The position numbers and the translations under genes were made by a program. From Pseudomonadales bacterium (GTDB lineage: Bacteria; Pseudomonadota; Gammaproteobacteria; Pseudomonadales; Azotimanducaceae): a stretch of 35,922 nucleotides of DNA. The DNA lies in NCBI GenBank assembly GCA_016779385.1, contig JADHNT010000017.1, positions 1 to 35,922 of the forward strand, given 5' to 3'. The first letter of the stretch is position 1. Each line of letters begins with the position of its first letter. This document shows positions 1 through 35,922 of the stretch, in pieces. Under the pieces are notes generated by a model. The model was not told the origin of the DNA and did no database searches. It saw only the letters and a program-made list of their open reading frames with translations.

Positions 1-915
1 GTAGGAGACCTGAATCTCACAGCGCTTCGCGAGGCCCGCGGCCACGATGTTTTTCGCCACGTAGCGTCCGGCGTAGGCCGCGCTCCGGTCCACCTTGGAG
101 GGATCCTTGCCGGAGAAGGCGCCGCCGCCATGGCGAGCCATGCCGCCGTAGGTATCCACAATGATTTTCCGCCCCGTGAGGCCGCAGTCGCCCACGGGCC
201 CACCGATTACGAAGTTCCCCGTGGGATTGATGTAGACCTTCGTCTGCGCCGTCATCCATTCCGCGGGCACGACGGGCTTGATGATCTCTTCCATCACCGC
301 TTCCCGGAGGTCTTCCAAGCTGATGCTGGGATCGTGCTGGGTGGAGAGGACGATGGCGTCCACGCTTTGGGGGCGGCCTTCGGCGTCGTAGGAGAAGCTC
401 AGCTGGCTTTTCGCATCCGGGCGCAGCCAGGGCAGGGTGCCGTTCTTCCGCACTTCCGCCTGCCGAGCGACAAGGCGATGGCTGTAGGTGATGGGCGCTG
501 GCATGAGCACGTCCGTTTCGTCCGTGGCATAGCCAAACATCAGCCCCTGGTCTCCGGCCCCTTGCTCGTGGTCCGCGGCCTCATCCACGCCCATGGCGAT
601 ATCGGCCGACTGGGCGCCGATGGCGTTGATGACGGCGCAGGTTTCGGCGTCGAAGCCCATTTCGCTGGAGATGTAGCCGATCTCGGCGACGGTGCGGCGG
701 ACGATGCCTTCATAGTCCACGGCGCTTCCCGGGGGCAGGCGGATTTCCCCCGCTAGCACCACCATGCCGGTCTTCACTAGCGTTTCGACGGCCACCCGCG
801 CGTCCGGCGAGATGCGCAGCATTTCATCCAAAATGGCGTCAGAAATCTGATCGGCCATCTTGTCGGGATGGCCCTCGCTGACGGATTCGGAGGTAAACAA
901 TTGATACTCGGCCAT
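1..915 (-). CDS. metK: S-adenosylmethionine synthase (partial, C-terminus off left edge)
   Basis: Makes S-adenosylmethionine from methionine and ATP in the cytoplasm. The visible 305 codons begin [19 protein letters not shown], which is the typical MetK N-terminus. They carry signature 1 ([12 protein letters not shown]) and the glycine-rich signature 2 (GGGAFSGKD). E. coli MetK is 384 residues, so roughly the last 80 residues lie beyond the window. The ATG at 915 was chosen because it matches the family start exactly, and a G-rich tract (AAGGGGG) lies just upstream as ribosome-binding site. The gene is transcribed away from tkt, across a 229-base shared intergenic region. Identity is near certain from the two signatures; only completeness is unknown. 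Confidence 0.97.
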
Positions 916-1144
916 GGAGAGCCCCCTTAACGGATGTGCTTACCCCGTCCCGGTGCCCTTTGGGGGACCGCCCGCGGCGCAAGGTCAAAGTGTGGAGCGC
1001 CATGCTATGCAAGGTGCTTCCTAGTCGCCTTGAGTCTTTCACAAGTCACCGTGAGGGCGCTGCATAAACGCGGTGCCGTTGCGCATCCCCCATGGGGCTG
1101 GGAAACTACGCGCCCTGCGCCCCCCTGGTCCGGAGACCTGCCCC
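916..1144. promoter_or_regulatory. metK/tkt divergent intergenic region with GC-rich metK leader
   Basis: This 229-base gap must hold promoters for both metK (minus) and the tkt operon (plus). I could not find a convincing -35/-10 pair for either. On the minus strand the metK leader has a 5-bp stem GTCCC/GGGAC (964-968 with 947-951). Its C-run (962-966) could instead pair with a G-run at 943-946 or with the G-run of the ribosome-binding site (922-926). A 10-base palindrome CCCCATGGGG sits near 1088. No known SAM or SAH riboswitch consensus is recognisable by eye. Confidence 0.35.
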
Positions 1145-3133
1145 ATGATTACCCGTCGAACCCGCGCCGACGCGCTCCGCGTTTTGGCTATGGATGCCGT
1201 ACAGCGCGCCAACAGTGGCCACCCCGGGGCCCCCATGGGCATGGCGGATATGGCCGAAGCCCTCTGGTGCGGCCCCCTTAAGCATCATCCGGAGGTCCCG
1301 AGCTGGTTCGACCGGGATCGCTTTGTTCTTTCCAACGGCCATGCCTCCATGCTGCTTTACGGGCTCTTGCATCTTTCCGGCTATGAGGTGAGCACGGAAG
1401 ATCTGAAGAATTTCCGTCAGCTCCACGCCCCTACGGCAGGGCACCCGGAATACGGCGAGCTCCCCGGAGTGGAAACCACCACCGGGCCCCTAGGCCAGGG
1501 CTTGGCCATGGCCGTGGGCATGGCGCTGGCGGAGAAGGTGCTGGCCGCGCGCTTCAATCGCCCGGACTTCGCCCTGGTGGACCATCACACCTATGTCTTC
1601 CTCGGGGATGGCTGCCTCATGGAGGGCATTTCCCAGGAAGCCATTTCCCTCGCGGGCACCCTGGGCCTTGGGAAGCTGATCTGCTTCTACGACGCGAACG
1701 GCATCAGCATCGATGGGAAGGTCGAGGGCTGGTTCACGGAAGACGTGCCGGGCCGCTTCCGCGCCGCGGGCTGGGAGGTCTGGGAGGCCATTGATGGTCA
1801 CGACGGGGACGCCATCGCGGCGGCGCTCGCCGCAGCGCGGGCGAGCGATCGTCCGGCGTTGCTCGTCTGCAATACCCAGATCGGCTTTGGCTCCCCAACG
1901 AAGGCCGGCACGGCATCGGTGCACGGATCGCCCTTGGGGGATGAGGAAATCGCCGCCACCCGGGGGGCCCTGGGTTGGACCGCCGCCCCCTTCGAGATCC
2001 CCGAGGACCTGCGCGCTAGCTGGGATGGGCGCGCTCAGGGCGCCGAGGCCTACGCAGCCTGGTGTGATTTGAAGGCGCGCTATGCCGAGGCTTACCCGGA
2101 AGAGCACGCCGCGTTTGAGGCGGCTCTGGGGTCCGTGCCCGAAGCGGTGCTATCGGCTCTGACGGTCTTTGCCGAGTCCGCCCAGGCGGAAGGTAAGGCG
2201 CTGGCGACGCGGCAGGGCTCTAAGGCAGCGCTGGATGTCATCGGTGCGCGCCTCCCCTCCCTCTTCGGGGGTTCGGCCGATCTGTCGGGCTCCAATGGTA
2301 GCCGCTTCGACGGCGCCCGGGTGCTCAGCGCCGAGAACGCCGACGCCAACTACTTCTCCTGGGGCGTGCGGGAGTTCGCCATGACCGCCGCGTGCAATGG
2401 CATGGCCCTGCACGGGGGGCTTCTTCCCTATTCCGCGACCTTTCTGACCTTTATGGACTACGCCCGGAATGCGGTCCGCTTGGCCGCCCTCATGGGGGTG
2501 CAGAACATTTTCGTCTACAGCCACGACTCTCTGGCCGTGGGCGAGGACGGTCCCACGCACCAGCCCGTGGAGCAGCTGGCGACCCTGCGCATGACCCCGG
2601 GCCTCGAAACCTGGCGCCCCTGCGATACGGTGGAAACGGCGATTGCGTGGCGCGAAGCCCTGGCCCGGGCCGACGGACCCTCGGCGCTCATTTTGTCCCG
2701 CCAGGGTCTTCCCGTGCCGAGCCGGGTTAGCGCCCAGGTGGCTGCCATCGCCCAGGGCGCCTATGCCCTTGAGGACGACGAGGCTCCCGAGATCGTGCTC
2801 GTGGCCACAGGGTCGGAAGTTTCCCTCGCGCAGGCTGCGGCCGCGGCCCTGCGGGCGCAGGGCCGGCGCGTGCGCGTGGTCTCCATGCCCTGCGTGGAGC
2901 GCTTCTTGGCCGCGGGGGCCGAGGCCCGGGCGGCCCTTCTGCCGCCCGAAGTGCCGCGCCTGATTATCGAGGCGGCCCACCCGGCGCCCTGGTGGCGTAT
3001 CGCCGGGGGTCGCGGTCAGATCCTGGGCGTCGATCAGTTCGGCGCCTCCGGCCCTGGAGAGGAGGTGCTGGCGGCCTATGGCTTCACCCCGGAAAACGTG
3101 ACCGCAGAGGCCCTGGCCCTGCTCAACGCCTAG
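1145..3133 (+). CDS. tkt: Transketolase
   Basis: Thiamine-diphosphate enzyme moving two-carbon ketol units between sugar phosphates in the pentose phosphate (or Calvin) pathway. The protein is 662 residues, the normal length (E. coli TktA 663). Seen in order: ANSGHPGAP with the catalytic His near the N-terminus, SNGHAS, GVETTTGPLGQG, the ThDP/Mg motif GDGCLMEG ending at DANGISIDG, KAGT...HGSPLG, the catalytic Glu410 in GVREFAMTA, and HDSLAVGEDGPTHQP. An upstream in-frame ATG at 1073 would add 24 residues without homology. The ATG at 1145 has GGAGAC at good spacing and matches the family start (MITRRTRADALRVLAMDA). It is first gene of tkt-pgk-sfsA-fba, 12 bases before pgk. The usual gapA/epd between tkt and pgk is absent. 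Confidence 0.97.
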   Translation: MITRRTRADALRVLAMDAVQRANSGHPGAPMGMADMAEALWCGPLKHHPEVPSWFDRDRFVLSNGHASMLLYGLLHLSGYEVSTEDLKNFRQLHAPTAGHPEYGELPGVETTTGPLGQGLAMAVGMALAEKVLAARFNRPDFALVDHHTYVFLGDGCLMEGISQEAISLAGTLGLGKLICFYDANGISIDGKVEGWFTEDVPGRFRAAGWEVWEAIDGHDGDAIAAALAAARASDRPALLVCNTQIGFGSPTKAGTASVHGSPLGDEEIAATRGALGWTAAPFEIPEDLRASWDGRAQGAEAYAAWCDLKARYAEAYPEEHAAFEAALGSVPEAVLSALTVFAESAQAEGKALATRQGSKAALDVIGARLPSLFGGSADLSGSNGSRFDGARVLSAENADANYFSWGVREFAMTAACNGMALHGGLLPYSATFLTFMDYARNAVRLAALMGVQNIFVYSHDSLAVGEDGPTHQPVEQLATLRMTPGLETWRPCDTVETAIAWREALARADGPSALILSRQGLPVPSRVSAQVAAIAQGAYALEDDEAPEIVLVATGSEVSLAQAAAAALRAQGRRVRVVSMPCVERFLAAGAEARAALLPPEVPRLIIEAAHPAPWWRIAGGRGQILGVDQFGASGPGEEVLAAYGFTPENVTAEALALLNA

Positions 3134-3145
3134 GAGACCTGCCCC

Positions 3146-4330
3146 ATGGACCTGGCCTTCAATCGCATGACCGAGCTGGATCTGGCGGGGCGCCGGGTCC
3201 TCATGCGCGAGGACCTAAACGTTCCCGTGGAAGACGGTACGGTGCGAAGCGATGCGCGGCTCCGGGCCGCCCTGCCCTCCATTCAGGCGGCGCTGGCGGC
3301 AGGGGCTTCCGTGCTGCTGTGCTCCCACCTGGGCCGGCCGACGGAAGGCGCTGGCGCTGCCGAGGAGCCCGCCTTTTCCCTGGCTCCGGTAGCGGCGCGC
3401 CTGGAGGCCCTACTCGGCCAGCCCGTGCCCCTACTACCTTCCCTCGCCGCCGCGGAGGCCCAGCCTCCGGCGCGGGGATCCGTTGCGCTCCTGGAAAATA
3501 TTCGCTGGGAAGTCGGGGAGAAGGCCGATGACGATGCCCTTGCCGCGCGCCTTGCCGGGCTCTGCGACATCTTTGTGATGGACGCCTTCGGCACGGCCCA
3601 TCGCGCTCAGGCCAGCACCCATGGGGTGATGCGCCACGCCGACCAGGTGTGTGCGGGCCCCCTGCTCTGCGCCGAACTGGATGCCCTGGGCCAAGCCCTT
3701 CTCACCCCGGCGCGTCCCCTGGTGGCGATCGTTGGGGGCTCGAAGGTGTCCACGAAATTGACGGTGCTTGAGCGCCTTGCGGAGGTCGCTGATCAGGTGA
3801 TCGTGGGCGGCGGCATCGCTAACGCCTTCATCGCCGCCGCCGGACATAGCGTTGGGGCCTCTCTCCTCGAGCCAGAGCTCGTGAGCGCGGCGGCGGAGCT
3901 GGCCACCAAGGTGTCCATCCCCGTCCCCCGGGACGTGGTCGTGGCGAAGGGCTTTGCGGCCGATGCCCCCCATCGGGTGTGCGCCGTGGATCAGGTCGGG
4001 GACGATGAGATGATTCTCGACATTGGTCCAGCCACCGCCGCGGCCCACGGTGAGCTCATCGCTCAGGCGGGTACCGTGCTCTGGAACGGTCCCGTGGGGG
4101 TCTTTGAATTTCCCGCCTTCAGCGCCGGGACCGAAGCCCTAGCCCGGGCCATTGCCGCCAGTTCTGCCTTCTCCATCGCAGGGGGCGGCGACACCCTCGC
4201 GGCGATCGAACAGTTCGCCATCGCTGATCAGCTCGGCTACATCTCCACCGGAGGCGGTGCCTTCCTGGAGTTTGTGGAAGGCAAAACCCTCCCCGCTGTG
4301 GCTGCCCTAAGCGCCCGCGCGGACGCATGA
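3146..4330 (+). CDS. pgk: Phosphoglycerate kinase
   Basis: Reversible phosphotransfer between 1,3-bisphosphoglycerate and ADP in glycolysis and gluconeogenesis. The product is 394 residues, as expected (E. coli 387). Motifs in order: [75 protein letters not shown] and [14 protein letters not shown]. The ATG follows GGAGACCTGCCCC, the same 16-base start module that precedes tkt. The stop overlaps the sfsA start by four bases (ATGA), so the two are probably translationally coupled. Both substrate lobes and the hinge are complete, so it should be active. Confidence 0.97.
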
Positions 4331-5160
4331 GCGCGCCCGCGGCGCCCTATCTGCTGCAGCCCCGGGCGCCGCTGCTCGAGGCGCGCTTCACCGCGCGCTT
4401 CGATCGTTTTATCGCCGAGCTAACCCTTTCCGATGGCACCCCCATTCGCGCCCACTGCGTGAACCCCGGGCGCATGGAAGGCCTGGTGATTCCCGGGGCT
4501 AAAGCTTGGGTTTCAAAAGTTCCGGATGAAAGTAAGCGAATACTTCGATATACGCTTGAGCTGCTTGAGGCCGATGGCCGGATCGTTGGCGCGAACACGG
4601 TGGTGCCCAATTGGCTGGCGGAGCAGCTGCTCCTGGCGGGGATCGTTCCCGGGCTCAAGCGCTTTCGCAGCCTGCGCGCCGAGGTGCCCTACGGAGAGCG
4701 CTCCCGCATCGATTTCTGGCTAGAGACCGCCTCGGGCCCCCACCTCGTGGAAGTAAAGAATTGCCATTTGGTCTATCCCGATGGGCGGGCCTACTTCCCC
4801 GATTCCGTGAGTGTGCGGGCCTCGGACCATTTGGAGGCGCTCATGGAGGTCGTCGCGTCCGGCGCGAAGGCCACCGTGCTCTTTGTGATTCAGCGAGACG
4901 ACGCAAAAAGCCTTCGTCCTAGCGACCTCCACGATCCGCGCTTTGCCCAGATGGCCCGGGAGGCCGCTGCGAAGGGCGTGCAGTTCAAGGCCGTGGCCCT
5001 AGCCCCGGACCCCCAGGGCTGGACCGTACTAGGCACCCGGCCCGTAGACCTTAAGCCCTACGATGCAGTCCGCCTGAGCCCCTACCGCAGTGCGCTCGAT
5101 GCCCACTCGGGCTGGCAGCGCAGCCCCCGTGCGCCTAAGGCGGAACCCAAGGTAGACTGA
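4327..5160 (+). CDS. sfsA: SfsA family nuclease-fold protein
   Basis: SfsA was named for a sugar-fermentation-stimulation phenotype in E. coli; the family has a DNA/RNA-binding OB-like N-terminus and a restriction-endonuclease-like fold. This 277-residue copy is longer than E. coli SfsA (234), with a basic, low-complexity C-terminal tail ([14 protein letters not shown]). The nuclease-core motifs RIDFWL and LVEVKNCHL and the [18 protein letters not shown] segment are visible. Two family motifs are shifted: [11 protein letters not shown] stands where PNTGxM is usual, and DHLEAL where KHLxEL is usual. Metal-ligand Asp and Glu/Lys positions appear kept. It starts inside the pgk stop codon, 33 bases before fba, an unusual position inside a glycolytic operon. 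Its biological role here is unknown. Confidence 0.88.
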
Positions 5161-5193
5161 CCCTAAACCCACCTGGAAGCGGAGTTTCTTCCC

Positions 5194-6258
5194 ATGGCCC
5201 TAATTACCCTGCGACAGCTCCTCGATCACGCGGCGGAACACGGTTACGGCGTTCCGGCCTTTAATGTGAATAATCTGGAGCAGATGCGCGCGATTATGGA
5301 AGGCGCGGCGGCAACGGATAGCCCGGTGATTGTCCAAGCCTCCGCGGGCGCGCGGAAATACGCGGGCCCCAACTTCCTTCGCCACCTCATTCTGGCGGCG
5401 GTAGAGGAGTTCCCCCACATCCCCGTGTGCATGCACCAGGATCACGGGGCCTCCCCCGCGGCCTGCCAGCAATCCATCCAGCTCGGCTTTAGCTCCGTAA
5501 TGATGGATGGCTCGCTCAAGGAAGATCAGAAAACCCCCGCCGATTACGACTACAACGTTGCGGTGACGGGCCAGGTGTCGGCCATGGCCCACGCCTGCGG
5601 CGTGTCCGTGGAGGGGGAGCTTGGCTGTCTTGGGTCCTTGGAAACGGGCACGGCCGGGGAAGAAGACGGCGTGGGCGCCGAAGGTACGCTGAGCCACGAC
5701 ATGCTGCTGACGGACCCGGAAGAGGCTGCGGCCTTTGTGGCGGCCTCCAAGGTGGACGCGCTCGCCATCGCCATCGGCACCAGCCACGGCGCCTACAAGT
5801 TCTCCCGGCCGCCCACCGGAGACATTCTCGCTATCGACCGAATTAAGGCCATCCACGCTCGCATCCCCAGCACCCATCTGGTGATGCACGGTTCCTCCTC
5901 CGTCCCTCAGGAGTGGCTCGAAGTGATCAATCGCTTTGGTGGGGAGATTCCGGAAACCTACGGCGTGCCTGTGGAGGAAATTCAGGAAGGCATTCGCCAC
6001 GGCGTGCGCAAGGTGAACATCGACACGGACCTACGCCTGGCGTCCACCGGCGCCACGCGCCGCTTCCTGGCGGAAAACCCCGAGGAGTTCGACCCGCGGA
6101 AGTTTTTGAAGGAAACCATGACCGCCATGAGGGCAATTGTGGTGGCCCGCTATGAAGCCTTCGGCACCGCCGGGCAGGCAAGCAAGATCACTCCCCTGTC
6201 CTTCGATGCCATGAGCGACCGCTACCGCGCGGGCAGCCTGGACCCGGTACTGGCTTAG
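5194..6258 (+). CDS. fba: Class II fructose-bisphosphate aldolase (Calvin-cycle subtype)
   Basis: Zinc-dependent reversible condensation of DHAP and glyceraldehyde-3-phosphate to fructose-1,6-bisphosphate; this subtype (TIGR01521-like) often also takes sedoheptulose bisphosphate. Length is 354 residues, normal for class [11 protein letters not shown] holds catalytic Asp83 and zinc ligand His84. [10 protein letters not shown] and LVMHGSSS supply the other zinc and phosphate-loop residues, and [13 protein letters not shown] closes the site. The ATG at 5194 follows GGAAGCGGAG. It is last in tkt-pgk-sfsA-fba and convergent with serA, with only six bases between the stop codons and no hairpin-plus-T terminator in the gap. 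The subtype name does not show CO2 fixation; no RuBisCO or phosphoribulokinase is in the window. Confidence 0.96.
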
Positions 6259-6264
6259 GCGAGT

Positions 6265-7500
6265 CTAGAACAGCACCCGAGTTTTAATGGTTCCGGGGAC
6301 GGCGCGCAGGCCTGCCAGGGCCCGCTCGCTGTGCTCCGCATCCGTGTCTATCACCACGTAGCCGATATCCGGATTGGTTTGCAGCGTCTGCGCCGAGATG
6401 TTCAAGCCGTTCTCCGAGAAGACCGCGTTGATGCCCGACATCACCCCTGGCACGTTGCGGTGAATGTGCAGTAGGCGGTGTGAGCCCTCGTGCTGCGGTA
6501 GAGCAACCTCGGGGAAGTTCACCGAGCCTACGGTGGAGCCGTTGTCGCTGTAGAGCGCGAGCTTCTCCGATACCTCGGCGCCGATGTTCTCCTGCGCTTC
6601 CATGGTGCTGCCGCCGACATGCGGCGTGAGAATGACGTTGCGAAGCCCTCGCAGAGGGGATTCGAAGGGGTCGTCATTGCTTTTCGGCTCCACGGGAAAA
6701 ACGTCGATCGCGGCGCCCAGAAGATGGCCTGCGTTCAGCCGACTCGCCAGGGCGTCGAGGTCCACGACCTTCCCCCGGGAGGCGTTGATCAGCACGGCTT
6801 TGGGCTTCATGCGATCGATCGCTGCGGCGTCGATGAGCCCTTCCGTGGTTTTCGCCGCGGGCACGTGGCAGCTGACCACGTCGGCCTGGGCAAGGAGCGT
6901 CCCCAGATCGTCGATCTGCTCGGCGTTCCCTAGCTTCAGCTTGCGCACTACGTCGTAGAAGCACACCCGCATGCCCAGGGCTTCCGCCATCACTCCGAGC
7001 TGAGCCCCAATGTTGCCGTAGCCGATGATGCCGAGGGTTTTCCCCCGAAGCTCGAAGCTGTTCGTCGCGCTTTTCAGCCAGCCGCCCTCGTGGGCCATGA
7101 GGCTCTTTTCCGGGATTCCGCGAAGCAAAAGGATGGCTTCGGCGATCACGAGCTCCGCCACGGAGCGGGTATTTGAGAAGGGCGCGTTAAAAACAGGAAT
7201 GCCAAGGTTAAGAGCAGCCTTTAGGTCGACCTGGTTGGTCCCAATGCAGAAGCAGCCGATCGCCATAAGGCGCCGGGCCGCTTCAAGCACCTGGGCGTCG
7301 AGTTGGGTGCGGGAGCGGATCCCCACCATGTGCGCTTGGCTTACCTTTTCGAGAAGCGTGTCGCGATCCAGCGCACCCTTGAGCTGCTCGACGTTGCGGT
7401 AGCCCGCGCGGGCTAAGTTGTCCACGGCGGAGGCATGGATGCCTTCGAGCAAAAGAATACGAATCTTGTCCTTCGAGAGGGACGTGACGGGGGCGACCAT
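6265..7500 (-). CDS. serA: D-3-phosphoglycerate dehydrogenase
   Basis: First committed step of serine synthesis: NAD-dependent oxidation of 3-phosphoglycerate; the family also reduces 2-oxoglutarate to D-2-hydroxyglutarate. The protein is 411 residues, as E. coli SerA (410). Visible are the Rossmann motif GIIGYGNIGAQLG, the catalytic Arg in INASRGKVVD, the Glu in FPVEPKSNDDP, the His in LTPHVGGSTMEAQENIG, and a C-terminal ACT domain (HRNVPGVMSGINAVF, NISAQTLQT) typical of serine feedback control. A longer open frame extends to 7662, but MVAPVTSLSKDKIRILLLEG at 7500 matches the family start and has a GAG-type ribosome-binding site. It is divergent from a D-2-hydroxyglutarate dehydrogenase across 76 bases, so the two are probably co-regulated. 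Confidence 0.96.
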   Translation of the reverse strand: MVAPVTSLSKDKIRILLLEGIHASAVDNLARAGYRNVEQLKGALDRDTLLEKVSQAHMVGIRSRTQLDAQVLEAARRLMAIGCFCIGTNQVDLKAALNLGIPVFNAPFSNTRSVAELVIAEAILLLRGIPEKSLMAHEGGWLKSATNSFELRGKTLGIIGYGNIGAQLGVMAEALGMRVCFYDVVRKLKLGNAEQIDDLGTLLAQADVVSCHVPAAKTTEGLIDAAAIDRMKPKAVLINASRGKVVDLDALASRLNAGHLLGAAIDVFPVEPKSNDDPFESPLRGLRNVILTPHVGGSTMEAQENIGAEVSEKLALYSDNGSTVGSVNFPEVALPQHEGSHRLLHIHRNVPGVMSGINAVFSENGLNISAQTLQTNPDIGYVVIDTDAEHSERALAGLRAVPGTIKTRVLF

Positions 7501-7576
7501 GGGGGATCTCACGAGGGGGGAGAGAAGCCGTCCATGGTAGCATAGCGGCCTTCTGCGCATAGGCCGGAGAGCCGAC

Positions 7577-8977
7577 ATGACCACCGCTGCAGCGCCTTCC
7601 CCCGCCCTCTCGAGCGCCGGGGCCGCGGCCCTTGCTGAGGCCTTCGGCGAACGCTTTAGCACCGCCCCCGAGGATCTCGCCCACTGGGGCCGGGACTGGA
7701 CTCGAAGCTTTACCGTGGCCCCCAGCGCCGTGGTGTTCCCGGAGACGGAAGGCGAAGTTCAAACGCTCGTCGCGCTGGCCCGAACGCACGGCTTTAAGCT
7801 TGTGCCTTCGGGGGGGCGCACGGGCCTCTCCGGCGGCGCGGTGGCGCCGGCGGGAGAGGTGGTCGTCTCCTTTGATCGCATGAATAAGGTGCTGGGCTTT
7901 GACCCCGCCGGGCGCCTGCTGCGTTGCCAGCCCGGGGTGGTGGTGGCCGAGGTAGCGGCCCGAGCCGAGGCCGAGGGCCTCTATTACCCGGTGGATTTTG
8001 CGTCCGCGGGCAGCGCTCAGCTTGGGGGCTCGGTGGCGACCAATGCGGGCGGCATCAAGGTCATCCGCTACGGTATGACCCGCCAGTGGGTGGCGGGGCT
8101 TCGCGTGGTGACCGGTATGGGGGAGGTGCTTGAGCTGGGCCGGGGTCTGGTGAAGGACAACACGGGCTACGACCTTAAGCATCTGGTCATTGGCTCTGAA
8201 GGTACGCTGGGCCTCATCACCGAGGTGACCGTGCGCCTTACCACGCCGCCTGGCCCGCTCTCCGTGCTCGTGCTGGCCCTCCCGGCCTTCCCTGACGTAA
8301 TGAAGGTGCTGTCCACCTTCGAGCGTGCCGTTCCGGTGACGGCCTTTGAGTTTTTCTCTGAGCTTGCCCTGCAAAAGGTGGTAGCCCGCGGCGATCTCAC
8401 CCGGCCCTTCCCCGAGCCCGCGCCCTTCTATGCCCTTATCGAATTTGAGGGGGATGGGGAGGCGGCGCTGGAAGCCTTCGAGCACTGCCTCGAGGCGGGC
8501 TGGGCGAGAGATGGGGTGATCAGCCAGAGCGGAGAGCAGGCCGCGCGGCTCTGGCGCCTGCGAGAGGATATCTCCGAGACCATCTCCGCCTGGACGCCCT
8601 ATAAAAACGATATCGCTGTGCCCGTGGCCGCCGTTCCCGACTTCCTCGCAGCGGTGGACGAGCGGGTGACCGTGGCCTATCCGGACCTTGAGGTGGTGTG
8701 GTTTGGGCACATCGGAGACGGCAACCTGCACCTCAATATTCTAAAGCCCGACGAGGTGTCCCAGGAGGCGTTCTATGAGCGCTGCCACCGCGTTTCTCCG
8801 GAAATCTTCGCCGCCGTGCAGTCCCTGGGAGGGAGCATTTCCGCGGAGCATGGGGTAGGTCTGCTGAAGAAGGACTACCTTCATTTCTCTCGCAGTGAAG
8901 CGGAGCGCACCCTCATGAAGGCCGTGCGCCAGGCCTTTGACCCCGACCGCGTGCTGAACCCCGGGAAGCTCCTCTAG
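7577..8977 (+). CDS. FAD-linked D-2-hydroxyglutarate dehydrogenase
   Basis: Member of the FAD_binding_4 / FAD-oxidase C family. By context and motifs it is the D-2-hydroxyglutarate dehydrogenase described in Pseudomonas, which re-oxidises the D-2-hydroxyglutarate that SerA forms and so pulls serine synthesis forward. It has 466 residues. The FAD-binding segment has PSGGRTGLSGGAV and GGSVATNAGG. The C-terminal half has the metal/substrate motif HIGDGNLHLNI, then SAEHGVGLLKKDYL and VLNPGKLL. The ATG at 7577 lies seven bases after GGAGAG. The stop lies in a CTAG palindrome that also holds the rpiA stop on the other strand. Lactate or glycolate oxidase subunits (GlcD) share the fold, but divergence from serA favours D2HGDH. 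Confidence 0.88.
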   Translation: MTTAAAPSPALSSAGAAALAEAFGERFSTAPEDLAHWGRDWTRSFTVAPSAVVFPETEGEVQTLVALARTHGFKLVPSGGRTGLSGGAVAPAGEVVVSFDRMNKVLGFDPAGRLLRCQPGVVVAEVAARAEAEGLYYPVDFASAGSAQLGGSVATNAGGIKVIRYGMTRQWVAGLRVVTGMGEVLELGRGLVKDNTGYDLKHLVIGSEGTLGLITEVTVRLTTPPGPLSVLVLALPAFPDVMKVLSTFERAVPVTAFEFFSELALQKVVARGDLTRPFPEPAPFYALIEFEGDGEAALEAFEHCLEAGWARDGVISQSGEQAARLWRLREDISETISAWTPYKNDIAVPVAAVPDFLAAVDERVTVAYPDLEVVWFGHIGDGNLHLNILKPDEVSQEAFYERCHRVSPEIFAAVQSLGGSISAEHGVGLLKKDYLHFSRSEAERTLMKAVRQAFDPDRVLNPGKLL

Positions 8978-9651
8978 CGGGGAGCGGTCTTTACCGTCAC
9001 GCCCCGGGGGCTGGCAACGAACAGCTGATCGGCGCGGCGCAGCGCGAATAGGCCGTTGCACACCACCCCGGGCCACTGATTGAGCGCCTGCTCCTGAGCT
9101 GCCGGGTCCCGGAGTTCGAGGCCTCGAACATCGAGAATGGGGTGGCCATTATCCGTGATCACCTCCGGGCGCCGCCGGGCCTCAGCGCCCCGGGCAGTGA
9201 AGGCCCGGAGCAGGGGCGCTTCCGCGAGTTCGATGTATTCGATGGGCAGGGGGAAGGCGCCCAGGGTGTCTACGCACTTACTTTCATCCACGAGGCAGTA
9301 GAAGGTCTCTGCGGCGCTGGCGACGATCTTCTCCTGCGTGAGGGCTGCGCCGCCGCCCTTGATGAGGGCGAGGTTGGGGTCTGCCTCATCGGCGCCGTCA
9401 ATGTAGAGGGCGAGGGGCCCGCTTTCCTGGAGAGACAGCACGCGTATGCCGTGGCCCTCCAGCCGCGTCGCGGAGGCGACGCTGCTGGCCACCGCCCCGT
9501 CGAACTGATCCTTTAGGGGCGCGAGCGCATCGATGAAGCAGTTTGTGGTGGACCCGGTGCCAATGCCCAGCACCACCCCGGCCCCAAGCGTTGACCGGAC
9601 CGCCTCCAGGGCGGCCTCGGCGGCGAGACGTTTTTGCTCATCTTGGGTCAT
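8974..9651 (-). CDS. rpiA: Ribose-5-phosphate isomerase A
   Basis: Interconverts ribose-5-phosphate and ribulose-5-phosphate in the non-oxidative pentose phosphate pathway. The product is 225 residues (E. coli RpiA 219). Motifs: GIGTGSTTNCFIDAL, ASSVASATRLEGHGI, YIDGADEADPNLALIKGGGAAL with the catalytic Asp pair, ESKCVDTLG, and VITDNGHPILDVRG. The open frame runs to 9843, but MTQDEQKRLAAEAALE at 9651 matches the family and has AGGA upstream (GAGGACAGGACGCC). The 78-base gap to ilvA is divergent and must contain both promoters. Its stop overlaps the convergent D2HGDH stop in the CTAG at 8974-8977. Confidence 0.96.
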   Translation of the reverse strand: MTQDEQKRLAAEAALEAVRSTLGAGVVLGIGTGSTTNCFIDALAPLKDQFDGAVASSVASATRLEGHGIRVLSLQESGPLALYIDGADEADPNLALIKGGGAALTQEKIVASAAETFYCLVDESKCVDTLGAFPLPIEYIELAEAPLLRAFTARGAEARRRPEVITDNGHPILDVRGLELRDPAAQEQALNQWPGVVCNGLFALRRADQLFVASPRGVTVKTAPR

Positions 9652-9729
9652 GGCGTCCTGTCCTCGGGTCCTGGAAGCTGGCTCTGGGGCAGCGGAGTGT
9701 TTAGTCTGTCGCCCCCCGAGGCCGCCGGC

Positions 9730-11253
9730 ATGCTCATCATGCTTGAGCAAACAGTCAAGCGCATTCTTGAAGCGAAAGTTTACGATGTGGCGCAGGAGAC
9801 GCCCCTGTCTCCTGCGCCCTTTCTGTCCGCGCGCCTGGGTCATGAGATTTGGCTAAAGCGCGAGGATCTCCAGCCCATCTTCTCCTTCAAGATCCGGGGC
9901 GCCTACAACATGATGGCGCATCTCGACGAGGACGCCCGGCGTCGTGGGGTCATCACCGCCTCTGCCGGGAACCATGCCCAGGGCGTGGCTCTTGCGTCGG
10001 CCATGCTCGGTATCAAGGCCACTATCGTCATGGGGAACAACACCCCGGACATCAAGATTCGAGCCGTGCGCGCCCGGGGGGCGAACGTCGTCCTTCACGG
10101 AGACAGCTTCGATGATGCGCGGGTCTTTGCGGAAGCCCGTATGAAGGCCGAGGGGCTCACCTGGGTACCGCCCTACGATCACCCCCTAGTGATTGCGGGG
10201 CAGGGCACAGTGGCTCTAGAGATGCTGCGCCAGCACCCCGGGCCCCTTGACGCCATTTTCGTCCCCGTGGGGGGCGGCGGATTGCTTGCAGGCATTGCCG
10301 CCTACGCGAAATATCTCCGCCCCGAGGTGAAGGTGATTGGGGTGGAATCGGAGGGTTCGGCCTGCTTCGCTGCGGCCCGGAAGGCCGGTCGGCGTGTGCG
10401 CTTGCCCTCTGAATCCCTAGACCTCTTTGCCGACGGCGTGGCCGTGGCTCAGATGGGCGCCTATACCTGGAAGCTCGCGCGGCGCTGGGTTGATGACGTG
10501 GTCACCGTCTCCACGGATGAGATTTGCGCTGCCATCAAGGATGTTTTTGAAGATACCCGGTCCCTCGCAGAGCCGGCGGGGGCCCTAGCCCTCGCTGGGC
10601 TGAAGAAGTGGGCGGAAAGCGCCCCCCAGGGGCAGCGCCTCATTGCGATCCACAGCGGCGCGAACGTGAACTTCGATCGCCTACGCCACGTAGCCGAGCG
10701 TGCCGAGGTGGGGGAAGCGCGGGAGGCCCTTCTCGCCGTGACCCTGCCGGAGCGCTCCGGTGCGTTCCGACGCTTTGCCAAGGTGCTCGGCAAGCGCGCG
10801 GTGACGGAGTTTAACTATCGCTACGCTGAGGCCAGCGAAGCCCAGGTGTTCGTAGGGGTGAAGATCGCCGAGCGCAGCGATCGTCCGGCCTTGGTGGCCC
10901 AGCTGCAAAGCGCGGGCTACGCCGTGCAAGACTTCACGGATAACGAAATGGCCAAGGTCCACGTGCGTCACTTGGTCGGGGGGCACAGTGCTGCCCAGAT
11001 CCCCGAACGCCTTTTCCGCTTTGAGTTCCCGGAGCGCCCCGGAGCTTTGGGACAGTTCCTGGGCGTGCTGGGCACGCGCTTTAACATTTCCCTTTTCCAC
11101 TACCGGAACCACGGTGCCGCCTGGGGCCGGGTCCTGGTGGCCTTCCAGGCGACACCGGCGGACCGAACGGCCCTTCGAGAAGCGCTTTCGGCGACGGGCT
11201 ACCGTTTCTGGGAAGAGACGGACAACCCCGCTTATAAAGCCTTTCTTGGCTAG
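9730..11253 (+). CDS. ilvA: Threonine ammonia-lyase, biosynthetic
   Basis: PLP enzyme deaminating threonine to 2-oxobutanoate, the entry to isoleucine synthesis. It is about 507 residues (E. coli IlvA 514, Pseudomonas 504). The PLP lysine is Lys54 in FSFKIRGAYN, the phosphate cradle is VGGGGLLAGI, and SAGNHAQGVA binds substrate. The C-terminal third holds two ACT-like regulatory repeats (ERSGAFRRFAKVLG and ERPGALGQFLGVLG), the isoleucine/valine allosteric sites. Start choice: GAGG at 9718-9721 is eight bases before the ATG at 9730; the ATG at 9739 (MLEQTVKRILE) matches Pseudomonas better but is too far from it. An in-frame extension to 9634 overlaps rpiA and is unlikely. Its stop directly abuts the convergent 5-FCL stop. 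Confidence 0.95.
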   Translation: MLIMLEQTVKRILEAKVYDVAQETPLSPAPFLSARLGHEIWLKREDLQPIFSFKIRGAYNMMAHLDEDARRRGVITASAGNHAQGVALASAMLGIKATIVMGNNTPDIKIRAVRARGANVVLHGDSFDDARVFAEARMKAEGLTWVPPYDHPLVIAGQGTVALEMLRQHPGPLDAIFVPVGGGGLLAGIAAYAKYLRPEVKVIGVESEGSACFAAARKAGRRVRLPSESLDLFADGVAVAQMGAYTWKLARRWVDDVVTVSTDEICAAIKDVFEDTRSLAEPAGALALAGLKKWAESAPQGQRLIAIHSGANVNFDRLRHVAERAEVGEAREALLAVTLPERSGAFRRFAKVLGKRAVTEFNYRYAEASEAQVFVGVKIAERSDRPALVAQLQSAGYAVQDFTDNEMAKVHVRHLVGGHSAAQIPERLFRFEFPERPGALGQFLGVLGTRFNISLFHYRNHGAAWGRVLVAFQATPADRTALREALSATGYRFWEETDNPAYKAFLG

Positions 11254-11859
11254 CTAGGGCTTGGTGGCGCCCAATAGGCGTCGCGCTCGGGGGGAGAAGC
11301 ACTGGACACCGGCCTCCGTCACCACCGCATCCAACCGCACATCATGGGGTGCGCTCGTCCAGGGCGCGCAGCCCTGAAAGGCGTAGGCGAGCCCGAGCAA
11401 AAAGGGCTGATGAGGCCAGTGGGCGGCGAAGCTGCGGTCGTAGTAGCCGCCGCCCCGGCCGAGGCGGTCGCCAGCGTTGGAAAAGGCCACGAGGGGCACG
11501 ATCACCCAGGAGAGGGTCCAGGCCGGTCGCAGCCCCCTGCTGGGGGCAGGGATGCCATAGCGGCCCGGGGCAAGGGAAGTGGGATCCCCGAAACGTAGCT
11601 GGGGCCGATCGGTAAACGGGCTAATGCGCGGCAGGTAGGTTCGGGTGGCGCCGGCGCTTAGGGCGGCGGCCAGGGGCGCGGGATCGATCTCCCCGTCATT
11701 AGGACCATAGAGTCCAAGGTGCCGGGGGGGCGGTGGCGCGCAGCAGGCCAGCGCGGCTGCGGCCCTGGCAGCGGCAGCGGCGCGAAACTCCTGGGAAAGC
11801 CCCTGGCGCTGCCGGCGGACGGTGCGACGAAGGCGGCGCAGCTCGGCGTTATTGCGCAT
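11254..11859 (-). CDS. 5-formyltetrahydrofolate cyclo-ligase
   Basis: ATP-dependent conversion of 5-formyl-THF to 5,10-methenyl-THF, salvaging a folate that otherwise inhibits one-carbon enzymes (ygfA/fau in E. coli). It has 201 residues. The N-terminus MRNNAELRRLRRTVRRQRQGL is the usual basic helix. The nucleotide-binding segment is GDRLGRGGGYYDRSF, and LGLAYAFQ and LDAVVTEAGV follow as in the family. The frame is open further upstream, but the ATG at 11859 matches family starts and lies just beyond the predicted 3' end of 6S RNA. This 6S-fau order is conserved in gammaproteobacteria, where the two are often one transcript. The ribosome-binding site is weak (GGGGA), possibly because the leader is processed from the 6S precursor. 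Confidence 0.93.
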   Translation of the reverse strand: MRNNAELRRLRRTVRRQRQGLSQEFRAAAAARAAAALACCAPPPPRHLGLYGPNDGEIDPAPLAAALSAGATRTYLPRISPFTDRPQLRFGDPTSLAPGRYGIPAPSRGLRPAWTLSWVIVPLVAFSNAGDRLGRGGGYYDRSFAAHWPHQPFLLGLAYAFQGCAPWTSAPHDVRLDAVVTEAGVQCFSPRARRLLGATKP

Positions 11860-11863
11860 GAAA

Positions 11864-12040
11864 ATCCCCGGGAATGCCGCTGCTGACTGTGCCCTTGAAC
11901 CCAGCGGTCCAAGGTGGAGGTTCAGGTCTGGCCAAAGGCTTTCCGACGCGCGGACGTGCACACCGGCTTTAACACTTCACCTCCGGGTAGTGCTATAAGG
12001 CTCGAGAGCTTCATCAGCTGGCGAACACCCCAGGGCGCGC
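11864..12040 (-). ncRNA. ssrS: 6S RNA
   Basis: 6S RNA binds the sigma70 RNA polymerase holoenzyme as a mimic of an open promoter and tunes transcription in stationary phase. Read on the minus strand, the 5' part has CCCTGGGGTGTTCGCCAG and the 3' part has GTTCAAGGGCACAGTCAGC then GCGGCATTCCCGGGGA. These are hallmark 5' and 3' strands of gammaproteobacterial 6S RNA, and they pair to close the long hairpin. A perfect TATAAT (12045-12050, minus) stands about five bases before the inferred 5' end; I see no good -35. The position between zapA and the 5-FCL gene is the conserved ssrS locus. The ends are estimates (about 177 nt; E. coli 184). Confidence 0.92.
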
Positions 12041-12075
12041 TAGGATTATAGCGTTTTACCGCAGTGCCCGGGGGC

Positions 12076-12390
12076 TTAATTGAGCTTTAGCTGACGCAAC
12101 TGACCAAGGGCTTGTCCCACGCGCTCGGCGAGCCGATCGATCTCTTTCTGGCTGTCGGCCTTCAGCGTCTCCTGCCCATCTTCCGCCGCGATAAGCTCGT
12201 AGGTGAAATTCAGCGCCGCCATTACCGCGATGCGCTCGAGGCCAATGATTTTTCCGCCGTTACGGATGGTTTGCATCTGCTGGTCGAGCCGCTGCGCGGC
12301 ACGCTCAAGAGCGCGCTCCTCCCCCGGGGGGCAGCTGACTTGGTAGTCCTTACCCAGGAGATGCACGGTAAGAGTTTTGGGGTCGCTCAT
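12076..12390 (-). CDS. zapA: Cell division protein ZapA
   Basis: Small cytoplasmic protein that bundles FtsZ filaments and stabilises the Z ring. It has 104 residues (E. coli ZapA 109). The N-terminal globular part MSDPKTLTVHLLGKDYQVSC and the PPGEERALERAAQRLDQQM helix fit the family. Next is IGLERIAVMAALNFTYEL, the most conserved stretch, followed by a C-terminal coiled coil (KEIDRLAERVGQALGQLRQL). It starts four bases inside the upstream TIGR02449 gene (ATGA overlap) and is followed by the 6S RNA promoter, in the conserved gammaproteobacterial arrangement. Confidence 0.95.
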   Translation of the reverse strand: MSDPKTLTVHLLGKDYQVSCPPGEERALERAAQRLDQQMQTIRNGGKIIGLERIAVMAALNFTYELIAAEDGQETLKADSQKEIDRLAERVGQALGQLRQLKLN

Positions 12391-12596
12391 CCGTCCTGCT
12401 CCAAGCCCTTCAGGCGCCCAATCATGGCCTCGATCTTCGAGCGCGCGAGCTCATTTTTCTCAATCAGCCGAGCGCGCTCCTGGGCCCACTCTTGGTGGCG
12501 AGAGAGCAGCGCTTGGTTATCCCGGGACAGCTGATCACAGAGGCGGATCAGTTCCTCGAGGCGGCGCTCTAGCGTGGCAAGATCGAGCTGGCTCAT
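12387..12596 (-). CDS. TIGR02449 family coiled-coil protein (ZapB-like)
   Basis: A 69-residue, almost wholly helical protein with heptad-like Leu/Glu spacing (LERRLEELIRLCDQLSRDN, then ARLIEKNELARSKIEAMIGR). It matches the TIGR02449 family found next to zapA in many gammaproteobacteria lacking enteric ZapB at this locus. A cell-division role is inferred only from the zapA linkage and the coiled coil. The frame is open to 12617, but MSQLDLATLERRLEEL at 12596 is the family start. It overlaps zapA by four bases, so the pair is probably co-translated. Confidence 0.82.
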   Translation of the reverse strand: MSQLDLATLERRLEELIRLCDQLSRDNQALLSRHQEWAQERARLIEKNELARSKIEAMIGRLKGLEQDG

Positions 12597-12626
12597 GGGG
12601 GGCCCGGGTGATGGCAAGACTGGAGG

Positions 12627-12632
12627 ATAATA
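12627..12632 (-). promoter_or_regulatory. Candidate -10 box for the TIGR02449-zapA transcript
   Basis: The minus strand reads TATTAT here, five of six matches to the sigma70 -10 consensus, 30 bases before the ATG at 12596. The best -35 at 17-18 bases spacing is poor (CTGGTG or TCTGGT). It is the only AT-rich block in the 113-base gap between this transcript and ygfB. Confidence 0.35.
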
Positions 12633-12709
12633 ACAGGTCTGCTTTTGCGCACCAGAGCGCGCCGAAGGCCGTGCTAAACTCGTAAAAACCCGAGGAAAGG
12701 AGCTGGATC

Positions 12710-13204
12710 GTGGGCGATTTCGACGCGGCCGTAGAGGTCCTTAGCCCGCTCGCAACCCCTATGGAGGTGCAGGGGCTTTTTTGTGGCGTCTATTGCGTCA
12801 GCAAGGCGTCACCGGAAAAGGCCCTCTGGCACGAAATGCTTCGCACCCATTTTGGGGAAGAGGCGCCCCTCCTCGACGCCGTGGATGCGCTCGCCGCGAC
12901 CCAGGGCCAGGCCCTCGCTGATGAAAATCTGTCCTTCCAGTTGCTGCTTCCCGACGATGACGCCCCCCTCGAAGATCGCGCCGATGGTCTTGCGCGCTTC
13001 TGCGGTGCCTTTCTGTCGGGCTATGGCTTAAGCGGCGGGCAGCTCGACGCCGAGGATCGGGAAGCCATGGAAGACCTGGCGGCCATCGCTCAGCTGTCCG
13101 ATCAGCTCGATGATGACGAAGAGAACGCGCAGAATCTCGAAATGCTTATTGAGCATGTGCGCATCGTGGTACTTAATCTTGCTGAACGAGGAGCAAGGAC
13201 ATGA
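12710..13204 (+). CDS. YgfB/YecA (UPF0149) family protein
   Basis: A 164-residue acidic, mostly helical cytoplasmic protein of the UPF0149 family, orthologous by position to E. coli ygfB. Visible features are the N-terminal EVQGLFCGVYC segment (family: HGxLxGLLCG), DAPLEDRADGLARFCGAFLSGYGL near the middle, and the DEEnAQNLEMLIEHVRIVVL tail that resembles YgfB. The start is GTG at 12710 with a strong AGGAAAGGAG upstream. The stop overlaps the pepP ATG by four bases. YgfB has been linked to regulation of ampC expression in Pseudomonas; no function can be read from the sequence here. Confidence 0.88.
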   Translation: MGDFDAAVEVLSPLATPMEVQGLFCGVYCVSKASPEKALWHEMLRTHFGEEAPLLDAVDALAATQGQALADENLSFQLLLPDDDAPLEDRADGLARFCGAFLSGYGLSGGQLDAEDREAMEDLAAIAQLSDQLDDDEENAQNLEMLIEHVRIVVLNLAERGART

Positions 13205-14541
13205 CCGCCAGGAGGGCTGTGCAAGGGATCTCAGCCAAGGCATATGCTGAACGCCGTCGCGCTGCGCTGGACGCCGTGGCGCCGCAAAGTGCGCTTCTTC
13301 TGCCCGCGGGACGGGAGCTGCTCCGCAACGGCGATACCCACTATCCCTTTCGGCAAAGCTCGGACTTTCTATATCTGACGGGGTTCCAGGAGCCGGACGC
13401 TATTTTGGTGCTCTTGCCCGGGCGCCGGGCTGGGGAAACGGTGCTCTTTTGCCGGGACCACGATACCCGGCGGGAGCGCTATGACGGGCCCCGCCTCGGC
13501 CCAGAGCAAGCCGCTGAGGCGCTGGGCCTCGATGACGCCTTCCCCCTCAGCGATATCGACGACATCCTCCCCGGGCTACTCGAGGATCGTAGCCAGGTGT
13601 ACCTGCCCCTGGGGGCCGATGAGGCCTTTGAGGCTCAGGTGCGGGGATGGATTGAGGATTGCCGGAGCCGGCGGGGGGGCCCCGTGGCAGCCCTTGAGCT
13701 CACCGATTCGGGACACATCCTCCACGAACTTCGCCTCTTTAAGACCCCGGCGGAGCTTCGTCTTATGCGCGAAGCGGCGCGCATTTCCGTCCTGGCGCAT
13801 GAGCGCGCGATGGCGCACGCGGCCCCGGGGGTGCCCGAGTACGTACTCGAGGCGGAAATCGCCTACGCCTTTCGCAGTGAAGGGGCGACGGGGCCGGCCT
13901 ACCCCAGCATCGTCGGCAGCGGCGCGAACGCCTGCATCATGCATTACGTCGATAACGCCGCCCCCCTGCCCGAGGACGGGCTTGTGCTCATTGACGCCGG
14001 TGCGGAGTACCAGGGCTATGCGGCGGACATCACCCGCACCTTCCCAGCTTCTGGGCGCTTTACGCCCCTCCAGCGCCAGCTCTATGACCTCGTCTTAGCG
14101 GCCCAGACCGCCGCCATCGAGGCCGTGCGCCCCGGCGCGACCTTTAATGATCCGCACTTGGCTTCCCAGCGTGTACTCATCGCGGGGCTGATCGAACTTA
14201 AGGTGCTCACGGGCACGGTGGACGGCATCTTGGCCGACGGCAGCGCCATGCCCTTTCTGGTGCACCGCTGTTCCCACTGGCTGGGGATCGATGTCCACGA
14301 CGTGGGCGAGTACCGCTTTGGTGAGGCGTGGCGGATTCTGGAGCCGGGTATGGTCTTGACCATCGAGCCGGGCCTTTACTTCCCCGCCGATCTCCCGGAA
14401 ACGCCGCGAGCCTTCGCAGGCATCGGCATTCGCATTGAGGACGACGTGCTGGTCACGGCCTCGGGCTACGAGGTGCTCACGGAGGCGGCTCCCCGGGACG
14501 GCGATGCCATCGAGGCGCTGATGGCCCAGGGCGGATCATGA
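13201..14541 (+). CDS. pepP: Xaa-Pro aminopeptidase P
   Basis: Manganese metallopeptidase of the pita-bread fold removing an N-terminal residue before proline. It has 446 residues (E. coli PepP 441). The N-terminal domain contains PFRQSSDFLYLTGFQEPDA. The C-terminal catalytic domain has the five metal ligands: Asp in LIDAGAEY, Asp in AADITRTFP, His in SHWLGIDVHDVGEY, Glu in LTIEPGLYFP, and Glu in GIRIEDDVLVT. It overlaps ygfB and ubiH by four bases on either side (ATGA twice), so this is a tightly coupled operon. Its link to ubiquinone genes is conserved, although no functional reason is established. Confidence 0.95.
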   Translation: MTARRAVQGISAKAYAERRRAALDAVAPQSALLLPAGRELLRNGDTHYPFRQSSDFLYLTGFQEPDAILVLLPGRRAGETVLFCRDHDTRRERYDGPRLGPEQAAEALGLDDAFPLSDIDDILPGLLEDRSQVYLPLGADEAFEAQVRGWIEDCRSRRGGPVAALELTDSGHILHELRLFKTPAELRLMREAARISVLAHERAMAHAAPGVPEYVLEAEIAYAFRSEGATGPAYPSIVGSGANACIMHYVDNAAPLPEDGLVLIDAGAEYQGYAADITRTFPASGRFTPLQRQLYDLVLAAQTAAIEAVRPGATFNDPHLASQRVLIAGLIELKVLTGTVDGILADGSAMPFLVHRCSHWLGIDVHDVGEYRFGEAWRILEPGMVLTIEPGLYFPADLPETPRAFAGIGIRIEDDVLVTASGYEVLTEAAPRDGDAIEALMAQGGS

Positions 14542-15743
14542 GTCCCGTCCCGAAGGCCCCTCCACTGGCGGTGATTGGTGGGGGCATCGTGGGCTGCGCC
14601 CTGGCCCTTGCCTTGGATCACGCCGGGGTACCCGTGGTTTTGCTTGACCAGGGACCGCCCCCGGGGCCCGAGAGCGACCCTCGCCGGGGTGTGGCCCTCG
14701 CGCCGGACGTGCTCGCGTTCCTTACTGGGCTTGAGGTTGATGTGCCTCATACGCCCTACGCCCACATGACCGTCTGGGACCACAGCGGCCCGGCGGCCCT
14801 GCACTTTTCCGCCGCCGAGGTCGGGCTTCCCCGCCTCGGGGCCATGGTGGAGAACGACCGGCTCCGCTGGGCGCTCACCCAGACCCTCGGTGCCCGTGGC
14901 GTCCCCCTTCGCTGGGGGGCGCGGGTGTCCCAGGTTCGCTGGCCGAGCCTCGGCGTCGGTCCGCAGCTTACCCTTGAGGATGGCGAGACCCTGCCCGTAG
15001 CGCTGGTTTGCGCCGCCGATGGCGGCCATTCACCGCTGCGTGGCCTCGCGGGCATCGGGGTCCAGGATGAGCCCATGCATCAGCGCGCTGTGGTAACGGC
15101 GGTGGTAACGGAGCGGCCCCACGAGGCAACGGCCTGGCAACGCTTTCTACCCACTGGCCCCCTGGCCTTCCTGCCCCTCGATGATGATGCCGAGGGACGC
15201 TATCGGTGCTCCGTGGTGTGGAGCGCCGATGAAGACCGGGCGCGAGCCCTGGAGGCGTTGGACGACGACGCCTTCTGCGCGGCGCTGAGCGAGGCCTTTG
15301 AATATCGCTTGGGCGCGGTGTTGTCCGCGGCGCCCCGAGCGGCCTTTCCCCTGCAGCAGCGCCACGCGGAGCGCTACGCGGCCCCGGGCCTCGTGCTGCT
15401 GGGGGATGCGGCCCACGTGGTCCACCCCTTGGCAGGGCAGGGCGTCAACTTAGGTCTGCGGGACGTCATGGCCCTCGTGCCGACGCTGGGGGCCGGGCTT
15501 CGCCAGCGCACCCTCGGTGACCCCGCTCAGTTCGCGGCCTATGAGCGGCAGCGGCGCCGGGATAATGCCCTTATGCTGCGCGCCTTCAGTGCCCTGAAAC
15601 GCGGATTTGCGCCGGCCTCCGGCCCCACGGCCTGGCTCCGTCAGCAGGGCCTGGGCTTCCTTGATCATCAACCGGTATTGCGCCGGCGCTTCATGGCGCA
15701 GGCCCTGGGGCTTGCCCCCGAGGCCGGCGCTGCCCAGCCCTAA
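14538..15743 (+). CDS. UbiH/UbiI-family FAD monooxygenase of ubiquinone synthesis
   Basis: Flavin hydroxylase introducing a hydroxyl on the ubiquinone ring, using O2 and NAD(P)H; acts at the inner-membrane Ubi complex. It has 401 residues. The N-terminal FAD-binding motif is VIGGGIVGCALALAL, CAADGGHSPLR is the DG motif, and GDAAHVVHPLAGQGVNLGLRD is the second FAD motif diagnostic of this family. E. coli and many relatives have two paralogues here (ubiH then ubiI); this locus has one, so UbiH (C4/C6) versus UbiI (C5) cannot be decided by eye. It overlaps pepP by four bases and is followed 17 bases later by gcvT. Confidence 0.9.
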   Translation: MSPVPKAPPLAVIGGGIVGCALALALDHAGVPVVLLDQGPPPGPESDPRRGVALAPDVLAFLTGLEVDVPHTPYAHMTVWDHSGPAALHFSAAEVGLPRLGAMVENDRLRWALTQTLGARGVPLRWGARVSQVRWPSLGVGPQLTLEDGETLPVALVCAADGGHSPLRGLAGIGVQDEPMHQRAVVTAVVTERPHEATAWQRFLPTGPLAFLPLDDDAEGRYRCSVVWSADEDRARALEALDDDAFCAALSEAFEYRLGAVLSAAPRAAFPLQQRHAERYAAPGLVLLGDAAHVVHPLAGQGVNLGLRDVMALVPTLGAGLRQRTLGDPAQFAAYERQRRRDNALMLRAFSALKRGFAPASGPTAWLRQQGLGFLDHQPVLRRRFMAQALGLAPEAGAAQP

Positions 15744-15760
15744 ATCTCAGGAGTCTCCCC

Positions 15761-16855
15761 ATGAGCAGCGCTTTGAAACGTACCCCCCTTGCGCAGGCCC
15801 ACGAGGCCGCGGGCGCTAAGATGGTCCCTTTCTTTGGGTGGGAGATGCCCCTCCACTATGGCTCGCAGCTCGAAGAGCACTATGCGGTGCGAGGCTGCGG
15901 TGGCATTTTCGATGTTTCCCACATGACCGTGGTCGATATTTCTGGCCCCGATGCGACAGCCTACCTACGATGTCTCCTGACCCAGGATGTGACGACCCTG
16001 GCGCCGGGGCAGGCCAGCTACGGCGCGTTGCTCAATAACGCCGGCGGCGTGATCGACGACCTCATAGCCTATCGCCGCACCGAGGGCTATCGCCTCATCG
16101 TGAACGCTGCTACTCGGGACGAGGATCTTGCCTGGCTTGAGGCCCATCGTACCGGCGCCGTAGAGATCACGGAGCGCGCCGAGCTCGCCATGCTCGCCGT
16201 GCAGGGCCCGGAAGCCTTGGCCCGGGCTACGGCGTGGCTAGGCGCCGCGGCGCCGACCCTGGCGGCCCTACCTCCCTTCGCCTTCTTGGAAGACGAGGAT
16301 CGGTTCCTAGCGCGCACCGGCTACACGGGAGAGGACGGCTTTGAGGTGGTGCTGCCGGCAGCGGACGCCGTCGACGCCTGGGGCATGCTCTTGGCCGCGG
16401 GCCTGGCTCCGGCGGGGCTGGGCGCCCGGGATACGCTCCGCCTCGAAGCTGGCATGAACCTCTACGGGCAGGATATGGATCAGACCGTATCGCCGCTGGA
16501 AGCCAACATGGGCTGGACCGTGGCCTGGGCCCCGGAGGATCGCGCTTTCCTTGGCCGGGACGCCCTGGCGGCGCAGAAGGCTACGGGGGTGCCGACGCGG
16601 CAGGTGGGGCTGCGCCTAGAGGGCAAGGGCGTGCTTCGGGCCGGCCTTGAGGTTTTCCAAGAAGGTCCGGACGGGGCTTGGACCCCCGTGGGCACCCTCA
16701 CCTCCGGGGCCTTTTCCCCGACCTTAAAGGAGGGCATCGGGCTGGCGCGCATCAAAGCGACCGTCCCCAGGGCAGCCATCCTCGCAGTGGAGCTGCGTGG
16801 TCAGTACCGGCGAGTGCTGCGTTGCCGCCCACCGTTCATCAAAAAGCACTCCTGA
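15761..16855 (+). CDS. gcvT: Glycine cleavage system T protein (aminomethyltransferase)
   Basis: Transfers the methylene unit from the aminomethyl-lipoyl arm of GcvH to THF, giving 5,10-methylene-THF and ammonia. It has 364 residues (E. coli 364). Visible are TPLAQAHEAAGAKMVPFFGW, GIFDVSHMTVVDI, LLNNAGGVIDDLIAYR with the catalytic Asp, RTGYTGEDGFEVVLP, LGARDTLRLEAGMNLYG, and GTLTSGAFSPTL. The C-terminal strand (VELRGQYRRVLRCRPPFI) is a little divergent but complete. The ATG follows AGGAGTCTCCCC. The leader is only 17 bases, so no glycine riboswitch fits here. It is probably read from the ygfB-pepP-ubiH transcript. Confidence 0.96.
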   Translation: MSSALKRTPLAQAHEAAGAKMVPFFGWEMPLHYGSQLEEHYAVRGCGGIFDVSHMTVVDISGPDATAYLRCLLTQDVTTLAPGQASYGALLNNAGGVIDDLIAYRRTEGYRLIVNAATRDEDLAWLEAHRTGAVEITERAELAMLAVQGPEALARATAWLGAAAPTLAALPPFAFLEDEDRFLARTGYTGEDGFEVVLPAADAVDAWGMLLAAGLAPAGLGARDTLRLEAGMNLYGQDMDQTVSPLEANMGWTVAWAPEDRAFLGRDALAAQKATGVPTRQVGLRLEGKGVLRAGLEVFQEGPDGAWTPVGTLTSGAFSPTLKEGIGLARIKATVPRAAILAVELRGQYRRVLRCRPPFIKKHS

Positions 16856-16964
16856 AGGCATGAAAGGCCTTCATGCTGCACGGGGAAAGGCTCCCATAAG
16901 GCGCCTAAGCGCGTAGAATGCTTTGCAAATTTAGCCACTCCGATCAACCTGGGAGACCCTGCCC
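16856..16964 (+). promoter_or_regulatory. gcvT-gcvH spacer with two inverted repeats
   Basis: A 109-base spacer. It starts with a perfect 7-bp hairpin GCATGAA-AGGCC-TTCATGC (16858-16876), which has no T-run and so is not a classical terminator. A second short inverted repeat GGCGC-CTAA-GCGC lies near 16900; the same 13 bases recur at the corA/MFS junction. TAGAAT at 16914-16919 could be a -10 box for gcvH, though no -35 is visible. The gcvH ribosome-binding site is GGGAGACC. Confidence 0.35.
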
Positions 16965-17357
16965 ATGAGTGATATCCCCGCCGATCTCAAATACATCGCT
17001 TCCCATGAATGGGTGCGCGTAGCAGGGGATGGCACCGTCACCGTAGGGGTCACGGATCATGCCCAGGACGCCCTCGGGGATGTGGTCTACGTAGAACTTC
17101 CGGAGGTCGACGTCGTGCTGAGCGCCGGGGACGAAGCCGGCGTCGTGGAGTCGGTGAAGGCGGCTTCCGATATCTACACGCCGCTCTCGGGAACGGTGAT
17201 CGCCGTGAACAGCACGCTGGAAGATGCTCCGGAGCAGGTCAACAGCGATCCCTATGGGGAAGGCTGGTTCTTTAAGCTCCGCCTCGCCGATGCGGGGGAG
17301 CTCGACGAGCTCCTGGACGCTGACGGCTACGCGGACGTCTGCGACGCCGACGCTTAA
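16965..17357 (+). CDS. gcvH: Glycine cleavage system H protein
   Basis: Lipoyl carrier that shuttles the aminomethyl group between the P, T and L proteins. It has 130 residues (E. coli 129). The lipoylated lysine is Lys65 in [14 protein letters not shown]. The N-terminal [11 protein letters not shown] and the [19 protein letters not shown] segment are standard. The C-terminal [13 protein letters not shown]-like segment (here [15 protein letters not shown]) is complete, with an Asp-rich end. The ATG follows GGGAGACCCTGCCC, a near copy of the tkt and pgk start modules. An intrinsic terminator starts four bases after its TAA, separating it from gcvPA. Confidence 0.97.
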
Positions 17358-17360
17358 GTT

Positions 17361-17387
17361 CTTGCCCCGGCCCCGGGGCGAGTTTTT
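17361..17387 (+). terminator. Intrinsic terminator/attenuator between gcvH and gcvPA
   Basis: CTTGCCCC pairs with GGGGCGAG (8 bp, one G-U pair) around a six-base loop GGCCCC, and is followed directly by TTTTT. This is the clearest rho-independent terminator shape in the window. It lies inside the gcv cluster, not at its end, so it may set a step-down, or conditional termination, between gcvTH and gcvPAB. Confidence 0.7.
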
Positions 17388-17396
17388 CCACGGGCC

Positions 17397-17435
17397 CTCC
17401 CCTAGCGGGCGTTTGCTCTGCTAGGCCTATGGGAG
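17397..17435 (+). promoter_or_regulatory. Hairpin burying the gcvPA ribosome-binding site
   Basis: CTCCC (17397-17401) and CTAGC (17402-17406) form a contiguous ten-base arm. They pair with GCTAG (17420-17424) and GGGAG (17431-17435), leaving a six-base bulge GCCTAT and a 13-base loop. GGGAG is the only ribosome-binding sequence before the gcvPA ATG at 17445. The folded leader would therefore hide the start signal. Complementarity is seen directly; regulation is inferred. Confidence 0.5.
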
Positions 17436-17444
17436 CACAGTGAA

Positions 17445-18821
17445 ATGCCGTTCATTCCCCACACGGAAGGCGACACGAAAGCCATGCTCGAAACGCTGGG
17501 CGTTCCCAGCATCGAGTCGCTTTTCGATGAAATCCCTAAGGGCTTCCTCGCCGCGCCTCTGGCGCTTCCCGAGGGGGAAAGCGAGATGGCGCTTATGGCG
17601 GACTTTGCCGCCCGGGCCCGCCGCGATGACAACGTCCTGTGCTTCGCCGGTGCCGGCGCCTACGACCATCATATTCCCTCGGCTGTTTGGGATTTGGTGA
17701 GCCGCGGGGAAATCATGACGGCCTATACGCCCTATCAGGCGGAAGCGAGCCAGGGCACGCTGCAAACCATCTACGAATACCAGTCCATGATCGCCAAGCT
17801 GACGGGCATGGACGTGGCGAACGCGTCCGTTTACGACGGCGGTTCAGGCCTCGCCGAGGCGGCCCTGATGGCTGTGAGGTCCGCGCCCCGCAAGCACGCG
17901 CGTACGCTGCTCCTCGCTGGGGGCCTAAACCCTCGTTATAGGGCGGCCTGTGAAGCCATCGTGCAGCACCAGGGGCTCACGCTCCGCGATCTGCCTTTGG
18001 AGGCTGACGGCACCCTAAGCCCGGCCACCCTTCAGGCGGCCATGGACGAGGACTGCGCCGCCCTGGTGATCAGCCAGCCGAACTTCTTTGGCGTGCTGGA
18101 AGATATCCATGCGCTCACGGACCAGGCCCAGGCGGCGGGGCTTTTAGTAATTGCGGTCGTCAATCCCATCGCCCTAGCGGTGCTCACGCCTCCCGGGGCC
18201 TGGGGAGCGGCGGGGGCCGATATCGTAGTGGGCGACGGCCAGCCCCTGGGCATTCCCATGGCTTCCGGGGGGCCGTACTTTGGCTTTCTGTGCGCACGGC
18301 AGAAGCTGGTGCGGCAGATGCCCGGGCGCATCGTGGGTCGTACCGTCGACCTCGACGGAAAGACTGGCTATGCCCTCACCCTGCAGGCGCGGGAACAGCA
18401 CATCCGCCGCGGTAAGGCGACCTCAAACATCTGTACCAACCAAGGCCTTCTTATGACCGCCGGCACCATCTACATGGCGCTGCTGGGCCCGGAGGGGCTC
18501 AGCCGGGTGGCGGGGCACTGCTATGGCCAGCTTCGCGCGCTCCTTGCGGCGCTCACGAGCCTGCCGGGGGTGCGCTCTATGCATAGCAGCGTGCACTTCC
18601 ACGAGGCGGTGATCGAGCTTCCCGTCCCCGCGAAGGCAGTGGTGGAGGCCCTCGCCGGGCAGCGCATCCTCGCCGGGGTGGCCCTGAGCGACTACTGGCC
18701 CGAGCGCACCCATGAACTCCTCGTGTGTGCGACGGAGAAGCGCACCGCCGCAGATATCGCGCAATACAAGAAAGCCCTGGGGCAGGTACTGGAAACCCTG
18801 GGTACGGAGGTCGCCCAATGA
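17445..18821 (+). CDS. gcvPA: Glycine dehydrogenase (decarboxylating) subunit 1
   Basis: N-terminal subunit of the split P protein, which decarboxylates glycine and loads the aminomethyl group onto GcvH. It has 458 residues, normal for the two-subunit form; E. coli has one fused 957-residue GcvP. The N-terminus [20 protein letters not shown] is typical of Gcv[22 protein letters not shown] and [19 protein letters not shown] are conserved stretches, and [19 protein letters not shown] appears in slightly changed form ([19 protein letters not shown]). It overlaps gcvPB by four bases (ATGA), as expected for subunits made in equal amounts. Translation may be controlled by the hairpin over its ribosome-binding site. 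Confidence 0.95.
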
Positions 18822-20332
18822 GCCTTCACCTTGAAGATGGCGGCATCGCCCCTGGCGCAACCCTATTTGATCAAAGCGTCCCGGGCCGGAGCGCTGGAGC
18901 GCAGCTGCTCCCGCCGCCCCCACCCCTCGATGAACTCCCCAAGGGCCTTCGCCGGGCGGCCCCGCCGGCGCTCCCCGAAGTTTCCGAGCTTCAGGTGGTG
19001 CGGCACTTCACCCGCCTGTCGGGGCGTAACTTTGCCATCGATCGGCAGTTTTACCCCCTGGGCTCCTGCACCATGAAGTACAACCCCCGGGGGGCGCACC
19101 GGGCGGCGAGCCTGCTGGGGTTCCTGGGTCGTCACCCCCTGGCGCCGGCGTCTCTGTCCCAGGGGCTCTTAAGCGTTTTCCATGACCTTCAGGAAATGCT
19201 GGCGGAAATCACGGGTATGGACGCCGTATCCCTCGCGCCTATGGCCGGTGCTCAGGGCGAATTCGCTGGCGTGGCCATGATTCGGGCCTATCACGAAGCC
19301 CGCGGGGATCACGAGCGGCAGGAAATCATCGTTCCCGTAGCCGCTCACGGGACGAACCCGGCGACCGCGGTGATGTGCGGTTATCGGGTCCGGGAGGTGA
19401 AGGTTGATGCGTCTGGAGATGTCGATCTCGAGGATCTGAAGGCGGCGCTGGGGCCCCAAACCGCTGGGCTCATGATGACCAACCCGAGCACCTGCGGGGT
19501 TTTTGAGCGCAACATCGGCGCCATTGCCGATGCGGTGCACGAAGCCGGGGGGTTGCTCTACTACGATGGGGCCAACCTGAACGCCATCTTGGGCAAGGCG
19601 CGCCCCGGGGACATGGGTTTCGATGTTCTGCACATGAACCTGCACAAAACTTTTGCTACGCCCCACGGCGGCGGCGGGCCCGGCGCAGGCCCGGTGGGCG
19701 TTGGGGAGCGGCTCCGGCCCTATCTCCCCTCCCCGCGGGTGGTGAAGGAAGAAACGGAAGACGGCGCGCCGCACTATCGTTGGGAAGCGGCGGTGGAAGC
19801 GCCGAACTCCATCGGTCCCCTCTCGGCCTTTATGGGCAATGCGGGTATTTTAGTGCGGGCCCTGGCCTACGGCCGCATGCTGGGTCGGGATGGGCTGGTG
19901 CGGGTGGCGGAATATGCCACCTTAAATGCGAACTATCTGGCGAAGCGGCTCAACGACGCGGGTCTCACCCTCGCCTACCCGGAGCGCCGGGCCAGCCACG
20001 AATTCATCTTGACCTTCGGGGCGCTGGAGAAGCGCACGGGGCTGACGGCGATGGATTTGGCCAAGCGCCTTCTGGACTTTGGCGTCCATGCGCCCACCAC
20101 CTACTTTCCTCTGCTGGTGCCCGAGTGCTGGCTGGTGGAGCCTACGGAAACGGAGACGAAGGAAACCCTCGATCACTTCGTGGCCGTGCTCCAGCGTCTG
20201 CTGGAGGAAGTGGACAGCAACCCGGAGCAGATTCGCGGGGCGCCCTGGACCCTACCCGTGCGCCGTTTGGACGACGTTCGCGCGGCGCGCCAGCTTGATC
20301 TCGTCTGGCAGGGCCCGCCCGCGGCCGCCTAG
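18818..20332 (+). CDS. gcvPB: Glycine dehydrogenase (decarboxylating) subunit 2
   Basis: PLP-binding C-terminal subunit of the split glycine decarboxylase. It has 504 residues. The PLP lysine is Lys277 in [19 protein letters not shown]. Also visible are [47 protein letters not shown] and [10 protein letters not shown]. The frame is open to 18725, but [19 protein letters not shown] at 18818 starts inside the gcvPA stop and is preferred. The gene ends in a CTAG palindrome whose other strand supplies the stop of the convergent DUF255 gene. No lpd gene for the L protein is in the window. Confidence 0.96.
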
Positions 20333-22338
20333 GAGTCGGGCTTTCCTTTCGGCCCGGGGAAGGCGAGAACCTTCGCGCCGCCCCGGGGCGCTTCCAAAGC
20401 CTCGGGGGGCGCGATGCTCGGTGAAGGGCCTGTGGCCGTGAGCCGAAGCTGATCCCAGGGGCCCCCTGTCTCGGCCACCTTCGCCGCCAGCCAGGGCGCG
20501 GGGGGCGCAAAGGCCCAACGCCGGAACCCCTTTGGGTTCTCGGCGCCCTCGCGAAGGGCGGCGGCCCGAGCTCGGGCGTCGGGCCCCCGAACCACCACCA
20601 CTTCAGGTAACTGTTGGGCTAGGGTTAGGGCGGAGGCGTAGTGCAAGGGCCGGCCCCGCGCTGGGCTGCTGAGCTGGGTGAGCGTGCGCTGCCCCAGGGC
20701 TTCCCAGGCTGAATTTTGGAAGAGCGCCGCGGCAATCAGAAGTGCCTCGAGGGCCATCACCAGGGGGCTTTGCCGGGCGCCGTCCCCGGCCTCCGCGGCT
20801 TCGAAGCTGAGGTCCTCTGCCAACGCTGCCGCGAGCTGCTCTCCCCGCGCGGCCAGGAGGGGATGCCAGTCGACCTGAAGGGCTTCAAAGATGCCGAGGA
20901 GGAGCGCGCCCTGGGCGCCAAGGCGCGCTTCCGGCGTGCTCGGGGGGGCGGCGGGATCCCCAAGCCAGCCCATCTCTCCAAGGCTCCAGGCCAGCGGCAG
21001 GTCGTCGACGCCATCCTGCAGCAGTTCCTCCAGTAGGGCTTGTCCGTGGGTGAGGGCGCGCTCGTTGGAAAGCGCTGCCCCGGCCACCAAAAGCGCTCGG
21101 GCCGCGAGGGCGTTGCCGAGGGTGGGATAGAGGGCGGTGAAGTCCAGGGCCGGACGCTGGGTTTTCAACCAATCGAGGCCCGTTTCGAGCGCTTCCCGCG
21201 CGGTATTGCTTTCGAGGCCTAGGCGATCCACCACGGAGCGCCAGGAATCGCGACGCTCAAGGCGCCAGAGCCGTCCTGCATTCGCCGCCTTATCCAGGCC
21301 ATAAAGGGTTTCAAGGACCGCGTAGGCTGGCTCCGAGAGGCCGCGCGCAAGGTCCGCCCGGTGGTAAAGGAAGGGCGCCTGGGGGTCGTCCCGGAGCACG
21401 GTGTGCTCTGCCACGGGCAGGCGACCACCATGGGCCTCGAGAAGATCGCACAGCCACGCCGTGCCTCGGCTCAGGGCCTGGGAGAACAGGGGGTCGGGGC
21501 CGTAGCGGAGGGCTTCCGTAAGGGTCAGCAGAAGGAGGGCCGTATGATCGATGCGCCGCTCCGGGTAGGGCTCGCGCCAGCTGCGATCCAGGCTGTGATT
21601 AAAGAAGCCCCCGCCGACGTGATCCTGAAGCCCGCGGCGGCACAGCGCCGTTAGGCTCATCATGGCGTCATCTCGAAGCTCGGGGAGCGCCAGCTGGGCG
21701 CCTAGGAGCGCCGGGAAGGGCTGCTTTGGGCCCGTCCCCACACCGTATTCCCGAGGGTCCGTGGCCTGCGCAAGGGCGGCCCGAAAGGCCTTTTCGATGG
21801 GCCCCCAGCCTCCCTGGCTCGGGAGCGCCCCCAGGGCTTCCGCTTCCGCTTCGAGGATTGCCGTGCCCTGGGCTTCCACCGCCGACCTGTCCGTTTCGAG
21901 CTGCTCCAAAATGGCCGTGAGGACCCGCTCGGCCTCCGGTCCATAGCCGCCCTGGGGGCCACTTAAGGCGCTGGCTGTCAAAAACGGCCGCCCTTCCGGA
22001 CTAAAAAATACCAGGAGCGGGCTTGGGGCGGGCTGCTGGTGCACAATGGCGTGCCAGCGAGCGAGGCGCTCTGGGGCAACGCCATAGTCCCGGTCGAAAA
22101 AGGTGAAGTTAAAGCCGTCGGCAAGGGCGGAACCGGCCAGCGGGGCCAAAGCCTCCTCCAGCATGCGCCGGGTGCGCAGGCAGCGACCGTCCCCGAGCAG
22201 CAGCAGTGTGGGCTTTTCGCTCGGCGCCGGCGTGGCCGACCCCCGGGCCCAGGGCAGCGCATGGTGCGCAAGACAGGTGGTCAGGCTCCAGTGCCGATGA
22301 CCACGGGGGGCGAGCGGTGCGAGCGGGTCCAGGGGCAT
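20329..22338 (-). CDS. DUF255/YyaL-like thioredoxin-fold protein with degenerate active site
   Basis: A 669-residue soluble protein aligning by pattern with the DUF255 (YyaL/SPATA20) family: an N-terminal thioredoxin-like domain and a C-terminal six-hairpin glycosidase-like domain. The usual CHWCHVM motif is replaced by Cys53-LRT-RRM, so the CxxC is CxxT. The rest of the fold can be followed ([13 protein letters not shown] for the VDREERPD strand, [14 protein letters not shown] for the cis-Pro strand). In the second domain [19 protein letters not shown] is recognisable, but the usual HFEKMLYD is YPERRIDH. Probably a non-redox paralogue; its role is unknown. The ATG at 22338 follows AAGG. It is convergent with gcvPB and divergent from rlmI. 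Confidence 0.75.
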
Positions 22339-22431
22339 GGGATCGCCTTATATCCAGAATTCCACGGCAGCATAGCGCACCCCCTGGGCTGCGCCGAAGT
22401 CTTGAACCCTGCGGGGAGAGGAGCAGAAGCG

Positions 22432-23643
22432 GTGACGGAACGATTACGGTTAAAACCTCGGGAAGAGCGGCGTCTTCGCGGGGGACATGTTTGGATCTAC
22501 TCCAACGAGATTGATTCGGCGTCAACGCCCCTGAAAGCCTTTGCGCCGGGGGACGAGGCGGTGCTGGAAAATGCCCAGGGCCGGCCCCTGGGGCGAGTGT
22601 TGGTGAACCCCCAGGCGTTAATTTGCGCCCGTTTATTCAGTCGCGATCCCAAGCAGGGCTTTGACGAGGCCCTGGTCCTTGAGCGCCTTCGGGCCGCCCT
22701 CACCCTTCGAGAAGCCTGCTATGGCGCAGCCGGGTGCTATCGCCTGGTGTACGGGGAGAGCGACGGCCTGTCCGGGCTCGTGATTGATCGCTTCGGCCCC
22801 GTGGTGGTGGTGCAAACGGCCACGGCGGGTATGGACCGGCACCTGCCCCTCATTCTGTCAGCGCTGGAAACGCTGCTTGCGCCCCGCTCCATCGTGTTCA
22901 AGCAGGATAGCGGCGCGCGCAGCCTCGAAGGCCTGGAGGAAACGGTAGTGGTGCACGGCCAGCCTCTGGAAGATGCCGTGCCGCTGGAGGAAAACGGGGT
23001 GCGCTTTTTGGCGCCTGTGCTCGAAGGGCAGAAAACCGGCTGGTTCTATGATCATCGGGAGAATCGGGCGCAGCTGGCATCCCTGGCAAAGGGCGCCCGG
23101 GTGCTCGACGCCTTCAGCTATGTGGGGGCCTGGGGCCTGACCGCCCTCGCCCAGGGCGCTGACGCCCTCGTTGCCGTGGATGGGTCGCAGCGGGCCTTGG
23201 AGCATCTGGACGCCAACGCGGCGGCGCTAGGCCTTGCGGACCGGGTGGAGACGGTTCGGGGCGACGCCTTCAAGGTCTTGGAGGCGCAGGCCGATGCCGG
23301 GGAGCGCTTTGACGTAGTCATCGTCGATCCCCCGGCCCTCATCAAGCGACGCAAGGACCTCAAGGCGGGCCAGCACGGCTACGAGCGCCTCGCTCGGCAA
23401 GCCCTTCGGCTTACGGCGCCTGGGGGCCTGTGCCTCTTTGCGAGCTGCTCCTTGCACTACGACCGGCCCATGATGACTGACACCCTGCGCAGCGCTGCGC
23501 GGCACACGGATCGTTCCCTGCAAATGCTTTGGAGCCACGGCGCCGGGCTGGACCATCCCGTGCATCCTGCCATTCCTGAAACCGACTATTTAAAGGCTAC
23601 TCTGGCTCGGGTGAGCCCCCCGGGGCGTGGCGGTGCTTTCTAG
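22432..23643 (+). CDS. rlmI: 23S rRNA (cytosine-C5) methyltransferase RlmI-like
   Basis: SAM-dependent m5C methyltransferase; the E. coli enzyme modifies C1962 of 23S rRNA. It has 403 residues (E. coli RlmI 396). An N-terminal PUA-like domain (LRLKPREERRLRGGHVWIYS) precedes an EEHI domain (YRLVYGESDGLSGLVIDRFG). The Rossmann methyltransferase domain has KTGWFYDHRENRAQL, VLDAFSYVGAWGLTAL (SAM motif I), VIVDPPALIKRRK (motif IV) and FASCSLHYD with the catalytic Cys. The start is GTG at 22432, chosen for GGAGAGGAG nine bases upstream and for matching the family N-terminus. The same frame is open to 22039, but that part is antisense to the DUF255 gene. Confidence 0.92.
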   Translation: MTERLRLKPREERRLRGGHVWIYSNEIDSASTPLKAFAPGDEAVLENAQGRPLGRVLVNPQALICARLFSRDPKQGFDEALVLERLRAALTLREACYGAAGCYRLVYGESDGLSGLVIDRFGPVVVVQTATAGMDRHLPLILSALETLLAPRSIVFKQDSGARSLEGLEETVVVHGQPLEDAVPLEENGVRFLAPVLEGQKTGWFYDHRENRAQLASLAKGARVLDAFSYVGAWGLTALAQGADALVAVDGSQRALEHLDANAAALGLADRVETVRGDAFKVLEAQADAGERFDVVIVDPPALIKRRKDLKAGQHGYERLARQALRLTAPGGLCLFASCSLHYDRPMMTDTLRSAARHTDRSLQMLWSHGAGLDHPVHPAIPETDYLKATLARVSPPGRGGAF

Positions 23644-23676
23644 GGCGTTGATGAACACCGCGTGACTGCGCAATGA

Positions 23677-23692
23677 TGGAGTGACGACTCCA
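23677..23692 (+). promoter_or_regulatory. Short hairpin before rppH
   Basis: TGGAGT-GACG-ACTCCA forms a perfect 6-bp stem with a four-base loop, 14 bases upstream of the rppH GTG. It lacks a T-run. It could affect access to the weak ribosome-binding site (GGGGAAAA) or mark processing. The function is speculative. Confidence 0.3.
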
Positions 23693-23706
23693 CCCTGGGG
23701 AAAACG

Positions 23707-24129
23707 GTGATCGACCGAGACGGTTTTAGGCCTAATGTCGGCATTATCCTCGCGAATGACGCGGGGCAGGTGCTGTGGGCCCGGCGCGTCGGCGGCCGAG
23801 ATGCCTGGCAATTTCCCCAGGGGGGGATGAATCCCGGGGAATCCCCGGAAGAGGCCATGTACCGTGAGCTCTGGGAAGAAGTGGGCCTGAAGGAGGACGC
23901 CGTCTCCGTGCAGGCCTGCACTCGGGGCTGGCTGCGCTATCGCTTGCCTCGGCGCATGCTGCGGCGTCAGGAAGGCTCGCCCTTTGTGGGGCAAAAGCAG
24001 AAATGGTTTTTGCTGCGCATGATCGGAGATGAAAGCACCGTGCGCTTTGATCGTTCCGATAAGCCGGAATTCGACGTTTGGCGCTGGGTGTCCTACTGGT
24101 ATCCCCTGAGCCAGGTGGTCCCCTTTTAG
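23707..24129 (+). CDS. rppH: RNA pyrophosphohydrolase, C-terminally truncated by an in-frame TAG
   Basis: Nudix hydrolase that removes pyrophosphate from mRNA 5' ends and so triggers decay. The GTG-started product ([18 protein letters not shown]) is 140 residues; E. coli RppH is 176 and typical relatives about 160. The Nudix box is intact: [23 protein letters not shown], written here in two parts as [17 protein letters not shown] then WEEVGL. The frame ends at [16 protein letters not shown] followed by TAG (24127-24129). Reading on in the same frame gives REVYRRALAELAPRLTPR and then TAA. This matches the tail of other RppH proteins (E. coli VVSFKRDVYRRVMKEF), with the stop replacing the Lys. 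The catalytic core is complete, so a shortened enzyme may still work. Loss of a terminal helix may alter stability. Confidence 0.9.
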
Positions 24130-24186
24130 CGAGAGGTTTACCGCCGGGCGCTCGCCGAACTCGCCCCGAGGCTCACGCCCCGCTAA
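24130..24186 (+). pseudogene. Detached C-terminal tail of rppH
   Basis: Eighteen codons (REVYRRALAELAPRLTPR) followed by TAA, in frame with rppH directly after its TAG. They align with the conserved C-terminal helix of RppH homologues. One base change (TAG to AAG) would restore a 159-residue protein. This indicates a recent nonsense mutation, a sequencing error, or readthrough; the sequence alone cannot separate these. Confidence 0.7.
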
Positions 24187-24210
24187 CTTTTCCCAGGAGC
24201 TGGGGAGCGC

Positions 24211-26520
24211 ATGCTCGATACGTTGCGAAGCATAGTGCAGGAAGTGAACAGCGCCCCCGATCTCGATGCGGTGCTGGGTCTCATCGTGGCCCGCGTTCAT
24301 AGCTCCATGGGTACGGAGGTGTGTTCCGTTTACCTCGCTGACAGCGAGGATGGCCGCCTTCGCTTTATGGCCACGGAAGGGCTCAACCGCGCCATGGTCG
24401 GCAAGCTCTCCCTCGCTCCGGGGGAGGGGCTTGTGGGTTTGGTCGCCCTGCGCGCCGAGCCCCTAAACCTTGACGACGCCCAGCATCACCCGCGCTTTCG
24501 CTACCTTGAGGAAATTGGGGAAGAGGCCTACAACGCCTTCCTTGGGGTGCCCATCATCCACCAGCGCCGAGTGCTTGGGGTCTTGGTGGTGCAGCAGCGT
24601 CTCCAGCGCCGCTTTGATGCCAGCGAGGAAGCCTTCCTGGTTACCCTGTCGGCCCAGCTGGCGGGCATCATTGCCCATGCCGAGGCCACGGGCGGCATGG
24701 CACGCTTGGGGCGCCGCCGGGGCCAACGCCGAGATGCGCGCTTTCCGGGCGTTCCCGGGGCGCCGGGGGTGGTGCACGGTATTGCTGTGGTGCTCTTTCC
24801 CTCGGCAACCCTTGAGGCCGTTCCCGATCAGAAGAGCGACGATGTGGCGCAGGAGCTTGAGCTCTTTCGCCGAGCCCTTGGCGCGGCGCGGACGGACATC
24901 GAAGGGCTTGGCGCCCAGCTTCAGGATCGGCTCAACGCCCAGGAGCGCGCGCTCTTCGATGCCTATCTAGCCATGCTCGACGACCGGGCCTTGGGGGAGG
25001 AGATTCGCCGGCGCATCGAAACGGGTCAGTGGGCCCAGGGGGCGCTCCGGCAAGTCATCGAAGAGCACGTCGGCCACTTTGAGGCCATGGAGGACCCCTA
25101 CCTTCGGGAGCGGGGCGCCGATCTGAGGCAGCTTGGGCAGCGCGTGCTGGCGCACCTGCAGGCGGAGAATCGCCCGCGCCAGCGGTTCCCGAAGAACACG
25201 ATCATCGTCGGCGACGAAATCACCCCGGCGCTCCTAAGCGAAGTACCCCCGGAGGCCCTCGCCGGGATCATTTCCCGCCGCGGCTCGGGGAACTCCCACA
25301 TTGCCATTTTGGCCCGGGCCCTTGGGGTGCCGACGGTGATGGGGGCCGTGGATTTCCCCCTTTCTGCGTCTCAGGGCGCTTCGGTTATCGTAGACGGCGC
25401 GGAAGGGGTCGCGATCCTCAATCCCTCCCGTGCGCTGCAAAAACACTATGGCGCCCTGGCGGCGGAGGAGCGGGAGTTTTCCGAAGGGCTCCAAAGCCTG
25501 CGCGATGCGCCCTGCGAGACCCTGGACGGCCACCGCGTGGCCCTGTGGGTGAACATCGGCCTGACCCAGGACCTGGCCCGGTCCCTCGATCAGGGGGCCG
25601 AGGGGGTGGGTCTCTACCGCACGGAAATTCCTTTCATGTCCTCCGACCGGTTTCCCACGGAGGATGAACAGTTTGCGCTCTATCGGGCGTCCCTGCGGGC
25701 CTTTGGGTCCCGCCCCGTGACCATGCGCACCCTGGATATCGGCGGCGACAAGGCCCTGTCCTATTTCCCCATCGCCGAGGACAACCCCTTCCTGGGCTGG
25801 CGGGGCATACGGGTGACCCTCGATCATCCGGAGATTTTCCTCATTCAGGTGCGCGCCATGCTCCGGGCCAGCGTGGATCACGAGGGCGCGCTGCGGATCA
25901 TGCTGCCCATGATTACCAATCTGGCTGAGGTCGACGAATCCCTCGCGCTCATTGGCCGGGCTTATGACGAGGTGCTCGAAGAACTCGGTGGGGCTCGGGA
26001 ACGGCTAAAGCGCCCCGATGTGGGCGTGATGGTAGAGGTGCCTGCAGCGGTCTATCAGGCCCCCCAGCTCGCCCAGCGCGTGGACTTTCTGGCCGTAGGC
26101 AGCAACGACCTCACGCAGTACATGCTGGCGGTGGACCGGAACAACCCTCGCGTGGCGGACCTCTATCAGGATCTTCATCCGGCGATTCTGGGGGCCTTAA
26201 AGGCGGTGGTGGACGCCGGGCGCCAGGCCCGCATCCCCGTGGGCATTTGCGGCGAGCTAGCGGGCAATCCCCTCGCGGCGGTGCTTCTGCTGGGCATGGG
26301 GGTGGACGTGCTATCCATGAACAGCACGAACCTGCTTCGGGTCAAGTGGGTGCTCCGAGCCTTCACCTTCCGCGAAGCCCGGCGCCTCCTGAAGGCGGCG
26401 CTGGCCATGGAGAGCGCCGACGCCATCGAGGGTCATCTTCGCGAGGCCCTGGCGGCGAAGGAGCTAAGCCGCGCTTTGGTTCGTGGCGTGCGGCCCAGTG
26501 CTCTCCCGGTGGCGCCCTAG
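24211..26520 (+). CDS. ptsP: PTS-Ntr enzyme I (GAF domain phosphotransferase)
   Basis: First enzyme of the nitrogen-related phosphotransferase chain: takes phosphate from PEP and passes it to NPr, regulating potassium, nitrogen and stress responses. It has 769 residues (E. coli PtsP 748). Residues 1-160 form a GAF domain (AFLGVPIIHQRRVLGVLVVQ). The enzyme I part then shows the phospho-histidine His363 in GSGNSHIAILARALGVP, GVGLYRTEIPFM, TMRTLDIGGDKAL, the PEP-barrel motif VGSNDLTQYMLAVDRNN, and active-site Cys680 in GICGELAGNP. The ATG follows GGAGCTGGGGAGCGC. It follows rppH as in most gammaproteobacteria. Its 3' end is overlapped by 57 bases by an antisense NRDE gene. Confidence 0.96.
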   Translation: MLDTLRSIVQEVNSAPDLDAVLGLIVARVHSSMGTEVCSVYLADSEDGRLRFMATEGLNRAMVGKLSLAPGEGLVGLVALRAEPLNLDDAQHHPRFRYLEEIGEEAYNAFLGVPIIHQRRVLGVLVVQQRLQRRFDASEEAFLVTLSAQLAGIIAHAEATGGMARLGRRRGQRRDARFPGVPGAPGVVHGIAVVLFPSATLEAVPDQKSDDVAQELELFRRALGAARTDIEGLGAQLQDRLNAQERALFDAYLAMLDDRALGEEIRRRIETGQWAQGALRQVIEEHVGHFEAMEDPYLRERGADLRQLGQRVLAHLQAENRPRQRFPKNTIIVGDEITPALLSEVPPEALAGIISRRGSGNSHIAILARALGVPTVMGAVDFPLSASQGASVIVDGAEGVAILNPSRALQKHYGALAAEEREFSEGLQSLRDAPCETLDGHRVALWVNIGLTQDLARSLDQGAEGVGLYRTEIPFMSSDRFPTEDEQFALYRASLRAFGSRPVTMRTLDIGGDKALSYFPIAEDNPFLGWRGIRVTLDHPEIFLIQVRAMLRASVDHEGALRIMLPMITNLAEVDESLALIGRAYDEVLEELGGARERLKRPDVGVMVEVPAAVYQAPQLAQRVDFLAVGSNDLTQYMLAVDRNNPRVADLYQDLHPAILGALKAVVDAGRQARIPVGICGELAGNPLAAVLLLGMGVDVLSMNSTNLLRVKWVLRAFTFREARRLLKAALAMESADAIEGHLREALAAKELSRALVRGVRPSALPVAP

Positions 26521-27264
26521 GGCCTGGGACCCTTCCCAGCGCCCGTGAGGGCCGAAGCGGGACTCCTCAATCCAAACCGTATCCGCGCCCACGGCGGCCA
26601 GCGTGCTGGCCCGCGTTCCGTAGGCTTCCCCACGAATAAAGCAGGTGGCCGTGGGGCCAAAGCGCGTCGGCTCGAGCCCGACGGCGCTGAGGGCCGCGGC
26701 GTCCACGGGGGTTTGGTCGCTTAACAGGGCGCGCAGCTGCGCCCGGGACGGGGGGGCCTCGGCCTGAAGCTGGGCCGCAAAACTCTCGGCAATGCGCTGC
26801 TGCTTGGGCCAGCCGCTTCGAAGCCCCGCATTGGCCAGGGCATAGATACCGGGGGCCAGGGCCTCGGGCCTGCCGTAAACGCGATTGCTGCCGTAGGCCA
26901 GGGTTTCGCCATCGAAAACAATCAGGTTAAAGCCACGGTAGGCGTCATGCGTCTTCTCGAGGCCTTCGAGGTAGGAAAGGGACGGCGCGTCCCCGGCGAG
27001 AAAGCGCTCCACGAGCGCGCCCCGGGAAGCCGGAGGCAGAGGGTCCGGTGGTGTTTCCGTGACGTTGGTCACCGCCGCAAAGCGCCCCCGGGGATGGACC
27101 CCGAGCCAGGTGCCGCCGGCCTCAAGATCCCGGCCGGCCAAAAGGCCGCTATCGGGCCAGGGGGCGAGGGGCGCGGCAGGGCGTGCGTAGAACTCGTCCC
27201 GGTTGGCCAGCACCAGAAGGGGCCAATCCGGCAGCACACGATAGGCAACGGCAATCAGGCACAT
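26464..27264 (-). CDS. NRDE (TANGO2-like) family protein
   Basis: A 266-residue member of the NRDE/TANGO2 family, defined by the motif seen here as VLANRDEFYARP. The mature N-terminus is expected to expose Cys2 (MCLIAVAYRV), as in Ntn-hydrolase-like proteins. Further family signs are AGRDLEAGGTWLGVHPRGRF, AAVTNVTE and YGSNR. Eukaryotic TANGO2 has been tied to haem or lipid handling; the bacterial role is unknown. The frame is open to 27639, but only the ATG at 27264 gives MCL. The gene's last 57 bases lie antisense within the ptsP coding end. Genes of this family sit between ptsP and lgt in other gammaproteobacteria, so the location is not foreign. Confidence 0.88.
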   Translation of the reverse strand: MCLIAVAYRVLPDWPLLVLANRDEFYARPAAPLAPWPDSGLLAGRDLEAGGTWLGVHPRGRFAAVTNVTETPPDPLPPASRGALVERFLAGDAPSLSYLEGLEKTHDAYRGFNLIVFDGETLAYGSNRVYGRPEALAPGIYALANAGLRSGWPKQQRIAESFAAQLQAEAPPSRAQLRALLSDQTPVDAAALSAVGLEPTRFGPTATCFIRGEAYGTRASTLAAVGADTVWIEESRFGPHGRWEGSQALGRHRESTGPHATNQSAA

Positions 27265-27336
27265 GGCGGGAAAATCCCGGGTCCGGTTCGTTTGGGGAGG
27301 GCAGGGTAACCGTTTCCCTCCGCCGGGCCCAGGGCC

Positions 27337-27342
27337 TAGACT
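27337..27342 (+). promoter_or_regulatory. Candidate -10 box immediately before lgt
   Basis: TAGACT lies six bases before the lgt ATG. A start point about seven bases downstream would fall on the A of the ATG. The only -35-like match is TTTCCC at 27313-27318 (18-base spacer, weak). No ribosome-binding purine run precedes the ATG, consistent with a leaderless message. Confidence 0.35.
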
Positions 27343-27348
27343 GGCGCC

Positions 27349-28137
27349 ATGTGGACCTATCCAGACATTGACCCCGTGGCGCTCCAGCTGGGCCCCCTGG
27401 CCCTGCGCTGGTATGGCATCACCTACCTTCTCGCCTTCACCACGGCCTGGGCCCTGGCCCGGCGGCGCAGCGCCGCCGCGGGGCAAAGCCGGGAGTGGGT
27501 CGACGATCTGATCTTTTACGGCGCTCTGGGGGTCGTCCTCGGGGGTCGTCTCGGCTACGTTTTTTTCTACCAGTTCGATCGCCTTCTGGCGGAACCGACC
27601 TATTTGCTTCGCATTTGGGAAGGGGGCATGTCCTTCCATGGCGGGCTTCTGGGCGTCATCGTGGCCCTCGCCTGGCTGGCGCGGCGAAGCTGCCTGCCTT
27701 TCTTAGCGGTGGCGGATTTCACCGCCCCCCTCGTGCCCCTGGGCCTCGGCTTTGGCCGCCTGGGGAACTTTATCAATGGCGAACTGCCCGGGCGCATCAC
27801 CGAGGTGCCCTGGGGGGTGGTGTACCCCGGGGAAGTGCTGGCGCGCCACCCCTCAAGCCTCTACCAGGCGACGACGGAAGGGCTCGTGCTGTTCACCGTG
27901 CTCTGGCTACTGACGGCCAGGCCCCGGCCCCTGGGCTTTGCCTCCGGGGCCTTTCTGCTGGGCTACGGGCTGTTACGTTTTAGCACGGAATTTTTCCGCA
28001 CTCCGGATCCGCACCTGGGCTTCCTGTCCCTAGGGCTCACCATGGGTCAATGGCTGTGCCTGCCCATGCTGCTGGGGGGGCTGGGCCTCCTCCTTTGGGT
28101 TCGGCGCGGTGGGAAGCCCCCTTTAACGCAATCCTAG
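27349..28137 (+). CDS. lgt: Prolipoprotein diacylglyceryl transferase
   Basis: Inner-membrane enzyme moving a diacylglyceryl group from phosphatidylglycerol to the lipobox Cys of prolipoproteins, the first step of lipoprotein maturation. It has 262 residues with about seven membrane segments. The Lgt signature [10 protein letters not shown] spans residues 136-145. YGITYLLAF near the N-terminus, [11 protein letters not shown], and [15 protein letters not shown] near the C-terminus are conserved blocks. The ATG at 27349 lacks a recognisable ribosome-binding site. It is followed ten bases later by thyA, the common gammaproteobacterial order. Confidence 0.95.
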
Positions 28138-28147
28138 GAGCGACGTC

Positions 28148-28942
28148 ATGGACGCCTACCTTGGCCTACTGCGCGAGCTGCGCGAACACGGCGTGTATCG
28201 GGAAGATCGCACGGGCGTGGGAACCTACGGCCTGTTTGGTCGCCAGCTGCGCTTTCCCCTCGCCGAGGGCTTTCCCCTGGTGACCACGAAGAAGGTGTTC
28301 CTCAAGGGCATCATTCACGAGCTGCTGTGGTTCCTCGCCGGCGATACGAACGTCAAAACGCTCCAGGACGTGGGGGTGCATATCTGGGACGAGTGGGCCG
28401 ATGAAAATGGCGAGCTGGGCCCGGTGTACGGGGCGCAGTGGCGCTCCTGGCCGGCGCCCAACGGCGAGCACATTGATCAAATCGAACGACTCCTCGAGGG
28501 GCTGCGCACGAGCCCCAATTCCCGCCGCCATATTGTTAGTGCCTGGAATCCGGCGGAGGTGGACAACATGGCCCTGCCGCCGTGCCATACCCTGTTCCAG
28601 TTTTACGTCGCTGAAGGGCGCCTGTCCTGCCAGCTTTACCAGCGCAGCGCGGACTATTTCCTTGGGGTGCCTTTCAACATTGCGAGCTATGCCCTACTGA
28701 CCCTGATGATGGCCCAGGTGCTGGGCCTTGAGCCTGGCGACTTCGTGCATACCTTTGGGGACGTCCATCTCTATGCCAATCATCTGGAGCAGGCCGATCG
28801 CCAGCTGAAGCGGACGCCCTATCCCCTGCCCGCCATGCACCTGAATCCCGAGGTGAAGGATCTCTTCGCCTTCCGCTTTGAGGATTTCCGCCTGGAGGGG
28901 TATCAGTGCCATCCGGGCATCCTTGCCCCCATCGCCGTTTGA
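28148..28942 (+). CDS. thyA: Thymidylate synthase
   Basis: Methylates dUMP to dTMP using 5,10-methylene-THF, releasing dihydrofolate. It has 264 residues, the same as E. coli ThyA. Nucleophile Cys146 lies in [74 protein letters not shown] and [12 protein letters not shown] are all standard. The ATG follows TAGGAGCGACGTC. folA begins two bases after its TGA, so substrate recycling is genetically coupled. Confidence 0.97.
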
Positions 28943-28944
28943 CC

Positions 28945-29478
28945 GTGGAAGGCAAGGCCCCAGCCCTGGCCATGATCTGGGCCATGGCAGAGAACCGGGT
29001 GATCGGCGCCCAGGGGGGGTTGCCCTGGCGCCTCCCAGGAGAACTCGCCTATTTTCGCGCCATGACTCTGGGTAAGCCCGTCATCATGGGTCGGAAAACC
29101 TATGCGTCGCTGCGCAAGCCCCTGCCCGGGCGCACCAATATCGTGATCACCCGCGACCCGGCGTTCACCGCCCCGGAGCGGGTCTGGGTAGCGGGCTCCG
29201 TAGAGGAGGCATTGAACCGGGGTCGGGAAAAGGCTCGGGAAGATGGGGTCGCCGAGGTCATGGTGATTGGCGGGGCGACGATCTATGAGGCCTGCTTACC
29301 CCTGGCGGATCGCCTCTACCTTACCGAGATCCACGGGGCGCCGGAGGGGGACACCTTTTTCCCTCCCCTTCCCAGCGGCGTTTTTGAGGAGCGCCGGCGC
29401 CTGCGCCCCCCCCGGGAAAGCGACGAAAGCTTCCCCTATTCCCTCGTCTATCTCGCGCGTCGCCGCCCGGCCGCCTAG
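28945..29478 (+). CDS. folA: Dihydrofolate reductase
   Basis: NADPH-dependent reduction of dihydrofolate made by ThyA. Visible motifs: AMAENRVIGAQGGLPWRLP, GKPVIMGRKTYASLRKPLPGR (given as GKPVIMGRKTY and KPLPGRTNIVITR), VMVIGGATIYE and LTEIHGAPEGDTFFP. The residue equivalent to E. coli catalytic Asp27 is Glu33 here (GELAYF), which is common in vertebrate DHFRs but less so in bacteria. Start choice: GTG at 28945, two bases after the thyA stop, gives 177 residues and keeps the whole first beta strand. The ATG at 28972 would cut into that strand. A GC-rich 8-bp hairpin spans its stop codon. Confidence 0.92.
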   Translation: MEGKAPALAMIWAMAENRVIGAQGGLPWRLPGELAYFRAMTLGKPVIMGRKTYASLRKPLPGRTNIVITRDPAFTAPERVWVAGSVEEALNRGREKAREDGVAEVMVIGGATIYEACLPLADRLYLTEIHGAPEGDTFFPPLPSGVFEERRRLRPPRESDESFPYSLVYLARRRPAA

Positions 29479-29485
29479 GGCGGCG
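29461..29485. terminator. GC-rich hairpin at the folA/AbgT convergent junction
   Basis: CGCCGCCC (29461-29468) pairs perfectly with GGGCGGCG (29478-29485) around a nine-base loop that contains most of the folA stop. No T-run follows on either strand, so this is at best a weak or Rho-assisted terminator shared by both convergent genes. Confidence 0.3.
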
Positions 29486-29491
29486 GGGCCC

Positions 29492-31033
29492 CTAGGGTAG
29501 GGCAATTGTGGCGCCGGGCCCGAGGGGCCAGTCGAAGATGATCCATACCCCGAGCAGCGCCGACCAGCACAGCAGGAGGGTGAGGCTGTAGGGCAGCATG
29601 GTGGCCATGAGCGTGCCGACGCCGGCGCGGCGGTCGTAGCGCTGCATGAATGCTACCACCAGGGCGAAGTAGGGCATGAGGGGCGTAAGCACGTTGGAGA
29701 CGGAGTCGCCGATGCGGTAGGCCATCTGCGCGGCCTCCGGACTGATGCCCAGCAGGTAGAGCATGGGCACGAAGACCGGCGCCATGATCCCCCACTTGGC
29801 TGAGGCGCTGCCGATCACGAGATTGATGAGCGAGGCGATCACAATAAAGGTCAGGAGCAGCGGCAGGGTGCCCAGGTCGAGGGTTTGGAGCACCGCTGCG
29901 CCATGAATGGCCGTGATCACCCCTAGCTGAGTCCAGCCAAACCAGGCGACGAACTGGGCGGCGAAGAACATCAGTACCAGGTAGCCCGCCATGGTGGCCA
30001 TGGTGCTTTCCATGGCCTCCATGATCGCCGTGGTGGAGGGTAGGGTCCCTGCGGCGCGGCCATAGGCAATGCCGGCGGCAGCGGCAAAGAGCGCGATGAG
30101 AACCACAATGGCTGAAATCGCTGTGGAGCCGAGGATGCTCCCCGTTTCCGGATTCCGAAGTACGCCGTCCGCGGGCAGGAGGCCCCAAAGCACCAGACCC
30201 AGCCCCGCTAGGCTCACCCAGCCCGCGGCCCGGAGCCCCTTTTCCGAGCCAGTCAGGGCGGCGGGGTCGTCGTCGCTCTCTGCGACCTCTCCTGTATAGG
30301 TTCCAAGGCGGGGCGCGGTGATGCGCTCTGTCACCCAGGTGCCGGCGACGGCAATCAGCGCCGTGGAGGCGATAATGAACCACCAGTTACCTGCCGCAGT
30401 GACCTCGTAGCTGGGGTCTATGAGCCGCGCTGCCTCCGTAGACAGGCCGCCGAGCAGGGCATCGAGGGAACCGATCATGAGGTTGGCGGAGTAGCCCGCG
30501 GAGACCCCGGCGAAGGCCGCCGCGATGCCCGCAAAGGGGTGGCGTCCGGCGGCGTGGAAGAGCCAGCCAGCCAGGGGAATCAGCACCACATAGCCGGCGT
30601 CCGCGGCGAGGCTCGAGAGCACGCCCGCAAACACCACAAGGAAGCTCAGCTGGGAGGGGCGGGCCGCCCGCACCAGGCGAGCCAGAAGCGCCCCGAGAAG
30701 TCCGGAGCGCTCCGCAATGCCAAGGCCCAGCATGGCAACGAGGACGGTCCCGAGGGGCGCAAAGCTGGTGAAGTTCTTCACCGTTCCCTCGAGCATGCGG
30801 CGGATGCCGGAGCCGTCGAGCAGGCTAACGGCCTTCACCTCGGCGCCGGTGATGGGATGAATCGCCGACCAGCCCAGGGCCCCGGCCAGGCCCGAGAGGA
30901 GTACGACGCCCAGCGCCAGGGCGGCGAAGAGCGTGGCAGGGTGAGGCAGCGAGTTGCCTAGGCGCTCAATCCGGTTCAGGATGCCTGCCACGCCCGCCGC
31001 TTCATCCGTAAGGGGTCCCGTGTCCCGATTCAT
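29492..31033 (-). CDS. AbgT family transporter
   Basis: Multi-spanning inner-membrane transporter of the AbgT family (E. coli AbgT takes up p-aminobenzoyl-glutamate; MtrF and YdaH were reported to export sulfonamides). It has 513 residues with about a dozen hydrophobic stretches. Family segments include TSFAPLGTVLVAMLGLGIAE, AGYSANLMIGSLDALLGGL, NLVIGSASAKWGIMAPVFVP and YRIGDSVSNVLTPLMPYFAL. The frame is open to 31270, but MNRDTGPLTDEAAGVAGIL at 31033 follows GGGAG and matches the family length. It is convergent with folA and divergent from the AcoX-like gene. Neighbouring folate genes make a folate-fragment substrate plausible, not proven. Confidence 0.9.
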   Translation of the reverse strand: MNRDTGPLTDEAAGVAGILNRIERLGNSLPHPATLFAALALGVVLLSGLAGALGWSAIHPITGAEVKAVSLLDGSGIRRMLEGTVKNFTSFAPLGTVLVAMLGLGIAERSGLLGALLARLVRAARPSQLSFLVVFAGVLSSLAADAGYVVLIPLAGWLFHAAGRHPFAGIAAAFAGVSAGYSANLMIGSLDALLGGLSTEAARLIDPSYEVTAAGNWWFIIASTALIAVAGTWVTERITAPRLGTYTGEVAESDDDPAALTGSEKGLRAAGWVSLAGLGLVLWGLLPADGVLRNPETGSILGSTAISAIVVLIALFAAAAGIAYGRAAGTLPSTTAIMEAMESTMATMAGYLVLMFFAAQFVAWFGWTQLGVITAIHGAAVLQTLDLGTLPLLLTFIVIASLINLVIGSASAKWGIMAPVFVPMLYLLGISPEAAQMAYRIGDSVSNVLTPLMPYFALVVAFMQRYDRRAGVGTLMATMLPYSLTLLLCWSALLGVWIIFDWPLGPGATIALP

Positions 31034-31099
31034 CCTGCGCTCCCGTCCCATGTGCCGAAAGGCCCATCCTCGCCCGCAGCCCCTGGTGGCGGCAAGTTG

Positions 31100-32092
31100 A
31101 TGACGGCCCGTCGTGGACGCATCGGCATCATTGCGAACCCCATGGCGGGCCGAGACGTTCGGCGCTTGGCGGCCCGGGCCTCTGAGGTCACGCACCAGGC
31201 GAAGCGGGAAATGGTGGCCCGCATTGCCGCTGGGGCTGATGCCGCAGGGGTGGAATGCCTCGCTGTGCACGCCGAGCCCTGGCGCATTGGCACCGGCGCC
31301 CTCGAGGGTATGGAGCTTGGCGCCCGGGTGGAGGTGGTGGAGCCCGGCCCCCTAAAGCATGGCGGGGAAGATACGGCCGCGGCCGCCTTGGCCATGAAGG
31401 AACTGGGGGTCACCGTACTCGTGGTCCTGGGGGGCGATGGAACGCACCGGGCCGTGGCCCAGGTATGGCCCGAAGCTCCCATGGTGGCCGTGTCCACGGG
31501 AACCAATAACGTTTTTCCGAGCCTGGTGGAGCCGACCCTTGCGGGGTGGGCTGCGGGGCTCGTGGCCAGCGGCAAGGTGCCCCTGGCGTCCCATTCCCGG
31601 CGCAGTAAGGTGGTGCGGGTGCGTCCCTATGACGGCCCGGCGACCTTGGCGCTGATCGATGCGGTGTTGCTACGGAATGATCACGTTGGCAACCGCCTGC
31701 CCATGGCACCGGAAAATATTGATCGCGCGTTGCTGACCGTCGCGTCCCCGGCGTCCGTGGGCATCTCGCCCCTCGGGGGCATGCTGGCGCCCCTGAGCGC
31801 CCATGAAGATGGCGGCGTCCTCGTGACCTGCAATCGAAGCTCAAGCGATCGCCGCCTCACCGTGCCCCTGTCTCCGGGGCGCTTCTGGGAGGTGTCCGTG
31901 GCCGAGGCCCATCGCGTGGCCAGCGCCGTGACCGTCCTCTTTGAGGGCCCCGGGGTGATTGCCCTGGACGGAGACCGGGAAATCAAGCTGGGCCACCGGG
32001 AGCGTGCCCGCCTGCATGTGGAGCGCACGGGCCCTCGGGTCATTGATGTTTCTGCCGTGCTCCACACCGCCGCGGAGGCGGACCTCTTCTAG
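31100..32092 (+). CDS. AcoX-like / ATP-NAD kinase fold protein
   Basis: About 330 residues with the NAD/diacylglycerol-kinase fold. The N-terminal strand GRIGIIANPMAGRDVRRLAA and the nucleotide motif GGDGT at residues 111-115 (VVLGGDGTHRAVAQVW) are clear, followed by STGTNNVFPS and a C-terminal ALDGDREI. This pattern fits the AcoX / 'ATP-NAD kinase family' group, whose reaction is unsettled. AcoX normally accompanies acetoin dehydrogenase genes; none are here. Start: ATG at 31100 with GGCGGCAAG upstream; a GTG at 31052 is also in frame but adds no conserved sequence. It is divergent from the AbgT gene across 66 bases and is followed by fabV after 46 bases. Confidence 0.8.
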   Translation: MTARRGRIGIIANPMAGRDVRRLAARASEVTHQAKREMVARIAAGADAAGVECLAVHAEPWRIGTGALEGMELGARVEVVEPGPLKHGGEDTAAAALAMKELGVTVLVVLGGDGTHRAVAQVWPEAPMVAVSTGTNNVFPSLVEPTLAGWAAGLVASGKVPLASHSRRSKVVRVRPYDGPATLALIDAVLLRNDHVGNRLPMAPENIDRALLTVASPASVGISPLGGMLAPLSAHEDGGVLVTCNRSSSDRRLTVPLSPGRFWEVSVAEAHRVASAVTVLFEGPGVIALDGDREIKLGHRERARLHVERTGPRVIDVSAVLHTAAEADLF

Positions 32093-32138
32093 GCCGGCTT
32101 GCTACACTTAGCGGTCATCGAACGAAAAGGAAACGCCC

Positions 32139-33329
32139 ATGATCGTTAAGCCTCGCATCCGCGGCTTCATCTGCACCACGGCCCACCCCCTGGGCTGCGC
32201 CGAAAGCGTTGATGCGCAGGTGCGGACGGTGCAGGGGCGGGCGCCCCTAAAGGATGGCCCTCAGCGCGTGCTCGTGCTTGGCTGCTCCGCGGGCTATGGC
32301 CTGGCTTCGCGGATATCCGCAGCCTTCGGAGCGGGGGCGGAAACCCTTGGGGTGTCCTTTGAAAAGGCGCCCACGGAAGGCAAGACGGCCAGCGCGGGCT
32401 ACTACTGCAACCGCGCTTTCGAGCGCGCTGCGGAAGCGGCCGGCCTCTGGACCCAAACGCTGGAGGGGGACGCGTTCTCCGATGCCCTGAAAGCTGAGGT
32501 CGTGAGTACCTTGAAGGAACGGGGCCCGGTCGATCTGATTGTGTACAGCTTGGCCTCCCCGGTGCGCCAGGACCCCGATACGGGGGTGCTGTGGCGCAGC
32601 GTTATCAAGCCCATGGGGGAGCGCTTCCACGTTAAAACCCTGAATGTGGATAAGGGTGAGGTCCACGACCTCGACCTCGAACCCGCCACGGAAGAGGAAG
32701 TGGCCGCTACCGTGAAGGTGATGGGCGGGGAAGATTGGGAGCGCTGGGTGGCCGCCCTCGCGGAGGCCGACCTGCTCGCCCCGGGGTGTCAAACCGTGGC
32801 CTATACCTACATTGGCAGCGAGCTGACCTGGCCCATCTATTGGCATGCGACCCTCGGCAAGGCGAAGGAAGACCTCGACCGCGCCGCCGCTGCCCTGCGC
32901 CAGCGCCTCGCTGCGAAGGGCGGCGATGCCCGGGTCGCGGTGCTGAAGGCTGTGGTCACCCAGGCCAGCGCCGCCATACCCGTGGTGCCCTTGTATGCGT
33001 CGCTCCTTTTCCGTGTCATGAAAGAGCAAAGTGTTCATGAAACGATCATCGAACATATCTGGCGCCTCTTCGATACCGGGCTTTATGGCAATCAGGCCGG
33101 GCTCGATGAGGTGGGCCGGTTGCGCCTCGATGATTGGGAGCTGACGGAGGCGGTGCAAAGGGAAGTGAAGCGGCGCTGGCCTCTGGTGACCACGGAGAAC
33201 CTGGGGGAGCTTGCGGATCTTGAGGAGTTCCGGCGAGCGTTCCTGCAGGTCTTTGGCTTCGCCATTCCCGGCGTGGATTACGAGCAAGCGGTGGACCCCC
33301 TCACCATCGAGCCCCCGGCTTCCGCCTAG
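32139..33329 (+). CDS. fabV: Enoyl-[ACP] reductase FabV (trans-2-enoyl-CoA reductase family)
   Basis: NADH-dependent last step of fatty-acid elongation; FabV enzymes are generally insensitive to triclosan. It has 396 residues, the family length (about 400). The N-terminus MIVKPRIRGFICTTAHPLGC is diagnostic. Next come the cofactor motif VLGCSAGYGLASRI, and YSLASPVRQDPDTG. The active site Tyr234-x8-Lys243 is in PIYWHATLGKAKEDL. The ATG follows AAAAGGAAACGCCC. TACACT at 32103-32108 might be a -10 box but has no good -35. Whether it is the only enoyl reductase of the cell cannot be told from this window. Confidence 0.95.
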   Translation: MIVKPRIRGFICTTAHPLGCAESVDAQVRTVQGRAPLKDGPQRVLVLGCSAGYGLASRISAAFGAGAETLGVSFEKAPTEGKTASAGYYCNRAFERAAEAAGLWTQTLEGDAFSDALKAEVVSTLKERGPVDLIVYSLASPVRQDPDTGVLWRSVIKPMGERFHVKTLNVDKGEVHDLDLEPATEEEVAATVKVMGGEDWERWVAALAEADLLAPGCQTVAYTYIGSELTWPIYWHATLGKAKEDLDRAAAALRQRLAAKGGDARVAVLKAVVTQASAAIPVVPLYASLLFRVMKEQSVHETIIEHIWRLFDTGLYGNQAGLDEVGRLRLDDWELTEAVQREVKRRWPLVTTENLGELADLEEFRRAFLQVFGFAIPGVDYEQAVDPLTIEPPASA

Positions 33330-33376
33330 GGCTCGCCGCGCTGGGGCGCGGGTCTTCCTAAGGAGCGGATGCGGAC

Positions 33377-34324
33377 ATGCTGTACGCCTATCGAATCCAG
33401 CAGGGCAGCCTCCAGCAGGTGGAGGATCCAGCGCTCCACGCCGAGTGCGACTGGCTTGATCTCGTCGCGCCCGATGAGGCAGAGCGGGCCCTCGTGGACG
33501 TGCGCTTCGGCGAGGTGCTCCCCACCGCTGATGATATGGAGGAGCTCGAGGCCTCTTCGCGCTACTTCACCGACGAAGATGGCATTCACGTCCATTCCCT
33601 CTTCATGTACCGCGCCGATGGGCGGCCCCGGAATGGCACCGTGGCCTTCACGCTGACAAGGGCCCGGCTCCTGTCCTCCCGGGATAACGAAATGCCCGAT
33701 TTTCGCCTTATGCGCCTGCGCGTGCGCAATGCTCGGGTGCTGGCGGAATCGCCCCTTCAGGTGCTCCTCGCGCTGCTGGAGCAGAAGGTGGATCACCTTG
33801 CCGATGAGCTCGAGGAGCTCTACGCCACTCTGGAAGCCGTGAGCCAGTCCGTGCTCAAGGAAGACGAGGACGGAGACCGCAGCCTCGAAGACGACATCGA
33901 CGAGCTGGCAGAGATCGAGGATACGAACGGTAAGGTGCGCCTATGCCTACTGGATACGCAGCGCTCCGTATCGTTCCTGATGCGCCACATTCGCGATGAC
34001 AACGACGCCCTGGCCACCTGCCGGGAGATCCTCCGGGATGCGGAGTCCCTGCTCACCCACACCACCTTCGTGTTTGAGAAGGTGAACTTCCTCATGGCCG
34101 CGGCCCAGGGCTTTATCAGCATTCAGCAGAATCAGATCATCAAGATCTTTTCCATTGCGGCCGTGGTGTTCCTGCCCCCCACGCTCGTGGCGAGCATCTA
34201 CGGCATGAACTTCGCGTTCATGCCCGAGCTGCAATGGAAGGGGGGCTATCCCTTTGCCCTGGGCCTTATGGTCCTGGCGGGCATCGCCCCCTACCTCTTC
34301 TTTAAGCGCAAGGGCTGGCTCTAG
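33377..34324 (+). CDS. corA: Magnesium/cobalt transporter CorA
   Basis: Pentameric inner-membrane Mg2+ channel. It has 315 residues (E. coli CorA 316). A large acidic cytoplasmic N-terminal funnel and long helix (LLEQKVDHLADELEELYATL) precede two membrane helices at the C-terminus. The selectivity motif YGMNF (residues 275-279) and the periplasmic loop MPELQWKGGYPFAL follow the first helix, and the basic end FFKRKGWL is as in E. coli CorA. This ending favours CorA over ZntB. The ATG at 33377 has AGGAG eleven bases upstream. An earlier out-of-frame ATG at 33369 gives an unrelated short frame. It is convergent with an MFS gene ten bases on. Confidence 0.93.
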   Translation: MLYAYRIQQGSLQQVEDPALHAECDWLDLVAPDEAERALVDVRFGEVLPTADDMEELEASSRYFTDEDGIHVHSLFMYRADGRPRNGTVAFTLTRARLLSSRDNEMPDFRLMRLRVRNARVLAESPLQVLLALLEQKVDHLADELEELYATLEAVSQSVLKEDEDGDRSLEDDIDELAEIEDTNGKVRLCLLDTQRSVSFLMRHIRDDNDALATCREILRDAESLLTHTTFVFEKVNFLMAAAQGFISIQQNQIIKIFSIAAVVFLPPTLVASIYGMNFAFMPELQWKGGYPFALGLMVLAGIAPYLFFKRKGWL

Positions 34325-34334
34325 GCCCGGGCGC

Positions 34335-35624
34335 CTAAGCGCCGTGGAGGGCGAAGAGCCGGTCCCGGTCGGCGGTGAAGCGGCGCCCCGCGAGGAAGAA
34401 TAGGGGCATGGCCAGAAGGCTGATCACCGTGAAGACCACGAGGGTCCAGGTATAGGGCTGGGCCACGCCGGCCTCAAGCATCCAGTCGATGCAGATGCCT
34501 CCGGCCGTAATGCCAAAGCCCAGGCCCACGAGATTTAGCATCAGGATGTAGAAGGCCACCACGGTGGCGCGGATCTGCGGCGGCACGAGCTCCTGCACGG
34601 AGGCAAAGGTGGGTCCATAGAAGGCCCCCAGCTGGAAGTAGCCCACGAACACCCCGACCCAAAACCAGATCGTGTCCGGATCCACGATGCGATAGAGCAC
34701 GTTAAAGGGGGCTAGCACGAGGAGAATCCAAAACAGGAAGGTCGCGCGCCCCTGCCCCGTGCGTTTCTGCCACCAGTCCCCGCCCATGCCGCCGAAGAGG
34801 TTTCCGAGCACCCCCGCCGCCACGGCGATCCAGCCCGTCGTTTCGGCGATATAGGCCCGTTCAAAGCCCCGCTCCTGCACGTACCAAAGCTGATCGAAGG
34901 CTGCCGCACCGAGAATAAAGTGAAGGGCGACGCCCCCGGCCATGGTGAGGGCCAGGGCCGGAGAGGAGCGCAGGGCCTGGGCGGCGGTGGTGAAGATTTC
35001 CTTCAGCTTTGGCCGCTCCGCGGTTCCACCGGCGCTGTGGCGCCGGGGCGTTTCCTTCACGAATAGCATAACCACGGCCAGGGCAATGCCGAGGGCGCCG
35101 AGCAGATAGAAGCAGTTACGCCAGCCGATGCTGGGGCCCAGGGTCCCAGCAATCACCAGGGATGCGCCCACCCCAATGGGCACCCCCATGTAGTAAACCC
35201 CAGCGGCAAAGCCCAGGCGGGCCGGTGGGAAGCGATCGGCGAGCATGGACATGGAGGTCGGCGTGAGCACCGATTCCCCCACCCCGATGAACATGCGCGG
35301 CACGGCCAGAGATGCGAAGCCCCGGGCGGCGCCGGAGAGGGCCGTGAGGGCGCTCCAGAGGGCGAGGCCTGCGGCCACGAGGCGCGGGCGATGCAGCAGA
35401 TCGGCGGCGGCGCCCATAAACAGGCCCATGACCGCGTAAAAAACGATGAAGGCGAAGCCCGTGAGCAGGCCAAACTGGGCGTTGCTCAGGCCAAGATCGG
35501 GCACGATGAAATTGGCGAAGCTGGCCAGCAGCTGCCGATCGACAAAATTCATGACGTTCAGCATGGCCAGAAAGGCCAAGAACCCATAGTGGCGCAGGGC
35601 TACGGTCTCGTTGTGATCGTTCAT
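34335..35624 (-). CDS. MFS transporter, spinster-like family
   Basis: A 429-residue inner-membrane carrier with 12 predicted hydrophobic segments. The first helix contains NVMNFVDRQLLASFANFIVP, the spinster-like signature (NxxDRQ). The A-motif region MGLFMGAAADLLHRPRLVAA follows helix 2, and RMFIGVGESVLTPTSMSMLAD is the typical TM4-5 stretch with the RxxxGxGEA/S pattern. Such proteins carry organic acids, lipids or drugs; the substrate cannot be predicted. The ATG at 35624 follows GAGGGAGGGGAGCCTG, a strong site. The stop lies in a short GGCGC-CTAA-GCGCC inverted repeat near the corA stop. Confidence 0.88.
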   Translation of the reverse strand: MNDHNETVALRHYGFLAFLAMLNVMNFVDRQLLASFANFIVPDLGLSNAQFGLLTGFAFIVFYAVMGLFMGAAADLLHRPRLVAAGLALWSALTALSGAARGFASLAVPRMFIGVGESVLTPTSMSMLADRFPPARLGFAAGVYYMGVPIGVGASLVIAGTLGPSIGWRNCFYLLGALGIALAVVMLFVKETPRRHSAGGTAERPKLKEIFTTAAQALRSSPALALTMAGGVALHFILGAAAFDQLWYVQERGFERAYIAETTGWIAVAAGVLGNLFGGMGGDWWQKRTGQGRATFLFWILLVLAPFNVLYRIVDPDTIWFWVGVFVGYFQLGAFYGPTFASVQELVPPQIRATVVAFYILMLNLVGLGFGITAGGICIDWMLEAGVAQPYTWTLVVFTVISLLAMPLFFLAGRRFTADRDRLFALHGA

Positions 35625-35669
35625 CAGGCTCCCCTCCCTCGAACGATGAATGGCCCCCCCGGCGTTGCG

Positions 35670-35922
35670 CTAGACGCCCTCCCCGGGGTGGATGTGCATG
35701 CGTCGCCCGGTGAGTTCCGGGAGCTGCTCGTTTGACCAGATCTTGCGCAGAAAGCGCGGATTCTTCGATGACATATCGATTTGGTAGAGGCTGTCCTCTC
35801 GCAGTGCCTTAGCCCGTCCTTCCAGGCCCAGCAGATCCGCGAGGTAGCGGGCCAGCCAGCGCTCGATCTTCAGCACCACCATCTTTCGCCGCAGCCGCCC
35901 CTGCACGTCCCGGTTCAGCACC
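35670..35922 (-). CDS. Unrecognised protein, C-terminal part (runs off right edge)
   Basis: Only the last 83 or so codons are visible, entering from beyond the window and ending in TAG. The segment is basic and helical (LRRKMVVLKIERWLARYLADLL), then has a motif-like end (DSLYQIDMSSKNPRFLRKIW and TGRRMHIHPGEGV). I do not recognise the family. The Met at the window edge is probably internal. It lies 45 bases upstream of the MFS gene on the same strand, so the two may share a transcript. Confidence 0.6.
   Translation of the reverse strand, partial: VLNRDVQGRLRRKMVVLKIERWLARYLADLLGLEGRAKALREDSLYQIDMSSKNPRFLRKIWSNEQLPELTGRRMHIHPGEGV

Follow-up and report, generated by a model that had tools for sequence, protein, structure and literature searches.

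The window (here, the entire 35,922-nt stretch of Pseudomonadales DNA that was analysed) carries on its plus strand the genes of the glycine cleavage system in the order gcvT-gcvH-gcvPA-gcvPB, with the P-protein encoded as two separate subunits. Each gene matches its NCBIfam equivalog model above the cut-off, and the gap between gcvH and gcvPA holds a terminator-like stem-loop followed by a second foldable block that extends over the gcvPA ribosome-binding site (RBS). The features are as follows:

15761–16855, plus strand: gcvT, aminomethyltransferase (T-protein); TIGR00528, 381.8 bits (cut-off 235.85)
16965–17357, plus strand: gcvH, H-protein; TIGR00527, 167.5 bits (cut-off 115.85)
17361–17382, plus strand: hairpin 1, a 9-pair GC-rich stem-loop of a predicted terminator; recognised by folding and comparison with shuffles, stem present in all five genus species
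17383–17387, plus strand: T-tract of the predicted terminator, TTTTT, read from the sequence
17388–17435, plus strand: foldable block upstream of gcvPA, including a hairpin at 17401–17425; seen in all five species of the window's genus, with only weak scores in the other genera searched
17431–17435, plus strand: GGGAG, the Shine-Dalgarno-like motif of gcvPA, located 9 nt upstream of its ATG; predicted to be mostly paired
17445–18821, plus strand: gcvPA, P-protein subunit 1; NF001696, 574.5 bits (cut-off 364)
18818–20332, plus strand: gcvPB, P-protein subunit 2; NF003346, 697.2 bits (cut-off 441; 18821–20332 scanned), start taken from the sequence

The ATG of gcvPB overlaps the stop codon of gcvPA (ATGA), and 87 nt separate the end of gcvH at 17357 from the start of gcvPA at 17445. 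A consensus scan for promoters of the sigma-70 type called no site in 16850–17460, so that gcvPA is likely supplied by read-through; a promoter belonging to gcvPA itself was rejected on the same scan. No tandem repeats were found in 16800–17500. An N-terminal extension of gcvPA was discarded, given the in-frame upstream stop codon in all five genus species introduced below, and no ATG, GTG or TTG was seen by eye in frame between this stop and the gcvPA ATG in the five sequences. A leader peptide within the gap was dismissed as well: the corresponding frame ends in a TAG common to the window, G001, G002 and G004, and is broken by indels in G003. Upstream, in the gcvT–gcvH gap, a hairpin is predicted at the gcvT stop codon (16853–16873), and a TAGAAT hexamer (16914–16919) lies inside a stretch, GCGTAGAATGC, that is identical in all five genus species. 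This stretch may represent a separate gcvH promoter, one that the consensus scan did not call; if real, it would alter the layout of the transcription unit proposed below.

A first-pass annotation had described an intrinsic terminator with an 8-bp stem at 17361–17387, directly after gcvH, and a second hairpin over the RBS of gcvPA, both inside the 87-nt gap. The coordinates proved exact, and the GC-rich stem and the TTTTT directly following it are present, but folding gives nine pairs rather than eight. The stem starts 3 nt past the gcvH stop codon. With a predicted energy of −17.1 kcal/mol, hairpin 1 is more stable than expected by local chance (z −3.67, with 0 of 200 dinucleotide shuffles as stable; z −3.02 and 3 of 500 in a larger shuffle set). 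At the scale of the window, which is GC-rich, such structures are less exceptional: the plus strand holds seven hairpin-plus-T sites at −16 kcal/mol or below, among which hairpin 1 ranks sixth by energy, and when that strand was shuffled ten times, each shuffle contained between 0 and 6 such sites. As hairpin-plus-T sites also arise by chance across the window, the case for hairpin 1 relies partly on its location immediately behind a stop codon. It is flanked by gcvH and gcvPA, with no sigma-70-like promoter called downstream of it within the scanned region.

The genus sample comprised five genomes, namely, the window species and G001 to G004. All five retain the order gcvT-gcvH-gcvPA, with a gcvH–gcvPA gap of 87 or 94 nt, and in all five a stem begins 0–5 nt past the gcvH stop codon. 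In G003, the inner part of the stem is largely different in sequence and still pairs. The number of shuffles (of 500) reaching the stability of the post-gcvH stem was 6 in G001, 8 in G002, 6 in G003 and 15 in G004. The T content of the 8 nt following the stem is more variable, with five T in the window species, four in G001, G002 and G003, and three in G004. Only the window species has a good U-tract and that of G004 is poor, so the relatives may terminate weakly at this site or not at all. The whole-gap alignment contains two hairpin 1 pairs that changed on both sides; as the alignment of G003 is doubtful, they were not counted.

The second structure fared differently. GGGAG is the sole Shine-Dalgarno-like motif seen by eye before gcvPA, as had been noted at first pass, and the bulged hairpin over it can be drawn as originally described, with CTCCC (17397–17401) pairing to GGGAG, CTAGC (17402–17406) pairing to GCTAG (17420–17424), and a six-base bulge. 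Within the same block, 17388–17396 can instead pair with 17424–17432, and an alternative fold of CCACGGGCC with GGCCTATGG lies within 0.7 kcal/mol, so that 17388–17435 has at least two folds of near-equal energy, each using bases of GGGAG. GGGAG is predicted to be mostly paired in all five species. Nonetheless, the folding of the block does not exceed chance (z −0.33, with 68 of 200 shuffles as good), and opening GGGAG costs 5.9 kcal/mol compared to a mean of 5.7 (sd 2.0) with the upstream sequence shuffled, that is, the site is hidden no more than composition predicts. The corresponding costs in G001 to G004 are 4.8, 4.8, 5.8 and 3.5 kcal/mol, none in the upper tail, with 69%, 68%, 31% and 87% of the shuffles, respectively, costing at least as much to open. 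The RBS hairpin is thus indistinguishable from what GC-rich sequence gives. A general trend towards structured gcvPA starts was considered and rejected, since the starts of gcvPA (n = 55) and those of gcvH (n = 64) had the same mean unpaired probability, 0.47.

The covariation search suggested at first pass yielded a mixed answer. The 48-nt block is recognizable in all five species, whereas none of the pairs in the RBS structures changed on both sides, be it among the 18 pairs of the RNAalifold structure or the 10, 16 and 14 pairs of three hand-drawn ones; five sequences this closely related give the comparison little power. The outer helix drawn originally loses two positions to a deletion in G003, and in the alternative outer helix two changes remain pairable as U-G. 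A covariance model built from the five genus blocks and run on 98 sources (the window and 97 loci) scored above 18 bits only at the five genus places. In 61 genomes of the family, searched with stricter filters in a sample that listed neither G002 nor G003, the best match outside the genus reached 20.2 bits (E 0.08).

Comparison with G003 initially seemed to indicate strong selection on the block, which is identical at 40 of 46 positions, with two further columns deleted, compared to 47% identity at the 4-fold sites of the gcv genes. This conclusion was withdrawn once the whole window had been aligned to G003, a control based on one species pair, as other gaps turned out to be about as conserved. 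Pooled over 22 genes, 4-fold sites are 48% identical to G003, and the ten intergenic gaps, that between gcvH and gcvPA included, range from 53 to 90%, with the latter at 75% (65 of 87). Its most conserved 40 nt reach 0.875, a value equalled in the gap at 35625–35669, and 33% of the 2778 48-nt windows outside recognised genes, some of which hold unrecognised genes and 6S RNA, are conserved at least as well as the block. Gaps in this region are generally constrained, and the gcvH–gcvPA gap is accordingly not exceptional. The gap at 35625–35669, identical to G003 at 39 of 45 positions against 48% at the pooled 4-fold sites, also shows constraint. Furthermore, the segment 23470–29602 has two matches in G003, one on contig C22 (94%) and the other, over overlapping parts, on contigs C45 and C12 (75–81%), which probably means that the G003 assembly also contains DNA of another strain or species.

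No glycine riboswitch (RF00504) was detected in the window at the gathering score or in 15700–17600 at E values up to 10, in agreement with the first-pass annotation, and none was found in the five genus genomes, compared to matches in 2 of 14 control genomes. More generally, no Rfam family matched 15700–17600 even at E values up to 10. Rfam matched the window at a single place, a 6S RNA (RF00013, 91.8 bits) on the minus strand at 11861–12039, part of which shows full identity to G003 when compared in 48-nt windows.

Taken together, these results weigh on two interpretations of the gap in which the block is the regulatory element. The first-pass annotation had suggested a dedicated cis-regulatory leader that would open the gcvPA RBS in response to a ligand, a protein or an sRNA. 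The persistence of the block in five species with high identity to G003, the predicted pairing of GGGAG in each of them and the two changes tolerated as U-G speak in favour of such a leader, but compensatory changes are lacking from the RBS structures, sequestration stays at the level of shuffled sequence, conservation is that of an ordinary gap in the one species pair aligned, the loci and genomes searched outside the genus gave only weak scores, and no Rfam family matched. We consider such a leader improbable, and a ligand-binding one is a weak candidate, with no positive support beyond ordinary conservation. Among the publications listed as matches, judged by titles and abstract openings, no obvious counterpart of a gcvH–gcvPA leader was apparent besides the papers cited here. 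In Neisseria gonorrhoeae, a translational tandem glycine riboswitch similarly places RNA structure near an RBS in a glycine-cleavage operon (PMC13104608), but it precedes gcvT, whereas the site in the window precedes gcvPA and no aptamer was found there. Alternatively, 17388–17435 could be a DNA operator, with a repressor bound to CCTAGC-N13-GCTAGG acting as a roadblock. The 6-base arms of this palindrome (17401–17425) are perfect and are kept in four of the five species, the window included, with one arm base changed in G003. The palindrome nevertheless occurs once in its own genome, the longer motif does not recur there with fewer than three mismatches, and no sigma-70-like promoter is nearby, making an operator very improbable. 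For the same reason, that is, its single copy, the block was not regarded as a repeated element of the REP or operator kind.

In contrast to the block, terminator-like hairpins recur at this junction beyond the genus. A survey of 110 loci (30 + 80), mostly from Gammaproteobacteria, provided 104 gcvH–gcvPA and 100 gcvT–gcvH gaps, of which those of 30–200 nt were kept, after removal of near-identical gaps and of the further copies contributed by the window's genus (9 of 53 and 13 of 67, respectively). Hairpins of −10 kcal/mol or lower with at least five T in 8 nt, located in the first 90 nt of the gap, were found in 8 of the 44 gcvH–gcvPA gaps (0.62 on average, and at most 4, over 40 shuffles) versus 0 of the 54 gcvT–gcvH gaps (shuffle mean 0.33), a difference with a Fisher p of 0.0011 if loci are treated as independent. 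When at least four T were allowed, the counts were 12 of 44 (shuffle mean 1.82) versus 1 of 54 (0.55), with p 0.00043 under the same treatment of loci as independent. The gcvT–gcvH control gaps differ from the gcvH–gcvPA gaps in length and composition, for both of which the shuffles allow. These counts supersede those of a first, looser survey that retained duplicates (27 of 58 against 13.5 expected at gcvH–gcvPA; 6 of 67 against 4.1 at gcvT–gcvH).

The survey matches are of uneven quality: the window, L014, L079, L090, L093 and L096 have clear stems, and L132, L144 and L152 look weak. In L079, L090 and L096, as well as in L085, which passed the looser threshold, 30–36 nt separate the hairpin from the gcvPA start, too short a distance for an ordinary promoter, and these junctions should therefore be read through. 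The stem in the window is nearer to the stop codon than those of the other survey matches, with one weak exception (L152). Under the strict threshold, 36 of the 44 gcvH–gcvPA gaps have no terminator, and many junctions are too short for one, indicating that there is no general need for a terminator in split P-protein operons. Two gaps showed features of their own. In the 354-nt gap of L018, the initial sequence recurs downstream as an inverted repeat (by eye), resembling a small inserted element, and a separate terminator-like hairpin follows the inverted repeat near gcvPA. In the 54-nt gap of L011, an early CTCCC is complementary to the GGGAG of the gcvPA RBS (by eye), a simple pairing that it shares with the window, the two sequences being otherwise different.

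Termination at this place has a published precedent. Work on the Dickeya dadantii gcvTHP operon (PMC9239193) places an internal termination site after gcvH, with an inferred probability of 71% ± 22%, and states that this agrees with E. coli studies; a passage search of the main text of one E. coli source (PMC6131387) gave no mention of gcv. In the E. coli K-12 gcvH–gcvP gap (118 nt), a simple scan returned no terminator on the gcv strand, although one is reported in print, and the sequence can form hairpins (by eye). The Dickeya arrangement resembles that proposed for the window in that termination falls directly after gcvH, before the P-protein gene, and is leaky, lowering P relative to T and H; it differs in having a single gcvP, rather than split gcvPA and gcvPB, and in that termination was deduced from RNA data, whereas in the window it is predicted. 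A more distant parallel is offered by ABC-importer operons of cellulolytic Clostridia, in which the stoichiometry is set by internal terminators that combine a GC-rich stem with a poorer U-tract (PMC9045158). There, too, a GC-rich stem with a poor U-tract lies between an abundant first subunit and scarcer later ones, but the genes and the phylum are different, and the effect was tested by reporters and Northern blots.

The explanation that we favour, with somewhat better than even confidence, is that gcvT, gcvH, gcvPA and gcvPB are transcribed as a single unit in which gcvH is followed by a leaky intrinsic terminator that keeps P-protein below T and H. A fraction of the RNA polymerases would halt at about 17387, leaving a gcvTH message whose 3′ end would be protected by hairpin 1, and the remaining polymerases would read through into gcvPA-gcvPB. 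Partial termination after gcvH would place T and H in excess over P, in a roughly fixed ratio, and the foldable gcvPA RBS may cut P-protein translation further in a constitutive manner that would not require a ligand. The single unit, the role of hairpin 1 in ending transcription, the extent of termination and the protein ratio are what we infer from the gene order, the stable TTTTT-tailed hairpin, the presence of a hairpin in all five species, the recurrence of terminator-like hairpins at the junction and the Dickeya precedent. The earlier proposal that P-protein output is set apart from T and H is thus upheld by way of an internal terminator instead of a responsive leader. Against this explanation stand the weaker U-tracts of the relatives, the 36 gaps without a terminator, the negative scan of the E. 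coli gap, the possible gcvH promoter and the proximity of the stop codon: bringing the stop codon of a translated upstream gene from 28 bp to within 5 bp of a terminator is reported to have cut its activity from about 90% to less than 10% (PMC4824070).

As the stem begins 3 nt past the stop codon, ribosomes translating gcvH should hamper the terminator, which would make it either weak or a translation-gated switch. The gated variant is possible but unlikely in our estimation. A ribosome following the polymerase closely would keep the stem from forming, which would allow transcription of gcvPA-gcvPB; if translation of gcvH fell behind, the terminator would form and shut off P-protein. Since the stem starts 0–5 nt past the gcvH stop codon in all five species, a ribosome finishing gcvH would block it in each of them, and the supply of P-protein would track translation of H-protein without a ligand or a leader peptide. 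A further alternative, to which we assign a similarly low likelihood, is that hairpin 1 terminates little and serves mainly to stabilise the 3′ end of the gcvTH message or as an RNA-processing landmark, the imbalance between T/H and P arising from differing message half-lives. This would fit a stem that is present in five of five species while the T count drops to four or three in the other four, and a stop codon so close that active translation should repress termination (PMC4824070). It accounts less well for the good TTTTT of the window species, for the hairpins with at least five T in eight found in 7 of the 43 other de-duplicated gaps and for the termination deduced in Dickeya (PMC9239193).

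Returning to the leaky terminator, this half of the arrangement is mostly ordinary: both the type of element and its location are known, with similar stop signals on record there in other bacteria. Publications listed as matches contained nothing usable on H-to-P ratios in bacteria. In plant mitochondria, H-protein is in excess over P-protein. If the leaky terminator is the right explanation, termination after gcvH would be a recurring means of holding P-protein below H and T, spanning several mostly gammaproteobacterial lineages with differing sequences and both split and unsplit P-protein operons, and for the glycine cleavage system the H-to-P ratio would become a testable design feature. 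The variant in which the terminator abuts the stop codon, if right, would provide a simple case of translation of one subunit gating transcription of the next.
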